Origin: an uncultured Oscillospiraceae bacterium
Lineage (GTDB): Bacteria; Bacillota; Clostridia; Oscillospirales; Ruminococcaceae
DNA length: 61,742 bases
Reading direction: 5' to 3'
Assembly (NCBI GenBank): GCA_949295465.1
Contig: CASFKY010000055.1
Span: 1-61,742, forward strand
Positions within the stretch are counted from its first letter, which is position 1, and each line of letters starts with the position of its first letter. Shown one piece after another: positions 1-61,742 of the stretch. The translations under genes were made by a program, and so were the position numbers. The notes under the pieces were generated by a model, which saw only the letters and a program-made list of their open reading frames with translations, ran no database searches and was not told where the DNA came from.

Positions 1-846
1 CCTGCTCAGCAGCCGGATGAAGTCGGGGGTGGTGCCGCAGCAGCCCCCCACCATGGCAAGGCCCAGCTCCCGGTAGGGCAGCATGGCCTGCAAAAACCCT
101 TGGGCGTCAATGTCATAGCCGCTGCCGTCGGCCCGGGGCAGCCCGGCGTTGGGCTTCACAAAGACGGCCACCCCCTGGGGCGCTGCCTCACAGAGCTGCT
201 TTGCCAGGGGGAAGATCTCGGCCGGGCCCAGGGAGCAGTTGATGCCCACCCCGTCGGCCCCCAGCCCCGAGGCCACCGCCGCAAAGCTCTGGACGGTGCA
301 GCCGGTAAAGGTGCGGCCGTTTTCCTCAAAGCTCATGCTCACCAATACCGGCAGGCGGCTGTTCTCCTTCACCGCCAAAAGGGCGGCCTTCACCTCGTAC
401 AGGTCGGTCATGGTTTCGATCACCGCCAGGTCGGCCTTGTCCCCGGCGGCCTTCACCATCTGGGCAAAGCAGTCGTAGGCCTCCTCAAAGCTTAAGGGGC
501 CGGCGGGCTCCAGCATCTCCCCCAGCGGGCCCATGTCCAGGGCCACCAGGGCCCCGTAGGGCCGGGCAGCCCGGCGGGCCACCTCCAGGCTGGCCGTCAC
601 GATCTCTTCCACCCCGTGGCCGGTGCCCGCCAGCTTTTTGCGGCTGGCCCCGAAGGTGTTGGCGTACAGCACCTGGCTGCCCGCCTCCAGGTATTGGCGG
701 TGAATGTCCTCCAGCAGCCGGGGCCGGGTGAGGGCCAGCAGCTCCGGCCGCTCCTCGGGGCCGATGCCCGCCCCTTGCAGCATGGTGCCCATGCCGCCGT
801 CCAGGATGACGGTGCGCCGCCCCTCAAAAAGCTCAGTAATCCGCAC
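1..846 (-). CDS. metH: Cobalamin-dependent methionine synthase, N-terminal part (runs off left edge)
   Basis: Hand translation gives a homocysteine S-methyltransferase domain. It opens with a TVILDGGMGTMLQ motif, carries a CS-type zinc ligand in GINCSLGPAE, and has the zinc-binding pair in MVGGCCGTTPDFI close to the window edge. That domain transfers a methyl group to homocysteine; in MetH, folate- and cobalamin-binding domains follow and would lie left of position 1. The chosen start is GTG at 846, because AGAGAGG sits 8 nt upstream and no ATG fits. It overlaps the activation-domain gene by 14 bp, so it is the third gene of a metF operon. The 282 visible codons could also belong to a short stand-alone homocysteine methyltransferase, but the separate activation-domain gene upstream makes split MetH more likely. 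Confidence 0.88.
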   Translation of the reverse strand, partial: MRITELFEGRRTVILDGGMGTMLQGAGIGPEERPELLALTRPRLLEDIHRQYLEAGSQVLYANTFGASRKKLAGTGHGVEEIVTASLEVARRAARPYGALVALDMGPLGEMLEPAGPLSFEEAYDCFAQMVKAAGDKADLAVIETMTDLYEVKAALLAVKENSRLPVLVSMSFEENGRTFTGCTVQSFAAVASGLGADGVGINCSLGPAEIFPLAKQLCEAAPQGVAVFVKPNAGLPRADGSGYDIDAQGFLQAMLPYRELGLAMVGGCCGTTPDFIRLLSR

Positions 847-1498
847 AGGTTTTTCCTCTCTTTCGATAGGTACAGGTTTTGTTCAGCACGCAGTGGCCGC
901 AGCCCGCCAGCTTGCCCTGCACCGGGTGGTCGCTCACCCCCATCAGGGCGGTAACGCTCTTGCGGGGGGCCAACAGACAGCTGGAACTGCAGCACACCCC
1001 CAGCCGGCGCTGGGCGTCCAGCATGCGGCAGAGCACCGGCTGAGCCGCCAGGGGCCAGTCCCCATAGCCGGGGGAGTAGCGGCTGGTGCAGTAAAGATTT
1101 TCCTTGGCCAGGGCAAGGCGCACCGCGCTCTCGGCCTGGGCGGCCATGGCCTCGGTGAGGGTGCTGGCCAGGGCGTCACACAGAGCCGCCTCAAAGAGGT
1201 CGGTGGCCGAGAGCCGGCGCAGCAGGGTGTCCACCCCGGCGCCGAGGCTCACCCCCAGCAGCACAAATCCCCCGCAGCCCTCCAGGTGGCGGGAGATGTC
1301 CCCGGTATCCAGCAGCAGGCCCGCCGGGGCCTGGGCCAAGTCAAACCGGGCCCACCAGCCCACCGGCCGGGCCGCCCCCAGCACCTTAGCCTCGCAGCTT
1401 TTCAGCCGGGCGGCCAGGGCCTCGTCCGGCTCCTCAAAGCAGCCCATATACCGCAGGGCCTCGGCCCAGTCCAGCCCGGCGGGGACCTCCAGCCTCAT
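833..1498 (-). CDS. Stand-alone methionine synthase activation (reactivation) domain protein
   Basis: The 221-residue product matches the C-terminal activation domain of MetH, which binds S-adenosylmethionine and remethylates oxidised cob(II)alamin. The key motif SRYSPGYGDWPL, the SAM-site signature of this domain, lies near residues 160-171. A cysteine-rich tail (CGHCVLNKTCTYRKRGKTC) follows. In Escherichia coli this domain is fused to MetH; here it is a separate gene between metF and metH, a split arrangement also known from Clostridia. Its ATG overlaps the metF stop by 4 bp (ATGA), and its own end overlaps metH by 14 bp, which suggests translational coupling. Family assignment is firm; partner choice is inferred from the operon. 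Confidence 0.9.
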   Translation of the reverse strand: MRLEVPAGLDWAEALRYMGCFEEPDEALAARLKSCEAKVLGAARPVGWWARFDLAQAPAGLLLDTGDISRHLEGCGGFVLLGVSLGAGVDTLLRRLSATDLFEAALCDALASTLTEAMAAQAESAVRLALAKENLYCTSRYSPGYGDWPLAAQPVLCRMLDAQRRLGVCCSSSCLLAPRKSVTALMGVSDHPVQGKLAGCGHCVLNKTCTYRKRGKTCADY

Positions 1499-2370
1499 GC
1501 CCGGCCGGGCAGCAGGTCCCGGATGCCCTCGTATACCTTGGCCGCCACCTGGGGATTGTTCATGGCGTAGAGGTGCACCCCGTCGGCCCCGCCCTCGATC
1601 AGATCCCGCAGCTGGCGCACCGCGTAGTCGATGCCCGCCTCAAAGAGGGAGGCCTCGTCGTCCTGATAGCGGCTGATCATCCGGGTGAACTCGCTGGGCA
1701 GGCTGGCGCTGGATAGGGCCACCGTCCGCTCGATCTGGCTCTTGCGCACGATGGGCATCACCCCCGCCGAGATGGGCAGGTCGATGCCCTCCTTGCGGGC
1801 CATATTCAAAAAGCGGTAGAACTTGGCGTTGTCAAAAAAGAGCTGGGTGGCCAGATGGCTCACCCCCGCCTCCTGCTTGATGCGCAGGTTGCGGATGTCG
1901 GCGGCCAGGCTCTCGGCCTCGGCGTGGCCCTCCGGGTAGCAGGCCCCCGAGATGCCGAAGCTGCCGTACTGGCCCCGGATGAAGGCGGCCAGGTCGCTGG
2001 CATGGGGGAAGTCGGCGCTGGGGGCCCGGTCGGGGCTGCGGTCCCCCCGCAGGGCCAGCACGTTCTGGATGCCCGCCGCAAACAGCTCGTCCAGGCTGGC
2101 GGTCATCTTCTCCTTGTCGCTGCCCATACAGATGAGGTGGGCCAGGGGCTCCACCCCCAATTCGTTTTTGAGGAAGTTGGCCACCTGGCAGGTGGACACG
2201 CCCCCGGCGCTACCCCCCGCCCCGTAGGTGACGCTGATGAAATCCGGCTCCAGGGCCTTCATCTGGCGCAGGCTCTCCTTCAGGCTCTCAAAGCTGGCGG
2301 TCTGCTTGGGGGGGAATACCTCAATGGAAAACACGCAGGATTTCTGCGCGAAAAGCTGACGAATGTACAT
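1495..2370 (-). CDS. metF: Methylenetetrahydrofolate reductase
   Basis: A 291-residue TIM-barrel flavoprotein that reduces 5,10-methylene-THF to 5-methyl-THF, the methyl donor for MetH. The N-terminus has the family motif FSIEVFPPK and a following DFISVTYGAGGS segment; ALRGD near residues 112-116 belongs to the flavin/folate site. Length is normal for the single-domain bacterial enzyme. The ATG at 2370 is preceded by GAAGGAG at good spacing. It is the first gene of the metF/activation-domain/metH operon, so one transcript supplies the methyl donor, the synthase and its reactivator. No riboswitch could be recognised in the short leader. Confidence 0.95.
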   Translation of the reverse strand: MYIRQLFAQKSCVFSIEVFPPKQTASFESLKESLRQMKALEPDFISVTYGAGGSAGGVSTCQVANFLKNELGVEPLAHLICMGSDKEKMTASLDELFAAGIQNVLALRGDRSPDRAPSADFPHASDLAAFIRGQYGSFGISGACYPEGHAEAESLAADIRNLRIKQEAGVSHLATQLFFDNAKFYRFLNMARKEGIDLPISAGVMPIVRKSQIERTVALSSASLPSEFTRMISRYQDDEASLFEAGIDYAVRQLRDLIEGGADGVHLYAMNNPQVAAKVYEGIRDLLPGRA

Positions 2371-2452
2371 GGTGTGTTTCTCCTTCCTGGGTGAAAGCCG
2401 GGCGCCTTGCGGGCGGCATCCCTGCCGCGCGCCCGCCGCCTTCTATGCTGCT

Positions 2453-2458
2453 ATTGTA
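2453..2458 (-). promoter_or_regulatory. Possible -10 element (TACAAT) for the metF operon
   Basis: TACAAT reads on the minus strand about 83 nt upstream of metF. No good -35 lies 16-18 nt further upstream, so the promoter is weak or needs an activator. A 6-bp inverted repeat, TATCGG/CCGATA (2504-2520), lies further upstream near the end of the neighbouring gene. Confidence 0.35.
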
Positions 2459-2461
2459 CCA

Positions 2462-2482
2462 TAAAAAGGGGCTCCCCCCTTA
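2462..2482 (-). terminator. Rho-independent terminator after the MBL-fold gene
   Basis: On the minus strand AAGGGG pairs with CCCCTT around a GGAG loop and is followed by a run of T. It lies about 47 nt after the stop at 2529 and separates that operon from metF. Confidence 0.6.
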
Positions 2483-2528
2483 TACCGGCTGCCGGGAATG
2501 GGTTATCGGTTCATCCGATAGCAGGCGT

Positions 2529-3554
2529 TCACGCCGCCGGTTCGAGAGAATCCCCCTCCGATTTTTCGGCCTGCACCACATAGCCCTCGGGGGTGGCCCA
2601 CACCACCACGTTCCCCTCCAGGTCGGTGCGGTGGAACTGGGCACCCGCGGCCTCAAACCGCTCCACCGCCTCCTGGTGGGGATGGCCGTACTCGTTGTTC
2701 AGCCCGCAGCTGGCCACCACCAGGGCCGGGCGCACCGCCGCCAGAAATTCGGCGGTGTTGGCCCCCGAGGAGCCGTGGTGGGCCGCCTTGAATACGTCCG
2801 CCCGCAGGTTGGCCCCCTCTTCCAAAAGGACCTCCTCAACCGGCTCCTCGGCGTCGCCGCTGTCCAGAAAACTCAGATTGGGGGCGTCGAACCGGGTGAC
2901 CAGGGAGATGTTGTTCATGTTGTCATCCACAATGCCGTCCCCCACCACCGTGAGGGTGCCCGAGCCGATGGGGTAGGTCTGGCCGGTCTGGCCCACCACC
3001 CCCGGCACGCCCAGGCTCTCCATGGTCTGCTTGACCTTGGCCATGGTGTAGCTCACCTGCTTTTCGCTCTTGGCCTCGTCGGGCAGCAGCACCTGGTCCA
3101 CCTGGCAGTGCTCCAGCACATCCTGGGCCGAGCCGATGTGGTCGGCGTGGGGGTGGGTCAGCACCAGCAGCTTCAGGTGGCCGGCCCCCGCCCGGTCCAG
3201 GTAGTCCAGCAGGTCGTCCCCGGCCTGGGAGGTGCCCGCGTCGATGAGGCAGAACTCTCCGTCCTGCTGGATCAGCACCGCGTCCCCCTGGCCCACGTCG
3301 ATGAAATGCACCGCCCCGGTGCTGTCCTGGGCGTCGCCCTGGGCCACCACGGCCCCCTGGCTGCCCTGGCCGCCCAGCAGCCGCAGGGCCTCGTCGGCCA
3401 GCATCCGGCCCGGCTCGGTCTCGGTGAGGCCCAGGTAGGCGCTGACCACCAGGGCCAGGGCCATGCCCCCGGCGCCCCACTTTTTCAGGGTGCGGAAGAG
3501 TTTTTTGCTCTTGTTTTTCCAGCTCTTAACGCTTCTTCTCCGTCTTCTTGCCAT
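2529..3554 (-). CDS. ComEC/Rec2-like metallo-beta-lactamase-fold hydrolase, membrane-anchored
   Basis: A 341-residue protein with a very basic N-terminus (MARRRRRSVKSWKNKSKK), one transmembrane segment at about residues 27-46, then a metallo-beta-lactamase domain. The metal site HPHADHIG is near residue 135, with further motifs HHGSSGANT and ASCGLNNEYGHPH. These are typical of the detached ComEC-type catalytic domain, thought to be an extracellular nuclease or phosphodiesterase; the substrate is unknown. ATG 3554 was chosen because GGAAAGG lies upstream at about 8 nt; an open frame further upstream has no ribosome site. It overlaps the end of the YgiQ gene by 29 bp, so the two are probably co-transcribed. 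Confidence 0.85.
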   Translation of the reverse strand: MARRRRRSVKSWKNKSKKLFRTLKKWGAGGMALALVVSAYLGLTETEPGRMLADEALRLLGGQGSQGAVVAQGDAQDSTGAVHFIDVGQGDAVLIQQDGEFCLIDAGTSQAGDDLLDYLDRAGAGHLKLLVLTHPHADHIGSAQDVLEHCQVDQVLLPDEAKSEKQVSYTMAKVKQTMESLGVPGVVGQTGQTYPIGSGTLTVVGDGIVDDNMNNISLVTRFDAPNLSFLDSGDAEEPVEEVLLEEGANLRADVFKAAHHGSSGANTAEFLAAVRPALVVASCGLNNEYGHPHQEAVERFEAAGAQFHRTDLEGNVVVWATPEGYVVQAEKSEGDSLEPAA

Positions 3555-5475
3555 GTTCGCTGCCTTTCCAGGGTGTGAGGGTGATGCGGCCGGGGGCATT
3601 CTTGGCGCCCCGGGCGGCGGGCCGGCGGCCGGCATGGCCGGTCTGGCGGCCCTTCTGGGCGGATTTGGGGGCATGGCTGCTGCCCAGCAGCAGGGGGATC
3701 AGGTCCTCCCGGTGTGTCAATTCCAGGGCCCGGCGCACCCGCTGGGCGTTCTTGGGCTCATAGTACTGCAAAAGGGCCCGCTGCATGGCCTTGCCCTCCC
3801 GGGTCTTTTCCACAAACACCGGCTTGAGGGTGTAGGGGTCCAGCCCGGTGTGGTACATGCAGGTGGAGACGGTGCCCGGGGTGGGGTAAAAATCCTGCAC
3901 CTGCTCCGGCTTCATGTGGTTGCGCCAGAGGTACTCGGCCAGGATCACCGCGTCCTTCAGTTCGCTGCCCGGGTGGCTGCTCACCAGGTAGGGCACCAGG
4001 TACTGCTTTTTGCCCGCCTGGCGGGTGAGCTGGTAGAACCTCTCCTTAAAATGGTCAAACACCTCGATGGGGGGCTTGCCCATGTAGGCCAGCACCCGGG
4101 GGCTGCAATGCTCGGGGGCCACCTTCAGCTGGCCGGAGATATGGTGCTCCACCAGCTCCTTGAAAAAGCTCTCGTCCTTGTCGTAGATGAGGTAGTCGTA
4201 GCGCACCGCGCTGCGCACAAACACCTTTTTCACCCCCGGGATCTGCCGCAGCCTGCGCAGGATGTTCAGGTACTCGGTGTGGGTGATGATCAGGTGGGGG
4301 CAGGGCGAGGGGGCCAGGCACTTCTTGCCCCCCTGGCACATCCCCTCACTCATCTGCTTGGCACAGCTGGGGTAGCGGAAATCGGCGGTGGGGCCGCCCA
4401 CGTCGTGTATGTAGCCCTTGAACTCCGGGTCGGCGGCGATGCGGCGGCCCTCCTCGATCACGCTCTCGGCGCTGCGGCTGGTGACCCGCCGCCCCTGATG
4501 CAGGGTGATGGCGCAGAAGTTGCAGCCTCCGTAGCAGCCCCGGTTGTGCATGATGGAGAACTTGACCTCCTGGATGGCGGGCACGCCCCCCGCCTCGTCG
4601 TACATGGGGTGCACCCGCCGGGTGAAGGGCAGGGCAAACACCCTGTCCAGCTCGCTGCGCACCAGGGGCTGGGCGGGGATGTTCTGCACCAGGTATTGCT
4701 CGGTCTGCTTTTGCACCACCGGCAGGCCGGTCACCACGTCCTGGTTGTCCATTTGCAGCCGGCAGGCCTTAGCGTAGGCCAGCTTGTCGGAGGCCACCTT
4801 CCTGAAGCCGGCGCACTCGGCGTACCGCTGGGGCAGGTGGTCAAAATCGGTGAGGTAGCAGGTGCCCGCCACGTCGGTGATGGTGCGGATGCTCTCTCCC
4901 GCGGCCAGGCGGCGGGCGATCTCCACGGTCTGGTGCTCGGCCATGCCAAAACTGAGCAGGTCGGCGCCGCAGTCCTCCAGGATGCTGGGCATCACCGTGT
5001 CGGCCCAGTAGTCGTAGTGGGCAAACCGGCGCAGGCTGGCCTCCACCCCGCCCACGATCACCGGCAGGTCCGGGAAGGCCTGCTTTGCCAGCCGGCCGTA
5101 GACGGTGACGCACCGGTCGGGCCGGTAGCCCGCCCTGCCGCCGGGAGAATACAGGTCCTCGTCCCGGGGCTGCTTGGCCACGGTGTACCGGGCCACCATG
5201 CTGTCCACATTGCCGCCGCCGATGAAGATGCCCCACCGGGGCCGGCCCAGGGCCTTGAAGCTCTCCGGGTCGTGCCAGTCGGGCTGGGCCAGCATCCCCA
5301 CCTTATACCCTTCGGCCTCCAGCACCCGGCCGATGATGGCCGGCCCAAAGGAGGGGTGGTCCACATAGGCGTCCCCCGAGATCAAAAGAAAATCCAGCTG
5401 CTGCCAGCCCCGGGCTTCCATATCGGCCCGGCTCACCGCCAGAAACTCCGGCCACGCCTGGTTGGGTTGGTTCAT
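3526..5475 (-). CDS. ygiQ: YgiQ-family radical SAM protein
   Basis: A 649-residue protein of the YgiQ/UPF0313 family. An N-terminal UPF0313 region (FLLISGDAYVDHPSFG, GRLAKQAFPDLPVIVGGVEASLRRFAHYD) is followed by a radical SAM core whose cluster motif, GCYGGCNFC, lies near residues 311-319. The C-terminus is Lys/Arg-rich. Members carry a [4Fe-4S] cluster and cleave S-adenosylmethionine; the reaction catalysed by YgiQ is not established. ATG 5475 has AAAGGCGGAAG just upstream. It is followed, with overlap, by the MBL-fold gene. Confidence 0.92.
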   Translation of the reverse strand: MNQPNQAWPEFLAVSRADMEARGWQQLDFLLISGDAYVDHPSFGPAIIGRVLEAEGYKVGMLAQPDWHDPESFKALGRPRWGIFIGGGNVDSMVARYTVAKQPRDEDLYSPGGRAGYRPDRCVTVYGRLAKQAFPDLPVIVGGVEASLRRFAHYDYWADTVMPSILEDCGADLLSFGMAEHQTVEIARRLAAGESIRTITDVAGTCYLTDFDHLPQRYAECAGFRKVASDKLAYAKACRLQMDNQDVVTGLPVVQKQTEQYLVQNIPAQPLVRSELDRVFALPFTRRVHPMYDEAGGVPAIQEVKFSIMHNRGCYGGCNFCAITLHQGRRVTSRSAESVIEEGRRIAADPEFKGYIHDVGGPTADFRYPSCAKQMSEGMCQGGKKCLAPSPCPHLIITHTEYLNILRRLRQIPGVKKVFVRSAVRYDYLIYDKDESFFKELVEHHISGQLKVAPEHCSPRVLAYMGKPPIEVFDHFKERFYQLTRQAGKKQYLVPYLVSSHPGSELKDAVILAEYLWRNHMKPEQVQDFYPTPGTVSTCMYHTGLDPYTLKPVFVEKTREGKAMQRALLQYYEPKNAQRVRRALELTHREDLIPLLLGSSHAPKSAQKGRQTGHAGRRPAARGAKNAPGRITLTPWKGSEHGKKTEKKR

Positions 5476-5512
5476 CGCTCTTCCGCCTTTCTCTCAAAGC
5501 CTCGCCGCCAAA

Positions 5513-5541
5513 AGGGGGCGGGGCCGCCGCCCTGCCCCCCT
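5513..5541 (-). terminator. Terminator after ftsK
   Basis: On the minus strand a long GC stem (GGGGGCAGGGC pairing with GCCCCGCCCCC) is followed by TTTT. It lies just after the ftsK stop at 5562. Confidence 0.6.
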
Positions 5542-5561
5542 TTGATGGCATATTCTCCCGC

Positions 5562-8210
5562 TTATTCCTGCCCGGGGGCCGGTGCGTCCCCCTCCTGCCG
5601 CAGGCACATCTCGATCCACTGCTGCCGGTCGATGAGCACCTGCCGGGGCTTGGCCCCCTCGTAGGGGCCTATGATGTGCATCTGCTCCATCTCGTCCATG
5701 ATGCGGGCGGCCCGGGCATAGCCCAGCTTGCACCGGCGCTGCAGCAGGCTGGTGGAGGCCTGGCCCGCGTCCAGCACCACCTCCACGGCGCTCTTGAGCA
5801 TGGGGTCGAAGCCGCCCTCGCCCCCTTCGCCCTCGCCGCCGTCCTTCTGGGCGGCAGCCCGCTTTTCCATCTCAGCGATCATGGCCTCGTTGTACTGGGC
5901 GCTGTTGTCCTTCTTGATGAAGTCCAGCACCCGGCTGATCTCCTCATCCTTCACAAAGCTGCCCTGGATGCGGATGGGCTTGGGCGCGCCCACCGGCAAG
6001 AACAGCATGTCGCCCATGCCCAGCAGCTTCTCGGCGCCGCCCGCGTCCAGGATGGTGCGGCTGTCCACCTGGCTGGACACCGCGAAGGCGATCCGGCTGG
6101 GGATGTTGGCCTTGATGAGGCCGGTGATCACGTCCACGCTGGGGCGCTGGGTGGCCACGATCAGGTGGATGCCCGCCGCCCGGGCCTTCTGGGCAATGCG
6201 GCAGATGTAGTCCTCCACTTCCTTGCCGGCCACCATCATCAGATCGGCCAGCTCGTCGATGATGATGGCGATGTAGGGCAGGTGTTCCATCCCCTCGGTC
6301 TCTTTGGCCATGCGGTTGTAGCTCTTGATCTCCCGCACGTTGTTCTCGGCAAAGAGGTGGTAGCGCCGCTCCATCTCGGCCACGGCGCTGCCCAGGGCCC
6401 CGGCCGCCTTGCGGGGCTCGGTGACCACCGGCATGAGCAGGTGGGGAATGCCGTTGTACTCGGCCAGTTCCACCACCTTGGGGTCAATGAGGATCAGCTT
6501 CACGTCCTCGGGGGCCGAGTGGTACAAAAAGCTGATGATGATGCTGTTGACGCACACCGACTTGCCGCTGCCGGTGCTGCCCGCGATGAGCAGGTGGGGC
6601 ATGCGGCAGAGATCCGCCACCTGGGCGCTGCCGGCGATGTCCTTGCCCAGGGCAAAGGTGAGGGGCGAAGCCGAGCGGACAAAGGGCTCCGACTCCAGGA
6701 TGCTGCGGATGCTGACCCCTTCCTTCACCCGGTTGGGCACCTCGATGCCCACGGCGGGCTTGCCGGGGATGGGGGCCTCAATGCGCACCCCGCCCGCCGA
6801 CAGGTTCAGGGCGATGTCGTCGGCCAGGCTGGTGATCCGGCTGATCTTGACGCCGGCCAGGGGCTGGAGTTCGTACCGGGTCACCGTGGGGCCCCGGCAG
6901 ATGTCCAGCACCTTGGTGCGCACCCCGAAATCCTCCAGGGTCTTTACCAGCTTGTCCGCCTTTTCTTTCAGTTCCGCCGCGGCGCCGGCGTCGTCCGGCC
7001 GCTTGCCCATCTCAAAGAGGGAGAGGGGCGGGTAAGTATAGGCCTCGGGGGGCGTCTTGGCGTCCGGGGCCTCCACCTGGATGGCGGGGGCCTGGGGCTC
7101 GGCCGCGGGCAGCACCGCCTTCTGGATCAGGGCCTCCAGTTCGCCGGGGGTGGCCTCCTCCTCCTCGGGGGCCAGCAGGGAGGTCTCGATGGGCTCTTCC
7201 TCCCCGTCCGCCTTCTCAAAGGCCATCCGGGCCGCCTGGGGGGCCTCGGCGGGGGGCACCGGCTCGCCCAGGGTTTCGGCCTGGGGCTCCTCATGGGCCA
7301 GCTCCTCCAGGGCCTGCTGGCCAAAGGTGCCGCCGGGGCCAATCTGGGGCTTTTCGTCCATGCTGTCGATGCCGGTCTGGGCCGTCTCGCTCATCGGGTC
7401 GGGGCCCAGGTCCAGGTCGATCACCGGCCGGCGGCGGTGCGGCTGGGGGGCAGGCTCGTCCATTTCCGGCTCCCGCTCCGGCGCCCGGCGCAGCCGGTCA
7501 AAGAGGCCGAACCGGCGGGGGGCAGGCTCTTCTTCCTCCTCCCAGTCCCCCGGCTCTTCCTCGTAGTACTCCTCTTCCTCCTGGCGGCGCAGTGCCTGCC
7601 GCTCCTCAAAGCGATGGGCCAGCCTCTCGATGAACTGGTACAGGTCTCCCAGCGTCACCCCGGTGAAGAGCATGAGGCAGGCCGCCAGCAGGATCAGCAC
7701 GATGATGCGGGCGGCCACCTTGCCGCAGAACACCAGCAGCACAGCCCCCAGGGCCCCCATCACGCCGCCCCCGAACACCGAGTCAAGGCCGCTCTGGTAG
7801 AGGGTTTGCAGGCACTGGGTCAGACTCTGGCCCTCCAGCTCCAGCCCGCTGAACACCACCAGGGTGCCGCACAAAGCCAGGCAGAGGGCAAAGGCCTTTG
7901 CCACATTGTCGGCGATGGTCTGGCGCAGGGCCACCAGGGCCGCCCAGTACAGCACCAGGATGCCCAGCAGATAGCCGAACAGCCCGAACACCCCCAGCAG
8001 CCCCTGGTGCAGGTGGTTCCACAGAGATTCGCCCTTTACAAAGGCCAGGGCGGTGAGCAGGGCCCCCAATACAAACAGGAAGACGCTGAGCTGGAGCCTC
8101 TGGCTGGTCTGGCGGTGGGCGGCTTTGCCCTTTTTGCGGCCGGTGCTCTTCTTTCTGGTGCCCGAGGCGGAGCGGGCGTTGGTCTTGACCGAGGTCTTTT
8201 TCGCTGCCAT
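5562..8210 (-). CDS. ftsK: FtsK/SpoIIIE-family DNA translocase
   Basis: An 882-residue septal DNA pump. A basic N-terminus is followed by four transmembrane segments (about residues 40-185), a long acidic Pro/Glu-rich linker (about 210-390), an alpha-beta motor domain, and a gamma winged helix (about 815-870). The motor has Walker A GSTGSGKS near residue 543 and Walker B IAIIIDELADL near 650. The gamma domain probably reads polar DNA sequences. The protein moves chromosomal DNA through the closing septum, or into the forespore if the organism sporulates. tepA lies directly upstream, as in Bacillus, which favours SpoIIIE orthology; symbol choice between ftsK and spoIIIE is a judgement. Confidence 0.94.
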   Translation of the reverse strand: MAAKKTSVKTNARSASGTRKKSTGRKKGKAAHRQTSQRLQLSVFLFVLGALLTALAFVKGESLWNHLHQGLLGVFGLFGYLLGILVLYWAALVALRQTIADNVAKAFALCLALCGTLVVFSGLELEGQSLTQCLQTLYQSGLDSVFGGGVMGALGAVLLVFCGKVAARIIVLILLAACLMLFTGVTLGDLYQFIERLAHRFEERQALRRQEEEEYYEEEPGDWEEEEEPAPRRFGLFDRLRRAPEREPEMDEPAPQPHRRRPVIDLDLGPDPMSETAQTGIDSMDEKPQIGPGGTFGQQALEELAHEEPQAETLGEPVPPAEAPQAARMAFEKADGEEEPIETSLLAPEEEEATPGELEALIQKAVLPAAEPQAPAIQVEAPDAKTPPEAYTYPPLSLFEMGKRPDDAGAAAELKEKADKLVKTLEDFGVRTKVLDICRGPTVTRYELQPLAGVKISRITSLADDIALNLSAGGVRIEAPIPGKPAVGIEVPNRVKEGVSIRSILESEPFVRSASPLTFALGKDIAGSAQVADLCRMPHLLIAGSTGSGKSVCVNSIIISFLYHSAPEDVKLILIDPKVVELAEYNGIPHLLMPVVTEPRKAAGALGSAVAEMERRYHLFAENNVREIKSYNRMAKETEGMEHLPYIAIIIDELADLMMVAGKEVEDYICRIAQKARAAGIHLIVATQRPSVDVITGLIKANIPSRIAFAVSSQVDSRTILDAGGAEKLLGMGDMLFLPVGAPKPIRIQGSFVKDEEISRVLDFIKKDNSAQYNEAMIAEMEKRAAAQKDGGEGEGGEGGFDPMLKSAVEVVLDAGQASTSLLQRRCKLGYARAARIMDEMEQMHIIGPYEGAKPRQVLIDRQQWIEMCLRQEGDAPAPGQE

Positions 8211-8305
8211 TTCGAATACTCCTGATTATGTAGATGCCGCCAAAAGGCGGCGGATGGAAACAGAAAACCGCACCGCCCCGGCGCGGGGCGGGCAGTTGCT
8301 TTTAT

Positions 8306-8334
8306 ATTGTAACACGAAAGGGCCCGCCTTGTAA
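8306..8334 (-). promoter_or_regulatory. Promoter of ftsK
   Basis: Minus-strand -35 TTACAA (8334-8329), 17-bp spacer, -10 TACAAT (8311-8306), about 95 nt before the ftsK start. Confidence 0.55.
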
Positions 8335-8375
8335 AATCCCGGCCCGAACCGGCCCCAAATCCGGGCCAAAAATGT

Positions 8376-9098
8376 TTACCGGCCGCCCTCTTTCGGGCCG
8401 GCGGCCTTGCCTGCTTCCTTCTCGATCTCCCGGTACAGGTATTGCAGCACGGTGCCCACGCTGCCTATCTCGTCCATCAGGCCCTCCTTCACGGCCTGGC
8501 CTCCGTCCAGCACGGTGCCCATATCCAGCACCAGCTCCCCGGTGTGCATCATCAGCTGGGTAAAGCGCCGGGCGCTCATGTGGGAGTGCCCCGCCACAAA
8601 GCCGGTGATCCGCTCCTGCATCTGATCAAAATACCGCATGGTCTGGGGCACCCCCAGCACCAGCCCCGAGTGGCGCACCGGGTGGATGGTCATGGTGGCG
8701 GTGGGCACAATAAAACTGCGGCGGGCGCTCACCGCCAACGGGATGCCGATGGAGTGACCGCCCCCCAGCACCAGGGTGGCGCTGGGCTTGGAGATGCCGC
8801 TGATCAGCTCGGCCAGGGCCAGGCCCGCCTCCACGTCCCCGCCCACCGTGTTGAGGATCACCATCAGTCCTTCTATGGCCGGGTCCTCCTCCACCGCGAT
8901 CAGCTGGGGGATCACATGCTCGTACTTGGTGGTTTTCTGGCTGGCAGGGGCCAAGGTGTGGCCCTCAATCTGGCCGATCACCGTCAGGCAGTGGATGATG
9001 TGCTCCCCGTGCAGGCAGGTGATGCTGCCGGTGTCAAAAATTTCCTGCCGCTGTTCCCGGCTCTCCTCGGGGCTGCTGCCCGCGTAATTCTTGCTCAT
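8376..9098 (-). CDS. tepA: ClpP-fold serine protease, TepA family
   Basis: A 240-residue ClpP/crotonase-fold protein. The probable catalytic serine is in GGGHSIGIP (about residue 115), the histidine in MTIHPVRHSG (about 139), and the aspartate in the LDGGQAVKEGLMDEIG segment. The N-terminus lacks a signal peptide, so it is cytosolic. In Bacillus subtilis the equivalent gene (ymfB/tepA) lies next to spoIIIE; its role there, degradation of signal peptides or help in translocation, is not firmly settled. The gene lies upstream of ftsK and diverges from rex. The active-site glycines are canonical, so it should be catalytically competent. Confidence 0.88.
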   Translation of the reverse strand: MSKNYAGSSPEESREQRQEIFDTGSITCLHGEHIIHCLTVIGQIEGHTLAPASQKTTKYEHVIPQLIAVEEDPAIEGLMVILNTVGGDVEAGLALAELISGISKPSATLVLGGGHSIGIPLAVSARRSFIVPTATMTIHPVRHSGLVLGVPQTMRYFDQMQERITGFVAGHSHMSARRFTQLMMHTGELVLDMGTVLDGGQAVKEGLMDEIGSVGTVLQYLYREIEKEAGKAAGPKEGGR

Positions 9099-9208
9099 AG
9101 CGTTCCCTCTTTTCCCTGTGATTCAGCTTGCAGGGAGAGTGTGGCCCGCCCGCCCCGCCTTTAAGCGGCCCTGTGTAAATTTTGGGCAGAAATCGGCGTT
9201 TTCTCTAT

Positions 9209-9237
9209 TTGACATACCCCCCAAAGCCGTTTATAAT
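9209..9237 (+). promoter_or_regulatory. Consensus sigma-A promoter of rex
   Basis: Perfect -35 TTGACA (9209-9214), 17-bp spacer and perfect -10 TATAAT (9232-9237). Just downstream, TTAGATATTTTTTCAACAA resembles a degenerate Rex operator (one AACAA half is good), so autoregulation is possible but unproven. The rest of the 228-bp tepA-rex gap shows no gene. Confidence 0.8.
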
Positions 9238-9326
9238 GGGGTTAGATATTTTTTCAACAAAGTCGGCGCCCCGGGCGGCGTGTTTTTTCTCTCTTTTAAA
9301 ATCTGTTGTTGGAGGCAATCCGTCAC

Positions 9327-9959
9327 ATGCAGAGCAAGGCTTCCCTGCCGGTGATCCGGCGGTTACCCAAATATTATCGGTATCTTTCCAATATGAAGAA
9401 CAACGGGATCAAAAAGGTCTCGTCCAGCGAACTGGCCCGCATCATGGGCACCACCGCCTCTCAGGTGCGGCAGGATTTCAACTGCTTCGGCGGCTTTGGC
9501 CAGCAGGGCATCGGCTACAATGTGGACACCCTGCTCCACGAGATCAGCTGCCTTTTGTTCGGGGAGGAGGGCGAAAAGCTGCCCACCATCCTCATTGGCA
9601 CCGGCCGGCTGGGCACCGCGGTCTCCAGCTTCCTCATCCGGGACACCAACGGCTACAAGCTGCTGGCCGCCTTTGACAAGAACCCCGCCCTGGTGGGCCA
9701 GACCGTCAACGGCATCCCCATCCACTCCATGGACGACCTGGTGGATTTTTGCGCCCGGGAGCATCCCGCGGTGGCGGTGCTCTGCGTGCCCCGGGACGGC
9801 GCCGGCGAGCTGGCCAGCAGCCTGGTGGGGCTGGGGCTCAAGGGCTTCTGGAACTTCAGCCACTATGACCTGTCGGTGGCATTCCCCGATGTGATCGTGG
9901 AAAATGTCCACCTGGGCGACAGCCTGATGAGCCTGGGCTACCGGCTGCGCAACGAGTAA
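9327..9959 (+). CDS. rex: Redox-sensing transcriptional repressor Rex
   Basis: A 210-residue repressor with an N-terminal winged helix (RRLPKYYRYLSNM, VSSSELARIMGTTASQVRQDF) and a C-terminal Rossmann NAD(H) domain with the dinucleotide motif IGTGRLGTA. Rex senses the NADH/NAD+ ratio and releases DNA when NADH rises, de-repressing fermentation and anaerobic respiration genes. ATG 9327 follows GGAGG by 11 nt; a TTG 21 nt upstream is not preceded by a ribosome site. It is monocistronic, with a consensus promoter and a strong terminator. Family and length are canonical. Confidence 0.96.
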   Translation: MQSKASLPVIRRLPKYYRYLSNMKNNGIKKVSSSELARIMGTTASQVRQDFNCFGGFGQQGIGYNVDTLLHEISCLLFGEEGEKLPTILIGTGRLGTAVSSFLIRDTNGYKLLAAFDKNPALVGQTVNGIPIHSMDDLVDFCAREHPAVAVLCVPRDGAGELASSLVGLGLKGFWNFSHYDLSVAFPDVIVENVHLGDSLMSLGYRLRNE

Positions 9960-9972
9960 ATTTTCAAGAGGC

Positions 9973-10007
9973 AAAAGGCCGGGGAACCCTTGGTTTCCCG
10001 GCCTTTT
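9973..10007 (+). terminator. Terminator of rex
   Basis: A near-perfect hairpin, AAAAGGCCGGGGAACC against GGTTTCCCGGCCTTTT, ending in a T-rich tract, begins about 13 nt after the rex stop. Confidence 0.85.
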
Positions 10008-10060
10008 CTGCGCCTTTTGGGGCGGCGGCAAAAAAGTTTTCGATTTTTTTGCAAAATCCG

Positions 10061-10089
10061 TTGACAACCCCTTTTACCCGTGCTATAAT
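10061..10089 (+). promoter_or_regulatory. Promoter of tRNA-Leu
   Basis: Perfect TTGACA (10061-10066), 17-bp spacer, TATAAT (10084-10089). The leader from there to the tRNA is unusually long, about 107 nt, and holds two perfect inverted repeats: CAGCTGCTG/CAGCAGCTG (10135-10154) and CACGAT/ATCGTG (10169-10182). Confidence 0.85.
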
Positions 10090-10196
10090 ACATATCGTTG
10101 CGAGGGAGACAACACAGTCCACTCGCTGATGATACAGCTGCTGAACAGCAGCTGAGACAAGATATAATCACGATCTATCGTGTTTATATTACATAT

Positions 10197-10283
10197 GCGG
10201 ATGTGGCGGAATTGGCAGACGCGCTAGATTCAGGTTCTAGTGAAAGCAATTTCATATGGGTTCAAGTCCCTTCATCCGCACCA
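10197..10283 (+). tRNA. tRNA-Leu(CAG)
   Basis: A class II tRNA of 87 nt with encoded CCA. Acceptor GCGGATG pairs with CATCCGC; the anticodon arm CTAGA-TTCAGGT-TCTAG gives anticodon CAG, decoding CUG; a long variable arm and a GTTCAAGTC T-loop follow. The discriminator base is A. Confidence 0.96.
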
Positions 10284-10285
10284 AG

Positions 10286-10314
10286 TCCCGGATACGAAAG
10301 TATCCGGGATTTTT
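10286..10314 (+). terminator. Terminator of tRNA-Leu
   Basis: Perfect 10-bp stem TCCCGGATAC/GTATCCGGGA with a GAAA tetraloop, then TTTTT, 2 nt after the tRNA end. Confidence 0.9.
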
Positions 10315-10362
10315 CTTTGTGTCAGCCTGGCAGCGGGGCCGTTTTTGCCGCTCCTTGTCCGC

Positions 10363-10404
10363 CAAAAAAGGCCCCCTTCCCCGGCAAAATCCAGGGAAGG
10401 GGGC
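10363..10404 (-). terminator. Terminator of the arsR operon
   Basis: On the minus strand GCCCCCTTCCC pairs with GGGAAGGGGGC and is followed by CTTTTTT; it lies just past the ArsR stop at 10429. Confidence 0.8.
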
Positions 10405-10428
10405 GCTTTCTATTTGTGTCTCATTGTG

Positions 10429-10719
10429 TCAGTGGGTCTCGGTGCAGTACTGCTGGCGCAGCGCCTCCATCAGGGGCAGGATCCGCTCGTCCCGGATCCA
10501 GTACCGCACGTTCATCCCCTGCTTTTCCGAGTCCAGGATGCCGGCGGCCTTGAGCTGGCTCAGATGCTGGGAGAGGGCCGGGCCCGAGATGCCCGGGGTG
10601 TGGGTGTGGATCTGCCCCACCGTCAGGGGCTCTTTCATAAGGGCGCACAGGATCAGAAGCCGGTGTTCATTGGCCAGCAGTTTCAGCAGCTCGGCAATCT
10701 TCCGCGCCTGTTCTTCCAT
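10429..10719 (-). CDS. ArsR/SmtB-family winged-helix regulator
   Basis: A 96-residue regulator with the ArsR fold: KIAELLKLLANEHRLLILCALM, then the recognition region GISGPALSQHLSQLKAAGILDSEKQGMNVRYWI. There is no obvious metal-binding CxC in the recognition helix, so the signal may be redox or something other than arsenic-type metals. The start at 10719 has AAGGAGG 9 nt upstream. It is the last gene of a three-gene operon (ferredoxin, 4Fe-4S membrane protein, regulator) and overlaps the membrane-protein gene by 53 bp, so it probably controls that operon. Confidence 0.88.
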   Translation of the reverse strand: MEEQARKIAELLKLLANEHRLLILCALMKEPLTVGQIHTHTPGISGPALSQHLSQLKAAGILDSEKQGMNVRYWIRDERILPLMEALRQQYCTETH

Positions 10720-11299
10720 CCTTGGGTTCCTCCTTTTTGGCTTTGAGCCGACAGATGCCCTGGGTCATGGTGCCCATGGGGCAGTAGACGCACCAGGACC
10801 GGGGCCGGAACAGCACCATAGTGAGCAGCCCCAGCACCGTGGAGGTGAGCATCACCCCGAAAAACCCGAAGGCATACTGGGCAAACCAGGGGGCCGCCAT
10901 ATCCATCCGGGGCCACTGCCAGGGCAGCTTAAAGGCCCACAGCAGGGTCACACTTTTTTGCAGAGGCGCGCCTGCAAACACCTTCCAGGTGCCGTAGAGC
11001 ATCCGGCCGAACATGAACATGAAAAAGGCCAGAAACCCGTACCGAAACCAAAGGCTGCGCAGAAAACGGGGCGGGGGCACATTGCGGGAGAGGCCCAGCT
11101 TTTTGCCCAGGATGCCCAGCAGCTGGCCCCGGCCGCAGTATCGGTTGCAGTAGGCCTTGCTGCCCCCAAAAATGGCCACCAGCAGCGGAATGGTGAAAAA
11201 CAGCATCCCCAGCCAGGCAAACAGGATGTTGAACAGCCCCAGCACCAGGTAGCTCAGCTCGGCCACCCACAGGTAATCATACCACTTTTTCTTTTTCAT
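10667..11299 (-). CDS. 4Fe-4S polyferredoxin-type membrane protein
   Basis: A 210-residue protein with about four transmembrane segments and two cysteine clusters, CNRYCGRGQLLG near residue 50 and CVYCPMGTMTQG near residue 178. These resemble the NapH/NosR/YccM-type membrane iron-sulfur proteins that pass electrons across or along the membrane. ATG 11299 overlaps the ferredoxin stop by 4 bp, indicating coupling. With the ferredoxin upstream it could form a small electron-transfer unit; the electron acceptor is unknown. The open frame extends further upstream, but that part lies over the ferredoxin gene and has no ribosome site. Confidence 0.8.
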   Translation of the reverse strand: MKKKKWYDYLWVAELSYLVLGLFNILFAWLGMLFFTIPLLVAIFGGSKAYCNRYCGRGQLLGILGKKLGLSRNVPPPRFLRSLWFRYGFLAFFMFMFGRMLYGTWKVFAGAPLQKSVTLLWAFKLPWQWPRMDMAAPWFAQYAFGFFGVMLTSTVLGLLTMVLFRPRSWCVYCPMGTMTQGICRLKAKKEEPKDGRTGAEDCRAAETAGQ

Positions 11300-11502
11300 G
11301 TCTCTCCCCCTCTCACTTCCAGGGTGATCACCGCGGCGGGGCAGGCCGCCGCGCACAGGCCGCAGCCCACGCACTGCCCGGCCTCCACCCGGGCCCGCAC
11401 GCCCCGCCACACCCGGATGGCTCCCCGGGGGCAGACGGCGGCGCACTGGCCGCAAGCCACGCACTCGGTGCCCACCCGGGCCAGTTTTCTTGCTCGCTCC
11501 AT
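11296..11502 (-). CDS. 2[4Fe-4S] ferredoxin
   Basis: A 68-residue ferredoxin with two full cluster motifs, CVACGQCAAVCPRGAI and CVGCGLCAAACPAAVI. It is cytosolic, small and Arg-rich at its N-terminus (MERARKLARVG). It is the first gene of the operon with the 4Fe-4S membrane protein and ArsR, and likely the electron donor to that protein. A consensus promoter lies immediately upstream. Confidence 0.93.
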   Translation of the reverse strand: MERARKLARVGTECVACGQCAAVCPRGAIRVWRGVRARVEAGQCVGCGLCAAACPAAVITLEVRGGET

Positions 11503-11558
11503 CGCTTCCTCCTTGCGGCCTATCTTTTGGCCGATTTTTAAGCATTTAAGACATTTCT

Positions 11559-11587
11559 AATATACTTTATCATTTTCCTTCTGTCAA
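11559..11587 (-). promoter_or_regulatory. Promoter of the ferredoxin/ArsR operon
   Basis: Minus-strand TTGACA (11587-11582), 17-bp spacer, TATATT (11564-11559). The downstream A/T-rich stretch holds TTAA-gcat-TTAA, a possible ArsR operator over the start site. Confidence 0.75.
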
Positions 11588-11599
11588 GGGCCCAAAACC

Positions 11600-11630
11600 A
11601 AAAACGCCCGGGGCCAAAAGGTCCCGGGCA
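11600..11630 (-). terminator. Terminator of the MATE operon
   Basis: Minus strand: GCCCGGGACC and GGCCCCGGGC pair around TTTT, followed by GTTTTTGG. Confidence 0.8.
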
Positions 11631-11666
11631 GAGCTGCCTGTATGGTAATGGTTTGGGCGGGCCGCC

Positions 11667-12995
11667 TCATCCGTACTGATACCGGCGGCGCATGGCGGCC
11701 AGCAGCAGGGCCGCCACCAGGGCCGAGAGGGCCTCAGCCGCCACGATGGAAAACCAGATGCCGTCCAGCTGCCAGATCAGCGGGAAGAGGAGCACCGCTG
11801 CCACCTGGAACACCAGCGCCCGCAGAAAGGAGATGAGGGCCGAGATGAGGCCGTTGTTCAGGGCGGTGAAAAAGGCCGAGCTGTAGATGGAAAATCCGGC
11901 AAACAAAAAGGAGAAGGAATAGATGGCAAACCCCCGCAGGGTGATGGCCAGCAGCTGGAGGTCATAGGAGACAAAGACCAGGGAGAGGGGCCGGGCCAGC
12001 AGCTCGGCCGCCGCGAACATGGTCATCGCAAAGAGGGCCACCGCCAACAGGCTGCGGCGCAAAAGGCCCCGCAGCTCGCCGGCATGGCCGGCCCCGTAGT
12101 GGAAACTCACCACCGGGGCGGTGCCCACCGAATAGCCCAGAAAGGCGGCCAGAAAGATCATATTCAGATACATGAGCACCCCGTAGGCAGCCACTCCGTC
12201 CTCTCCGGCGTAGCGCAGCAGCTGGATGTTGTACAGCATGCTTACCACCGACATGGACACGTTGCTCATCAGCTCGGAGGAGCCGTTGGACAGCACCTTG
12301 CCCAGGGCCCGCAGGTTCCACCAGGCCTTGCCCAGCCGCAGCAGGCTGGAATTGGGACGGGCAAAATAGATCAGCGGCAGGATTCCCCCCACGCACTGGC
12401 TCAGGGCGGTGGCGGCGGCGGCCCCCTCCAGCCCCCAGCCCAGCACCGCCACAAACAGGGCGTCCAGCACCATGTTGGTGAGCCCGGCTGCCACCGTCAC
12501 ATACAGCCCCAGCTTGGGCTTTTCGGCGGTGGCAAAGAGGCACTGGAACTCGTATTGCAGCACATAGGCCGGGATGGCCAGCAGGATGATGCGGGCATAG
12601 CGCACGCTGTCCTCCAGCAGCTGGCCCTCGGCCCCCAGGGCCCGGGCCGTGGGGCGCACCACCAAAAGGCCCAGCAGCATCAGGGCCACGCCGCAGCCCA
12701 GCGAGACATATACCAGCATGGAAAACAGCCGGTTGGCCCGATGCCGGTGGCCGGCGCCCAGGGTAACGGCGATGAGGGCCCCGCCGCCAGTGCCGAACAG
12801 AAAACCCACGCAGCCCAACAGCATCAGAAAAGGCATGATGAAGTTTACCGCCGCAAAGGGTGTCTTGCCCACAAAGTTGGAGACAAAAAAGCCGTCCACC
12901 ACCCCGTAGATGGAGGTGAACACCAGCATCACAATAGAGGGGAAGGCATAGCGCAGCAGCCGCCCCAGGGTAAAATGATCCGACAGGCGTATCAT
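11667..12995 (-). CDS. MATE-family multidrug efflux transporter
   Basis: A 442-residue protein with about twelve transmembrane segments in two related halves, starting MIRLSDHFTLGRLLRYAFPS and carrying the early MATE segment SIYGVVDGFFVSNFVG. MATE proteins expel cationic drugs or metabolites using Na+ or H+ gradients. ATG 12995 has AAGGAAGGG upstream and overlaps the MarR stop by 4 bp. The MarR gene in front, with two clear operators, makes drug-inducible expression likely. The substrate cannot be predicted. Confidence 0.92.
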   Translation of the reverse strand: MIRLSDHFTLGRLLRYAFPSIVMLVFTSIYGVVDGFFVSNFVGKTPFAAVNFIMPFLMLLGCVGFLFGTGGGALIAVTLGAGHRHRANRLFSMLVYVSLGCGVALMLLGLLVVRPTARALGAEGQLLEDSVRYARIILLAIPAYVLQYEFQCLFATAEKPKLGLYVTVAAGLTNMVLDALFVAVLGWGLEGAAAATALSQCVGGILPLIYFARPNSSLLRLGKAWWNLRALGKVLSNGSSELMSNVSMSVVSMLYNIQLLRYAGEDGVAAYGVLMYLNMIFLAAFLGYSVGTAPVVSFHYGAGHAGELRGLLRRSLLAVALFAMTMFAAAELLARPLSLVFVSYDLQLLAITLRGFAIYSFSFLFAGFSIYSSAFFTALNNGLISALISFLRALVFQVAAVLLFPLIWQLDGIWFSIVAAEALSALVAALLLAAMRRRYQYG

Positions 12996-13462
12996 CCGTT
13001 GCCCTTCCTTTCTCTGTCTGCCGCGCCGGTCAGCTCCTCTGCCTGGCGCTGTAACGAGCGCAGAAACCGCTCGGTGAGGTCCAGATACTGCTGCACCTCC
13101 CCGGGGGCAAAGTCCCCCATTGCCCGGTTCTCCATCTCCAGAATCCGGCGGGCAGTCCCGTCCGCCAGCTGCCGGCCCGCCGGGGTAAAGCATACCTCCT
13201 TGGCCCGGCCGTCCACCGCCTCCAGCCGCACCAGACCCTTTTCTTCCAGCCGGCGCAGGGCCGAGTTCACCGTCTGCTTGCTGAGCCCGGTGCGCCGGCA
13301 GATCAGGCTGAGGGGGCAGCGGTCCCCCTGGTCACAGATGGCATAGAGAATCCGGCTGATGCTGTCCGACAGGCCCATATACAGGGAGATGCTGTGGTAC
13401 ACCGCCTCCAGCTCTCCCAGCAGATAGTTGTATCGCTGCATCCCGTTGCTCTGCTGTTCCAT
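12992..13462 (-). CDS. MarR-family regulator of the MATE operon
   Basis: A 156-residue winged-helix protein with the MarR core CPLSLICRRTGLSKQTVNSALRRLEEKGLVRLEAVDGRAKEVCFTPAGRQL. It precedes the MATE gene in one operon. Two matching palindromes in its own promoter (one between -35 and -10, one just after -10) are probable binding sites, so it is likely an autorepressor released by a transported ligand. Confidence 0.93.
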   Translation of the reverse strand: MEQQSNGMQRYNYLLGELEAVYHSISLYMGLSDSISRILYAICDQGDRCPLSLICRRTGLSKQTVNSALRRLEEKGLVRLEAVDGRAKEVCFTPAGRQLADGTARRILEMENRAMGDFAPGEVQQYLDLTERFLRSLQRQAEELTGAADRERKGNG

Positions 13463-13478
13463 ATTCCTCCCCCATTTT

Positions 13479-13533
13479 GTACGAAATCATACGTTTTGCC
13501 CAGCATTATAGTACGATTTCATACTTTTGTCAA
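13479..13533 (-). promoter_or_regulatory. MarR-MATE promoter with two operators
   Basis: Minus-strand TTGACA (13533-13528), 17-bp spacer, TATAAT (13510-13505). Two palindromes of form GTAYGAWWTCRTAC lie at 13511-13524, filling the spacer, and at 13479-13492, just downstream of -10. Occupancy of either would block RNA polymerase. Confidence 0.85.
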
Positions 13534-13541
13534 GGCCGCAC

Positions 13542-13578
13542 AAAAAAAGAGCCCCTCCCCCATGGGGGGAAAGGCCCT
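13542..13578 (-). terminator. Terminator after the flavin-split-barrel gene
   Basis: Minus strand: a stem built from GGGCCTTTCCCCCC and GGGGGAGGGGCTC followed by a run of seven T; imperfect but strong. Confidence 0.6.
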
Positions 13579-13603
13579 TGGCGTATTCCTTGGGGGTGGG
13601 CTT

Positions 13604-14080
13604 TTACTTGGTCAGCCGGCGCTTGCCGGTGAGCTGCTCCAGATCCAGGCAGAGCACCTCCACAATGGCGGTGTGCTTGGGCTCAAAGGTGAAGTCCTCG
13701 CCGGTCTGGTGCTTCATCAACAGGGTCAGGCCCCGGAGTTTTTCCTCCATGTCCTCCACTACCCGCACTTTGCCCCAGCCCATGACACTCTCATACTTGA
13801 AGCTGTAGGAGCAGGCGTTGCGGGCCACGAGCAGTTCATGGTTGCAGTCGGCTTCAAAGCAGACCAGGGGATTTTTGGCCAGGATATCCTGCTTGCGGCC
13901 CTCCTTGGCGCTGTGCATGTAGATGTGCACCACCCCGTCCTTTTCCTCCCAGCCGTAATTCATGGGCACCAGGTAGGGCTGGCCCTGGGGGTCCACCAAA
14001 GCCAGATGGCCCACGGTACAATGATTCAAAATGGACAGGATGTCCTGCCGGTCTTTCACTTCAAGGTCTGCGCGACGCAT
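13604..14080 (-). CDS. Pyridoxamine 5'-phosphate oxidase-like (NimA-type) flavin-binding protein
   Basis: A 158-residue split-barrel protein: VKDRQDILSILNHCTVGHLALVDPQGQPYLVPMNYGWE at the N-terminus, then VHIYMHSAKEGRKQDILAKNPLVCFE. The family binds FMN or a related cofactor and includes 5-nitroimidazole reductases; here substrate is unknown. ATG 14080 is preceded by AAAGGGAG at 8 nt, better than a GTG nine bases upstream. It follows the LysR gene on the same strand with a 14-nt gap and may share its transcript. Confidence 0.82.
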   Translation of the reverse strand: MRRADLEVKDRQDILSILNHCTVGHLALVDPQGQPYLVPMNYGWEEKDGVVHIYMHSAKEGRKQDILAKNPLVCFEADCNHELLVARNACSYSFKYESVMGWGKVRVVEDMEEKLRGLTLLMKHQTGEDFTFEPKHTAIVEVLCLDLEQLTGKRRLTK

Positions 14081-14094
14081 GTTTCCCACTCCCT

Positions 14095-15021
14095 TTATGG
14101 TTTGTCCGATGGTTGAACGGTTTGGCCTTCATTATAGCACACTTTTCCGGGCGCGTCTTCCTGTTTGAGCCTGTCCTGCAAAAAATCCATGAAATACCGG
14201 CTGGCCAGGGGCAGAGTTTTGCGCTCCCGGCAGGCCAGCACGACGGTGCGCTTCATGGCCGGCCGGATGGGCAGGGCCCGCAGCCCCGGCCCCAGCCGCC
14301 CCAGCACCTGCCGGTACAGCGCCGACACCCCCAACCCCTCCTCCACCATGGCCATGATGGTGTAGTCGTCGATTACCCGGTAGCGCACATCCGGCGCCAG
14401 GCCCTGGCTGCGGAACACCCGCATGGGCACGCTGTACTCCCCCTCGCCCAGCAGGATGAAGGGCTGGGCCGCCAGCTGGGCCGCGCTCACCTGGCTTTGG
14501 CGGGCCAGGGGATGGCCGGCGGGCACCAGAGCCAGCATCTCGTCCTCATACAGGGGCACCGCCTCCAGCCCGTCGGCAGTCTCGGGGATGAGAAAGCCCA
14601 GGTCCACCCGGCCCTGGCGCAGCCACTGGCCGATGGAGGTGTATTCCCCCTGCTCCAGCTCAAAGCGCACCCGGGGATATTGCTTCTGAAACTCCTTCAT
14701 GCAGCGGGGCAGCAGGCTGCGGCTCACGCTGGTGAAGGTGCCCATGCGGATCACCCCGCTCTCCAGCCCCTCCATCTCCCGGTGCTTTTCTTCCAGCTGC
14801 TGGTGGGCGGCGCAGAGGGCCTGGATGTAGGGCAGGTACTCCCGGCCGTCGGCAGTGAGGGCCACGCCCCCCTTGGTGCGGCGCAAAAGGGTGGCCGAGA
14901 GCTCGTTTTCCAGGGCGGCCACGTTCTGGCTCACCGCCGACTGGGTGTAGCCCAGCGCCTCGGCGGTGCGGGTAAAACTGCCGCTCTCCACCACCTGGAT
15001 GAACACCTGATACCGATTCAT
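14095..15021 (-). CDS. LysR-family regulator, divergent from azlCD
   Basis: A 308-residue LysR protein. The winged helix (MNRYQVFIQVVESGSFTRTAEALGYTQSAVSQNVAALE) is followed by a PBP2-type ligand domain (VIRMGTFTSVSRSLLPRCMKEF). It is transcribed away from azlCD from an overlapping promoter, so it is probably the activator of that exporter, perhaps sensing a branched-chain amino acid. Length and motifs are normal. Confidence 0.92.
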   Translation of the reverse strand: MNRYQVFIQVVESGSFTRTAEALGYTQSAVSQNVAALENELSATLLRRTKGGVALTADGREYLPYIQALCAAHQQLEEKHREMEGLESGVIRMGTFTSVSRSLLPRCMKEFQKQYPRVRFELEQGEYTSIGQWLRQGRVDLGFLIPETADGLEAVPLYEDEMLALVPAGHPLARQSQVSAAQLAAQPFILLGEGEYSVPMRVFRSQGLAPDVRYRVIDDYTIMAMVEEGLGVSALYRQVLGRLGPGLRALPIRPAMKRTVVLACRERKTLPLASRYFMDFLQDRLKQEDAPGKVCYNEGQTVQPSDKP

Positions 15022-15060
15022 GGCCCCTCCTCCTTAAACATTAGAGATTCTGATAGTTTA

Positions 15061-15104
15061 ATTATAATTATTTGTTTCACTTATTTCAATTCCGGGATTA
15101 TACT
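15061..15104. promoter_or_regulatory. Overlapping divergent promoters of lysR and azlC
   Basis: Minus strand: TTGAAA (15089-15084), 17-bp spacer, TATAAT (15066-15061) for lysR. Plus strand: TTCACT (15076-15081), 17-bp spacer, TATACT (15099-15104) for azlC. The azlC -35 falls in the lysR spacer, so the two polymerases would compete and one bound regulator could control both. The remaining 180-bp intergenic stretch is A/T-rich without a gene. Confidence 0.7.
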
Positions 15105-15202
15105 GAGTTTGTATATAGTGAGAAAACATTCTGCCCCCTATCCGGGCTGAATCGGGTTTTCTCCTTTCGGGAAAAATAGGGAAAACAGGAGAAGGAAACA
15201 GC

Positions 15203-15970
15203 ATGAATCGCAGGGAATATTCTGCCGGTGTGCGGGACAGCCTGCCGGTGGGCATCGGATATTTTTCGGTGAGCTTCGGGTTTGGGGCGCTGGCCGTGAG
15301 CTACGGGCTGCGGGTGGTGGACGCCACCCTCATCTCCCTCACCAACCTCACCAGCGCGGGCCAGTTTGCGGGGCTGACGGTGATCGCCGCCGGGGCCTCT
15401 TTGTGGGAGATGATCCTCACCCAGCTGGTGATCAACAGCCGGTATGCCCTGATGAGCCTGGCCCTGAGCCAGAAGGCGGGCAGCCGGGTGGGCACCCTGC
15501 CCCGGCTGTTCATCGCCTTTTTCAACACCGATGAGATCTTTGCCCTGGCCATGGCCCGCACCCAGCCTCTCACCACCTCCTACCTGATGGGCTTGGGGCT
15601 CACCCCCATTCTGGGCTGGACGGGCGGCACCCTCACCGGGGCGCTGGCCAGCTCAGTGCTGCCTTTGTCGGTGCGCACCGCCCTCAGCGTGGCCCTGTAC
15701 GGGATGTTTGTGGCCATTGTGGTGCCCCAGGCCCGCAAAGAAAAGCCCCTGCTGGCGGTAACCCTGCTGGCCGCCGCCCTCAGCTGCCTGTTCACCTGGG
15801 CGCCGGTGCTGAACGCCGTTTCCTCCGGGCTGGCCATTGTGCTGTGCACCGTCCTTGCCGCGGGGGTGTGCGCCCTGCTCTTCCCCCTGCCGGAGGAGGA
15901 AGCCCATCCCCAGGCTGACACGTCCCGGCCCGGCCAGCGGGCCGGCCATACCAGGGAGGCCGCCGTATGA
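15203..15970 (+). CDS. azlC: AzlC-family branched-chain amino acid exporter, large subunit
   Basis: A 255-residue membrane protein whose N-terminal motif VGIGYFSVSFGFGALAV and the segment TSAGQFAGLTVIAAGASLWEMILTQLVINSRYALMSL identify AzlC. With AzlD it forms a two-component exporter for branched-chain amino acids or analogues. The AzlC C-terminus is hydrophilic. It overlaps azlD by 4 bp (ATGA). The LysR gene is divergent. The start at 15203 has GGAGAAGG upstream. Confidence 0.94.
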   Translation: MNRREYSAGVRDSLPVGIGYFSVSFGFGALAVSYGLRVVDATLISLTNLTSAGQFAGLTVIAAGASLWEMILTQLVINSRYALMSLALSQKAGSRVGTLPRLFIAFFNTDEIFALAMARTQPLTTSYLMGLGLTPILGWTGGTLTGALASSVLPLSVRTALSVALYGMFVAIVVPQARKEKPLLAVTLLAAALSCLFTWAPVLNAVSSGLAIVLCTVLAAGVCALLFPLPEEEAHPQADTSRPGQRAGHTREAAV

Positions 15971-16275
15971 GCCTGTATGTGTATATCCTGGTGATGGCCG
16001 TCACCACCTATCTCATCCGCATGCTGCCCCTGACCCTCTTTCAGAAGGAGATCAAGAGCCGGTTCCTCCGCTCTTTTCTGGCCTATGTGCCCTGCGCCTG
16101 CCTGGCCGCCATGACCTTCCCGGCCATCCTCTACGCCACCGACTCGGTGCTCAGCGGGCTGGCCGGGCTGGCGGTGGCCATCCTGCTGGCCTTCTGGGGC
16201 AAGAGCCTGGTGACGGTGGCCGCTTGCAGCTGCGCCGCCGTTTTTGTGAGCGAACAGCTGATCACCCTGCTGTGA
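15967..16275 (+). CDS. azlD: AzlD-family branched-chain amino acid exporter, small subunit
   Basis: A 102-residue protein with four hydrophobic segments and the AzlD motif TTYLIRMLPLTLF followed by FLRSFLAYVPCACLAAMTFPAIL. It partners AzlC; both are needed for export. Its ATG overlaps the azlC stop. No later gene shares the transcript before the tRNA-Gly promoter. Confidence 0.94.
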   Translation: MSLYVYILVMAVTTYLIRMLPLTLFQKEIKSRFLRSFLAYVPCACLAAMTFPAILYATDSVLSGLAGLAVAILLAFWGKSLVTVAACSCAAVFVSEQLITLL

Positions 16276-16298
16276 GCCAAATTTTGCCCCCATTTTCC

Positions 16299-16328
16299 TT
16301 GACAGCCCCGCGGCGGTCAGGGTATAAT
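16299..16328 (+). promoter_or_regulatory. Promoter of tRNA-Gly
   Basis: TTGACA (16299-16304), 18-bp spacer, TATAAT (16323-16328), 37 nt before the tRNA. Confidence 0.8.
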
Positions 16329-16365
16329 AAGTACCGTTCCCTCCTTTTTGGGGGGACGGGAATAT

Positions 16366-16440
16366 GCAGATGTCGTACAACGGCTAGTACATCAGCCTTC
16401 CAAGCTGAGGACGAGGGTTCGACTCCCTTCATCTGCTCCA
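16366..16440 (+). tRNA. tRNA-Gly(TCC)
   Basis: 75 nt including CCA. Acceptor GCAGATG pairs with CATCTGC; the anticodon stem CAGCC/GGCTG-like arm (CAGCC-TTCCAAG-CTGAG) gives anticodon TCC; T-arm GAGGGTTCGACTCCCTT is canonical. Confidence 0.95.
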
Positions 16441-16467
16441 TGTCCGAAGGGACTTCGCTCTATTCAA

Positions 16468-16493
16468 AACGCCCGGGCCTCTGCCCGGGCGTT
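16468..16493 (+). terminator. Terminator of tRNA-Gly
   Basis: Perfect stem AACGCCCGGG/CCCGGGCGTT with a short CCTCTG loop, then a T-rich stretch. Confidence 0.8.
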
Positions 16494-16554
16494 TGCCGTT
16501 TCTGCTTTTTTCTGCCCGACGCTTGCCCATCCCCTGCCTTTCAGGAGGTGAACC

Positions 16555-17619
16555 ATGAAAAAGCTCGTCCTGCTCTTTTTGGCCCTGTGCGCCCTTGCCC
16601 TGACGGGGTGCGGCGGAGCCTCCCGCCACCAGAGCCTGGCCGGCCAGGTGGTCGAGGCCCGGCTGGACAGCGCCGGCCAGCCCCAGATGCTGCTGATCCA
16701 GACCCGGGAGGGGGAGCAGGTGGGCATCCTGCCCACCCGCGAGGCCCGGTTCCTGGGGATGGACGGCCTGGACGCCGAGGCGCTACTGGGGGACGGGCAG
16801 ACGGAGGTGGCCCTGTCGGCGGAGATCTTTTTGCCGGACAGGACCACCCTCACTGCCAACGATGGCCGCACTCTGCCCGCCTATCCCTCCGACCTGGTGC
16901 AGGTCACCGGCTATTCCCTGCCGGAGCCGGTACTGCTGGAGGACGGCACCGCCCTCCGGCTCTGGCATTATCAGGATGCCCGGGCCTATCTGCTGCCCAC
17001 CGGGGAGGAGCTGCTGCGGGTGCAAAAGACGGTCAGCCCCGAACAGGTCTTCACCGCGGGCGGCGAGAGCTTCTCCGACCTGCCCTGGGCGGTGCGGGAC
17101 CGCATCCTGGCCTTTTACGACGCCCGGGGGCCGCTCTACGACGAGGCCGCCCAGCTGAAGGCGGCCTATGGCCGGTATCTCCTGGACCCCGACGGCTACA
17201 CCCCCGCCTTTCTGAGCCAGGAATCCTCCCTCTCGGCCTCGGGGGAGGGTGCGCTCTATTTCCTCACCCTGGTCACCTGCCCCGGCGAGAACGGCTATCT
17301 GCACCAGCTCCGCCTGGGGGAAGCCTTTGAGCGGCTCACCGGCGAGCCGCTGGCCGCCGGGAATCTCTTCACCTGCCCCGAGGAGGAACTGGCCTCCCGG
17401 CTGCTGGCGCTGGCCGGCATCGCCGACCCGGCCCTGCGAGGGGAGATGGAACAGGCCTTTGAGCCCCAAAACCTGATCTTCTTTCCCGACAACCTGGAGA
17501 TCGGCTTCCCCGCCGGCAGCCTGCCCGGCCAGGAAAACGACTGTCTGGTGGGCCTGGACCTGGACCAGGAGCTCCGGGCCCTTTTGCAGCCCTGGGCGGT
17601 GCCCTCTCAGGGGCAGTGA
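16555..17619 (+). CDS. Lipoprotein of unknown function
   Basis: A 354-residue secreted lipoprotein. The signal peptide MKKLVLLFLALCALALTGC ends in a lipobox (LTGC), so the mature protein is attached to the outer face of the membrane through a diacylglyceryl cysteine. The body shows no recognised domain; there are beta-rich segments such as QPQMLLIQTREGEQVGILPTREARFLG and an acidic middle, perhaps a SH3-like or beta-barrel ligand-binding region. AGGAGG lies 7 nt before the ATG. The 3' end overlaps the convergent DUF1622 gene by 13 bp. I do not recognise a family. Confidence 0.8.
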   Translation: MKKLVLLFLALCALALTGCGGASRHQSLAGQVVEARLDSAGQPQMLLIQTREGEQVGILPTREARFLGMDGLDAEALLGDGQTEVALSAEIFLPDRTTLTANDGRTLPAYPSDLVQVTGYSLPEPVLLEDGTALRLWHYQDARAYLLPTGEELLRVQKTVSPEQVFTAGGESFSDLPWAVRDRILAFYDARGPLYDEAAQLKAAYGRYLLDPDGYTPAFLSQESSLSASGEGALYFLTLVTCPGENGYLHQLRLGEAFERLTGEPLAAGNLFTCPEEELASRLLALAGIADPALRGEMEQAFEPQNLIFFPDNLEIGFPAGSLPGQENDCLVGLDLDQELRALLQPWAVPSQGQ

Positions 17620-17933
17620 GGGGGCTTTTCCTCCCGGGGGCTCTCCCCCTCGGCCCGGATCTCCCAGTGAATGAGAAAGGTGAGGGCAGCTCGCAGCAGG
17701 ATGATGGCCCCCGCCAGGGCGATTTCGCCCAGATCCCGCACCACCACCGTGCGCAGGATCTCGCTGCCCAGCTTGAACTCCAGCCCCAGGGCCATGCCCC
17801 GGGCCAGCCGCAGCCGGGCCGAGGGCTGTCTTTGCAGGCAGTCGGCCACCCCCCGCAGCCCTGCCGCCAGGATCACCGCCACCCCCACTGCCTCAAAGCC
17901 CACAATGCCCAGCGCCGAGATTTTTTCCAGCAT
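17607..17933 (-). CDS. DUF1622-family small membrane protein
   Basis: A 108-residue protein with three hydrophobic segments (IVGFEAVGVAVILAAGL; ILRTVVVRDLGEIALAGAIILLRAALTFLIHWEI), matching DUF1622, a family of unknown function. It is convergent with the lipoprotein gene, with a 13-bp overlap at the 3' ends, so antisense interference is possible but unproven. Confidence 0.8.
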   Translation of the reverse strand: MLEKISALGIVGFEAVGVAVILAAGLRGVADCLQRQPSARLRLARGMALGLEFKLGSEILRTVVVRDLGEIALAGAIILLRAALTFLIHWEIRAEGESPREEKPPHCP

Positions 17934-18113
17934 GGCGCTCCCTCCTTCCCCTTTTCATCCTTGCCGGGGAGCGGCGGGGCCATGCAGGGGAATAAATTTT
18001 CTTTTTCTGCCCCAAAATGTACACAGTTTGGCCATATAAACCCGGTATACTGAAAACAACCCTCAGGGGTACAATAGAAATCCGGGGCCTTGCCCCGCAC
18101 AGGAGGACAGAGC

Positions 18114-18488
18114 ATGGAATTTTACAGATGCCGTCACTGCGGCAACCTCATCACCTTCATGGAAAACAAGGGCCCCGCCGTCATCTGCTGCGGCGAGAAG
18201 ATGGAAAAGCTGATCCCCGGCACGGTGGACGCCGCCCAGGAAAAACACATCCCCGTCATCAAGCAGGAAGGCAGCCAGGTGCGGGTAGAGGTGGGCAGCG
18301 TGGCCCATCCCATGCTGCCTGAGCACTATATCCAGTGGATCGTGCTGGAGACCAAGAACGGTGTGCAGATCAAGAAGCTCTCCCCCGCGGAGGAGCCCTG
18401 CGCCATCTTTGCCCTGGCCGAGGGCGACGCCGTGGTGGCCGCCTACGAGTACTGCAACATCCACGGCCTGTGGAAAAAAGAGGTCTGA
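18114..18488 (+). CDS. dfx: Desulfoferrodoxin (superoxide reductase)
   Basis: A 124-residue two-domain protein. The N-terminus has a rubredoxin-like Fe(SCys)4 site (CRHCGN, then ICCGEKMEKLIP); the C-terminal domain has the catalytic Fe(His)4(Cys) ligands in EKHIPVI, VGSVAHPMLPEHYIQWI and the terminal CNIHGLWK. It reduces superoxide to hydrogen peroxide without making oxygen, an anaerobe's defence. ATG 18114 follows GGAGGACAGAGC. The upstream 180-bp gap contains no gene; TATACT at 18046-18051 is a -10 candidate, but I see no good -35. Confidence 0.95.
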   Translation: MEFYRCRHCGNLITFMENKGPAVICCGEKMEKLIPGTVDAAQEKHIPVIKQEGSQVRVEVGSVAHPMLPEHYIQWIVLETKNGVQIKKLSPAEEPCAIFALAEGDAVVAAYEYCNIHGLWKKEV

Positions 18489-18516
18489 GCCGCTTTATAA
18501 CCCCCATACGCAAGCA

Positions 18517-18552
18517 GGGCGCCGCCCGGGAAAATTTCCCCGGGCGGCGCCC
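18517..18552. terminator. Bidirectional terminator between desulfoferrodoxin and YitT genes
   Basis: A perfect 14-bp stem, GGGCGCCGCCCGGG/CCCGGGCGGCGCCC, around an A/T-rich loop lies between the two convergent genes. T-runs are modest on both sides. Confidence 0.7.
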
Positions 18553-18570
18553 TTTGTGTTTGTATCGGTT

Positions 18571-19458
18571 TCAGCTGGCGATCTTGCGCACAAAGTTGCC
18601 GTCCACCGAGACCCCCTCCTGGATGATGAAGAAGGCGTGAGGGTCCATCTGGTGCACCGCGTGGCGCAGGTCCTCGATCTCGTACTTGGACAGGCAGACG
18701 CAGAGCACCCGCAGTTCCTGGCCGGTGTAGCCGCCGCAGCCGGTCCAGTAGGTGACGCCCCGGCCCAGCTTTTCCATGATGTAGCGGGGCAGCTCCGGCT
18801 GCTCCTTCTTGGTGAAGATCAGCACCTGCACCGTCACGTTCTGCTGGTGGGTCTTGTCCATCACCAGGGCGGTGAAGTAGTTGTAGATCACCGAGTAGAT
18901 CACCACCGCCGGGTTGAACAGGAATAGGAAGATGGCGTACAGCACAAAATTGAAGCTGATGTTGAACTTGCCCACCGTGAGCCGGCCGCTCTTTTTGGAG
19001 AGGAACAGCCCCAGCACGTCCAGCCCGCCGCTGGAGCAGCCGCAGGTGAGCACGATGCCGCTGCCCACGCCGGTGAGGATGCCCCCCAGCAGGCAGGAGG
19101 TGAGGGTGTCCTCGATCACCGGCTGGTCCGGGATGGGCACCAGGCTGCAAAAGGCCGAGTAGAGGGTGGCGCACAGCAGGGTGCGGCCCACAAAGCTCTT
19201 GCCCAGCGAGCGGCTGGTGAAGAGCAGCAGCGGGATATTGAAGACAAAATACAGGATGCCGGACAGATCCGCCCCAAAAAAGCGCACGCTCATGTGGGGC
19301 TGCAGCAGATTGCGGATGAGCTGACACACGCCGATGAGGCCCCCGGAATACAGCCCCTGCGGGACGATGAACAGGTTCAGGGATATGGCGCTGATCAAAA
19401 CTCCCACCCCGGCCGCGAACAGCCGCAGCCAGCGGTTGTGCAAAGATTGCTGAATCAT
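18571..19458 (-). CDS. YitT-family membrane protein (DUF161/DUF2179)
   Basis: A 295-residue protein with about five to six transmembrane segments followed by a cytosolic DUF2179 domain. Family features include SLNLFIVPQGLYSGGLIGVCQL, SGIVLTCGCSSGGLDVLGLFLS and, in the C-terminal domain, VLCVCLSKYEIEDLRHAVHQMDPHAFFIIQEG. YitT proteins are thought to be membrane transporters or sensors; no substrate is established. The chosen ATG at 19458 has GGGAG 7-8 nt upstream; a longer open frame upstream lacks any ribosome site. Confidence 0.9.
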   Translation of the reverse strand: MIQQSLHNRWLRLFAAGVGVLISAISLNLFIVPQGLYSGGLIGVCQLIRNLLQPHMSVRFFGADLSGILYFVFNIPLLLFTSRSLGKSFVGRTLLCATLYSAFCSLVPIPDQPVIEDTLTSCLLGGILTGVGSGIVLTCGCSSGGLDVLGLFLSKKSGRLTVGKFNISFNFVLYAIFLFLFNPAVVIYSVIYNYFTALVMDKTHQQNVTVQVLIFTKKEQPELPRYIMEKLGRGVTYWTGCGGYTGQELRVLCVCLSKYEIEDLRHAVHQMDPHAFFIIQEGVSVDGNFVRKIAS

Positions 19459-19576
19459 GTTTACTCCCTCCCCAAGGCTGAAATGCTCTTGTGCCGCAGT
19501 TTTATGGGGCCGTCGGCTCCCGCTGATTCCATTATACGAAAAGGGAGCGAAAAACACAATCCGCTTTTTTGTGGGC

Positions 19577-19618
19577 AAAAACAAGCGGAGGGCGCACCCC
19601 AAAAGGTGCGCCCTCCGC
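19577..19618 (-). terminator. Terminator downstream of the unknown membrane protein gene
   Basis: On the minus strand GCGGAGGGCGCACC pairs with GGTGCGCCCTCCGC around a short loop, followed by TTGTTTTTG. It follows the stop at 19636. Confidence 0.9.
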
Positions 19619-19635
19619 CTTGCAAATTGCGGGAT

Positions 19636-20646
19636 TCACTGATAATCGGCCAGCAAAAAGAGGGGCTTGATGGCCACCACCTCGTCGTACTCCCACTGTT
19701 CTACCTGCACGTCGGCGTTCAGGGCCTTCAGGTCCTTCTTCACCTCTTCCAGGGCCTCCTGGGCGCTCTGGGCCCGGCCTTCCTCCACCACCCGCTTCAT
19801 CCGGGCCAACACCAGGGGATGGGCGTACCGGGCCGGCACCGGGAAGTCCTTGCCGTACTCCCGCACCAGCTTCTCCGCCTCCTCCTGGGCCTGCTGCCAC
19901 CGCTGGGCCAGGGCCTTCTTGTTGTTTTGGGCGGTGGGCAGCACCTGGGCGCTGCTGAAAAAGAAGATGGCCGCCAGGCCGATCAGCATCAGGTAGAGGC
20001 CGGTCTGCTCCCCTTTCACAAAGGACCAGATGCCCCAGCCCAGGGCCACCAGGCCGGCCACCATCACCGCCAGGGCCACCCACTTGTAGTGGGGGTTGGC
20101 CCGGTCGCCGGCCCGCTTGGCCTTGGCCGCCCCGCTCAGCCGCTGGGCAAAACCGGGCTGGTTGTCCAGATAGATGCGGGCGTTTTCCAGCCGACCGGCC
20201 AGGGCCCGCGCCTCCTCGGTGAGCACCGGCTTGGGCTTGGCGGCCTCGGCAGCCGCCGCCTCGGCCAGCTTTTTCTCGGCCTTGGCGCTGATCTGCTTGA
20301 TCTGGGGCTGGCGCCGGGCCAGCTCTTCCAGCAGCTGGTCCACATTCTGCTCAAATTTGAAATTACACTGCTTTTCCCGGCCGTCGTCATACTCCACCAC
20401 CAGATAGGGCATGGCGGCAAACAGCCCCTTGCCGGTAAAGCCCCCCTTGCTCATGGCAATGCGCTTGTAGGCCCGGCGGATGCTGCCATAGGGCAGGTAG
20501 TACCGGCGGTCGATGTAAAAGCTGTTGAGGTACAGGGCCTTTTCGCCCACGCCGCAGGGGCCGTACTTCTTGCAGCCCTTCTTGTCCTTTTCCAGCGTCT
20601 CGGGGTCCAGTTTGGTATAGCCCAGGGGCAACGGTTTGAAAAGCAT
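19636..20646 (-). CDS. Membrane protein of unknown function with central transmembrane hairpin
   Basis: A 336-residue protein that I do not recognise. The first 110 residues form a soluble domain with a Cys/Gly/Lys-rich stretch (KGCKKYGPCGVGEKALYLNSFYIDRRYYLPY) and IAMSKGGFTGKGLFA. Then come a charged Ala/Lys-rich helix, two hydrophobic segments (about 185-207 and 216-240), and a C-terminal helical region. The two-segment layout puts both ends on the same side. ATG 20646 was chosen because GGGAGGAG lies 8 nt upstream; a start 24 bp earlier does not. It is monocistronic with a strong terminator. Confidence 0.75.
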   Translation of the reverse strand: MLFKPLPLGYTKLDPETLEKDKKGCKKYGPCGVGEKALYLNSFYIDRRYYLPYGSIRRAYKRIAMSKGGFTGKGLFAAMPYLVVEYDDGREKQCNFKFEQNVDQLLEELARRQPQIKQISAKAEKKLAEAAAAEAAKPKPVLTEEARALAGRLENARIYLDNQPGFAQRLSGAAKAKRAGDRANPHYKWVALAVMVAGLVALGWGIWSFVKGEQTGLYLMLIGLAAIFFFSSAQVLPTAQNNKKALAQRWQQAQEEAEKLVREYGKDFPVPARYAHPLVLARMKRVVEEGRAQSAQEALEEVKKDLKALNADVQVEQWEYDEVVAIKPLFLLADYQ

Positions 20647-20702
20647 GCGGGTCTCCTCCCAATCATTCATTCTCGGCTTGCGCCTTCATTATAGCCTCTT
20701 GG

Positions 20703-20750
20703 CCCAAAAAACACAAAGGGCCGCCGCAGGTCTGGTGCGGCGGCCCTTTC
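20703..20750 (-). terminator. Terminator of cstA
   Basis: Minus strand: GGGCCGCCGCACC...TGCGGCGGCCC stem flanked by A/T runs; the minus side ends in TTTTTT. Confidence 0.85.
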
Positions 20751-20784
20751 CTGCCCGGCCCCGGGGGCCCGGCAGAGAAGTGTT

Positions 20785-22275
20785 TTACTTCTTCAGGGTG
20801 TCATAGGCGGGCTTCACGTCGCGCTTCTTGATGGTGTACACGAAGATACCCAGGAAGAGCGCCGCCACGATGATGCCCACCGGGTAGGCCACATTGGTGC
20901 CAATGCCAAAGGCACCCAGGCACTCGGGAGCCATCATGAAGTAGGTGGCGGACACCGCGCTCATGAAGGTGGCGGGCACGGCGGTGATCCAGTAGTTCTT
21001 CTTTTCATAGAACAGGAACATGGAAGCGGCCCACAGAACGATCATGGCCAGGGTCTGGTTGGTCCAGCTGAAGTACCGCCAAATCACGGTGTAGTCGATG
21101 TAGCCCAGGCAGTTGCCGATGCCCAGGATGGCGCCCACGCCCAGCACAGGCACGCAGAGCTTGAGCCGGTTGGCGTAGCTCTTCTGCTCGATGTGCATCC
21201 AGTCGGCCAGCACCAGACGGGCCGAACGGAAGGCGGTATCGCCGGAGGTGATGGGGCAGGCGATCACGCCCAGCATGGCCAGGGCGATGCCCACGCCGCC
21301 CATGGTCTTGGCGCACACGTCGTAGATGGCGGCGGACTGGCCGTTGTCCAGCACGGCCTGCAGGCCGGTGTTGAGCCCGCCGGTGACCTCATACAGGCTG
21401 CACCCGGCGGCGGCCCAGATCAGGGCAATAACGCCCTCGCAAACCATGGCGCCGTAGAATACGAAGCGGCCCTGCTTCTCGCTCTTCATGCAGCGAGCCA
21501 TCAGAGGGCTCTGGGTGGCATGGAAGCCGGAAATGGCGCCGCAGGCCACGGTGATGAACATGAAGCTCCAAATGGGGGTGCCGGCGGGGTGCATGTTGGT
21601 GAAGTTCTCCCAAATCTCGGGGATGTTGTACTCCGCGTGGGTGAAGATGCCGACGGCCACGCCCACGGCCATGATGATCAGGCAGATGCCGAAGATGGGG
21701 TAGATCTTGCCGATGATCTTGTCGATGGACAGGAAGGTGGCGGTGAAGTAGTAAACCAGGACGATGATCAGCCAGAACAGGGTGGTGGACAGGATGTTGT
21801 CAAAGCCGCCGTTCTTGAACAGGGTGACGATCAGGCCGGCAGGGCCCACCGCAAACACAGTGCCCACCATGATCAGCAGCACCACGCTGAACACGCGCAT
21901 CACGTTCTTCATGACGCCGCCCAGGTAGATGCCGGCGATCTCGGAGATGGAAGCGCCGTCGTTGCGCTCGCTCATCATGCCGGAGAAGAAGTCATGCACA
22001 CCGCCAGCAAAGACGGTGCCGAAGGTGATCCACAGGAACACCACCGGCCCCCACAGGGCGCCCTGCATGGCGCCGAAGATGGGGCCCAGGCCCGCGATGT
22101 TCAGCAGCTGTACCAGAAACAGCTTCCACTGGGGCATGACCACATAGTCGATGCCGTCGTTGATCTTGACAGCGGGGGTTTCCCGGTCGTCAGGACCAAA
22201 GGTGTTTTCGACCACTTTGCCGTAAGTAAAGTAGCCGACGATCAGAATTGCCAAACACAGGAAAAAACTGATCAT
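20785..22275 (-). CDS. cstA: CstA-family transporter (carbon starvation / pyruvate permease)
   Basis: A 496-residue protein with many transmembrane segments, beginning MISFFLCLAILIVGYFTYGKVVE. Family motifs are KLFLVQLLNIAGLGPIFGAMQGALWGP and FHATQSPLMARCMKSEKQG. CstA and its relatives take up pyruvate or peptides. The short form seen here, under 500 residues, is common in Firmicutes. ATG 22275 follows GAGGAGG. The upstream leader of about 250 nt is A/T-rich and structured (listed separately). The gene diverges from an XRE regulator. Confidence 0.92.
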   Translation of the reverse strand: MISFFLCLAILIVGYFTYGKVVENTFGPDDRETPAVKINDGIDYVVMPQWKLFLVQLLNIAGLGPIFGAMQGALWGPVVFLWITFGTVFAGGVHDFFSGMMSERNDGASISEIAGIYLGGVMKNVMRVFSVVLLIMVGTVFAVGPAGLIVTLFKNGGFDNILSTTLFWLIIVLVYYFTATFLSIDKIIGKIYPIFGICLIIMAVGVAVGIFTHAEYNIPEIWENFTNMHPAGTPIWSFMFITVACGAISGFHATQSPLMARCMKSEKQGRFVFYGAMVCEGVIALIWAAAGCSLYEVTGGLNTGLQAVLDNGQSAAIYDVCAKTMGGVGIALAMLGVIACPITSGDTAFRSARLVLADWMHIEQKSYANRLKLCVPVLGVGAILGIGNCLGYIDYTVIWRYFSWTNQTLAMIVLWAASMFLFYEKKNYWITAVPATFMSAVSATYFMMAPECLGAFGIGTNVAYPVGIIVAALFLGIFVYTIKKRDVKPAYDTLKK

Positions 22276-22530
22276 GTTCGTATTCCTCCTCATTCTTCTA
22301 TTGGAAATCTTGCGCGGCAAAGAGACTCTCTGCCGTATTTCCCACCAACTTGAGGGGGCATACACCCCCGATGGCGCCTGTTTTACTGCCCCGCAAAAAA
22401 TTTTTGAGGGCCGGCCCCTTCCCCTCTCTTGGGGGCCGCACAGCATTTCCACCTACAGGCACTATTCTTAATTTACTCTTTTTTTGGAAAATAGCAATTT
22501 TTTGCCAGTTTCTTTTCAGTAAAAATTTTG
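22276..22530 (-). promoter_or_regulatory. Long structured leader of cstA
   Basis: Upstream of cstA no gene fits, but several perfect inverted repeats would fold in the minus-strand RNA: CGGCCCC/GGGGCCG (22412-22438), GGGGG/CCCCC around TGTATG (about 22354-22369) and CGGCA/TGCCG (about 22315-22336). The first is followed within a few nucleotides by AAAAATTTTTT, like an attenuator. The promoter is unclear; TTGCTA with TAAATT 16 nt later (about 22470-22497) is a candidate. No known riboswitch was recognised. Confidence 0.4.
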
Positions 22531-22549
22531 CTAAAAAGTTTCGCATCAA

Positions 22550-22578
22550 TTGACAAATCCCCCCGATATCAGGATAAT
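22550..22578 (+). promoter_or_regulatory. Promoter of the XRE regulator
   Basis: TTGACA (22550-22555), 17-bp spacer, GATAAT (22573-22578), 80 nt before the gene. Confidence 0.7.
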
Positions 22579-22657
22579 AGAAGAAGGAAAATCAGGGGAT
22601 TTCCGCATTTGGAAAAGAAAGTCAATTTTTACGAAACTCCAACGAGGGGGGATCGGC

Positions 22658-23386
22658 ATGGAGGACATCAACCGCTTTGTGGGCGGACGGATTCATTTCT
22701 TCCGCAAGCTGCGGGGATACACCCTGCAGGACCTGGCCGAGGCCATCGGCAAGAGCAAGGCCACCGTCTCCAAATACGAAAAGAGCGAGATCGCCATCGA
22801 CGTGGAAGTGCTGTTTGATGTGGCAAAATTCCTCGGTGTAACGGTCAGTCAGCTCACCGATTACCCGGCCCTGTCCGCCTCTAGGCGGCGGGGGATGCCC
22901 GGCCTGAGCGCCTTTTCCCGGGCGGAGACCCTGTTCTTGTACACCTACGACGGGCGGCTGAACCAGGTGACGGAGGGGGTGCTGCGCACCCTGCCCACCG
23001 AAACCGCCGACCAGGTGGCCTTTTACATGGACGTGGCCCCCGGCGCCGAGGACTATCACGACTGCCGGGCATACTACCAGGGCCGGGCCGAATACCACAC
23101 CTCCCTGATCTGCTTTGTGATGCAGAACCAGTTCAACGACGCCGAGCAGGTACTGCTCTACCTGTACAACCCCATCGACCGGGAGACCGAGACCCCCGCC
23201 ATGCTCTGCGGGCTGGCCCGCCAGAACCTTCAGCCCATGGCCATGCGGTGCATCGTCTCGCTGAACCGGCTGCGGATGGACGAGGCCCTGAAAGAGCGGC
23301 TGCTCCTGACCCGGCAGGAATTGCAGGGCATCCGCAAGCTAAACTTTTTCACGGTGGAAAACCTGCTGGGGGATTCCGCCCGATAA
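22658..23386 (+). CDS. XRE-family transcriptional regulator
   Basis: A 242-residue protein with an N-terminal Cro/CI helix-turn-helix ([56 protein letters not shown]) and a C-terminal region of about 160 residues that is not a recognised domain, probably a ligand or oligomerisation domain. ATG 22658 has GAGGGGGG upstream. It is transcribed away from cstA, so may regulate it; that is only positional inference. glyA follows after 79 nt and could be read through. Confidence 0.86.
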
Positions 23387-23465
23387 CCGCTGTCCCGGGG
23401 CCGAGGCCCCTTTGCATTGTCCTTGTGGCTTCACAATCGAATTTTTCAGAAAGAAGGAAACGCGT

Positions 23466-24719
23466 ATGTATGAAAACATGATGGATACCATCGGTTTTGT
23501 GCAGGGCCAGGACCCGGAGCTGGGTGCCTGCATGGAGCGGGAGCTGGAGCGCCAGCGCCAGAACATCGAGCTGATTGCCAGTGAGAACATCGTGAGCCCG
23601 GCGGTGATGGCCGCCATGGGCAGCGTGCTCACCAACAAGTACGCCGAGGGGTACCCGGGCAAGCGGTATTACGGCGGCTGCCAGTTTGTGGACCAGGTGG
23701 AGCAGCTGGCCATCGACCGGGCCTGCAAGCTGTTCGGGGCCAAGTATGCCAACGTGCAGCCCCACAGCGGCGCCCAGGCCAATCTGGCGGTTTACTTTGC
23801 CCTGCTGGAAGTGGGCGACACCGTGATGGGGATGGACCTGTCCCAGGGGGGCCACCTCACCCACGGCAGCCCGGTGAACATGTCCGGCAAGAACTACCAC
23901 TTTGTGAGCTACGGCATCAACGAGGAGGGCCGCATCGACTACGAGGCCCTGGCCAAGCAGGTGGCCAAGGTGCGCCCCAAGATGCTGGTGGCGGGCGCCT
24001 CGGCCTATCCCCGGGCGCTGGATTTTGAGAAGCTGGCCGCCATTGCCCACGGCTACGGGGCGCTGCTGATGGTGGATATGGCCCACATTGCCGGCCTGGT
24101 GGCGGGCGGGGTGCACATGAGCCCGGTGCCCTGGGCCGACGTGGTCACCACCACCACCCACAAGACCCTGCGGGGCCCCCGAGGCGGCCTGATCCTCACC
24201 AACAACGAGTATATTGCCAAGCGGATCAACAGCGCCATCTTCCCCGGCACCCAGGGCGGCCCGCTGGAGCACGTCATTGCCGCCAAGGCGGTCTGCTTCG
24301 GGGAGGCTCTCAAGCCCGAGTTTGCCCAGTACGCCCAGAAGATCGTGGAAAACGCCCAGGCCCTGGCGGCCCGGCTGCTGGCCCGCGGGGTGTCGCTGGT
24401 GAGCGGCGGCACCGACAACCACCTGATGCTGGTGGACCTGAGCGAGGTGGACTGCACCGGCAAGGATCTGGAAAAGCGGCTGGATGAGGTGCACATCACC
24501 GCCAACAAGAACACGGTGCCCGGCGAAAAGCGCAGCCCCTTTGTGACCAGCGGTGTGCGGCTGGGCACCCCCGCCGTCACCACCCGGGGCATGGGCCCTG
24601 CCGAGATGGAGATCATTGCCGACTGCATTGCCGACTGCATCTTCGACTACGAGGCCAAGAAAGAGGACGTGGCCGCCCGGGTGGCCCAGCTCACCAGCCG
24701 CTTCCCCCTGTATCAGTGA
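23466..24719 (+). CDS. glyA: Serine hydroxymethyltransferase
   Basis: A 417-residue PLP enzyme interconverting serine and glycine with THF, thereby supplying 5,10-methylene-THF (the substrate of MetF). Signatures are [30 protein letters not shown], the PLP lysine in [16 protein letters not shown], and [17 protein letters not shown] 23466 follows AAGGAA; an upstream in-frame ATG has no ribosome site. Length is typical for bacterial GlyA. Confidence 0.97.
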
Positions 24720-24741
24720 CACAGAACCCCTGTTTGCGCCG

Positions 24742-24787
24742 CGGGCGCGGGGACCCCTTTTGCCGGGCCCCCGCGCCCGTTTTTTTG
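24742..24787 (+). terminator. Terminator of glyA
   Basis: CGGGCGCGGGG pairs with CCCCGCGCCCG around a short loop, followed by a run of seven T. Confidence 0.9.
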
Positions 24788-24894
24788 GGGGCCGGCCTTG
24801 CCGGGCGGAGAAGTCACACTTATTTTTATATATTATATAGGTATATATTAAGAAAAATCAGGCGGCGGGCGCACATCCCGACAAGCAAAAGGCC

Positions 24895-24950
24895 TTGACA
24901 AGGGCCGCAGGCCGACTATAATAAGCATTGTTACTGTAATCTTGCTTATT
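24895..24950 (+). promoter_or_regulatory. MarR-type promoter with nested operator
   Basis: TTGACA (24895-24900), 16-bp spacer, TATAAT (24917-24922). The perfect inverted repeat AATAAGCA/TGCTTATT (24920-24927 and 24943-24950) overlaps the end of -10 and encloses TTACTGTAA (24931-24939). This is the likely autoregulatory operator. Confidence 0.75.
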
Positions 24951-24964
24951 ATGGAGATGACTCG

Positions 24965-25426
24965 ATGGAACCTCTTCATTTTCTGCTGATGCGGGCCCAC
25001 ACCGCCCTGAACCGCCGGATCCTGAGCGGGGCGGCGGAGCTGGGCCTCTCGCCGGGGCAGCCCAAGATCCTGGAATATCTGCTGAGCCAGGGCGAGAGCA
25101 ACCAGAAGTCCATCGCGGCGGGCTGCGAGATCGAGCCGGCCACGGTGGGCAGCATCCTGCTGCGGATGGAGCGGGACGGTCTGGTCTGTCGCACCCAGCG
25201 GCAGGGCAACCGGCGTTTTCTGTGGGTCTCTCTCACTCCCCGGGGCCGCCAGCTGGCCCTGGAAATGGAAAAGGTCTTTTGCCGGGCCGACCGGCAGGCC
25301 GAAGCCCCGCTTACCGAAGAGCAGCGCCGGCAGCTGTGCCAGCTGCTCAAGGTTTTGTGCGACGGCCTCGCCCCAAAGCCCAATTGTACAGAAAGGGAGT
25401 CTTGTGATGGTTGTGATGAAGGATAA
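24965..25426 (+). CDS. MarR-family regulator
   Basis: A 153-residue winged-helix protein: LGLSPGQPKILEYLLSQGESNQKSIAAGCEIEPATVGSILLRMERDGLVCR, then a coiled C-terminus ending in a Cys/Asp-rich tail (CTERESCDGCDEG). The three cysteines (CTERESCDGC) could bind metal or sense redox state; this is speculative. The ATG follows GGAGATGACTCG. The gene overlaps the next membrane-protein gene by 20 bp. Confidence 0.88.
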   Translation: MEPLHFLLMRAHTALNRRILSGAAELGLSPGQPKILEYLLSQGESNQKSIAAGCEIEPATVGSILLRMERDGLVCRTQRQGNRRFLWVSLTPRGRQLALEMEKVFCRADRQAEAPLTEEQRRQLCQLLKVLCDGLAPKPNCTERESCDGCDEG

Positions 25427-26090
25427 AAAACGTCAGGAAAAACTTGTGTGCCTTTTCAAGCGGTATCTGCTGCTCTGCGCCGGGCTGGCCATCATGGCGC
25501 TGGGGGTGGCTTTTTCCATCAAGGCCTCGCTGGGCACCTCCCCCATCTCCAGCCTGCCCTATGTGCTCAGCCAGTTCACCTTCCTCAGCGTGGGCACTGC
25601 CACCATCCTGATGCATGTGGCCTTTATCTGCATGCAGATTTTGCTGCTGCGCCGTCAGTATGACCCCATCCAGCTGATCCAGCTGCCGGTGGCCCTGGTG
25701 TTCGGGGCCCTCACCGACCTGGCGGTCTGGCTTTTGCAGGGGGTCAACACCAGTTCCTATCTGATGCAGTGGCTGCTGTGCGCGGTGGGCATCCTGCTGG
25801 TGGGCATCGGCGTGAGCTTTGAGGTCACCGCCAATGTGGTCACCCTGGCCGGCGAAGGGATGGTGCTGGCCTTCTGCAAAGCTTTCCGGCTCAAGTTCCC
25901 CAACGTGAAGATCGGCTTTGACGTGAGCCTGGTGGTGATCGCCTGCCTGCTCTCGGTGCTGTTTTTGGGCGGGCTTGTGGGCGTGCGGGAGGGCACCATC
26001 GCGGCGGCCCTGCTGGTGGGCCTCACCGCCCGCCAGGTAAACCGCCCCATGAAGCGTTTTGCCCAGCTCTACCTGACCCCCGCCGCCTGA
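25407..26090 (+). CDS. YczE-like membrane protein (YitT/DUF6198 type)
   Basis: A 227-residue protein with five to six transmembrane segments and the conserved motif VAFSIKASLGTSPISSLPYVLSQF, typical of YczE/YyaS/YitT-like proteins of unknown transport function. ATG 25407 is preceded by GGGAG at 7 nt; it overlaps the MarR gene by 20 bp, so the pair is translationally linked and the MarR likely controls it. Confidence 0.85.
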   Translation: MVVMKDKKRQEKLVCLFKRYLLLCAGLAIMALGVAFSIKASLGTSPISSLPYVLSQFTFLSVGTATILMHVAFICMQILLLRRQYDPIQLIQLPVALVFGALTDLAVWLLQGVNTSSYLMQWLLCAVGILLVGIGVSFEVTANVVTLAGEGMVLAFCKAFRLKFPNVKIGFDVSLVVIACLLSVLFLGGLVGVREGTIAAALLVGLTARQVNRPMKRFAQLYLTPAA

Positions 26091-26120
26091 GCGGCCGGGC
26101 ATCACAGCTGCAAAAACCAA

Positions 26121-26151
26121 GAGAGCCGGCCCGGAGGCCGGCTCTCTTTTT
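26121..26151 (+). terminator. Terminator of the MarR/YczE-like operon
   Basis: GAGAGCCGGCC and GGCCGGCTCTC pair with a CGGA loop, followed by TTTTT. Confidence 0.9.
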
Positions 26152-26240
26152 GTGCGTTCTTTGTGGGTGGTGATGCCGCTCCCCCGGCCGCTTTTCTGGC
26201 CGGGGATGCCTCTCGGGGCGGTTGGGGCAGCCGGGGAAAA

Positions 26241-27023
26241 TCAGGAATTTTGCTGATCCTGGCCCTCCTGCCCGGCCTTTTCGGGGAAGTGATACCGCTC
26301 CTTGCCCTTGGTGGCCTTGCCGTACTCGATGGCCCCGGTGGGGCAGCCGTTCAGGCAGGCCGTGCAGTGGGTGCAGTGCTTGCCCCAGCGGGGGCGGCCC
26401 TCTTCCATGCGGATGTTGTCCAGGGGGCAGAGCTGGGCGCAGCGGCCGCAGCCGATGCAGGCCTCGGTGACCCGAAACTTCTCGGCCCGGATCTGGAAGC
26501 GATAGAACATCTGGTTGATGAACCCGGACTTCAGCCCGTCCATGGCGGCGGCGGGGATGGCCGGGAAAGCCTTGCCCTCCCGGATGAACCGGGCGGCAGC
26601 CTCCAGCCGGGGGCCGGCCTCCTGCACCATCTCCTCGGCCTGCCGGGGGCTCGGCGCCTTAAAGAGGACGATATAGTTGTCCGGCATCACCACCGGCAGG
26701 GTGCCCCGGCACTCAAAGCCCTTCTCCCGGCAGAGCTCCTGGTTCTGCTGCCAGGCCCGGCCGGTCTCGCCGCCGCAGGTCATCACAAAATAGGCCTGTT
26801 TGCTGCCGCCGAATTCTCCCTGCCGAATAAAATCCGCAAAGACCCGGGGCATCTGCCAGGCATAGGTGGGGCAGACAAACACCCAGGGGGTGTCGGATTG
26901 CAGCTTTGCCTTCCTGCCTGTCTTCAAAAACTCGGCGGCGTCCCGGCACTCCTCCCCCAGCTTCTGGGCCAGCGCCTGGGCACAGTACCGGCTGTTGCCG
27001 GTGCCGGTGAAATATACGATCAT
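26241..27023 (-). CDS. EFR1-family flavodoxin-ferredoxin fusion protein
   Basis: A 260-residue protein: flavodoxin-like N-terminus (MIVYFTGTGNSRYCAQALAQKL, a phosphate-binding TGTGNS loop) and a C-terminal 2[4Fe-4S] ferredoxin with CIGCGRCAQLCPLDNI and CTHCTACLNGCPTGAI. EFR1 proteins are electron carriers in anaerobes, reducing unknown partners. ATG 27023 follows GGAAAGGAGAGG. An inverted repeat overlaps its promoter, which suggests a dedicated repressor. Confidence 0.93.
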   Translation of the reverse strand: MIVYFTGTGNSRYCAQALAQKLGEECRDAAEFLKTGRKAKLQSDTPWVFVCPTYAWQMPRVFADFIRQGEFGGSKQAYFVMTCGGETGRAWQQNQELCREKGFECRGTLPVVMPDNYIVLFKAPSPRQAEEMVQEAGPRLEAAARFIREGKAFPAIPAAAMDGLKSGFINQMFYRFQIRAEKFRVTEACIGCGRCAQLCPLDNIRMEEGRPRWGKHCTHCTACLNGCPTGAIEYGKATKGKERYHFPEKAGQEGQDQQNS

Positions 27024-27067
27024 GGGATCCTCTCCTTTCCCGGGGGCTTTGGGGCCCCTTTTGCACA

Positions 27068-27120
27068 GTATACCAGATATTCTGCCGTTTGCCAAAGCGG
27101 GCCATACCTGCTTTGGCAAA
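27068..27120 (-). promoter_or_regulatory. EFR1 promoter overlapped by an 11-bp perfect inverted repeat
   Basis: Minus strand -35 TTGGCA (27095-27090), 16-bp spacer, -10 TATACT (27073-27068). TTTGCCAAAGC (27088-27098) and GCTTTGGCAAA (27110-27120) form a perfect dyad with an 11-bp gap whose inner arm covers the -35, a probable operator. Confidence 0.65.
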
Positions 27121-27151
27121 AAAGGGGCGGCCCGGCGGGCCGCCCCTTTTT
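27119..27151 (-). terminator. Terminator of the ABC exporter operon
   Basis: AAAGGGGCGGCCC and GGGCCGCCCCTTTT pair; both strands end in A/T runs. It lies after the ABC gene stop at 27163. Confidence 0.8.
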
Positions 27152-27162
27152 CGTTGGTATGA

Positions 27163-29052
27163 TTACGCCGGTTCCTCGGCAAAGTTGCCGGTGTACAGCT
27201 GATAGTATTTGCCCTTCTTGGCAATGAGCTCGTCGTGGGTACCCCGCTCGATGATGCGGCCCTGGTCCATCACCATGATGCAGTCGGCGTTGCGCACGGT
27301 GGAAAGCCGGTGGGCGATCACAAAGGTGGTGCGGCCGGTCATCAGAGCATCCATGCCGTCCTGCACCAGCTTTTCGGTGCGGGTATCGATGCTGCTGGTG
27401 GCCTCATCCAGGATCAGCACCGGCGGGTCGGCCACCGCGGCCCGGGCAATGGCCAGCAGCTGGCGCTGGCCCTGGCTCAGGTTGGCGCCGTCCCCGGTGA
27501 GCAGGGTGTTGTAGCCGTCCGGCAGCCGGCGGATAAAACCGTCGGCGTTGGCCAGCCTGGCCGCCGCCATGCACTCCTCGTCGGTGGCCTCCAGGTTGCC
27601 GTAGCGGATGTTCTCCATCACGGTGCCGGTGAACAGGTGGGTCTCTTGCAGCACCATGCCCATGCTGCGGCGCAGGTCCGCCTGTTTGATCTTGTTGATG
27701 TTGATGCCGTCATAGCGGATCTTGCCGTCGGCAATGTCGTAGAAGCGGTTGATCAGGTTGGTGATGGTGGTCTTGCCGGCGCCGGTGGCGCCCACAAAGG
27801 CGATCTTCTGGCCGGGTTTTGCCCACAGGCTGATGTTGTGCAGCACCATCTTCTTCTCGTCATAGCCGAAATCCACATCGTCCAGCACCACGCTGCCCTC
27901 CAGCTTGGTGTAGGTGATGGTGCCGTCCGCCTTGTGGGGATGCTTCCAGGCCCAGACATTGGTGCGCTGGGGCACCTCTTCCATCTGGCCGTCCGCCTTC
28001 TCCCGGGCGCTCACCAGCTCCACATAGCCCTCGTCAGACTCGGGGGTCTGGTCCATCAGGGTAAAGACACGCTGGGCGCCGGCGGCGGCGTTCACCACAA
28101 AGTTGATCTGCATGCTCACCTGGGTGATGGGGTTGGTGAAGCTCTTGTTCAGCCCCACAAAGGTGACCACGGTGCCCAGGGTGACCCCGGCCAGCCCGTT
28201 GATGCCCAGCACGGCGCCCACAATGGCCACCAGGGCATAGCTCAGCCAGCCGATGTTGGCGTTGATGGGCATGAGGAGGTTTGCGTATCGGTTGGCCTTG
28301 TTGGCGCTGTCCCGCAAGGCCTCGTTCACCTTGCGGAAATCCGCCTTGGCGGCCTCCTCGTGGCAGAACACCTTGACCACCTTCTGGCCGTCCAGCATCT
28401 CCTCGATGAAGCCGTCCACAATGCCCAGATCCCGCTGCTGGCGGATGTAGTACTTGCCGGACAACTTGGAGAAGTTGGAGGTGACCAGGAACATCACCGC
28501 CGCGGTGCACAGGGAGATGACCGTGAGGGCCGGGTTGAGCAGGATCATGGTGACGAGGGTGGCCACCATGGTGATCACCGAGTTGATGATCTGGGGAATG
28601 CTCTGGCTGAGCAGCTGGCGCAGGGTGTCCACATCGTTGGTGTACACCGACATGATGTCCCCGTGGGCATGGGTGTCGAAGTACTTGATGGGCAGGCTCT
28701 CCATCCGGCTGAACAGCTCATCCCGCAGCCGGCGCATGGTGCCCTGGCTCACCGAAACCATGATGCGGTTGTAGGAGAACGCCGCCACCACGCCGGCCGC
28801 CATGATGACCGCCAGCTGCTGTACGTCGTGGGCCAGGCCGCTGAAGTCCCGGGAGCCGCTGGCCAGCATGGGGGTGATGTAGTTGTCCACCAGTTTCTGG
28901 GGGAAGGTTGCCCCCACCACGGTGGCCACTGCCGAGATCAGGATACACAGGATCACCAGCAGAAAGGGAATTTTATAGTAATGCAGCATATACCGGAGAA
29001 CCCGGTTCAGCACCCCCATGGATTCGGGGGTAAACCGCTTTTGTTTGTTCAT
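27163..29052 (-). CDS. Heterodimeric ABC exporter, consensus-site subunit
   Basis: A 629-residue fused TMD-NBD exporter half. Six transmembrane segments (about 20-330) precede a nucleotide-binding domain with Walker A GATGAGKTT, signature LSQGQRQ, Walker B VLILDEATSSIDT with a catalytic Glu, and H-loop IAHRLST. The signature is LSQGQ rather than LSGGQ, the pattern seen in one half of heterodimeric exporters such as TM287/288, where its partner carries the degenerate catalytic residues. It follows the partner gene by 14 nt. Substrate unknown; lipid or drug export is typical of the group. ATG 29052 has GAGAGGAGGAG upstream. Confidence 0.93.
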   Translation of the reverse strand: MNKQKRFTPESMGVLNRVLRYMLHYYKIPFLLVILCILISAVATVVGATFPQKLVDNYITPMLASGSRDFSGLAHDVQQLAVIMAAGVVAAFSYNRIMVSVSQGTMRRLRDELFSRMESLPIKYFDTHAHGDIMSVYTNDVDTLRQLLSQSIPQIINSVITMVATLVTMILLNPALTVISLCTAAVMFLVTSNFSKLSGKYYIRQQRDLGIVDGFIEEMLDGQKVVKVFCHEEAAKADFRKVNEALRDSANKANRYANLLMPINANIGWLSYALVAIVGAVLGINGLAGVTLGTVVTFVGLNKSFTNPITQVSMQINFVVNAAAGAQRVFTLMDQTPESDEGYVELVSAREKADGQMEEVPQRTNVWAWKHPHKADGTITYTKLEGSVVLDDVDFGYDEKKMVLHNISLWAKPGQKIAFVGATGAGKTTITNLINRFYDIADGKIRYDGININKIKQADLRRSMGMVLQETHLFTGTVMENIRYGNLEATDEECMAAARLANADGFIRRLPDGYNTLLTGDGANLSQGQRQLLAIARAAVADPPVLILDEATSSIDTRTEKLVQDGMDALMTGRTTFVIAHRLSTVRNADCIMVMDQGRIIERGTHDELIAKKGKYYQLYTGNFAEEPA

Positions 29053-29066
29053 GCTCTCTCCTCCTC

Positions 29067-30806
29067 TCACGCGGGCTGATCGAAGTCGCCGCCGCCCTTG
29101 ACCTGGGACTCATAAATCTCCCGGTAGATGGCGTTGGTCTTGAGCAGGTTTTCGTGGGTGTCAAAGCCGTTCACCTGGCCGTTGTCCAGCACCAGGATCC
29201 GATCGGCGCCCTCCACGCTGGAGATCCGCTGGGCGATGATGATCTTGGTGGTGCCGGGGATCTTCTGGGCAAAGGCCTGGCGGATCTTGGCGTCGGTGGC
29301 GGTGTCCACGGCGCTGGTGGAGTCATCCAGGATCAGCACCTTGGGCTTTTTCAAAAGTGCCCGGGCGATGCAAAGCCGCTGCTTCTGGCCGCCGGAAACG
29401 TTGGCGCCGCCCCGCTCGATGCGGGTCTGGTAGCCGTCGGGCAGCCGATCGATGAACTCGTCGGCGCAGGCCGCCTTGCAGGCCTCGATGCACTCCTGGT
29501 CGGTGGCATCCGGGTTGCCCCAGCGCAGGTTGTCCAGGATGGTGCCCGAGAAGAGGGTGTTCTTTTGCAGCACCACCGACACCTGGTTGCGCAGCGCCTC
29601 CATGTCATAGCGGCGCACGTCCACGCCGCCCACCTTGACGGCGCCCTCGTCCACGTCGTACAGCCGGCAGATCAGGTTGACCAGGCTGCTCTTGCCCGAG
29701 CCGGTGCCGCCGATGACGCCGATGGTCTCGCCGGAACGGATGTGCAGGTCGATGTGGGACAGCGCGTTCTTGCCGCTGCCGTGCTTGTAGGAAAAGCTCA
29801 CGTTCTCAAAGTCCACACTGCCGTCGGCCACCTGGTATACCGGCTGGTCCGGGTCGCGCAGGTCGGGGGTCTCGCTGAGCACCTCGCCGATGCGGCGCAC
29901 GCTGGCCAGGGACATGCTGATCATCACCACCACCATGGACAGCATCATCAGGCTCATGAGCAGGGACATGATGTAGCTGAACAGGCTGGTGAGGTCGCCG
30001 GTGGAGAGGCTGCCCTCCACAATGAACTGGGCGCCGAACCAGGACACCGAGATGATGCAGAAGTAGACGGCCACCATCATGGCGGGGTTGTTGAAGGCCA
30101 GCAGGCCCTCGGCCTTCACGAACATCCGATACAGCCCCTGGGAGGCCTTGGCAAACTTTTTGTTTTCGTACCCCTCCCGCACAAAGGCCTTTACCACCCG
30201 GATGGCGGAGATGTTCTCCTGCACGCTGGCGTTCAGGTCGTCGTATTTCTGGAACACCCGGTTGAAGATCCGCAGGGTCACCACCATGATGGTGCCGATG
30301 ACGATTGCCAGAAACACCACCGCGATGAGGAACATGGAGCTCAGCCGGGGGCTGATGACCAGGCACATGATGAAGCTGAAAACCAGCATCAGGGGCGCGC
30401 GCACCGCGATGCGGATGATCATCATGAAGGCGTTCTGCACGTTGGTGATGTCGGTGGTCATCCGGGTCACCAGGCCGGGCACGCTGAACTTGTCGATGTT
30501 GGAAAAGCTGAAGGTCTGGATGTTGTCATACACAGCCTGGCGCAGATTTGCTGCCAGGCCCGAGGCCGAGCTGGCGGCAAACCGGCCGGCCATGGCGCCG
30601 AACACCAGGCTGAGGAAGGCCATCCCCACCATGAGGGCCCCGTAGAAGTAGACCTTGGACAGGTTGCCCGCTTCCAGGCCCTGGTCGATGATGAGGGCCG
30701 TCACAAAGGGCAGCAGGATCTCCATCACCACCTCCAGGGCGGCCATGCTGATGCAGAGGAAGGTGTCCTTCTTATATTGCTTCAGCTGTTTGAGTACTTT
30801 CTTCAA
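29067..30806 (-). CDS. Heterodimeric ABC exporter, degenerate-site subunit
   Basis: A 579-residue exporter half. Six transmembrane segments precede a nucleotide-binding domain with Walker A GGTGSGKSS and signature VSGGQKQ. Walker B reads LILDDSTSAVDT, with Asp in place of the catalytic Glu, and the H-loop reads IIAQRISSV, with Gln in place of His. These two changes mark the degenerate ATPase site of heterodimeric exporters such as TM287/288 and BmrCD, so one site holds ATP while the other hydrolyses. It lies between the MarR gene, which it overlaps by 35 bp, and its partner. Confidence 0.94.
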   Translation of the reverse strand: MKKVLKQLKQYKKDTFLCISMAALEVVMEILLPFVTALIIDQGLEAGNLSKVYFYGALMVGMAFLSLVFGAMAGRFAASSASGLAANLRQAVYDNIQTFSFSNIDKFSVPGLVTRMTTDITNVQNAFMMIIRIAVRAPLMLVFSFIMCLVISPRLSSMFLIAVVFLAIVIGTIMVVTLRIFNRVFQKYDDLNASVQENISAIRVVKAFVREGYENKKFAKASQGLYRMFVKAEGLLAFNNPAMMVAVYFCIISVSWFGAQFIVEGSLSTGDLTSLFSYIMSLLMSLMMLSMVVVMISMSLASVRRIGEVLSETPDLRDPDQPVYQVADGSVDFENVSFSYKHGSGKNALSHIDLHIRSGETIGVIGGTGSGKSSLVNLICRLYDVDEGAVKVGGVDVRRYDMEALRNQVSVVLQKNTLFSGTILDNLRWGNPDATDQECIEACKAACADEFIDRLPDGYQTRIERGGANVSGGQKQRLCIARALLKKPKVLILDDSTSAVDTATDAKIRQAFAQKIPGTTKIIIAQRISSVEGADRILVLDNGQVNGFDTHENLLKTNAIYREIYESQVKGGGDFDQPA

Positions 30807-31263
30807 AATCTTCTCTCCTCTCAGCGGAATCGCCGGGCTGCGCAGACAGATTTTCCATCATTTTCTTCTGCAATCTTCCCAGTTCTTCCAGCTCTTCTTC
30901 TGAAAAATCCCGATACATCTGCCGGTAAGCCTGGCGGGTGGCCCGGTTGAGGCTCTCCTGTACCCGGGCCCCCTTTTCGGTGTGGAACAGCAGCTTGCAC
31001 CGCTCGTCCCGGGCACAGGTCTCCACCCGCACATAGCCGTTTTCCCGCAGGTATTTCAGCACACGGCAGAGCGTGGCTTTGGAAAACCCGAACTCCCGGT
31101 GGATGGCGGTGAGGGACGTGCCCTCCCGGGCATGGTCCAGGATAAAGGCCAGCAGATACCCCTGGGCCGCTGTCAGCCCCATACCGGCCAGCATCCGATC
31201 GGTCATCCGCTCCATCTGGATGCTGATGCGCCGGTTCTGCAAAGCCAGTGTTCTCTGATCCAT
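30772..31263 (-). CDS. MarR-family regulator of the ABC exporter operon
   Basis: A 163-residue winged-helix protein: RMTDRMLAGMGLTAAQGYLLAFILDHAREGTSLTAIHREFGFSKATLCRVLKYLRENGYVRVE. It is the first gene of the operon. The start ATG 31263 follows GAGGTG at 6 nt; two earlier start codons in the same frame have no ribosome site. The last 35 bp overlap the first ABC gene. Likely a repressor of a drug-type exporter. Confidence 0.9.
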   Translation of the reverse strand: MDQRTLALQNRRISIQMERMTDRMLAGMGLTAAQGYLLAFILDHAREGTSLTAIHREFGFSKATLCRVLKYLRENGYVRVETCARDERCKLLFHTEKGARVQESLNRATRQAYRQMYRDFSEEELEELGRLQKKMMENLSAQPGDSAERREDFEESTQTAEAI

Positions 31264-31296
31264 CCCCATCACCTCTTTTGTCATTGGTTAGGATGA

Positions 31297-31346
31297 GAAC
31301 TGTTTCGTACGTTCCCTTTTATACCACGGTCCGCCTTGTATGTGAA
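31297..31346 (-). promoter_or_regulatory. Promoter of the MarR/ABC operon
   Basis: Minus strand -35 TTCACA (31346-31341), 17-bp spacer, -10 TATAAA (31323-31318). GAAC-N10-GTTC (31297-31314) lies over the start site and may be the operator. Confidence 0.6.
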
Positions 31347-31432
31347 ATTCAAATGTGTTATTATCTATAAAAGACTTTTATCGATATTTTTTATTTATCC
31401 GCTGCCAGGCCATTTTTTCAGGAGAAGCTGCC

Positions 31433-32311
31433 ATGAACACCACCCAGCTGGAATGTTTTCTCACCGTCGCCGATTTCCTCAATTTTTCCCGGGCAGCCGA
31501 GCGGCTCCACATCACCCAGCCAGCGGTGAGCCACCAGATCAGCTCGCTGGAGGACGAGCTGGGTACCAAGCTCTTTTTCCGCACCAGCAAGAGCGTGCGT
31601 CTGACCCAGGCGGGCCACCTGTTCACCCAGTATGCGAGGGAGATTCTCAAGCTCTCCCGCCTGTCGGCGGCCCGGCTGAAGGAGTGGCAGGAGGAGCTGC
31701 CCCAGCAGCTGGGCATCGGCTGCCGCAATTTTGTGGAGCTGCGGCTGCTGCGTCCGGCGCTGGAACAGCTGCGCCTCCAGATGCCCCAGCTGCTGTCGGT
31801 GCTGCGGATGATTCCTTTCGCCTCGGCAGACAATCTGCTGGAAGAGGGGGACTTGCAGGTGCTGCTCACCCTCAGCCAGAGCCTGCCCAAGAAGGCCGCC
31901 TACCGGGAGCTGGCCCGCTGCTCCCTGGCCTGCCTGTGCGCGCCGGGCCATCCCCTGGCCTCCTGTGAAACGCTCACGGTGGCCCAGCTGCAGCGGGGCG
32001 GGCGGATCGCCGCCTGCCCTCCCTCCATCTATCCCCCCGACCTGTTCACCCACCAAAGCCGGATCATCTCGGGCCGCCAGACCGACCAGGTGCTGTTCTG
32101 CGACAATCTGGAGATCGTCCACACCCTGGTGGAGAGCGGTTACGCCTTTGCCGTCCTGCCGGACCTGTCCCGCGCCCGGATGCCGGGGCTGCGGTACATC
32201 CCCATCCCCGAGATCCCGCCCCTCTCCTTCGGGGCGGCCTATGAGCCGGGCCAGCCCGGCCCTGCCCTGCGCGCCTTTCTGGATATTCTGGAAAAGACCC
32301 TGACCCCCTGA
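31433..32311 (+). CDS. LysR-family regulator
   Basis: A 292-residue LysR protein. Winged helix MNTTQLECFLTVADFLNFSRAAERLHITQPAVSHQISSLEDELGTKLFFRTSKSVRLTQAG, then a PBP2-type effector domain. ATG 31433 follows AGGAGAAG. Downstream lies the macro-domain gene, 46 nt away on the same strand, so it may be its regulator or simply a neighbour. No metabolic gene points to a ligand. Confidence 0.9.
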   Translation: MNTTQLECFLTVADFLNFSRAAERLHITQPAVSHQISSLEDELGTKLFFRTSKSVRLTQAGHLFTQYAREILKLSRLSAARLKEWQEELPQQLGIGCRNFVELRLLRPALEQLRLQMPQLLSVLRMIPFASADNLLEEGDLQVLLTLSQSLPKKAAYRELARCSLACLCAPGHPLASCETLTVAQLQRGGRIAACPPSIYPPDLFTHQSRIISGRQTDQVLFCDNLEIVHTLVESGYAFAVLPDLSRARMPGLRYIPIPEIPPLSFGAAYEPGQPGPALRAFLDILEKTLTP

Positions 32312-32357
32312 GTCCGGGGCCCTGTCATCATAAAAAAGCACCAAAGGAGGAAGAACC

Positions 32358-33350
32358 ATGCCCCTGAAAATTCTGCGCGGCGACATCACCACTTTCCGGG
32401 TGGACGCCATTGTCAACGCGGCCAACTCCAGCCTGCTGGGTGGCGGCGGAGTGGACGGCTGCATCCACCGGGCGGCGGGACCCGGACTGCTGGAGGAGTG
32501 CCGCACCCTGGGGGGCTGCCCCACCGGCAGCGCCCGGATCACCAGGGGCTACCGCCTGCCCTGCCGCTATGTGATCCACGGGGTGGGGCCGGTGTGGCAG
32601 GGCGGCGGCCGGGGTGAGGAGGAGCTGCTGGCCCGGTGCTACCGCTCCTGCCTGGCCCTGGCGTCGGAATACCGATGCCGGAGTCTCGCCTTTCCCCTCA
32701 TCTCCTCGGGGATCTTCGGGTTTCCCAAGGACAAGGCCCTGCGGATTGCGGTGGACGCCATCGGAGAGTTTTTGCTGGGCCAGGAGATGGAGATCTTCCT
32801 GGTGATCTTTGATAAGGCCTCCTACCAGATCGGCAGCCGGCTCTTTGCGGACATCGCCTCTTATATCGACGACCGATATGCCCGGGCCCACAGCGAGCCC
32901 GCCGCCAGCCAGAAAGCCCGGCGCCAGGCTGCGCTGGCCTCCCTGCCCTGTGCCGAGGCCGAGGCGGCGGGAACGCCCCCTGCCGGCCTCCAGGACGCCC
33001 TGAGCCGGCTGGACGAGAGCTTTTCCCAGATGCTGCTGCGCAAGATCGACGAAAAGGGCCTGACCGACGCCCAGTGCTACAAGAAGGCCAATGTGGACCG
33101 CAAGCTCTTTTCCAAGATCCGCTCGGACATCCACTACCGGCCCTCCAAGCCCACGGCCCTGGCCTTTGCCATTGCCCTGGAGCTGCCTCTGGAAGAAGCC
33201 CGGGATCTTCTGGCCCGGGCGGGCTTTGCCTTCTCCCCCGCCAGCAAGTTTGACGTGATTGTGGAGTACTTCATCGCCCGGGGCAACTACAACATCTTTG
33301 AGATCAACGAGGCCCTGTTTGCCTTTGACCAGAGCCTGCTGGGCGGCTGA
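32358..33350 (+). CDS. Macro-domain protein with conserved C-terminal helical domain
   Basis: A 330-residue protein. The N-terminal macro domain (about 1-165) has the ADP-ribose-binding motifs [19 protein letters not shown] and SSGIFGFP. A linker of about 50 residues precedes a C-terminal domain of roughly 110 residues ([29 protein letters not shown], then [24 protein letters not shown]) with a helix-turn-helix-like pattern of unknown role. Macro domains bind or remove ADP-ribose or process related nucleotides. ATG 32358 follows AAAGGAGG. The vWA gene follows with a 95-bp gap. The pairing suggests a two-protein system (inference). Confidence 0.88.
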
Positions 33351-33390
33351 GGGCTTTTGTCGCCCGGCAGACGACCTGCCAAGACCCAAA

Positions 33391-33438
33391 TCCCCCTATA
33401 CTGTGTACAAGGAAACATTCACACACAGTACAGGGGGA
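33391..33438 (+). promoter_or_regulatory. Hairpin overlapping the ribosome binding site of the vWA gene
   Basis: TCCCCCTATACTGTGT (33391-33406) pairs with ACACAGTACAGGGGGA (33423-33438) with one mismatch over 16 bp and a 16-nt loop. The right arm contains the GGGGGA ribosome site just 7 nt before the ATG at 33446, so folding would hide it. It needs transcription from upstream to form. Confidence 0.6.
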
Positions 33439-33445
33439 TTTTCAA

Positions 33446-34135
33446 ATGAAAAAAGAATTGAGCGAACTGGTATTCATCCTGGATCGGAGCGGGTCCATGG
33501 CGGGGCTGGAGGAGGACACCATCGGGGGATTCAACGCCCTGTTGAAAAAGCAGAAAGAGCAGGAGGGAGAGGCCTTCCTCTCCACCCTGCTCTTCGATCA
33601 TCGGGTACAGGTGCTCCACGACCGGCTGCCCCTGCGCCGGGTAGAACCTCTCACCCAAAAGGACTATTTTGTGGGGGGCTCCACCGCCCTGCTGGACGCT
33701 TTGGGCGGGGCCATCCGCCACATCGGCGCCATCCACCGATATGCCCGCCCGGAGGACCGGCCCGGGCACACCCTCTTTGTGATCACCACCGACGGAATGG
33801 AGAACGCCAGCCGCCGGTACACCGCGGCCCAGGTGCGGCAGATGATCCGGCGCCAGAGGGAGCGGTACGGCTGGGAATTTCTCTTTCTGGGGGCCAATAT
33901 GGACGCGGTGCAGACGGCGGCCCACCTGGGCATCGACCCTCACCGGGCCGCCAACTATTGCAGCGACGCCCAGGGCACCCGCATGAGCTACGAGACCCTG
34001 AGCGACGCGGTGGGCTGCCTGCGGGCCAGCCGGCCCCTGGCCGCCGACTGGAAGGAGGCGCTGGAGGAGGACCTGCGCCGCCGGGGCGGGCTCAGAAATC
34101 CAGCCGGGAGGGGTCGATCCGATCTTTCTCGGTGA
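33446..34135 (+). CDS. von Willebrand factor A (vWA)-domain protein
   Basis: A 229-residue cytosolic vWA protein. MIDAS metal-site motifs are DRSGSM (residues 12-17 region), STALLD and TTDGME, all intact, so it should bind Mg2+ and a partner protein. The closest layout resembles TerY-like stress-response vWA proteins, but no Ter genes are nearby. The 3' end overlaps the convergent acetyltransferase gene by 44 bp. It follows the macro-domain gene and a hairpin over its ribosome site. Function unknown. Confidence 0.85.
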   Translation: MKKELSELVFILDRSGSMAGLEEDTIGGFNALLKKQKEQEGEAFLSTLLFDHRVQVLHDRLPLRRVEPLTQKDYFVGGSTALLDALGGAIRHIGAIHRYARPEDRPGHTLFVITTDGMENASRRYTAAQVRQMIRRQRERYGWEFLFLGANMDAVQTAAHLGIDPHRAANYCSDAQGTRMSYETLSDAVGCLRASRPLAADWKEALEEDLRRRGGLRNPAGRGRSDLSR

Positions 34136-34688
34136 TCTTTCGCAGGGGGCGGCAGGGGCTGCCCGCCGCCACCACCCCGGCGGGGCTGTCCCGGGTGACC
34201 ACGCTGCCCGCGCCGATCACCGAGCCCTTGCCGATGGTGACCCCGCCGCAGACCACCGCATTGGCCCCGATCCAGACGTTCTCCTCCAGAGTGATGGGGG
34301 CCGAGGTGCCGATCCCCTCCGACCGCTGGGCCCCGTCCAGGGAGTGGCCGGCGCAGGCCAGGCAGACCCCCGGCGCGATGAAAGCCCCCGGGCCGATCTC
34401 CACGGGGGAGGTGTCCAGGATGACGCAGTTGTAGTTGATCACCGTCAGCCCGTGGGTGTGGATGTTGAAGCCGTAATCGCAGTGAAAGGAGGGCTCAATA
34501 AAGGTAAGGGGGTGGCAGGTGCCCAGCAGCTGCTCCAGAATCTCCCGCCGGCGCTCCTCCCGGTCGGGGGGCAATTGGTTATACTCCCAGCAAAGCCGCT
34601 GGGCGTTGGCCTTCCAGCGGGCGGGCAGGTTCCGATTCTGCCCCGCGTATCCCCGGGGGCTCTTTAAAATATCCAGTTCTTCCATCAT
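34092..34688 (-). CDS. Maltose/galactoside O-acetyltransferase-type enzyme
   Basis: A 198-residue left-handed beta-helix acetyltransferase. An N-terminal helical region (LCWEYNQLPPDREERREILEQLLG) precedes hexapeptide repeats (ITLEENVWIGANAVVCGGVTIGKGSVIGAGSVVTRD). The family transfers an acetyl group from acetyl-CoA to sugars or other hydroxyls. ATG 34688 follows GGAGAAGAG. Convergent with the vWA gene, sharing 44 bp of 3' end. The catalytic histidine in the repeat region (CAGHSLD) is intact. The acceptor is unknown. Confidence 0.88.
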   Translation of the reverse strand: MMEELDILKSPRGYAGQNRNLPARWKANAQRLCWEYNQLPPDREERRREILEQLLGTCHPLTFIEPSFHCDYGFNIHTHGLTVINYNCVILDTSPVEIGPGAFIAPGVCLACAGHSLDGAQRSEGIGTSAPITLEENVWIGANAVVCGGVTIGKGSVIGAGSVVTRDSPAGVVAAGSPCRPLRKITEKDRIDPSRLDF

Positions 34689-34786
34689 CTTTCTCTTCTC
34701 CTCTTTGGGCTGCGCCCCGGCGGGCGTCTCCCCTGTATTATTGGTATTATAGTCCTTTGGGGCCGCCCTGCCAACTGCCCCCCTCC

Positions 34787-34815
34787 TTGACGCCGCCTGC
34801 CGGCGGGTATACAAT
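34787..34815 (+). promoter_or_regulatory. Promoter of the second flavin-split-barrel gene
   Basis: TTGACG (34787-34792), 17-bp spacer, TACAAT (34810-34815), 27 nt before the GTG start. Confidence 0.65.
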
Positions 34816-34842
34816 CGAGGAAAAGAAAAGGAGGTATTTGTT

Positions 34843-35235
34843 GTGGAAGAAGTCTATTCCTTTCTGAAATCCTGCGGTACCTACTATCTGGCCACCATGG
34901 ACGGGGACCAGCCCCGGGTGCGGCCCTTCGGCACCATTGACCTGTACAAGGGGCAGCTTACCATCCAGACCGGCCGCCGCAAGGACGTGGCCAAGCAGAT
35001 GCTGGCAAATCCCCGGGTAGAGCTCTGCGCCTTTGACGGCAAACACTGGCTGCGGGTCACCGCCAAAGCGGTGGAACTGCCCGACATCGAGGCCCAGGAG
35101 CATATGCTCAGCGAGTATCCCAGCCTGCGGGGTGCCTACACCCCCGGCGACGGCAACACCACGGTCTTTGCCCTCACCGAGGCCACCGCCACCTTCTCCT
35201 CTTTCACCGAGCCCAGCCGCACCCTCACCTTCTGA
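34843..35235 (+). CDS. Pyridoxamine 5'-phosphate oxidase-related flavin-binding protein
   Basis: A 130-residue split-barrel protein: SCGTYYLATMDGDQPRVRPFGTIDLYKGQLTIQTGRRKDVAKQMLANPRVELCAF. It resembles small FMN-binding relatives of pyridoxamine phosphate oxidase. The start is GTG 34843, with AAAGGAGG 8 nt upstream. Substrate unknown. Monocistronic, with its own promoter and terminator. Confidence 0.85.
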   Translation: MEEVYSFLKSCGTYYLATMDGDQPRVRPFGTIDLYKGQLTIQTGRRKDVAKQMLANPRVELCAFDGKHWLRVTAKAVELPDIEAQEHMLSEYPSLRGAYTPGDGNTTVFALTEATATFSSFTEPSRTLTF

Positions 35236-35252
35236 GAGCGGCCCTTTGCCCA

Positions 35253-35292
35253 AAAGCGGGCGCACCCCTTTGCCGGGATGCGCCCGCTTTTT
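35253..35292. terminator. Bidirectional terminator
   Basis: AAAAGCGGGCGCA and TGCGCCCGCTTTTTT pair around a 14-nt loop, between the flavin-split-barrel gene and the convergent ABC-2 operon. Confidence 0.8.
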
Positions 35293-35310
35293 TCTTTCCG
35301 TTCAGGAGCC

Positions 35311-36036
35311 TCACTCCCGGCTGTCCCGCCGGCCCAGATACCAGAGGGCGAGCAGGGCAAACAGGGCGATGTACCCCAGCGCCGAGCCAAAAAAGAGGGG
35401 CAATTCCAGCTCCATCCGGGGGTTGTTGGCCCGCATGCCCAGGCAGAGCAGCGAGTAGGGGCAGAGGTATCCCCACCCCTGGGCGGTGGCCATCAGCCCC
35501 AGGATGCCCCCCGCCAGCCCCACGGCCACCGGCGGGGCAAAAGCCCGGATCACCAGGCTGAACAGCAGCTGGGCCGCGCAGACCGCCACCCCTCCCACTG
35601 CCCCGCACAGCAGCCACTGGGGCAGCTGGGGCGGCAAGGGGCCGGTGAGCCCCGCCGCCCGGCCGCCCAGCCAGAACCAGAGCCCCACGCAGCCCTGGGC
35701 CAGCAGGGAGATTCCCGCCGCCAGGATCAGCTTGGCGGCGTACAAATCCCGCAGGGGCACCGGCGCGGTGAAAAACTGGTTCCAGTTGTGGTCGGTGTGC
35801 TCCAGCCGCCACTGCCAGGCGCAGAATACCCCCAGCAAGGCCGGCAGAAAGAAGGTGGAGGAAAAGAGGGTGTGCTGGCCCCACAAACTGTACCAGCCGT
35901 TCTCCAGGGCTTGCAGGTTGGCCAGGTAGTTTGCGGTGCCCAGCACCGCCGGCACCACCGGCAGCACCAAAAAGGCCAGCCACACCGGGGAGCGGCGGCA
36001 CTTTTGCAGCTCCGCTTTCAGGCATCTCAGCAGCAT
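35311..36036 (-). CDS. ABC-2-type permease, lantibiotic-immunity type (second)
   Basis: A 241-residue membrane protein with six hydrophobic segments and the family opening LLRCLKAELQKCRRSPVWLAFLVLPVVPA. It resembles the MutE/EpiE/MutG permeases that pump lantibiotics off the membrane. It is the third gene of a three-gene ABC operon; a 3-nt gap separates it from the other permease. Confidence 0.85.
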   Translation of the reverse strand: MLLRCLKAELQKCRRSPVWLAFLVLPVVPAVLGTANYLANLQALENGWYSLWGQHTLFSSTFFLPALLGVFCAWQWRLEHTDHNWNQFFTAPVPLRDLYAAKLILAAGISLLAQGCVGLWFWLGGRAAGLTGPLPPQLPQWLLCGAVGGVAVCAAQLLFSLVIRAFAPPVAVGLAGGILGLMATAQGWGYLCPYSLLCLGMRANNPRMELELPLFFGSALGYIALFALLALWYLGRRDSRE

Positions 36037-36039
36037 CTC

Positions 36040-36785
36040 TCACACCTCCTTGTGCACAAACATCGCCCAACCCGCCAGCAAAAAGGCCGCCCCCCAGAGG
36101 GCCAGCAGGGCCAGGTCGGCGGGGGCGGGCCATCGCCAGAAAAACCGGGTGATGCGGGTGGTCTCGTTCCAGTCCATCCCGGCCAGGGCCAGCAGCCCGT
36201 AATAGCCCCAGGGCACGCACCGGGTGATCGCCGGGGGAAACAGCAGGGAGAGCAGCCCCAGAAAGCTGCCCGAAATGCCGCACACCAGGGCCACGGCCTG
36301 GTTGGCAAATCGCATGGAGAGCCCCTGCTGGAGGGCGTACACCATCAGGGAGACCAGCCAGGACAAAAGGGTGAAGAGCCCGAACCGCCCCAGAGGCGCC
36401 GGCCCCTCAACCCCCTGCCGCAGCCCCACCCCCAAGAACAGGGCCGAGCGCAGGGCCAGCAGCCCCGCCAGCACCAGGGCTCCCCAGCCCAGCTTGGCGG
36501 CATACAGCTTCCCCGGGCCGGCCAGGGTCTCCAGCAGTTTCCAGGTATTGCCCTTGTGCTCCAGCTCGCAGCTGCGGCTGGCCAGGGTGGCCACGGCCAG
36601 AGGCAGGATGATGGCGTCCACCAGGGCCAGGTTGTAGAGCAGGATCATCCAGCCCTGGCGCATCTCTTCGGGGCTCTGGCGGGCAGAATACACGCTCATC
36701 CAGGCCAGCTCCACCCCCAGCACCGCGGCACAGATCAGGAGAATCCCCCGCCGGCGGCACTTGTAAAATTCCAGTCTCAGCAGCT

Positions 36786-36789
<4 letters not shown>
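36040..36789 (-). CDS. ABC-2-type permease, lantibiotic-immunity type (first)
   Basis: A 249-residue membrane protein of the same family as its neighbour (MKLLRLEFYKCRRRGILLICAAVLGVELAWMSV, SCELEHKGNTWKLLETLAGP). The two permeases probably form a heterodimer. Its start overlaps the ATPase stop by 4 bp. Confidence 0.86.
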
Positions 36790-37697
<908 letters not shown>

Positions 37698-37714
37698 GGC
37701 AAGACCTCCTTTTG

Positions 37715-37819
37715 GCTACAGGATACCAGCCCTGCCTTACAGGCCCATGAAGCCTTCCTTACGTTTTCCTGAAATCTGCCCCGCCCTGCTGGACGGGGCC
37801 GCCGCTTCCCGCCTATACT
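37715..37819. promoter_or_regulatory. Divergent regulatory region with spaced repeats
   Basis: Plus-strand TGGACG (37791-37796), 17-bp spacer, TATACT (37814-37819) serve the response regulator. Repeats GCTACAGG, CCTTACAGG and CCTTACGTT start at about 37715, 37735 and 37757, about 20-22 bp apart, i.e. on one DNA face, which fits tandem binding of an OmpR-type regulator. Confidence 0.55.
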
Positions 37820-37854
37820 ATATAGGTAACCGAAAAGACAAAGGAGGCCGTGAG

Positions 37855-38538
37855 ATGGCCTATCGGATTCTGATTGTGGACGACGAGCCGGCCCTGCAGG
37901 CCATGGTGGGGGAGATCCTGGCCCGGGCGGGCTACGAGACCCAGCCGGCCCTCACCTGCACCCAGGCGCTGGAAAAGGCCCGGGCCTGGGGGCCCCACGG
38001 GGTGCTTCTGGATGTGATGCTGCCGGACGGGGACGGCTTTTCCCTGCTGGGGCAGCTGCGGCAGGTGCGGGACCTGCCGGTGCTGTTTCTCTCGGCCCGG
38101 GATGAGGACGAGGCCCGGCTGCGGGGGCTGGGGCTGGGGGCGGACGACTACATCACCAAGCCCTTTCTGCCTCAGGAGCTGCTGCTGCGGCTGCGGGCAG
38201 TACTGCGCCGGGTTTACCGGGAGGAGGACGCCGCCCGGCTGGGCCGGGCCGAGATCGACTGGGGCAAGAGCGCCCTTCGCCGGGACGGCCGGGAGATTCC
38301 CCTCACCGCCAAGGAGTTCGCCCTCTTAAAAAAGCTGTGGGAGGCCCGGGGCAACATCGTCACCATTGACGCCCTGTGCGGGGCCCTGTGGGAGGGGCCG
38401 CTGGTGGGGTACGAAAACACCCTCATGGTCCACATCCGCCGCCTGCGGGAAAAGCTGGAGGAGGACCCCTCCCATCCCCGGTTCCTGCTCACCGCCCGGG
38501 GGCTGGGCTACCGGCTGAGGCGGGAGGAGGAGCCATGA
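37855..38538 (+). CDS. OmpR-family response regulator
   Basis: A 227-residue regulator. Receiver domain: acidic pocket in ILIVDDEPAL, phospho-acceptor Asp in GVLLDVMLPDGDGF, Thr/Ser and Lys in LSARDEDE and YITKPF. A winged-helix domain follows (LTAKEFALLKKLWEARGNIVTIDALCGALW). It overlaps the histidine kinase by 4 bp and is divergent from the ABC exporter it likely controls. ATG 37855 follows AAAGGAGG; earlier in-frame starts lack a ribosome site. Confidence 0.93.
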   Translation: MAYRILIVDDEPALQAMVGEILARAGYETQPALTCTQALEKARAWGPHGVLLDVMLPDGDGFSLLGQLRQVRDLPVLFLSARDEDEARLRGLGLGADDYITKPFLPQELLLRLRAVLRRVYREEDAARLGRAEIDWGKSALRRDGREIPLTAKEFALLKKLWEARGNIVTIDALCGALWEGPLVGYENTLMVHIRRLREKLEEDPSHPRFLLTARGLGYRLRREEEP

Positions 38539-39743
38539 AGCTGCGCGGTCTTTTCAAGGGAGCCCTGCTTCTCACCCTCGCCTCCCTGATGGTGGCGGCC
38601 CTGGCCGTGGTGGGGCTGCTGGGGTTCATCTACTACAATTCCCAGGGAGGCCAGAACTGGGATGCCCCCTTGCAGCAGCTCTCCCAAACCCTCACCTGCG
38701 AAGAGGGAGACTACACCTTCTCCGGCGAGGAGCTGCTGGGGGAGGATCGCTGGGCCATGCTGCTGAGCGAGGAGGGGCAGGTGGTCTGGTCCTGCCGCAA
38801 GCCGGAGGAGCTGCCCGACCAGTACGCCCTCACCGACGTGGCCTCCTTCACCCGCTGGTACCTGCGGGATTACCCGGTCCTGTGCTGGGTGCGCCAGGAC
38901 GGGCTGCTGGTGGTGGGCTCGCCCAAGGGCAGCATCTGGAAACACGACATCGCCATGGAGACCCCCGTCCTGCTCCAGACGCCCCTGTGGTTTCTGGGCT
39001 TTTTCCTGCTGGCCCTGGGCAGCGTGCTGGGGGTGGGGTGGCTGGCCTCCCGCCACTGGTTCGGCCAACTGCAGCAGACCCGGGACGCCGCCCGCTCCCA
39101 CTGGATCCACGGGGTCTCCCACGACATCCGCACCCCCCTCTCGGTGGTGATGGGCTACGCGGCCCAATTGGAGGAAGACCCGGCTCTCGGCCCCGAGGCC
39201 CGGCGCAGGGCCGGCGCCATCCGGGCCCAGAGCCAGGTGATCCGGGATCTGGTGAACGACCTGAACCTCACCATGCGGCTGGACTGGGAGATGCAGCCCC
39301 TGCGCCGGGAACTGGTGCAGCCGGCGGCCTTTGTGCGGCAGACGGCGGCGGATTTTCTCAATGGGGGGATGGCGCAGGGCTTTGAAGTGGAGATCGATCT
39401 GCCCAGTACTCCCCTGCCCTCCATCCAGGGGGATCCCTTTCTTTTGCGCCGGGCGCTGAACAACCTGCTCACCAACTGTGTGCGGCACAATGCCCCCGGC
39501 TGCCCCATCCGGCTGGGGGCCGGCGCCCGGCAGGGCCAGCTGGTGCTCTGGGTGGAGGGCGGCGTGCTGAGCCGGCACGAATCGCCCCCCGACGGCCCGG
39601 CCCTGGAAGAGGACGGCGGGGCCGCCCACGGCACCGGCCTTCGGCTGGTGGCCCAGATCGCCGCCGCCCACGGAGGCCGGGCGGTGTTCCGGGCCGGGGC
39701 CCCCTATCGGTGTGAGATCTGGCTGCCCCTGGCCCGCCAATAA
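38535..39743 (+). CDS. Sensor histidine kinase
   Basis: A 402-residue kinase with a transmembrane N-terminus, an extracytoplasmic loop of about 120 residues and a second membrane segment (about 155-178). The phospho-acceptor His is in GVSHDIRTPLSVVMGY; the N box is NNLLTNCVRHN; the glycine box is AAHGTGLRLV. The expected DxGxG ATP-contact motif is replaced by WVEGGVLSRHE, so ATP binding may be altered. Immediately after the response regulator; the sensor is likely for a cell-envelope compound because the divergent operon is a lantibiotic-type exporter. Confidence 0.9.
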   Translation: MKLRGLFKGALLLTLASLMVAALAVVGLLGFIYYNSQGGQNWDAPLQQLSQTLTCEEGDYTFSGEELLGEDRWAMLLSEEGQVVWSCRKPEELPDQYALTDVASFTRWYLRDYPVLCWVRQDGLLVVGSPKGSIWKHDIAMETPVLLQTPLWFLGFFLLALGSVLGVGWLASRHWFGQLQQTRDAARSHWIHGVSHDIRTPLSVVMGYAAQLEEDPALGPEARRRAGAIRAQSQVIRDLVNDLNLTMRLDWEMQPLRRELVQPAAFVRQTAADFLNGGMAQGFEVEIDLPSTPLPSIQGDPFLLRRALNNLLTNCVRHNAPGCPIRLGAGARQGQLVLWVEGGVLSRHESPPDGPALEEDGGAAHGTGLRLVAQIAAAHGGRAVFRAGAPYRCEIWLPLARQ

Positions 39744-39793
39744 AAAAGAGCCGCGCCGGCAAACCCCGACGCGGCTCTTTTCTGGATTTTAGA

Positions 39794-41035
39794 TCACTCA
39801 AACACATAGAACAGGCCCAGGGCGGCAGCGGCGGCGTTCAGCAGGATGAAGGCCACGGCAGCCAGCAGCAGCTGGTTGTAGAGCTTGGCCCGGTCCACCC
39901 CCTCGGGGGCGCTGCCCACGGCAATGCCGCCCACGGTGGACAGGGGGCTGATGACCACGCCGTTGGTGCCCACGATGACGCCGATCACCAGGCGCAGGGC
40001 CGAGACGTTGCCCAGCTCACCGGCCAGCTGAGAGGCCAGGGGGATCAGGGTGGGCATGACCACGCCGGTGCCGCTGGACACAGCGCCCATCAGGCCGCCC
40101 AGGATCACAAAGATGGGCTGGGCCGAGCGGGGGCCCATCACCGCGGAGAGCTTGTCGGACAAAAAGTCGATGCCGCCGCAGGTGCTGACCACGTTGATCA
40201 GCACAGCCATGCCGCCGATCAGCAGGATGGTGGACCAGGGGATGGAGGCCACGGCCTTTTTCTGATCAGCCACGTCCAGCAGCAGCAGGGCGCCGGCGCA
40301 GGTGAAGCACATGAGGCCGATGTCCAGCCCGAAGAAGATCACCCCGATCAGCACCACCAGGATGGCGGCCAGGGTCAGCAGCTGCTTAGAGTCAAAGCGG
40401 ACAAAGGTGGGCTTCTGGGTCATTTTCTTCAGCTTCAGCCCGCCGAAGATCAGGTAGGCGCCAATGGAGAAGATGGTCATGCTGACGCCGTAGGCCATCC
40501 ACATGGGGCCGTAGTTGGTGAGGCCCTGCTCAGCGGCCAGCTGGGAGGCCACAATGCCGTTGATGGCCAGGGGGGACAGGCCGCCCACCATGATGCCGCC
40601 CATGGTGACCAGGCTCATCATAATCACCGAGATGCCGTTTTCCACCGCCACATACAGGGCGATGGGCATGATCACCGCCACGATCAGCCCGCCGGCGCCC
40701 GCGCCGGAAACCACCGCCCCCAGCACAAAGAAGAGGACGGGCAGCAGCTTTGCGTTGCCCCGGGCCAGGCAGGCAATGTTCTGGCTGAGCGCCTGGGTGG
40801 TGCCGTTCAGGTTGGCGATGCCGAACAGGAAGGTGGTGGACAGCACGATGAAGAATACGCTCATGGGCCAGCCGGAGGATACGATCTTGCTGACGGTGAT
40901 CTCCACCCCGCAGGCGGCGGCGATGGAGGAGAAGATGAACGCGGCCATGATGGCCAGGATGCCGGCATTCTTTTTGGTGATCACGCTGAGGGCGATCACT
41001 GCCACCAGCACCACGAGAGACAATACAGGAATCAC
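39794..41035 (-). CDS. Ion-transporter-superfamily permease (SLC13/MatC-like), T-box controlled
   Basis: A 413-residue membrane protein with about eleven hydrophobic segments and Gly/Ser/Thr-rich re-entrant motifs (GAVVSGAGAGGLIVAVIMPIAL; GLMGAVSSGTGVVMPTLIPLASQL). It resembles the MatC/DASS dicarboxylate carriers, so C4-dicarboxylate or a similar acid is the annotation default. The start is GTG 41035, with GAGG 8 nt upstream. A T-box leader (41224-41536) controls it; the likely specifier is CTG (Leu), so the substrate may be an amino acid or a related organic acid instead. Confidence 0.85.
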   Translation of the reverse strand: MIPVLSLVVLVAVIALSVITKKNAGILAIMAAFIFSSIAAACGVEITVSKIVSSGWPMSVFFIVLSTTFLFGIANLNGTTQALSQNIACLARGNAKLLPVLFFVLGAVVSGAGAGGLIVAVIMPIALYVAVENGISVIMMSLVTMGGIMVGGLSPLAINGIVASQLAAEQGLTNYGPMWMAYGVSMTIFSIGAYLIFGGLKLKKMTQKPTFVRFDSKQLLTLAAILVVLIGVIFFGLDIGLMCFTCAGALLLLDVADQKKAVASIPWSTILLIGGMAVLINVVSTCGGIDFLSDKLSAVMGPRSAQPIFVILGGLMGAVSSGTGVVMPTLIPLASQLAGELGNVSALRLVIGVIVGTNGVVISPLSTVGGIAVGSAPEGVDRAKLYNQLLLAAVAFILLNAAAAALGLFYVFE

Positions 41036-41223
41036 AGATAAAACCTCTTTTCTTACACGGACATACTTGTCGGGTCTGCACTTTCGGGCAGCGGCGCTTT
41101 GCCGCTGTGTCGGGATTCTGCCTTTCCCCTACCGGGAGCCAAAACGCCCCGGCGGCCCGACTGTATACCGCCGCAGGGCAAGGAACTTTTTCGTCACTTT
41201 CTCTCCCCCCTCACTTTCGGAAA

Positions 41224-41513
41224 TAAAAAAACGTCCCCGGCGCCCCAAAGGACGCCGGAGACGACAAAATCGCGGTACCACTCCGATTGGTGCTGATGCA
41301 CCCACTCTGCGCAACGGCCCGAAGGCGATTGCTTTTCCCTGTAACGGTGGAACTCCGTGCGGCCTACTCCTGCGCGTTTGGGCCAGCCCGCTCCCCGGCC
41401 AGTAAAGTGGACGCTCGCCGCTGCCTCGCACCGCCCGACAGCTCTCTGAAGGCTACCTGCCCACCGTTTTCCGGTTCTCTGCGTTTTGTTTTTTCAATGC
41501 GGGTGCCATTATA
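41224..41513 (-). ncRNA. T-box riboswitch leader of the MatC-like permease
   Basis: Minus-strand RNA from a consensus promoter (41536-41508). It contains a stem I with the distal CAGAGAG element, a stem II region (GAGTAG...ACGG/CCGTTA), the T-box sequence GGAGTGGTACCGCG (41284-41271) and a terminator stem GTCTCCGGCGTCC/GGGCGCCGGGGAC followed by a run of T (to about 41224). The internal loop on the 3' side reads TTACTGG, in which CTG (41402-41400) fits the specifier position. The TGGT bulge pairs with an ACCA tRNA end, as in the tRNA-Leu at 10197. Confidence 0.9.
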
Positions 41514-41536
41514 GCACCTTCCCCTCCCCCTGTCAA
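41508..41536 (-). promoter_or_regulatory. Promoter of the T-box leader
   Basis: Minus strand TTGACA (41536-41531), 17-bp spacer, TATAAT (41513-41508); perfect consensus. Confidence 0.9.
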
Positions 41537-41787
41537 GGCCGGTGCGCCAGGGGGATTTTGGGGCAAAATTTTCATTTTTATTGTGCATATTGCGCGATGT
41601 AAAGTGCATTATTTGAAAGTTTTGCACAAATTCGCCGGGGATTTTCTTTCTTTTCCGGGGCCCTCAAAATCCGACAAAGATAGAGTGCTCTCCTGGCCGG
41701 TTTTTGTGGAATCCGCCCATTTTTTGCCGTCCGCCTTCTGCGCCGCAACGGGCGCCCACGGCCTTCCAAGGGGCAGGCTTTCCCGCC

Positions 41788-42816
41788 TTATTGCCCGGAC
41801 AGCACATCCTGCCCGCCCTGCTCCCGGGGGGCCGCCCGGTCTTTCAGATAGGCGTCCAGACGCACACCCACGTTTTTCTGCAAATTGCGGTAGAAGAACT
41901 GGTAGTCGTACAGGTGATACACCCCTTCGGAGAAGAGGGACAGCACCGGCGGATATTCCTGCGGCGTCACGTCGGTCACCTTCAGGGCGCCCCGCTGCCC
42001 GTCGATGTATGCCCCGGTGAGCTGGGGGATCTCGGTGACGATCTGACCGCTGTAATCCGTAAAGCAGGCCCCCAGGTTCTCCTCCCTGCCGGCAGGGGTG
42101 CCGTCGGTTTTCCAGTTGAGGGGATTGATGGCCAGGGTGCGGGTGCCGGCGGGAATCATCAGGGAGTCGGTGACGCCTTCCGCCTCGCTGTTGAAGGAGA
42201 CGATCACCCCGGTGTCCTCCTCGCCCGCGGCAACGCGGAGATGGGGGTACTCCTCCAGTTCCTCTTGGGTGATGCGCCAGCCGATGGCGTAGCAGGCCAC
42301 CAGCAGATCCCTCACTTCCTCCTCTCCAAAGCAGTCCTTCAGCAGCCGGATGCTCATGTCGGCTCCCTGGGAGAAGCCCGCCAGGATGATGGGCCGGCCC
42401 TGGTTGTAGTGTTCCAGATAGTAGACAAAGGCCTCCCTCACGTCCTCATAGGCGATGGACAGATACTGCTCCTGTTCCTCCGGGGGCAATTCATACACAT
42501 TCAGCCCCGCCTGGCGGTAGTAGGGGGCAAAAAAACGGGCGTCCTGGTCATAGATTCCCTTTTCCATGTTGGTGGCGCCCAGAAAATCGCTTCTGGCCTG
42601 CTGGTCGTCCAGGGGCATGTTGCAGCTCTCCTCCCCGCCGCCGTAAACAGTGGGGCAGAGAAAGAACACGTCCGCCTCTGCGGTTTTGTCGGTCTCCAGA
42701 TAGGCCCAGTTTTCCTCTTGGGCATAGAGGGAGGGCTGTGTTTCCTCTTTCTGGCATCCCGCCAGGGAAAACGCCAGCACCAGCGCCAGAAACAGCGCCG
42801 CAAACTTCTTGGTCAT
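41788..42816 (-). CDS. DUF3089-family lipoprotein, alpha/beta-hydrolase type
   Basis: A 342-residue lipoprotein. The signal peptide MTKKFAALFLALVLAFSLAGC ends in a lipobox. The mature protein has a hydrolase-type fold with the nucleophile elbow GFSQGAD (about residue 150), an early TVYGGGEE motif and FFAPYYRQAG, all typical of DUF3089. Likely an esterase on the outer surface; the substrate is unknown. ATG 42816 was chosen for its GGTGGAG site and correct signal peptide; an ATG 30 bp upstream would spoil it. Confidence 0.85.
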   Translation of the reverse strand: MTKKFAALFLALVLAFSLAGCQKEETQPSLYAQEENWAYLETDKTAEADVFFLCPTVYGGGEESCNMPLDDQQARSDFLGATNMEKGIYDQDARFFAPYYRQAGLNVYELPPEEQEQYLSIAYEDVREAFVYYLEHYNQGRPIILAGFSQGADMSIRLLKDCFGEEEVRDLLVACYAIGWRITQEELEEYPHLRVAAGEEDTGVIVSFNSEAEGVTDSLMIPAGTRTLAINPLNWKTDGTPAGREENLGACFTDYSGQIVTEIPQLTGAYIDGQRGALKVTDVTPQEYPPVLSLFSEGVYHLYDYQFFYRNLQKNVGVRLDAYLKDRAAPREQGGQDVLSGQ

Positions 42817-43014
42817 GGCTCCACCATCCTTTTTGATTTTGGGCATCGGGGAACGCTCCCAGGTGGTTACTATAGCATAGAGGAGGGGGTAAAGACAATT
42901 CCTCCCGTCCCTGCTGTGGGGCCGGCCCTTTGGCGGCCGGAGCCCCTCACAGGCCTCTTCCCCGGCGGGACAGGGCGGGGCTAAGTTTTGGGGTCAACAC
43001 CCTGAAAACGCAGA

Positions 43015-43040
43015 AAAAGCCGCCTTTTCAGGCGGTTTTT
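43015..43040 (-). terminator. Terminator of tRNA-Pro
   Basis: CCGCCT and AGGCGG (43020-43025 and 43030-43035) pair around a four-base loop; the minus strand ends in TTTTT. Confidence 0.8.
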
Positions 43041-43048
43041 CCAAAATT

Positions 43049-43124
43049 TGGTCGGAGTGGCGAGACTCGAACTCGCGGCCTCCTGCTCCCAAAGCAGGCG
43101 CGCTACCAACTGCGCAACACCCCG
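43049..43124 (-). tRNA. tRNA-Pro(TGG)
   Basis: 76 nt with CCA. Acceptor CGGGGTG pairs with CACTCCG including one G-U; anticodon arm CCTGC-TTTGGGA-GCAGG gives TGG; T-arm CGAGTTCGAGTCTCG is canonical. Confidence 0.95.
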
Positions 43125-43149
43125 GCATCCTATTCTCTTTGACGGAATC

Positions 43150-43178
43150 ATTATACGGCTTTTCGCCCCGCCCGTCAA
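43150..43178 (-). promoter_or_regulatory. Promoter of tRNA-Pro
   Basis: Minus strand TTGACG (43178-43173), 17-bp spacer, TATAAT (43155-43150). Confidence 0.8.
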
Positions 43179-43229
43179 CCGAGAGAAGGGGGCTGGCGCG
43201 TATTTCTTTGAAAAAATTCAAAAAAATGC

Positions 43230-43258
43230 TTGCTTTTTTCTTTTTACCCTGCTATACT
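43230..43258 (+). promoter_or_regulatory. Promoter of tRNA-Tyr
   Basis: TTGCTT (43230-43235), 17-bp spacer, TATACT (43253-43258), 31 nt before the tRNA. Confidence 0.7.
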
Positions 43259-43289
43259 AATTAAGCACTCTTTGAGTGGTCAATGTTTT

Positions 43290-43375
43290 GGGAGTGTTCC
43301 CGAGTGGCCAAAGGGGACAGACTGTAAATCTGCTGCTTTTCAGCTTCGGTGGTTCGAATCCACCCGCTCCCACCA
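43290..43375 (+). tRNA. tRNA-Tyr(GTA)
   Basis: A class II tRNA of 86 nt with CCA and a long variable arm. Acceptor GGGAGTG pairs with CGCTCCC; anticodon arm CAGA-CTGTAAA-TCTG gives GTA. Confidence 0.95.
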
Positions 43376-43377
43376 GG

Positions 43378-43413
43378 AAAGCCGTGTTCAACTGAACACG
43401 GCTTTCTTTTTTT
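43378..43413 (+). terminator. Terminator of tRNA-Tyr
   Basis: Perfect stem AAAGCCGTGTTCA/TGAACACGGCTTT followed by CTTTTTTT. Confidence 0.9.
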
Positions 43414-43426
43414 GTTTTGATTTATC

Positions 43427-44287
43427 TTATTGTAGCCAGTCCGACCAGAGACGGGCAAAGAGATTGTCCTTGAGGCAGACAAAATAGAAGGCGCCGCTCA
43501 TGGGGGCGTCGGCCAGCTCAAAGCGGGCAAGGCTGCCCTCGGCCAGCTCCTTTTCCACCACCGGCGCATATAAAAAGGAGATGCCCAGTCCTCCCGCCAC
43601 CAGGGACTTGATGGTGCTGAAATCGCTGATGGTCACCAGCTGGGGGAAGCTGGCCAGGGTGCGGTTCTGACGGCGCAGGGCGTCCTCAAAGACGGCCCGG
43701 GTGCCCGAGCCCTCCTCCCGGAGGATGAGCCTCTCCCCCTCCACCTCGTCCAGCGGCACCGAGCGGCCCGCCAGCCGGTGGCCGGGAGGGCAGATGCCGA
43801 AAAACTTCTCCTTGCGGTAGAGGCGGGAGTCGTACCGGCTGCCCTCAAAAAAGCCCTCCACCACCACAAAGTCCAGCTCTCCCTCCTCCAGTGCCTTCAA
43901 AAGCACCTGGGTGTTGTCCACCAAAAGGGAAAAGCTGGCCTCCGGGTGGGCCCGCAAAAACTGGCCGATCTTGGGGGCGATCACATATTCCCCGATGGTC
44001 TTGGAGGTGCCCACCCGCAGGCAGGCGGGGGCTTCCTTGGCCATGGCATCCTCGATCTTGCGGCTGTTGTAGGCCATGGAGCGGGTAAACTCCCGCAGCC
44101 GCAGCCCCGCCTCGGTGAGCCGCAGCACCTTGCCCTCATAAGAAAACAGCTTGCGGCCGTAGTGCTCCTCCAGATAGCGGATCTGGTGGGTCACCGCCGG
44201 CTGGGTCAGGCAGAGCTTCTGCGCCGCCTTGGTATAGTTCATGGTCTCGCACAGCACCAAAAAGGTATTCCAGCGTGGGTCCAGCAT
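43427..44287 (-). CDS. LysR-family regulator, divergent from YeiH
   Basis: A 286-residue LysR protein: MLDPRWNTFLVLCETMNYTKAAQKLCLTQPAVTHQIRYLEEHYGRKLFSYEGKVLRLTEAG, then an effector domain. ATG 44287 was chosen because AGGTGA lies 5 nt upstream; an ATG six bases earlier lies too close to it and a GTG has none. Divergent from the YeiH gene across a 123-bp interval with a CTAT-N11-ATAG dyad (44297-44315). Confidence 0.9.
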   Translation of the reverse strand: MLDPRWNTFLVLCETMNYTKAAQKLCLTQPAVTHQIRYLEEHYGRKLFSYEGKVLRLTEAGLRLREFTRSMAYNSRKIEDAMAKEAPACLRVGTSKTIGEYVIAPKIGQFLRAHPEASFSLLVDNTQVLLKALEEGELDFVVVEGFFEGSRYDSRLYRKEKFFGICPPGHRLAGRSVPLDEVEGERLILREEGSGTRAVFEDALRRQNRTLASFPQLVTISDFSTIKSLVAGGLGISFLYAPVVEKELAEGSLARFELADAPMSGAFYFVCLKDNLFARLWSDWLQ

Positions 44288-44296
44288 GGGCATCAC

Positions 44297-44363
44297 CTAT
44301 TACTTAGATTTATAGTTTCATTATTATTCTTCATTTTATTTTATCGTCACCAGGGAGTATAAT
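44297..44363 (+). promoter_or_regulatory. LysR-type box and YeiH promoter
   Basis: CTAT-N11-ATAG (44297-44315) matches the T-N11-A pattern of LysR regulators. TATAAT (44358-44363) is the YeiH -10; its -35 is poor, as expected if activation is needed. Confidence 0.65.
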
Positions 44364-44410
44364 CAAGAGCAGAAAAACCAAATTTTAACTGGAAGAGAGA
44401 GATTTACGCT

Positions 44411-45442
44411 ATGGTAACTGTGAAAAAAAACGCGCCGGGGCTCCTGCTCTGTCTCGTCCTCGCCATCCCCTGCTGGCTGCTGGGCCACGCCTTCCCTGTG
44501 GTGGGCGGGCCGGTGTTCGCCATTCTGGCGGGCATGCTGGTCTCGATGGCGCTGCGCAGCCGGGCACGTTTCCAGCCCGGCATCGCCTTCACCTCCAAGA
44601 AGATCCTGCAATACGCGGTGATCCTGCTGGGCTTCGGGCTCAACCTGTCTGAGATCGCCAAGGTGGGCCTGCTGTCCCTGCCCATCATCTGCACCACCAT
44701 CACCATGTCCCTGCTCATCGCCTTCATCCTGCGCAAGCGGCTGAACGTGCCCAGCAACATCTCGGTGCTGGTGGGCGTGGGCTCCTCCATCTGCGGCGGC
44801 TCGGCCATCGCCGCCACCGCCCCGGTCATCGGCGCCGATGACGAGGAGATCGCCCAGTCCATCTCGGTCATCTTCCTGTTCAACATCCTGGCGGCCCTGT
44901 TCTTCCCCACCCTGGGCGGACTGCTGGGCATGAGCAACGAGGGCTTCGGGCTCTTTGCGGGTACCGCCATCAACGACACCTCCTCGGTGACCGCCGCCGC
45001 CTCCACCTGGGACACCCTCCACGGCACCGGCGGCTCGGTGCTGGAGTGCGCCACCATCGTCAAGCTCACCCGCACCCTGGCCATCATCCCCATCACCCTG
45101 GTGCTGGCCTTCTGGCGCACCTGGCAGGCCAAGCGGGGCGACAGCGTGTCCAGCGGCTCCTTCAGCCTGAAAAAGATCTTCCCCTTCTTCATCCTCTTCT
45201 TCGTGCTGGCCTCCATCATCACCACCGTGGCCACCATGAACGGGGTGGACGCCGCCCTGTTCCAGCCCTTCAAGGACCTGTCCAAGTTCTTCATCATTCT
45301 GGCCATGGCGGCCATCGGCCTGAACACCGACCTGATCAAACTGGTCAAGAGCGGCGGCAAGCCTATTCTGCTGGGCGCCTGCTGCTGGGCCGGCATCACC
45401 TGCGCCAGCCTGGTGATGCAGCACCTGGAAGGCCTGCTGTAA
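44411..45442 (+). CDS. YeiH-family membrane transporter (putative sulfate exporter)
   Basis: A 343-residue protein with about ten transmembrane segments. Family signatures are [20 protein letters not shown] and [21 protein letters not shown]03601 is annotated as a putative sulfate exporter on thin evidence; real substrates are uncertain. Directly followed, 30 nt later, by a flavoprotein on the same strand, and controlled by a divergent LysR. Confidence 0.9.
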
Positions 45443-45472
45443 GCCATCCCTCCACAGAAAGGAACTTTTGTC

Positions 45473-46375
45473 ATGTACGATATTCTGATCCTGGGCGCAG
45501 GCCCCGCCGGCATCAGCGCGGCCCTCTACGCGGTGAGCCGGGGCAAAAGCACCCTGGTGCTGGAGCAGGCCCAGGTGGGCGGCCTGATCGGCCGGGTCTC
45601 CACCGTCACCCATTACACCGCCCTCCAGCCCCGGGAGACCGGTGCCAGCTTTGCCGCCCGCATGAAGGAACAGGCTCTGGCCGCCGGGGTAGAGATCGCC
45701 TACGAAAAAGTCACCGGGGTGGATCTGGCCGGCGAAGTCAAGACGGTGCGCACCGACAAGGGCACCCACCAGGCCCGGCGGGTGATCCTGGCCAACGGGG
45801 GCACGCCCCGCAAGCTGGGCATCCCCGGCGAGGAGGAACTGGCCGGCAAGGGCATGGGGCTGAACACTGCCCGGGACGGCGAGGCCTACACCGGCCGCAA
45901 CCTGTATGTGGTGGGCGGCGCGGACGGCGCGGTAAAAGAGGCGCTGTACCTGGCCCGGTTTGCCCGGAGGCTCACCATCCTGCATTTTGAGGACACCCTG
46001 GGCTGCATTGCCGAATTCCGCCAGAAGGTAGCCCTGACCGACAACATCACCCTGCGGCTGGGCAGCCGGCTGCGGGGGGTGTATGGCCGGGACCAGATCG
46101 AGCGGCTGGAGATCGACAGCGAGCGGGACGGCCATGTCGAGACCATCCAGGACCCGGGCTGCGGCGTCTTTGTGTACGCGGGCATCCAGCCCAATACCCA
46201 GCTGTACACCCAGCTGGAACTGGAGGACGGGTACATCCTCACCAACGAGAAGATGGAGACCTCCCTGCCGGGGGTGTACGCCGCCGGCGACATCCGGGCA
46301 AAGCAGGTGCGCCAGGTGGCCACCGCCGTGTCGGACGGCGCCGTGGCCGCCATCAACGCGGCCCTTTCCCTTTAA
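45473..46375 (+). CDS. Thioredoxin-reductase-like FAD/NAD(P)-dependent oxidoreductase lacking CxxC
   Basis: A 300-residue flavoprotein. FAD motif ILGAGPAGISAALYAVSRG at the N-terminus, an NAD(P) motif (LYVVGGADGAVKEA) near residue 145, and YAAGDIRAK toward the end. In TrxB the redox pair lies just before the NAD motif as CATC; here the corresponding stretch reads LNTARDG, with no cysteine. It therefore cannot reduce thioredoxin by the usual disulfide relay and probably works directly on a small acceptor. It follows the YeiH gene on the same transcript. Confidence 0.88.
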   Translation: MYDILILGAGPAGISAALYAVSRGKSTLVLEQAQVGGLIGRVSTVTHYTALQPRETGASFAARMKEQALAAGVEIAYEKVTGVDLAGEVKTVRTDKGTHQARRVILANGGTPRKLGIPGEEELAGKGMGLNTARDGEAYTGRNLYVVGGADGAVKEALYLARFARRLTILHFEDTLGCIAEFRQKVALTDNITLRLGSRLRGVYGRDQIERLEIDSERDGHVETIQDPGCGVFVYAGIQPNTQLYTQLELEDGYILTNEKMETSLPGVYAAGDIRAKQVRQVATAVSDGAVAAINAALSL

Positions 46376-46383
46376 ATCCAAAG

Positions 46384-46432
46384 AAAAACAGACAGGCAGA
46401 CCGCCCTTTGGCGTCTGCCTGTCTGTTTTTTG
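46384..46432. terminator. Bidirectional terminator
   Basis: A long stem (ACAGACAGGCAGAC pairing with GTCTGCCTGTCTGT) with TTTTTTG on the plus side and an A-rich flank on the minus, between flavoprotein and dehydrogenase. Confidence 0.9.
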
Positions 46433-46433
46433 T

Positions 46434-47468
46434 TCAGCAGCGGATGGCCACCTTGATGACCCCGTCCCGCCGCTCCTCAAAGAGCCGGTAGGCCTCGTCG
46501 ATCTTTTCCAGCGGGAAGGTGTGGGTGATGAGGGGGGTGGTGTCCAGCCTGCCCTCCCGGATCAGCCGCAGGGTCTCGGCGCAGTGGCAGCCGTCCACCC
46601 CGCCGGTCTTGAAGGTGAGGTTTTTGCCGTACATCTCGGGCAGGGGCAGAATCTGGGGTGCGTCGTAGAGGGCCACCACCGTCACCAGGGCGTTGGGTCG
46701 GGCTGCCTCCCATGCCATCCGAAAGCTGGAATCGCTGCCCGCCACCTCCAGCACCACGTCGGCGCCTCCGTGGAGGCTGTGGGCCCGCACAAATTCGGTG
46801 AGGCCAAGGGGCCCGGCGGTGAGCACCTCCGGGTACTGGCGGCGCACAAAGGCCAGCCGCTCCTCGTCCCGGTCACAGACAATGATCTGCCGGGGGCCGC
46901 AGAGCCTTGCGCACTGGAGGGTACACAGCCCCGTGGGCCCCGCCCCCAGGATCAGCACCGTGTCCTCGGGGCTGATCCGGGAGATCTGAGCCGCCCAGTA
47001 GCCGGTGGCCAGCAGGTCCCCCACCAGAAGGGCCTGCAGATCGCTCACCTCCGCCGGGATGGGGTCCAGCCCCTGGTCCGCATAGGGCACCCGCACATAC
47101 TCCGCCTGGCCCCCGTCGATGCGGCAGCCCAGGGCCCAGCCCCCGTTTGGGTCGGTGCAGTTGTTCACCCAGCCGTGGCGGCAGAAAAAGCACTCCCCGC
47201 AGAAGGTCTCCACATTCACGGTCACCCGGTCGCCGGGGCGCACCTGGTGCACCGCCGGGCCCACCTCTTCCACCACGCCCACCATCTCGTGGCCCACCGT
47301 GATGCCCGGCACCGCCCGGGGCACCGAGCCGTGCTTGATGTGCAGATCGCTGGTGCAGATGCTGGCCAGGGTCACCTTCACAATGGCGTCCCGCTCATTT
47401 TGCAGCACCGGCCTGGGCTTTTGCCGCAGCTCAAATTTCCCCTTTTCCACATAGGTATATGCCAGCAT
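46434..47468 (-). CDS. Zinc-dependent medium-chain alcohol dehydrogenase
   Basis: A 344-residue MDR enzyme. Catalytic zinc ligands lie in ICTSD and GHEMVG; structural zinc uses the four cysteines of ETFCGECFFCRHGWVNNC; Rossmann motif LILGAGPTGLCTLQCA. Substrate is a secondary alcohol or polyol, undetermined. ATG 47468 has AAAGGCGG upstream; the open frame continues far upstream but not as a gene. Confidence 0.92.
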   Translation of the reverse strand: MLAYTYVEKGKFELRQKPRPVLQNERDAIVKVTLASICTSDLHIKHGSVPRAVPGITVGHEMVGVVEEVGPAVHQVRPGDRVTVNVETFCGECFFCRHGWVNNCTDPNGGWALGCRIDGGQAEYVRVPYADQGLDPIPAEVSDLQALLVGDLLATGYWAAQISRISPEDTVLILGAGPTGLCTLQCARLCGPRQIIVCDRDEERLAFVRRQYPEVLTAGPLGLTEFVRAHSLHGGADVVLEVAGSDSSFRMAWEAARPNALVTVVALYDAPQILPLPEMYGKNLTFKTGGVDGCHCAETLRLIREGRLDTTPLITHTFPLEKIDEAYRLFEERRDGVIKVAIRC

Positions 47469-47529
47469 ATGCCCGCCGCCTTTCGCTTTTTCTTTTATTG
47501 TACCCCGGCCGGGTTTCCTTTGCAATCGG

Positions 47530-47558
47530 TTGTAATATGCCGGACAATTCGGTACAAT
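47530..47558 (+). promoter_or_regulatory. Promoter of the HAD phosphatase
   Basis: TTGTAA (47530-47535), 17-bp spacer, TACAAT (47553-47558). Confidence 0.6.
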
Positions 47559-47612
47559 AAGAAGCGGAGGGCCGCATATTCCCACCGCGGCCAGAAAGGG
47601 GAAGTTTCTTTC

Positions 47613-48392
47613 ATGGATCAACTGCGAAAAGCAAAAGGTTTCATCTGCGACATGGACGGCGTGATCTACCACGGCAACCAGATCCTGCCCGGCGTCAAGG
47701 AATTTGTGGACTGGCTGTACCGGGAGAACAAGGAGTTCCTGTTCCTCACCAACAACAGCGGCAAGACCCCCCGGGAGCTCCAGCAGAAGCTGACCCGCAT
47801 GGGGCTGGAGGTGGACGAGCACCACTTCTACACCAGCGCCCTGGCCACCGCCAATTTCATCGCCCACCAGAAGCCCGGCGCCCACGCCTTTGTGATCGGG
47901 GAACCGGGGCTGTTCAACGCCCTGTACGAAAAGGGCATCACCCTGGACGACACCGACCCGGACTATGTGATCATCGGTGAGTCCTCCAGCTACAACTACG
48001 ACAACATCTGCCGGGCGGTGCACTATGTGCAGAACGGCGCCCGGCTCATCGGCACCAACTATGACCTCACCGGCCCCACCGAGCAGGGCATCATGCCCGC
48101 CTGCCGGGCCTTCGTCAAGCCCATCGAGCTGGTCACAGGCAAGGAGGCCTACTATATCGGCAAGCCCAACCCCCTGATGATGCGCACCGGCCTGAACATG
48201 CTGGGGGTGCACTCCAACGAGGCGGCCATCATCGGCGATCGGATGGACACCGACATCGTGGCCGGCATCGAGTGCGGGCTGGATACGGTGCTGGTGCTCT
48301 CGGGGGTATCCAGCCGCCAGACGGTGGACACCTTCCCCTACCGGCCCCGGCTGATTCTGAACGGGGTGGGCGACATCCCGGACCGGGCATAA
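47613..48392 (+). CDS. HAD-superfamily (class IIA, NagD-like) phosphatase
   Basis: A 259-residue phosphatase. Motif I FICDMDGVIYHG, motif II FLFLTNNS, motif III GKPNP, motif IV IIGDRMDTDI. NagD-like enzymes remove phosphate from nucleotides or sugars; the preferred substrate is unknown. ATG 47613 follows AAAGGGGAAG. It starts a short region of single genes. Confidence 0.92.
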   Translation: MDQLRKAKGFICDMDGVIYHGNQILPGVKEFVDWLYRENKEFLFLTNNSGKTPRELQQKLTRMGLEVDEHHFYTSALATANFIAHQKPGAHAFVIGEPGLFNALYEKGITLDDTDPDYVIIGESSSYNYDNICRAVHYVQNGARLIGTNYDLTGPTEQGIMPACRAFVKPIELVTGKEAYYIGKPNPLMMRTGLNMLGVHSNEAAIIGDRMDTDIVAGIECGLDTVLVLSGVSSRQTVDTFPYRPRLILNGVGDIPDRA

Positions 48393-48608
48393 CAAAATCC
48401 TCATATCTGCCGGCGGGCGGCGGCGCTTTTTGCAGGGCGCTGTCGCCCCCTTTCGCGCCTTTCGGCCGGCTTTTATGCGGTGATCTGTGATTTAAAGGTT
48501 CATTTTTCCCAATATCTTAACATTATATTAACACATATCCCCCACTTTTCCCTTATACTATAGGTATGACTTTCCCGTCAAATCTAACCCCTGCAACGAG
48601 GTGAACCA
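48393..48608. other. Intergenic region before the DUF1538 gene
   Basis: No gene is visible in this 216-bp stretch. It opens GC-rich and becomes A/T-rich, with TATACT at 48554-48559 as the -10 for the DUF1538 gene; TTAACA 20 nt upstream is a poor -35. Confidence 0.5.
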
Positions 48609-50132
48609 TTGGAAAACCGCAAAGCTCTGAAAGAAAAATTCACTGAGGCAATGCAGGCGGTGCTGCCCATTGTGGGCGTTGTGCTGCTGCTCTGCTTTTC
48701 CATCGCCCCCATCCCCTCCGGCATCCTGCTCTGCTTTTTGGTGGGTACAGTGCTCATCCTGGTGGGGATGATGTTCTTTACCCTGGGGGCCGAGCTCTCC
48801 ATGACGCCCATGGGCGAACGGGTGGGCTCAGCCATCACCGGCAGCAAAAAGCTGTGGGTGGTGGTGGTGCTGGCCTTTTTGCTGGGCTTCATCATCACCA
48901 TCTCCGAGCCGGACTTGCAGGTGCTGGCCAACCTGGTGCCCTCCATCCCCAACCTGGTGCTGATTTTGTCGGTGGCCTGCGGGGTGGGGGTGTTCCTGGC
49001 GCTGGCGCTGCTGCGCATGCTGTTCCGCATCCCACTGCCCCCGATGCTGGTGGTGCTGTACCTGATCGTCTTTGTGCTGGCCGCTTTTGTGCCCAAGAGC
49101 TTCGGGGCCGTGGCCTTCGACTCGGGGGGCGTCACCACCGGCCCCATGACCGTGCCCTTCATCATGGCCCTGGGCATCGGCATCTCCTCCATCCGAAGCG
49201 ACCGCCACGCCGCCAACGACAGCTTCGGCCTGGTGGCCCTGTGCTCGGTGGGGCCCATCCTGTCGGTGCTGATCCTGGGGATGGTGTACCGGCCCACCGA
49301 GGGCGCCTACACCCTCTCTGAGATGCCCCAGGCCCGGGACTCGGTGGAGCTCTGGTCCCTTTTCGGCTCGGAGCTGCCGTCCTATATGGGGGAGATCGCC
49401 CTCTCCCTGCTGCCCATCGTGCTCTTCTTCTTTGCCTTCCAGGTGGTCTCTCTCAAGCTCTCCCGCCGGCAGCTCAGCAAGATTCTGGTGGGCCTTTTGT
49501 ACACCTATGTGGGGCTGGTGCTCTTTCTCACCGGGGCCAACGTGGGCTTCATGCCCGCGGGCAACTACCTGGGCCAGGTGCTGGGGAGCCTGCGTTATCC
49601 CTGGATCCTCATCCCCATCGCCATGGTGATCGGCTACTTCATCGTCAAGGCCGAGCCCGCCGTCTATGTGCTGAACAAGCAGGTGGAGGAACTCACCGAC
49701 GGGGCCATCTCCGAGGCAGCCATGGGCCTGAGCCTCTCGGTGGGTGTGGCCTGTTCGCTGGGGCTGGCCATGATCCGGGTGTTCACCGGCATTTCCATTT
49801 TGTGGTTCCTGATCCCGGGCTATGCCCTGGCGCTGGCCATCTCCTTCTTTGTGCCCAAGATCTACACCGCCATCGCCTTTGACTCGGGCGGAGTGGCCAG
49901 CGGCCCCATGACCGCGACCTTCCTGCTGCCTCTGGCCCAGGGGGCCTGCATCGCGGTGGGGGGCGACCTCACCACCGACGCCTTCGGGGTGGTGGCCATG
50001 GTGGCCATGACCCCCCTCATCACCATCCAGCTGCTGGGGCTTTTGTCCGAGATCCAGGCTGCCCGGCCCCGCCGGGCCCTGCGCCAGGCCGCCCTTGCCG
50101 GTGTGGATGAAGACGCCATCATCGAACTCTAA
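48609..50132 (+). CDS. DUF1538-family membrane protein, tandem-repeat transporter
   Basis: A 507-residue membrane protein with two homologous halves. Each half ends with a conserved signature: AVAFDSGGVTTGPMTVPF near residue 175 and AIAFDSGGVASGPMTATF near 420. About twelve transmembrane segments. The family has no known substrate. The start is TTG 48609, because GAGGTGA lies upstream and no ATG fits. The next gene, 15 nt away, encodes a double P-II-like protein, so the two probably work together. Confidence 0.88.
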   Translation: MENRKALKEKFTEAMQAVLPIVGVVLLLCFSIAPIPSGILLCFLVGTVLILVGMMFFTLGAELSMTPMGERVGSAITGSKKLWVVVVLAFLLGFIITISEPDLQVLANLVPSIPNLVLILSVACGVGVFLALALLRMLFRIPLPPMLVVLYLIVFVLAAFVPKSFGAVAFDSGGVTTGPMTVPFIMALGIGISSIRSDRHAANDSFGLVALCSVGPILSVLILGMVYRPTEGAYTLSEMPQARDSVELWSLFGSELPSYMGEIALSLLPIVLFFFAFQVVSLKLSRRQLSKILVGLLYTYVGLVLFLTGANVGFMPAGNYLGQVLGSLRYPWILIPIAMVIGYFIVKAEPAVYVLNKQVEELTDGAISEAAMGLSLSVGVACSLGLAMIRVFTGISILWFLIPGYALALAISFFVPKIYTAIAFDSGGVASGPMTATFLLPLAQGACIAVGGDLTTDAFGVVAMVAMTPLITIQLLGLLSEIQAARPRRALRQAALAGVDEDAIIEL

Positions 50133-50147
50133 ACGTCAGGAGCCTGT

Positions 50148-50852
50148 ATGAACGAACTGTATTGGATGGTTGTGATCGTCAACCGCCAGAGCCTGCCCAA
50201 ATTCGAGGAATTCCTGGGCCGGTACGGGGTGAATGTGCACTTCGTAACGGTGGGCCGGGGCACCGCCGCCAGCGAGATCCTGGACTTTTTTGGGCTGGAA
50301 GCCAACGAAAAGGGTGTGCTGATGGCGGTGGTCACCCGCAAGGTGTGGCGGGCGCTGCGCTACGGGCTGCGCAACCGCATGCGCATCGACGTGCCCGGCA
50401 CCGGCATCGCCTTCATCATCCCCATGAGCAGCATCGGCGGCCGGGGGCCGCTGCTGTTCCTCACCCAGAACCAAAGCTATCAGAGCGAGGAGGAATCGGT
50501 CTTGAAAAATACCCAGTATGAACTGCTGGTGGTCATCTCCAACCTGGGCTACAGCGACCTGGTGATGGACGCGGCCCACCAGAAGGGCGCCGGTGGCGGC
50601 ACCATCATCCACGCCAAGGGCGCAGGGATGCAGAAGGCCCAGCAATTTCTGGGGGTGTCCCTGGCCAGCGAGAAGGAGTTGATCCTGATCGTGGTGAAAT
50701 CCGCCGACAAAAAGCCCATCATGCAGGCCATCATGGAAAACGCCGGCCTCAAAACCAAGGCCGGCTCCATCCTGTTCTCGCTGCCGGTCACCGCCACCGC
50801 CGGCATGCGGCTGCTGGAGGCCGAGGAGGAAAAACTTCCCGACGTCCACTAA
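50148..50852 (+). CDS. Double P-II-like (GlnB-type) regulatory protein
   Basis: A 234-residue protein made of two GlnB-like domains (about 1-110 and 122-222), each with beta-alpha-beta repeats (LYWMVVIVNRQSLPKFEEFLGRYG; ELLVVISNLGYSDLVMDAAHQKGAGGGTIIHAKG). The second domain carries the GAGGGTIIHAKG loop region. Classic P-II proteins are single-domain trimers that bind ATP, ADP and 2-oxoglutarate and switch ammonium channels. A fused pair next to a DUF1538 transporter suggests a gating or signalling role, which is inference. Confidence 0.85.
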   Translation: MNELYWMVVIVNRQSLPKFEEFLGRYGVNVHFVTVGRGTAASEILDFFGLEANEKGVLMAVVTRKVWRALRYGLRNRMRIDVPGTGIAFIIPMSSIGGRGPLLFLTQNQSYQSEEESVLKNTQYELLVVISNLGYSDLVMDAAHQKGAGGGTIIHAKGAGMQKAQQFLGVSLASEKELILIVVKSADKKPIMQAIMENAGLKTKAGSILFSLPVTATAGMRLLEAEEEKLPDVH

Positions 50853-50885
50853 TCCCCTTTTGCCCATTTTTCAGACGGGATTTGG

Positions 50886-50914
50886 TTGTATTTGCCCCCC
50901 TGCCGTGGTATAGT
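50886..50914 (+). promoter_or_regulatory. Promoter of ppk2
   Basis: TTGTAT (50886-50891), 17-bp spacer, TATAGT (50909-50914). Confidence 0.6.
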
Positions 50915-50943
50915 AAACAAAAAGCCGAAAAGGAAGTGCCGCT

Positions 50944-51831
50944 ATGTCCGATTGCTACAAGATCAGCGGGCGGGGCCAATATCACAGGGAAGATTTTGAT
51001 ACCGCCAGCACCGGTTCCTTCAAGAATTCCCGTCAGGCCCGCCAGGCTATGGACGAAAACCTGAAAAAGATCAACGAATTGCAGCAAAAGCTCTACGCCG
51101 AAAAGCGGGAGGGCGTGATCTTCCTGTTCCAGGCCATGGACGCCGCCGGCAAGGACGGCACCATCCGGGCGGTGCTCAGCTGCCTGTCTCCCCAGGGGGT
51201 CACCGAGGCCGCCTTCAAGGCTCCCACCAGCACCGAGCTGGCCCACGATTTTCTGTGGCGGGTGGAGCAGCAGGTGCCCGAAAAGGGGCAGATCGCCATC
51301 TTCAACCGCAGCCACTACGAGGATGTGCTCATCGGCAAGGTGCATCAGCTGTACAAGGGGCAGCGGTGGGCCCGCCATGTGGAGATGGACAAGATCCTGG
51401 AACACCGCTATGAGGACATCCGCAACTGGGAAAAATACCTCTACCACAACAGCATCCGCATGGTGAAGATCTTCCTGAACGTGGGCAAGGAGGAGCAGGC
51501 CCGCCGGTTCCTCTCCCGCATCCGGGAGGAAAAGAAGAACTGGAAGTTCAGCGCCGCCGACGTGCAGGAGCGGGCCTTCTGGGACGAGTACCAGGCCGCC
51601 TTTGAGGACGCCATCAACGAGACTGCCACCAAGACCTGCCCCTGGTATGTGGTGCCCGCCGACCACAAGTGGTATATGCGCTGGATGGTGAGCCAGATCA
51701 TCCGGGACACCCTGGAGGAGATGGACCCCCGCTGGCCCAAGGCCGACGACGAGGAGCGGGCCCTCTTTTCCCGCTACGAGGCCCAGCTGGCCGCCGAGGC
51801 GGGCGAGGAGAAAAAAGCGGAAGAATCCTGA
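50944..51831 (+). CDS. ppk2: Polyphosphate kinase 2
   Basis: A 295-residue PPK2-family kinase using polyphosphate to phosphorylate nucleotides. Walker A AMDAAGKDGTIRAV near residues 64-77, Walker B IFNRSHYEDVLIG, and the lid region YEDIRNWEKYLYHN. The short form fits class I-III enzymes that work on ADP or AMP/GMP; the specific class is not certain. Monocistronic, with its own promoter and terminator. Confidence 0.92.
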   Translation: MSDCYKISGRGQYHREDFDTASTGSFKNSRQARQAMDENLKKINELQQKLYAEKREGVIFLFQAMDAAGKDGTIRAVLSCLSPQGVTEAAFKAPTSTELAHDFLWRVEQQVPEKGQIAIFNRSHYEDVLIGKVHQLYKGQRWARHVEMDKILEHRYEDIRNWEKYLYHNSIRMVKIFLNVGKEEQARRFLSRIREEKKNWKFSAADVQERAFWDEYQAAFEDAINETATKTCPWYVVPADHKWYMRWMVSQIIRDTLEEMDPRWPKADDEERALFSRYEAQLAAEAGEEKKAEES

Positions 51832-51846
51832 ATCCCACGCAGCAAA

Positions 51847-51877
51847 AGCGGGCCGCCCCCAAAAGGGGCGGCCCGCT
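51847..51877. terminator. Terminator between ppk2 and the DUF1836 gene
   Basis: AGCGGGCCGCCCC and GGGGCGGCCCGCT pair around CAAAA; T-runs are modest. Confidence 0.75.
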
Positions 51878-51887
51878 GTCTTTTCGC

Positions 51888-52436
51888 TTATTTTTCGGCT
51901 TTTTCCGTCCGGGCGGCCTGTACCGAGTACTCCAAAAACTTGTTCAGATACACCTTCTGGGCCAGGGCGATCACCAGCGCCCGGGTGATCCGGGTGCCCT
52001 GGGTGTCCCGGCTGGCGGTATCCTCCGGCAGGGTGCGGGTGATAAAGGCCCCTTGCAGGGCATTTTCCAGCTCGGTGCAGAAGTAATCATAGGCCACCGG
52101 CAGCGGGTAGGTATCCCGCTGCACCTGCAGCAGTTTCTGGATGTCCGGGATGGAGAGCACCTGCTTGGCGGCGCAGATGAAGATCAGATAGGCCAGATGC
52201 TCCCGGCTATATTTCTTTTTCACCGGCCTGTCCAGCAGGCCCTGCTTGGTGTAGTTGTTCACCATAGGCCCGGTGACCCAGGGCTCGCCCTCCTCCCCCC
52301 ACAGGGGCCGCAGCACCGATTCCACCAGAGTCAGCACCTGATCCATATACAAATCCAGGGCGGGAAGTTCCCGATAGCGGGGGCAGTGGAACTCCGCCGC
52401 TTCCCGGTAGGCCTTGCTCTGTGTGAATTCTTCCAT
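51888..52436 (-). CDS. DUF1836-family protein, MerR-like DNA-binding fold
   Basis: A 182-residue protein: VTGPMVNNYTKQGLLDRPVKKKYSREHLAYLIFICAAKQVLSIPDIQKLL, a winged-helix pattern like MerR proteins. DUF1836 is uncharacterised. Divergent from the DegV gene with a TTGACA/TACAGT promoter (52488-52459). ATG 52436 follows AAGGTGG. Confidence 0.85.
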   Translation of the reverse strand: MEEFTQSKAYREAAEFHCPRYRELPALDLYMDQVLTLVESVLRPLWGEEGEPWVTGPMVNNYTKQGLLDRPVKKKYSREHLAYLIFICAAKQVLSIPDIQKLLQVQRDTYPLPVAYDYFCTELENALQGAFITRTLPEDTASRDTQGTRITRALVIALAQKVYLNKFLEYSVQAARTEKAEK

Positions 52437-52458
52437 GTCGTTGCCACCTTCCGATTTT

Positions 52459-52540
52459 ACTGTACCACATCCAAAACCGGCTTGTCAAATAGATAAGTTT
52501 CATCATATTTCTTGACACGATATACTTTATACTTTAATAT
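52459..52540. promoter_or_regulatory. Divergent promoters of the DUF1836 and DegV genes
   Basis: Minus: TTGACA (52488-52483), 18-bp spacer, TACAGT (52464-52459). Plus: TTGACA (52512-52517), 17-bp spacer, TAATAT (52535-52540). Between the DegV -10 and its start lies a short A/T-rich direct repeat of ATATTGTATATTGTATATT. Confidence 0.65.
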
Positions 52541-52597
52541 GATATTGTATATTGTATATTCATGCGGCCGTTCCGGCCTGCGGAAAGGACATCCCCC

Positions 52598-53434
52598 ATG
52601 ACATACCGCATTGTCGCAGATTCCGGCTGTGATCTGCGCGCCTATACTTCCCCTCTGCCCACCCTCACCTATACCACGGTTCCCCTGAAGATCCGGGTAG
52701 GGCAGCGGGAGTTCACCGACAACGCCGCCCTGGACACCCGCCAGATGATGGACGCCATGCACAACTACAACGGCCCCACCAGCAGCGCCTGCCCCAGCCC
52801 GGAGGAGTGGGCGGTGGAGTTTCTCAAGGCCGACTGCGTGCTGGCCATCACCATCACCAGCGCCCTTTCGGGCAGCTACAACAGCGCCCTGGCCGCCCGG
52901 GACATGGTGCTGGAGGAACACCCGGAGAAAAAGATCCATGTGCTGGACTCCCTCTCGGCGGGGGGCGAGCTGGTGCTTATCGCCCGCCGGGCCGCCCGGC
53001 TTCTGGAGGAAGGGGTGGACTTTGAGGAGGCCTGCCGCCAGGCCGAGCTCTACGCCCAGAAATACCAGCTGCTCTTTGTGCTGGCCAACTTTGACAACCT
53101 GGTGAAGAACGGCCGGATGAACCGGCTGGTGGGCTTTATGGCCGGTGCCATGAACATGCGGGCGGTGGGAGTGGCCAGCCGCAAGGGCACCCTGGAGGTG
53201 CTGCACAAGACCCGGGGCCAGACCCGCTCCCTGGCTTTCATGCTGGAGGAGATGGACCGGCGGGGCTTTGAGGGGGGCGAAGTGGTCATCAGCCACTGCT
53301 TCAACGAGGCGGGCGCCCAGATGCTGGCCCGGGGCATCCAGGCCAAGTGGCCGGACAGCCAGGTGAGCATCCTGCCCACCAGCGGCCTGTGCAGCTATTA
53401 CGCCGAGGAGGAGGGCATTCTGCTGGCCTTCTGA
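52598..53434 (+). CDS. DegV-family fatty-acid-binding protein
   Basis: A 278-residue DegV protein: MTYRIVADSGCDL with the family DSxxDL motif, then PTSSACPSPEEW, SALSGSYNSA and a fatty-acid binding fold. In Firmicutes DegV proteins act as the lipid-binding partner (FakB-type) of fatty acid kinase; the kinase gene is not in this window. ATG 52598 follows AAAGGACA. Confidence 0.9.
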   Translation: MTYRIVADSGCDLRAYTSPLPTLTYTTVPLKIRVGQREFTDNAALDTRQMMDAMHNYNGPTSSACPSPEEWAVEFLKADCVLAITITSALSGSYNSALAARDMVLEEHPEKKIHVLDSLSAGGELVLIARRAARLLEEGVDFEEACRQAELYAQKYQLLFVLANFDNLVKNGRMNRLVGFMAGAMNMRAVGVASRKGTLEVLHKTRGQTRSLAFMLEEMDRRGFEGGEVVISHCFNEAGAQMLARGIQAKWPDSQVSILPTSGLCSYYAEEEGILLAF

Positions 53435-53489
53435 GGCCGGCGCATAAATTCCTCCCCTTTGGGGAACCCTTAAAGGCGGAGGTGTTTTT

Positions 53490-53714
53490 ATGTCGAAACG
53501 AGCCAAATCCCAAGGGAATCAGCCCCCCAAAGCCCCGGCGGTGCGCTGTGCCGGCTGCCGCCAGAAGGTGGTGCAGGCGATACAGCAGGGGCAGCTGCTG
53601 CCCGAGACCGCCTACTCCCAGATCCAGCGGGTGACCCCGGACGGCGGCTGGGAGGAGACCCCTGAGACGGTGCGGGCCCTGGTGAAGCACCGGGAAGAGA
53701 CCCCATTCGGCTGA
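53490..53714 (+). CDS. Small hypothetical protein with a CxxC pair
   Basis: A 74-residue basic protein: MSKRAKSQGNQPPKAP, then VRCAGCRQKVVQAIQQGQLLPETAYSQIQRVTPDGGWEE. The single CxxC is not enough for a zinc ribbon on its own. GGCGGAGG precedes the ATG. Not recognised; codon use matches its neighbours. Confidence 0.65.
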   Translation: MSKRAKSQGNQPPKAPAVRCAGCRQKVVQAIQQGQLLPETAYSQIQRVTPDGGWEETPETVRALVKHREETPFG

Positions 53715-53763
53715 GGCAGGGAAATTTTATCGCCCGCCCGGCGGAGTTTTTTGCCGCCAACAG

Positions 53764-53792
53764 TTGCAAATTCGGCTGCTTTCCTTTAATAT
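53764..53792 (+). promoter_or_regulatory. Promoter of the YdbC/HD operon
   Basis: TTGCAA (53764-53769), 17-bp spacer, TAATAT (53787-53792). Confidence 0.65.
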
Positions 53793-53827
53793 GGTTTTAT
53801 ATTGCGAGTAAAGGAAGGTAATTTGGC

Positions 53828-54049
53828 ATGGCTGAATTCAAGTATGAGATCACTGAGCGGATTGCTGTTCTCTCTCAGAGCGCCAACGGCTGGGAGCGGC
53901 AGTTGAATATGGTAAGCTGGAACGGCCGCGAGCCCAAGTACGACATCCGGGATTGGGCCCCCGACGGCAGCAAGATGGGCAAGGGCATCAGCCTCACCCA
54001 CGACGAGCTGTCCATCCTGAAGGGCATCCTGGACGAGTTGGAGCTGTGA
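53828..54049 (+). CDS. YdbC-family PC4-like DNA-binding protein
   Basis: A 73-residue protein: MAEFKYEITERIAVLSQSANGWERQLNMVSWNGREPKYDIRDWAP, DGSKMGKGISLTHDELSILKGIL. This is the compact PC4/Sub1 fold of YdbC, which binds single-stranded DNA as a dimer in Lactococcus. Its stop overlaps the start of the HD gene by 1 nt (TGATG), so they are coupled. Confidence 0.85.
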   Translation: MAEFKYEITERIAVLSQSANGWERQLNMVSWNGREPKYDIRDWAPDGSKMGKGISLTHDELSILKGILDELEL

Positions 54050-54630
54050 TGGACTACCGGGAAGAATTTCTGGAGATCTTCCAGCAGAAGGTCTCCCGCC
54101 CCGGCAGCGAGAAGCTGCTGGCCTGGCTGGACACCACCGACTTCTTCCGCGCTCCGGCCTCCACCCGGTTCCACGGCGCCTGCGAGAGCGGCCTTGTGCT
54201 CCACAGCCTCAACGTCTACCACGCCCTGCGGGAGCGGTATTTTGAGGAGGGGGACAGCGAGGAGAGCTTCGCCATCTGCGGGCTGCTCCACGACCTGTGC
54301 AAGGCCAACTTCTACAAGCCCGGCACCCGCAACGTGAAGAACGAGGTCACCGGCCAGTGGGAAAAGGTGCCCACCTACAGCATCGAGGACGCTTTCCCCT
54401 ACGGGCATGGGGAAAAGAGCGTCTACCTCATCGAGCGGTTCATGCGGCTGCGCACCGCCGAGGCGGTGGCCATCCGCTGGCATATGGGCGGCTTTGACGA
54501 CTCGGTGCGGGGCGGTAGCCGGGCCATGGGGGAGGCCTTTTACCAGTATCCCCTGGCGGTAAAGCTGCACCTGGCAGACCTGACCGCCACCTATCTGCTG
54601 GAAAAGGGCACCAGCAAGGTCCCCCGCTGA
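54049..54630 (+). CDS. HD-domain phosphohydrolase
   Basis: A 193-residue HD protein. H in ESGLVLHSLNVYHAL, HD in ICGLLHDLCKANFY (about 83-84), and a later H/D in RWHMGGFDD; the pattern is intact. Substrate unknown; related proteins hydrolyse nucleotides. Start ATG 54049 overlaps the PC4-like gene. GGAG is 5-6 nt upstream. Confidence 0.85.
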   Translation: MDYREEFLEIFQQKVSRPGSEKLLAWLDTTDFFRAPASTRFHGACESGLVLHSLNVYHALRERYFEEGDSEESFAICGLLHDLCKANFYKPGTRNVKNEVTGQWEKVPTYSIEDAFPYGHGEKSVYLIERFMRLRTAEAVAIRWHMGGFDDSVRGGSRAMGEAFYQYPLAVKLHLADLTATYLLEKGTSKVPR

Positions 54631-54647
54631 AAAATTTGCGGACATCA

Positions 54648-54683
54648 AAAAAGCTGAGGAGCCAAAAGGCTTCTCAGCTTTTT
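54648..54683. terminator. Bidirectional terminator
   Basis: AAAAGCTGAGGAGCC and GGCTTCTCAGCTTTTT pair around AAAA; serves the HD operon and the convergent ftsZ-side transcript. Confidence 0.85.
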
Positions 54684-54718
54684 GTATTTTCAGGATAAAC
54701 CAAATATGGACCGCGGGC

Positions 54719-55822
54719 TCAGCTCTCCCCCATCATGCGGGAGAGCTTGTCCAGCAATGCCTCGGTGAGCCCTTTGTGGGGGGCAGCCTTCCGGGCCGGC
54801 GCTTCGGGATCGGGCCGGGGCGCTTGTCTCTCCCCTCTGCGGCCCTGGTCTGGGCAGCGGTGGGGGTGCATCCTGCGGCCGGAGGGCGCTTCGCTCCCCT
54901 CGGGGAACTCCCGCACCTGGAAACCCAGCTTTTCCATGCCCCGTCGGGTATCCTCCAGGGCCTCGTTCACGCTGCCGGCAGCGTCCTGCCACTGGCGGGT
55001 GACCTCCTCGATCTTCTGCTGGGCCTCCTCCAGCTGGCGGCGCACCTGCTGGATGCTGGCCTCGATCTGCTCGGCGCTGCTGCGCATGGCCATGCGGGCC
55101 TCCAGCTTCTGGGCGGCCAGCCGGTGCTCGGTCTCCCGGCGCTCCTGCTCCAGCTGGTTCTGCCGGTAGGCCAGCAGCTGCCGGGCAGCCTCGGCCTCCT
55201 CTTCCATCTTTTTGCGGCTCTCCTGCTCTTCCCGCTCCCGCTTTTCCCGCTCGGCCTGGGCCGTGGCCTCCAGCTCCTGCCGGTGCCGGTCGGCCTCCTG
55301 GCGCACCTGCTCCAGCTGCTGCTCCCACTTTTCCTGGCTGCTGGCCGCCTCGGCCCGGGCCGCCTCCTTCTGGCGGTGCAGCCGGTCCTCCCAGCTCTTG
55401 CGGGTTTCTTCCAGCTCCTGCTTCTGCTGATCCACCAGCTCGGTGAGACTGCGGTTGCTGCTTTGCAGGGCCATGGCCTCCTGCTCTTTGGCAAACAGCC
55501 GGGTGCGGAAGCTCTCGGCCTGCTCGTTGGCCTTCATCAGCTTGCGGCCCAGCTCCTCGGCGTGGTTTCGGGCCTCCTGGGCCTGGCTCTGGCTCTGGGC
55601 CAGCTGCTGGCTCAGCTGCTGGTTTTCTGCCTGGCTGTCGGCCAGCTGCCGGCTGCCCTGGTCCAGCTGTTCTTGCAGAGCGGTCAGCTGCTGCTGGTGC
55701 TGCTCCTCCTCCGCCCGGGCCTTGGCGGCCAGCGCGTCGATGCAGTTGAGCACCTCGTCCCGGTTGAAGCCCCAGAAAGAGGACTTGAAGGTCATGGGAG
55801 GGTTCTTTTCCTCCTCATCCAT
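54719..55822 (-). CDS. DivIVA-like coiled-coil protein downstream of ftsZ
   Basis: A 367-residue protein. The first 35 residues (MTFKSSFWGFNRDEVLNCIDALAAKA from residue 10) resemble the DivIVA membrane-curvature domain; about 290 residues of Gln/Glu/Ala-rich coiled coil follow, and then a basic, Pro-rich tail. The gene directly follows ftsZ with a 49-nt gap. The position and domain fit a septum or pole scaffold. It could be a distinct family sharing only the short N-terminal motif. GGGAGGTGAG precedes the ATG. Confidence 0.8.
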   Translation of the reverse strand: MDEEEKNPPMTFKSSFWGFNRDEVLNCIDALAAKARAEEEQHQQQLTALQEQLDQGSRQLADSQAENQQLSQQLAQSQSQAQEARNHAEELGRKLMKANEQAESFRTRLFAKEQEAMALQSSNRSLTELVDQQKQELEETRKSWEDRLHRQKEAARAEAASSQEKWEQQLEQVRQEADRHRQELEATAQAEREKREREEQESRKKMEEEAEAARQLLAYRQNQLEQERRETEHRLAAQKLEARMAMRSSAEQIEASIQQVRRQLEEAQQKIEEVTRQWQDAAGSVNEALEDTRRGMEKLGFQVREFPEGSEAPSGRRMHPHRCPDQGRRGERQAPRPDPEAPARKAAPHKGLTEALLDKLSRMMGES

Positions 55823-55871
55823 TGGTGCTCACCTCCCGGGCCGGGGCGCGGGGACGGCAGCCTGTCCGCTC

Positions 55872-57008
55872 TCAGCGCCCATTGTTCTTGTTCAGCATCT
55901 TCAGCAGGGAATCGAAGTAATCCTCGTCATCCTTGCTGGACTCGGTCTTGGCGTCCTTCTCCGAGGCCTGCGCCTCGCTGCTCTGCCCCTCGCTGAACAC
56001 GGGGGAGGGCAGGGGGCTGGTACCGGCCTTGCCCGCCGGAGCCCCCGCCTTGGGAGAATCAAAGCCGGTGGCCACCACCGTGACCCGCAGCTCGTCGTTG
56101 AGGGTCTCGTCAAAGGCGGTACCCCAGATGATGTTGGCCTCCGGGTGCGCGTTCTTGGTGATGAGGGTGGCCACCTCGTCCACCTCGTCCAGGCCGATGT
56201 CCTGGGAGGCGGTGATGTTGATGATCACCCCGTGGGCCCCGTTGATCTCGGTCTCCAGCAGGGGGCTGGAAATGGCCGCCTTGGCGGCGTTCTCGGCCTT
56301 GCCCGAGCCCTTGCCGGTGCCGATGCCCATATGGGCATAGCCGGCGTCCTTCATGACGCTGCGGATGTCGGCAAAGTCCAGGTTGATGAAGGAGGGCACG
56401 TTGATCAGGTTGCTGATGCTCTCCACGCCCTGCTTCAGCACGTTATCCGCCGCCTCAAAGGCGTTTTTCAGGGTGATCTTCTCGTTGCTGATCAGTTTCA
56501 GCCGCTCGTTGGGGATCACGATCAGGCTGTCCACATGTTGCAGCAGCGCGCTGATCCCCTGTTCGGCCAGGTTCATCTTCCGCTTGCCCTCAAAGGCAAA
56601 GGGCTTGGTCACCACGCCCACCGTCAGGATGCCCAGATCGTGGGCCACCTCGGCCACCACAGGAGAAGCGCCGGTGCCGGTGCCGCCGCCCATGCAGGCG
56701 GTGATGAACACCATCTGGGCCCCCTTCAGGGCGCTGGCGATCTCATCCTTGCTCTCCTCGGCGGCCCGCTGGCCTACCTCCGGGTCGGCGCCGGCGCCCC
56801 GGCCCTTGGTGAGCTTGGGCCCCAGTTGTACCTTCTGGGTGGCCTTGCTGCACAGCAGCACCTGCTGGTCGGTGTTCATGGCGATGAATTCCACGCCCTG
56901 CACCCCGGCCGTCATCATCCGATTGATGGCGTTGCCGCCGCCGCCGCCCACACCAATGACCTTGATGTTCGTTATATTTTCCATCTCTTCCGCGAGTACC
57001 AGATCCAT
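55872..57008 (-). CDS. ftsZ: Cell division GTPase FtsZ
   Basis: A 378-residue tubulin homologue. Nucleotide motifs VIGVGGGGGNAINRM, GGGTGTGASPVVAE, and the T7 loop NLDFADIRSVMKDAG with its catalytic acidic residues. C-terminal tail is acidic and ends DYFDSLLKMLNKN, the conserved peptide that usually binds partners, in a form not matching the Bacillus version. ATG 57008 follows AAGGGGGAT. An upstream frame extends but without a ribosome site. Confidence 0.96.
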   Translation of the reverse strand: MDLVLAEEMENITNIKVIGVGGGGGNAINRMMTAGVQGVEFIAMNTDQQVLLCSKATQKVQLGPKLTKGRGAGADPEVGQRAAEESKDEIASALKGAQMVFITACMGGGTGTGASPVVAEVAHDLGILTVGVVTKPFAFEGKRKMNLAEQGISALLQHVDSLIVIPNERLKLISNEKITLKNAFEAADNVLKQGVESISNLINVPSFINLDFADIRSVMKDAGYAHMGIGTGKGSGKAENAAKAAISSPLLETEINGAHGVIINITASQDIGLDEVDEVATLITKNAHPEANIIWGTAFDETLNDELRVTVVATGFDSPKAGAPAGKAGTSPLPSPVFSEGQSSEAQASEKDAKTESSKDDEDYFDSLLKMLNKNNGR

Positions 57009-57105
57009 ACCAGGAATCCCCCTTGTCCTTGTGTTTGTTCCCCATCTTTGAAAAAGCGCCGGCCTGCCCGAGGGCAGAATAACCGCACTATAGAATTCCT
57101 TTTTA

Positions 57106-57134
57106 ACAGTACCATATTTGTGCCTCAAATTCAA
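57106..57134 (-). promoter_or_regulatory. Promoter candidate of ftsZ
   Basis: Minus strand TTGAAT (57134-57129), 17-bp spacer, TACTGT (57111-57106). The remaining 200 bp up to the murA terminator hold no gene. Confidence 0.5.
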
Positions 57135-57270
57135 GGGTTTCGCCCAACTCTTACAGGGTTTTTAACCGGCTGTTTTTACCTTAAAACGAAAAAAACCTCA
57201 CTTTTGACCTTCTCTTCCTCTTTTCGTCTTTTTTCGCCCTTCCCTCCGGGTCATTTTGTTGTGTATGCGC

Positions 57271-57323
57271 AAAAAAACAGACGCTTTTCCCCTGCCCTCC
57301 CGCAGCAGGGAAAAAACGTCTGA
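57271..57323 (-). terminator. Terminator of murA
   Basis: CAGACG (57278-57283) pairs with CGTCTG (57317-57322) around an inner CCCTGC stem; TTTTTTT follows on the minus strand. Confidence 0.8.
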
Positions 57324-57341
57324 GGGTTTTATTGCGGACTT

Positions 57342-58607
57342 TCACCATCCGGCCCATTCGATGTCGGCTCCCAGCCGGCCGTACAGTTCGGCGATGTCCT
57401 CATAGCCCCGGCGGATGTGCTCCACCCCAAAGATCCGGCTCTCCCCTTCGGCGCAGAGGGCCGCCGTCACCAGCGCCGCCCCGCCCCGCAGGTCCCTGGC
57501 CCGCAGTGCGCAGCCCCGCAGCTCCTTTACCCCCCGGATCACCAGGCAGCAGCCTTCCCGCCGCACGTCGGCCCCCAGCCGGGCAAAGTCCTCGGCGCAG
57601 GAAAAGCGGTTTTCAAACACCCGGTCACAGAACCGGGTCTCCCCCTCTGCCCGCAGAAAAGCCGCCGCCGCCACCGGCGCCGCATCGGTGGCAAAGGCCG
57701 GGTAGCCGCCGGTATACACCGTGCCGCCGCCGCTCAGCGACCCCTGCCGCCGGATCACCAGCCCCTTATCCCGGCTCTCGATCTGGCAGCCGGCCCGCTT
57801 CAGCAGGGCCAGCATCGGCGCCATCTGGTCAGGCCGGCAGTTTTCCAGCTCCAGCCGGCCGCCGCAGCCCGCCACCGCACCTGCCAGGGTGGAGGCGGTG
57901 ATCCGATCCGGGATGGGGGTATAGGAGGTCCCGCTCAAGGCCCGCACCCCCTGCACCCAGATGGTGGGGGTGCCCGCGCCGCAGATCAGCGCCCCGCACT
58001 TGCCCAGGAAGCGGGCCAGGTCCTCGATTTCCGGCTCGCAGGCCGCACCCCGCAGCACCGTCACGCCCCGGGCCCGCACCGCCGCCATCAGCAGCGTCTC
58101 GGTGGCCCCCACGCTGGGCAGCCGCATCTTCCAGTCCACCCCGTGGAGCCCCTCGGGGGGAGCTTTCAGGGTCAGGCCGCCGCCCCGCAGCTCCACCCGG
58201 GCCCCCATGGCTGCCAGGCCGTCCAGGTGGATGTCGATGGGCCGGGCCCCGATGCGGCAGCCTCCCGGCAGGGGCATGGTCACTGCCCCCGCCCGGTGCA
58301 AAAGGGGCGCCAGATAGAACACCGAGCTGCGCATGGCCCGGGCCGGGCCCTCCGGCAGCACCGACAGGGCCCGGCGGGGGGTGCAGATCCGCACCCGGCC
58401 CGCCCGGCTGCTCACCCCGCAGCCTACCCCCCGCAGCAGGGCCAGGCTGTTCTCCACATCGGTCAGGGCCGGCACATCCTCAAAAGTCACCGGCCCATCG
58501 CAGAGCAGCGTCGCCGCCAGCAAGGGCAGGATGCTGTTTTTTGCCGCCGGGATCCGCACCGTGCCGTTCAGCGGCCGGCCGCCCCGGATGATGAGTTCGC
58601 CCCCCAC
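57342..58607 (-). CDS. murA: UDP-N-acetylglucosamine 1-carboxyvinyltransferase
   Basis: A 421-residue enzyme catalysing the first committed step of peptidoglycan synthesis. The catalytic cysteine lies in LPGGCRIGARPIDIH at about residue 115, as in Escherichia coli (Cys115), so fosfomycin sensitivity is expected. RIPAAKNSILPLLAA is the family N-terminal motif. GTG 58607 was chosen because AAAGGCGGTGG fits and the alignment begins there; an ATG 21 bp upstream is the alternative. Confidence 0.93.
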   Translation of the reverse strand: MGGELIIRGGRPLNGTVRIPAAKNSILPLLAATLLCDGPVTFEDVPALTDVENSLALLRGVGCGVSSRAGRVRICTPRRALSVLPEGPARAMRSSVFYLAPLLHRAGAVTMPLPGGCRIGARPIDIHLDGLAAMGARVELRGGGLTLKAPPEGLHGVDWKMRLPSVGATETLLMAAVRARGVTVLRGAACEPEIEDLARFLGKCGALICGAGTPTIWVQGVRALSGTSYTPIPDRITASTLAGAVAGCGGRLELENCRPDQMAPMLALLKRAGCQIESRDKGLVIRRQGSLSGGGTVYTGGYPAFATDAAPVAAAAFLRAEGETRFCDRVFENRFSCAEDFARLGADVRREGCCLVIRGVKELRGCALRARDLRGGAALVTAALCAEGESRIFGVEHIRRGYEDIAELYGRLGADIEWAGW

Positions 58608-58670
58608 ATTACCACCGCCTTTTTTCATTCTCACAGGATATTGCATCCTATGCGGGGGCGGCGGGTTTTG

Positions 58671-59798
58671 TCAATACTTTTGCTGGGTTCCCTGCCGGGA
58701 AACCGATAAAACGATGCCCATTTCCCCCAAAAGCATCATCAAACTGGTGCCTCCCGAAGAAAAGAAGGGCAGGCTGATGCCGGTGTTGGGGATGGTGTTG
58801 GTGACCACCGCGATGTTGAGGGCCGCTTGCAGGCAAACCTGCACCACAAAGCCCACCACCAGCAGCGCGCCGAATTTGTCCGGGGCCTTCACCGCAATGG
58901 TCAGCCCCCGCAAAAGCAGCAGGCAGAACAGCAGGATCACCGCCGTGGCCCCCACAAAACCCAGCTCCTCGCAGAGGATGGAAAAGACAAAATCGTTCTG
59001 GGGTTCGGGCACATAGAGGTATTTCTGCCGGCTGTTGCCCAGCCCCAGCCCGGTGGCCCCGCCCGAGCCGATGGCGTACAGGCTCTGGATGGTCTGATGG
59101 CCGTCTCCCAGCGGGTCGGCAAAGGGGTCCAGCCAGCTGGAGAGCCGGTCGGTGGCATAGGGCACCAGGTCCGGCATGAGGGCCAGGGCCCCCACCAGCA
59201 GCCCCGCGCCCCCGGCCCCCGCCAGTACAAACCAGCGCATGCCGGTGCCCCCCACAAACATCAGCACCGCCCCGATGCTCAGGATGAGCAGAGTGCCGCT
59301 CAGGTGAGGCTCCAGCAGCATCAGAAGGGCCGTGGCCCCCAGAATGAGGGCAAAGGGCAGCACCCCCACCGAAAAGCTCTTCATACGGTCGTGGTTCAGC
59401 GCGATGATGTGGCTGAACACCAGCACCACCGAAAATTTTGCGATCTCGCTGGGTTGCAAGGTGCCAAGGCCCGGCAGCACGATCCACCGCTTGCAGCCGT
59501 TGTACTCGGGCATGAACAGCACCACCACCAGCAGCACAAAGCTGAGGGCCAGCAGCGGCCAGGCCAGCTTGTGGTAGATGTGGTAATCCACCCGGCTGGC
59601 AATCTCCATGGCTGCCAGCCCCAGGGCCGCATACAGCAGCTGGGGCCGGATATAGGCGTAGGCGTCTCCCCGCCGGTAGAGCCCCACCGCATAGCTGGCG
59701 CTGTACAGCATAATGAGCCCGAAGATCAGCAGGCACAGCAAAATCAGCAGAAAGGGAAGGTCCGCCGGCGGCTGCCTGCCCCTGAGCCATGTTTTCAA
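58671..59798 (-). CDS. ftsW: FtsW/RodA-type SEDS peptidoglycan polymerase
   Basis: A 375-residue SEDS protein with ten transmembrane segments. Motifs LQPSEIAKFSVVL, a large extracytoplasmic loop with the region RLSSWLDPFADPLGDGHQTIQSLYAI and the C-terminal PNTGISLPFFSSGGTSLM. It works with the class B PBP encoded just upstream. The start is TTG 59798; its ribosome site is weak, so the start is less sure than the identity. In a cell-division cluster this is FtsW. Confidence 0.92.
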   Translation of the reverse strand: MKTWLRGRQPPADLPFLLILLCLLIFGLIMLYSASYAVGLYRRGDAYAYIRPQLLYAALGLAAMEIASRVDYHIYHKLAWPLLALSFVLLVVVLFMPEYNGCKRWIVLPGLGTLQPSEIAKFSVVLVFSHIIALNHDRMKSFSVGVLPFALILGATALLMLLEPHLSGTLLILSIGAVLMFVGGTGMRWFVLAGAGGAGLLVGALALMPDLVPYATDRLSSWLDPFADPLGDGHQTIQSLYAIGSGGATGLGLGNSRQKYLYVPEPQNDFVFSILCEELGFVGATAVILLFCLLLLRGLTIAVKAPDKFGALLVVGFVVQVCLQAALNIAVVTNTIPNTGISLPFFSSGGTSLMMLLGEMGIVLSVSRQGTQQKY

Positions 59799-59853
59799 CT
59801 TTTCCGTCTTGCACCCCTCCCCTTCTGGTGAGTGTTGAGCCCTTTTGGGCCCT

Positions 59854-60780
59854 TTAATCGTCCGTCACCGTGTCATCCCGGAACTGCACCTGCACCAGGC
59901 TGCCCATGGGCAGGCTGCCGCCGGCCTCTGTGCTCTGCCACACCGCCAGGGCCCCTTCCATGTCCGCCGGGCCCGAGGCCCGGATGTTCAGCCCTGCCTG
60001 CCGCAGAGTCTGGGTGGCGTCCGCCAGATTCTGACCTGAGAGGGCCGGCACCACCGTGAGCATCTCCCCGGCTCCCTCTTCGGTGTAGAGCAGCACAGTG
60101 CTGGCCCGGGGCAGGGTTTCCCCGGCGGCCGGGTACTGGCTCAGCACCTCTTCCCCGCTGCCCACCACCCGGACCGAAAGGCCGTTCTCCGCCAGTCTCT
60201 GGGCGGCCGCCTCCGGCTCCCAGCCCGACACATCCGGCACCCCGGTCTCCATCCGCTGCTGCTCCTCGGCAGTATACTGCCGGGGCACTCCCAGATATTC
60301 CAGGGTTTTTTCCAGCACTTCGGCCACCACCGGCGCGCTGATGGTGCCGCCCATGGAAGAAAAACTGTGGGGCTCATCCAGGCAGACCAGCACCACCACC
60401 TGTGGGTCATCCGCGGGGGCCATGCCCACAAAACTGCCGATGCGGGCGTTCTCATCCTCCGAGTCCAGCTTCTGGCTGGTGCCGGACTTGCCCCCGATGC
60501 GGTAGCCCGCCACATAGGCGTTCTTGCCGCCGCCCTTCAGTACCACCTGCTCCATCAGCTGGCGCATGATGTTGCTGGTCTCCTCGCTGAGAGCCTGGCG
60601 GCGCACCACCGGGTCGTTGTGCTGCACCAGGGTTTCTTCCCCTTCCTGATTGGAATAGATGTTCTCCACCAAATAGGGCTGCATCAGCTTGCCCCCGTTG
60701 ACGATGGTGGCCACCGCGTTGGCCATCTGGAGATAGCTGATCTTACTGGACTGCCCGAACGAGCAGCTCGCCAGTTCTAC
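59854..60780 (-). pseudogene. Class B penicillin-binding protein (FtsI/SpoVD type), 5'-truncated
   Basis: Only the C-terminal part of a class B transpeptidase remains. The fragment opens at ELASCSFGQSS (about 60777), and carries MANAVATIVNGG, the KSG-type motif GGKSGTSQKLD, then two PASTA domains (from PDVSGWEP, and VVPALSGQN). The SxxK and SxN catalytic motifs should lie upstream and are missing. Upstream of 60780 the sequence runs straight into a terminator belonging to rmlB, with no start codon for a longer frame. Either a real truncation or an assembly join. Not functional as read. Confidence 0.85.
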
Positions 60781-60810
60781 CGGACCCGTCCGGCAGTGGA
60801 TTTTGGAGAG

Positions 60811-60846
60811 AAAAAAGGAGGGCCCCCGCGCGGGGGCCCTCCTTTT
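60811..60846 (-). terminator. Terminator of rmlB
   Basis: AGGAGGGCCCCCG pairs with CGGGGGCCCTCCT; TTTTTT follows on the minus strand. It is immediately adjacent to the PBP truncation. Confidence 0.85.
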
Positions 60847-60847
60847 C

Positions 60848-61742
60848 TTATTTTCTGTCCCGATACATTTCGGCGTAATATTTCTGGTAGTCGCCGCTGG
60901 TCACATGGTCCATCCACTCCTGGTGCTGCAAATACCAGTCGATGGTCAGCACGATGCCCTTCTCAAAGGGCGTCTCCGGGTACCAGCCCAACTCCGTGCG
61001 GATCTTGGTGGGGTCGATGCCGTACCGCCGGTCATGACCCAGCCGGTCCGCCACATGGGTGATCAGCGCCTCGCTGATCCCCTCATCCTTCAGCCGGTCG
61101 TGCAGCTGGGCAATGATGGTCTTGACGATGAAGATGTTGGGCCGCTCGTTGTGGCCGCCCACATTGTACACCTCGCCGTCCCGGCCACCGTTGGCCACCA
61201 TGTCGATGGCCTTGCAGTGGTCCTCCACATACAGCCAGTCCCGCACCTGCATCCCGTCGCCGTACACCGGCAGGCTCTTGTGGTTCTTCACATTGTTGAT
61301 CATCAGGGGAATGAGCTTCTCCGGGAACTGATAGGGCCCGTAGTTGTTGGAGCAGCGGGTGATGTTGATGGGCATACCGTAAGTGTCGTGGAAGGCTTTC
61401 ACAAACAGGTCCGCGCTGGCCTTGCTGCTGGAATAGGGGCTGTGGGGGCACAGCGGTGTGGTCTCCATGAAATACCCCTCGGCGCCCAGCGCACCGTACA
61501 CCTCGTCGGTGGACACCTGAAGATACTTCTTGCCCTGCTTCCAGGTCTTGGCCTCGGGGTCGTACCAGGCGTTCTTGGCGCATTGCAGCAGGTTCACCGT
61601 GCCCAGCACATTGCTCTCCACAAAGATCTCGGGGTTGGAGATGCTGCGGTCCACATGGCTCTCCGCCGCGAAATTGATCACATAGTCAAAATCGTACTCC
61701 TCAAACAGGCGGCTCACCAGGGCCTTGTCGCAGATGTCCCCC
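60848..61742 (-). CDS. rmlB: dTDP-glucose 4,6-dehydratase (runs off right edge)
   Basis: A short-chain dehydrogenase-type enzyme, missing only its N-terminus at the window edge. FAAESHVDRS, STDEVYG, catalytic YSSSKASAD, and RCSNNYGPYQFPEKLIPL identify RmlB. It converts dTDP-glucose to the 4-keto-6-deoxy sugar for dTDP-rhamnose synthesis. A GTG at 61717 is an internal valine, since coding continues upstream to the edge. It lies upstream of the PBP junction. Confidence 0.95.
   Translation of the reverse strand, partial: GDICDKALVSRLFEEYDFDYVINFAAESHVDRSISNPEIFVESNVLGTVNLLQCAKNAWYDPEAKTWKQGKKYLQVSTDEVYGALGAEGYFMETTPLCPHSPYSSSKASADLFVKAFHDTYGMPINITRCSNNYGPYQFPEKLIPLMINNVKNHKSLPVYGDGMQVRDWLYVEDHCKAIDMVANGGRDGEVYNVGGHNERPNIFIVKTIIAQLHDRLKDEGISEALITHVADRLGHDRRYGIDPTKIRTELGWYPETPFEKGIVLTIDWYLQHQEWMDHVTSGDYQKYYAEMYRDRK

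Follow-up and report, generated by a model that had tools for sequence, protein, structure and literature searches.

T-box leaders of the leucine class of RF00230, such as those of the Bacillus subtilis ilv-leu operon and yvbW, have a specifier in stem I, a TGGN bulge and a switch between antiterminator and terminator, all of which recur in the leader described here. The transporter families in the table of a 2008 T-box survey, as given in the excerpt consulted (PMC2494555), are ABC, APC, DAACS, LIVCS, MFS, NHAC and NSS, and CitMHS/SLC13 is absent from it. In its excerpted text, a 2025 paper lists tandem riboswitches with T-boxes for the leuA, leuB, leuC and leuD genes of Bacillota (PMC12452182). 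As for pathway intermediates, excerpts of three further papers report that the yeast mitochondrial carrier Oac1p moves alpha-isopropylmalate from the matrix to the cytosol for leucine synthesis (PMC8395155), that 2-isopropylmalate is among the products of the mouse gut microbiome (PMC9977316) and that a marine bacterium mutated in leuA, leuB or leuD gains fitness with partner bacteria, the exchanged compound not being stated there (PMC10041152). Oac1p resembles the permease described below in the cargo that we propose for the latter, a parallel of function only. In the literature searched (titles and the starts of abstracts, with subscription journals mostly outside), we found no report of a bacterial isopropylmalate importer and none of a T-box on a CitMHS gene.

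A complete T-box leader upstream of a permease gene

The window (the whole stretch of DNA analysed, 61,742 nucleotides) carries on its minus strand a complete T-box leader upstream of a CitMHS/MatC-type permease gene, and this leader is an additional member of the already known class. It is preceded by a sigma-70 type promoter with an extended -10 element (TG) at 41508..41536 (-), which reads TTGACA-17-TATAAT with 12/12 matches and so bears out the perfect promoter of the original prediction; TTGACA also precedes the homologous leaders of relatives. The leader itself, comprising stem I, a stem II/III region and the antiterminator, occupies 41254..41488 (-) and matches RF00230 from end to end (model positions 1-219, minus strand 41488-41254) with 86.9 bits and an E value of 2e-19. 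As the Rfam gathering score for this family is 93, the leader is absent from a default scan, and it differs from the class in this low score and in the missing consensus AGUA of the 5' loop. The same would apply to most T-boxes of the window genome, in which nine were found and only three of the nine reach the gathering score, so that default annotation would miss the majority.

The T-box sequence GGAGTGGTACCGCG lies at 41271..41284 (-), its TGGT (41280-41277) pairing with the ACCA end of tRNAs with A73. The antiterminator at 41255..41286 (-) and the intrinsic terminator at 41225..41263 (-) have CTCCGG in common and are mutually exclusive; the latter, supported by folding and by a terminator search, consists of a 14-bp stem (41263-41232) followed by T7, and about 190 bases separate it from the permease start. 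Promoter-like sites numbered two against a mean of 0.2 in shuffles, and terminator-like sites three against a mean of 1.1. When the terminator was folded alone, it formed 14 pairs at -29.7 kcal/mol (z -6.87), and none of 200 shuffles was as good. Neither the antiterminator (z -0.44; 60/200 as good) nor stem I (z 0.66; 150/200 as good) folded better than shuffles when taken alone.

We also examined covariation in an alignment of seven homologous leaders, using the 33 proposed pairs, 500 shuffles and five measures. The proposed structure was supported: 96.0% of the proposed pairs were standard pairs across the seven leaders, both sides had changed in 14 of the 33, and not one of the 500 shuffles scored as high on any of the five measures. 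When the structure was slid along the alignment, standard pairs dropped to 36.5-52.0%. For the antiterminator alone the same alignment gave 90.9% pairing and values above every shuffle on three of the five measures, the other two not being above all shuffles (99 and 303 of 500). Membership of the T-box class is thus marked by a full-length covariance match, though under the gathering score, by a TGGN bulge within an antiterminator that cannot form together with the terminator, and by compensatory changes. The minus-strand T-box leader with its stem elements and terminator, as originally predicted, is therefore upheld by the match, the covariation and the 14-pair terminator together.

The specifier codon and the tRNA sensed

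In the Rfam alignment the specifier is CTG (Leu) at 41400..41402 (-), followed by the purine G at 41399, within the loop TTACTGG (41405-41399). The covariance search and the comparison of homologous leaders, proposed originally as the check on this codon, placed CTG, with G as the next base, at the specifier of the window leader and of all six leaders visible in relatives, in agreement with the predicted reading of that loop. ACTGGCC is invariant in these seven leaders, and a choice between ACT, CTG and TGG can therefore not be made from conservation alone. The register is clearest in one relative (L053), where the loop reads GAA-CTG-G, without TAC and TTA.

The discriminator base of the tRNAs provides a second criterion, as the TGGT of the T-loop calls for A73. 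The window contains a tRNA-Leu(CAG) with A73 at 10197..10283 (+), which matches the specifier without wobble, and each of the five tRNA-Leu genes detected in the window genome (CAG, TAA, TAG, CAA and GAG) has A73, as expected from the predicted pairing of TGGT with the ACCA end of this tRNA. In the same genome, both tRNA-Thr found have U73, tRNA-Trp has G73 and tRNA-Tyr has A73. The other T-boxes of this genome, whose genes and specifiers were assigned by eye, served as internal controls: the one before a thrS-like gene has TGGA, that with AAC before an aspS-like gene has TGGC, matching the G73 of tRNA-Asn, and that before a valS-like gene has GTC and TGGT, matching the A73 of tRNA-Val. For two others, the alaS-like T-box with GCC and TGGT and the cysS-like T-box with TGC and TGGG, there was nothing to compare, as neither tRNA-Ala nor tRNA-Cys turned up in the window genome.

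A third line of evidence comes from the leuA-operon T-boxes of G012, a genome of the same genus as the window, and of G199, the genome of one of the permease relatives. Both contain TATACTGGCCC in the specifier region and GAGTGGTACC as the T-box, share ACTGGCC with the window leader and have TGGT. They precede biosynthetic genes, whereas the window T-box precedes a permease gene, beside which only leuB occurs in relatives. The Rfam register places CTG and G at the specifier in the G199 leader, and ACT with an inserted G in that of G012 (L112). We take the latter as a one-base alignment slip, because both leaders precede leuA and both have TGGT.

Given the Rfam register, the match of TGGT with A73 together with its internal controls, and the ACTGG of the leuA-operon T-boxes, the window T-box almost certainly senses a leucine tRNA; a leucine codon at the specifier and a T-loop matching N73 of tRNA-Leu place it in the leucine class. 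Its CTG differs from the CUC specifier of the B. subtilis ilv-leu operon, as named in a reference title within PMC2494555. Candidate specifiers rejected were Thr (ACT), Trp (TGG; the G73 of tRNA-Trp does not fit TGGT, and the Rfam register is CTG and G) and Tyr (TAC). That the leader senses tRNA-Thr through ACT, the main rival named in the original prediction, or tRNA-Tyr through TAC is very improbable: ACT does overlap CTG inside the invariant ACTGG and is registered by Rfam in L112, and tRNA-Tyr does have A73, but both tRNA-Thr found have U73 and the thrS-type T-box uses TGGA, threonine control would be odd for leuA-operon leaders sharing ACTGG, TAC is absent from the GAACTGG of L053, and the neighbouring gene in relatives is leuB.

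The regulation that we infer from the sequence, the covarying structure and these specificity signals would be that of a leucine T-box of the transcription-termination class in front of the permease. In stem I, CTG would pair with the anticodon of uncharged tRNA-Leu(CAG), whose ACCA end would pair with TGGT; the antiterminator of the tRNA-bound leader would then be stabilized, and under leucine shortage transcription would enter the permease gene.

The permease and its gene neighbourhood in relatives

The permease gene (39794..41035, minus strand, GTG start) encodes 413 amino acids with matches to both CitMHS (PF03600; 81.3 bits, cut-off 31.9) and MatC_N (PF07158; 75.8 bits, cut-off 23), which places it in the CitMHS/MatC group and confirms that a MatC/SLC13-like permease lies downstream of the T-box. 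It matched no NCBIfam model up to an E value of 0.01 and no PDB sequence up to an E value of 10, those of SLC13/DASS proteins with a structure included. From other permeases that meet both Pfam models it differs in its leucine T-box and in this lack of NCBIfam and PDB matches.

A scan of GTDB contigs yielded seven relatives of the permease (L047-L053, all from metagenome-assembled genomes by title), to which that of the window is 71-93% identical over the best segment; a second comparison with the seven gave 72-93%. As these are mutually related (permeases 69-97% identical), they are not independent cases. A T-box precedes the permease locus in six of the seven, the contig of L047 starting inside the preceding gene, and T-box and permease thus occur together in all seven loci whose leader is visible, that of the window and those of six relatives. 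The order T-box-leuB-permease is found in L048, L051, L052 and L053, that is, in four of the six relatives with a visible T-box; L047 shows leuB-permease, and L049 and L050 show T-box-permease, as in the window. Thus leuB lies directly upstream of the permease in five of the seven relative loci. All five leuB genes exceeded the TIGR00169 cut-off of 353, with scores of 479-515 bits, and stayed under the cut-offs of the tartrate, homoisocitrate and isocitrate dehydrogenase models and of two further isopropylmalate dehydrogenase models; for the LeuB of L048, 32 of the 32 PDB sequences listed at E values up to 1e-60 are named 3-isopropylmalate dehydrogenase.

The permease is rare: a search of 394 genomes of the order at an E value of 1e-60 matched only the window's own genome, and a wider search of the family of G203 (300 genomes) matched only G203 itself. 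At an E value of 1e-20, five of 197 genomes of the window's family matched, namely the window's own and four with distant permeases (32-38% identity), and G012 had no match at this threshold. No T-boxes were found at the loci of the four distant genomes (L055-L059). One of these loci (L055:450-3029, on G006:C30) holds a tandem pair of permease genes that lacks a T-box and shows 37-38% identity to that of the window; the one of the two that was scanned matched CitMHS and MatC_N. In the permease tree eight rows form the starred set, with most inner forks open and support for the pairs L048/L051 (86/99) and L049/L050 (86/79), and this tree cannot tell loss of leuB from gain.

Possible cargo of the permease and other T-box loci

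We surveyed leucine-pathway genes in the eight permease genomes and in G012. Where leuB lies beside the permease, in five genomes, there is neither a LeuC-sized aconitase-family ORF nor an ilvC or ilvD over the cut-off. Across all eight, ilvC passed the cut-off only in G199, and ilvD only in G199 and the window genome, the two that also have a LeuC-sized aconitase-family ORF (421-431 amino acids). The other six have only longer ORFs of this family (648-850 amino acids), apart from an additional one of 182 amino acids in G197; the longer ORFs of G198 and G201 adjoin isocitrate dehydrogenase, as judged by eye. None of the nine genomes gave a leuA match above the TIGR00973 cut-off: there was no match at all in the window genome and G200, G198 and G201 gave matches near 20 bits only, and the best scores in G197, G202 and G203 were 148, 181 and 89 bits. 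Four of these leuA-like ORFs, two from G197 and two from G202, scored below every NCBIfam cut-off, and that of G203 resembles Re-citrate synthase by eye. The LeuA of G012 belongs to another model (NF002991; 785.7 bits against 455) and is encoded in a leuA-leuC-leuD-leuB operon with LeuC and LeuD over their cut-offs. G199 has leuA-like, leuC, leuB and ilvC genes in addition to the permease, with a leuA-like-leuC-leuB run behind a T-box, and here the permease would be a supplementary route.

In the five leuB-permease genomes there is hence no clear internal source of the LeuB substrate, which, as neither a LeuC-sized ORF nor an IlvC over the cut-off is seen, would have to be supplied from outside. 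Because the order T-box-leuB-permease occurs in relatives without visible LeuC or IlvC, our best explanation, with a probability of roughly one in two, is a leucine T-box controlling a permease predicted to import isopropylmalate. The original prediction had suggested as cargo leucine, the corresponding keto acid or an intermediate of leucine biosynthesis, and the leuB order favours narrowing this to isopropylmalate. The latter is a branched dicarboxylate, which LeuB would oxidize to 2-ketoisocaproate for a branched-chain transaminase to convert into leucine. Since it is a dicarboxylate of the leucine pathway, its import would reconcile the annotation as a dicarboxylate carrier with control by leucine, and the permease would then carry this compound and not an ordinary dicarboxylic acid. 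LeuB requires 3-isopropylmalate. The isomer named as gut-derived is 2-isopropylmalate (PMC9977316), which would be of no use to genomes lacking LeuCD, and this counts against the proposal. More broadly, the permease and, in relatives, the orphan LeuB under a leucine T-box probably represent uptake of a leucine-pathway intermediate, and this controlled function would be a new variant.

Imported isopropylmalate would be useless without LeuB, which counts against the proposal for the window genome and G200. Further points against it are the leuA-like, leuC, leuB and ilvC genes that G199 has in addition to the permease, and the leuA-like matches below the cut-off in G197, G202 and G203. In the window genome, which is 84% complete, no leuB, leuA or ilvC was found. 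Its T-box operon is itself without leuB, and tblastn detected no leuB remnant between T-box and permease, no match having an E value better than 0.15 in 4 kb or better than 0.30 in the whole window. Given the completeness of this genome, the absence of leuB may be due to chance. No leuB was found in G200 either, where absences mean little, as this genome looks the least complete (15 tRNA matches, the other eight having 25-50 each). The window genome does contain a branched-chain aminotransferase (474 bits, cut-off 307). It also has a leuC-leuD-like pair (L111:4642-9778, on G000:C59), with 700 bits against 611 for the large and 235 against 246 for the small subunit. This pair shares 97% identity with a second pair of G012 but only 65-69% with the leu-operon pair, and adjoins genes for a LysR-like regulator and a TctC-like receptor; it may act on another 2-hydroxy acid.

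The best rival to isopropylmalate import, although an unlikely one, is that the permease imports 2-ketoisocaproate, the keto acid of leucine, for which a transaminase alone is needed. This would work without leuB in the window genome and G200, and the aminotransferase is at hand in the former. However, it leaves unexplained why leuB stands between T-box and permease in four of the six relatives with a visible T-box, and ketoisocaproate is a monocarboxylate, whereas the Pfam models take their names from carriers of citrate and dicarboxylates. Import of leucine or leucine-containing compounds is less probable still. The APC and NSS transporters with leucine T-boxes in the 2008 survey are predicted, in the excerpt consulted, to carry leucine (PMC2494555), yet CitMHS/MatC is missing from its table of transporter families and such a cargo gives no reason for the leuB partner. 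Marginally weaker again is the view of the permease as an ordinary dicarboxylate carrier, or as an exporter of a leucine-pathway acid, with a T-box acquired or shared for other reasons. The default Pfam annotation and the distant relatives without a T-box at their loci accord with it, but T-box and permease stay together in all seven loci with a visible leader, down to 72% identity.

Building on isopropylmalate import, we tentatively suggest that this group of Clostridia lives on isopropylmalate from its neighbours, having discarded most of the leucine pathway, with the T-box driving the importer and LeuB, and the last two steps retained. If this is true, the permease would be a bacterial isopropylmalate transporter re-annotated through its RNA switch, community members would trade a pathway intermediate instead of a finished amino acid, and calls of leucine auxotrophy based on missing leuA or leuC would be wrong for these species.

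Other T-boxes of the window genome and its relatives were also noted. At L003:1501-3019 (G000:C1), a T-box with a specifier that by eye is probably ATC precedes a threonine ammonia-lyase gene (over the TIGR01127 cut-off), in a genome where ilvC was not found. Another with the Rfam-register specifier ATC (Ile), followed by C, lies before a BASS-family transporter at L002:1501-2801 (G000:C14); this protein is under the NCBIfam PanS and bass cut-offs and may be a further importer of a precursor, in this case an acid of the isoleucine pathway. Finally, CstA-family genes lie downstream of a T-box with CTC (Leu) in the window genome (L001:1736-2, on G000:C53), with a possible intervening ORF, and of one with ATC (Ile) at L053:2269-206.
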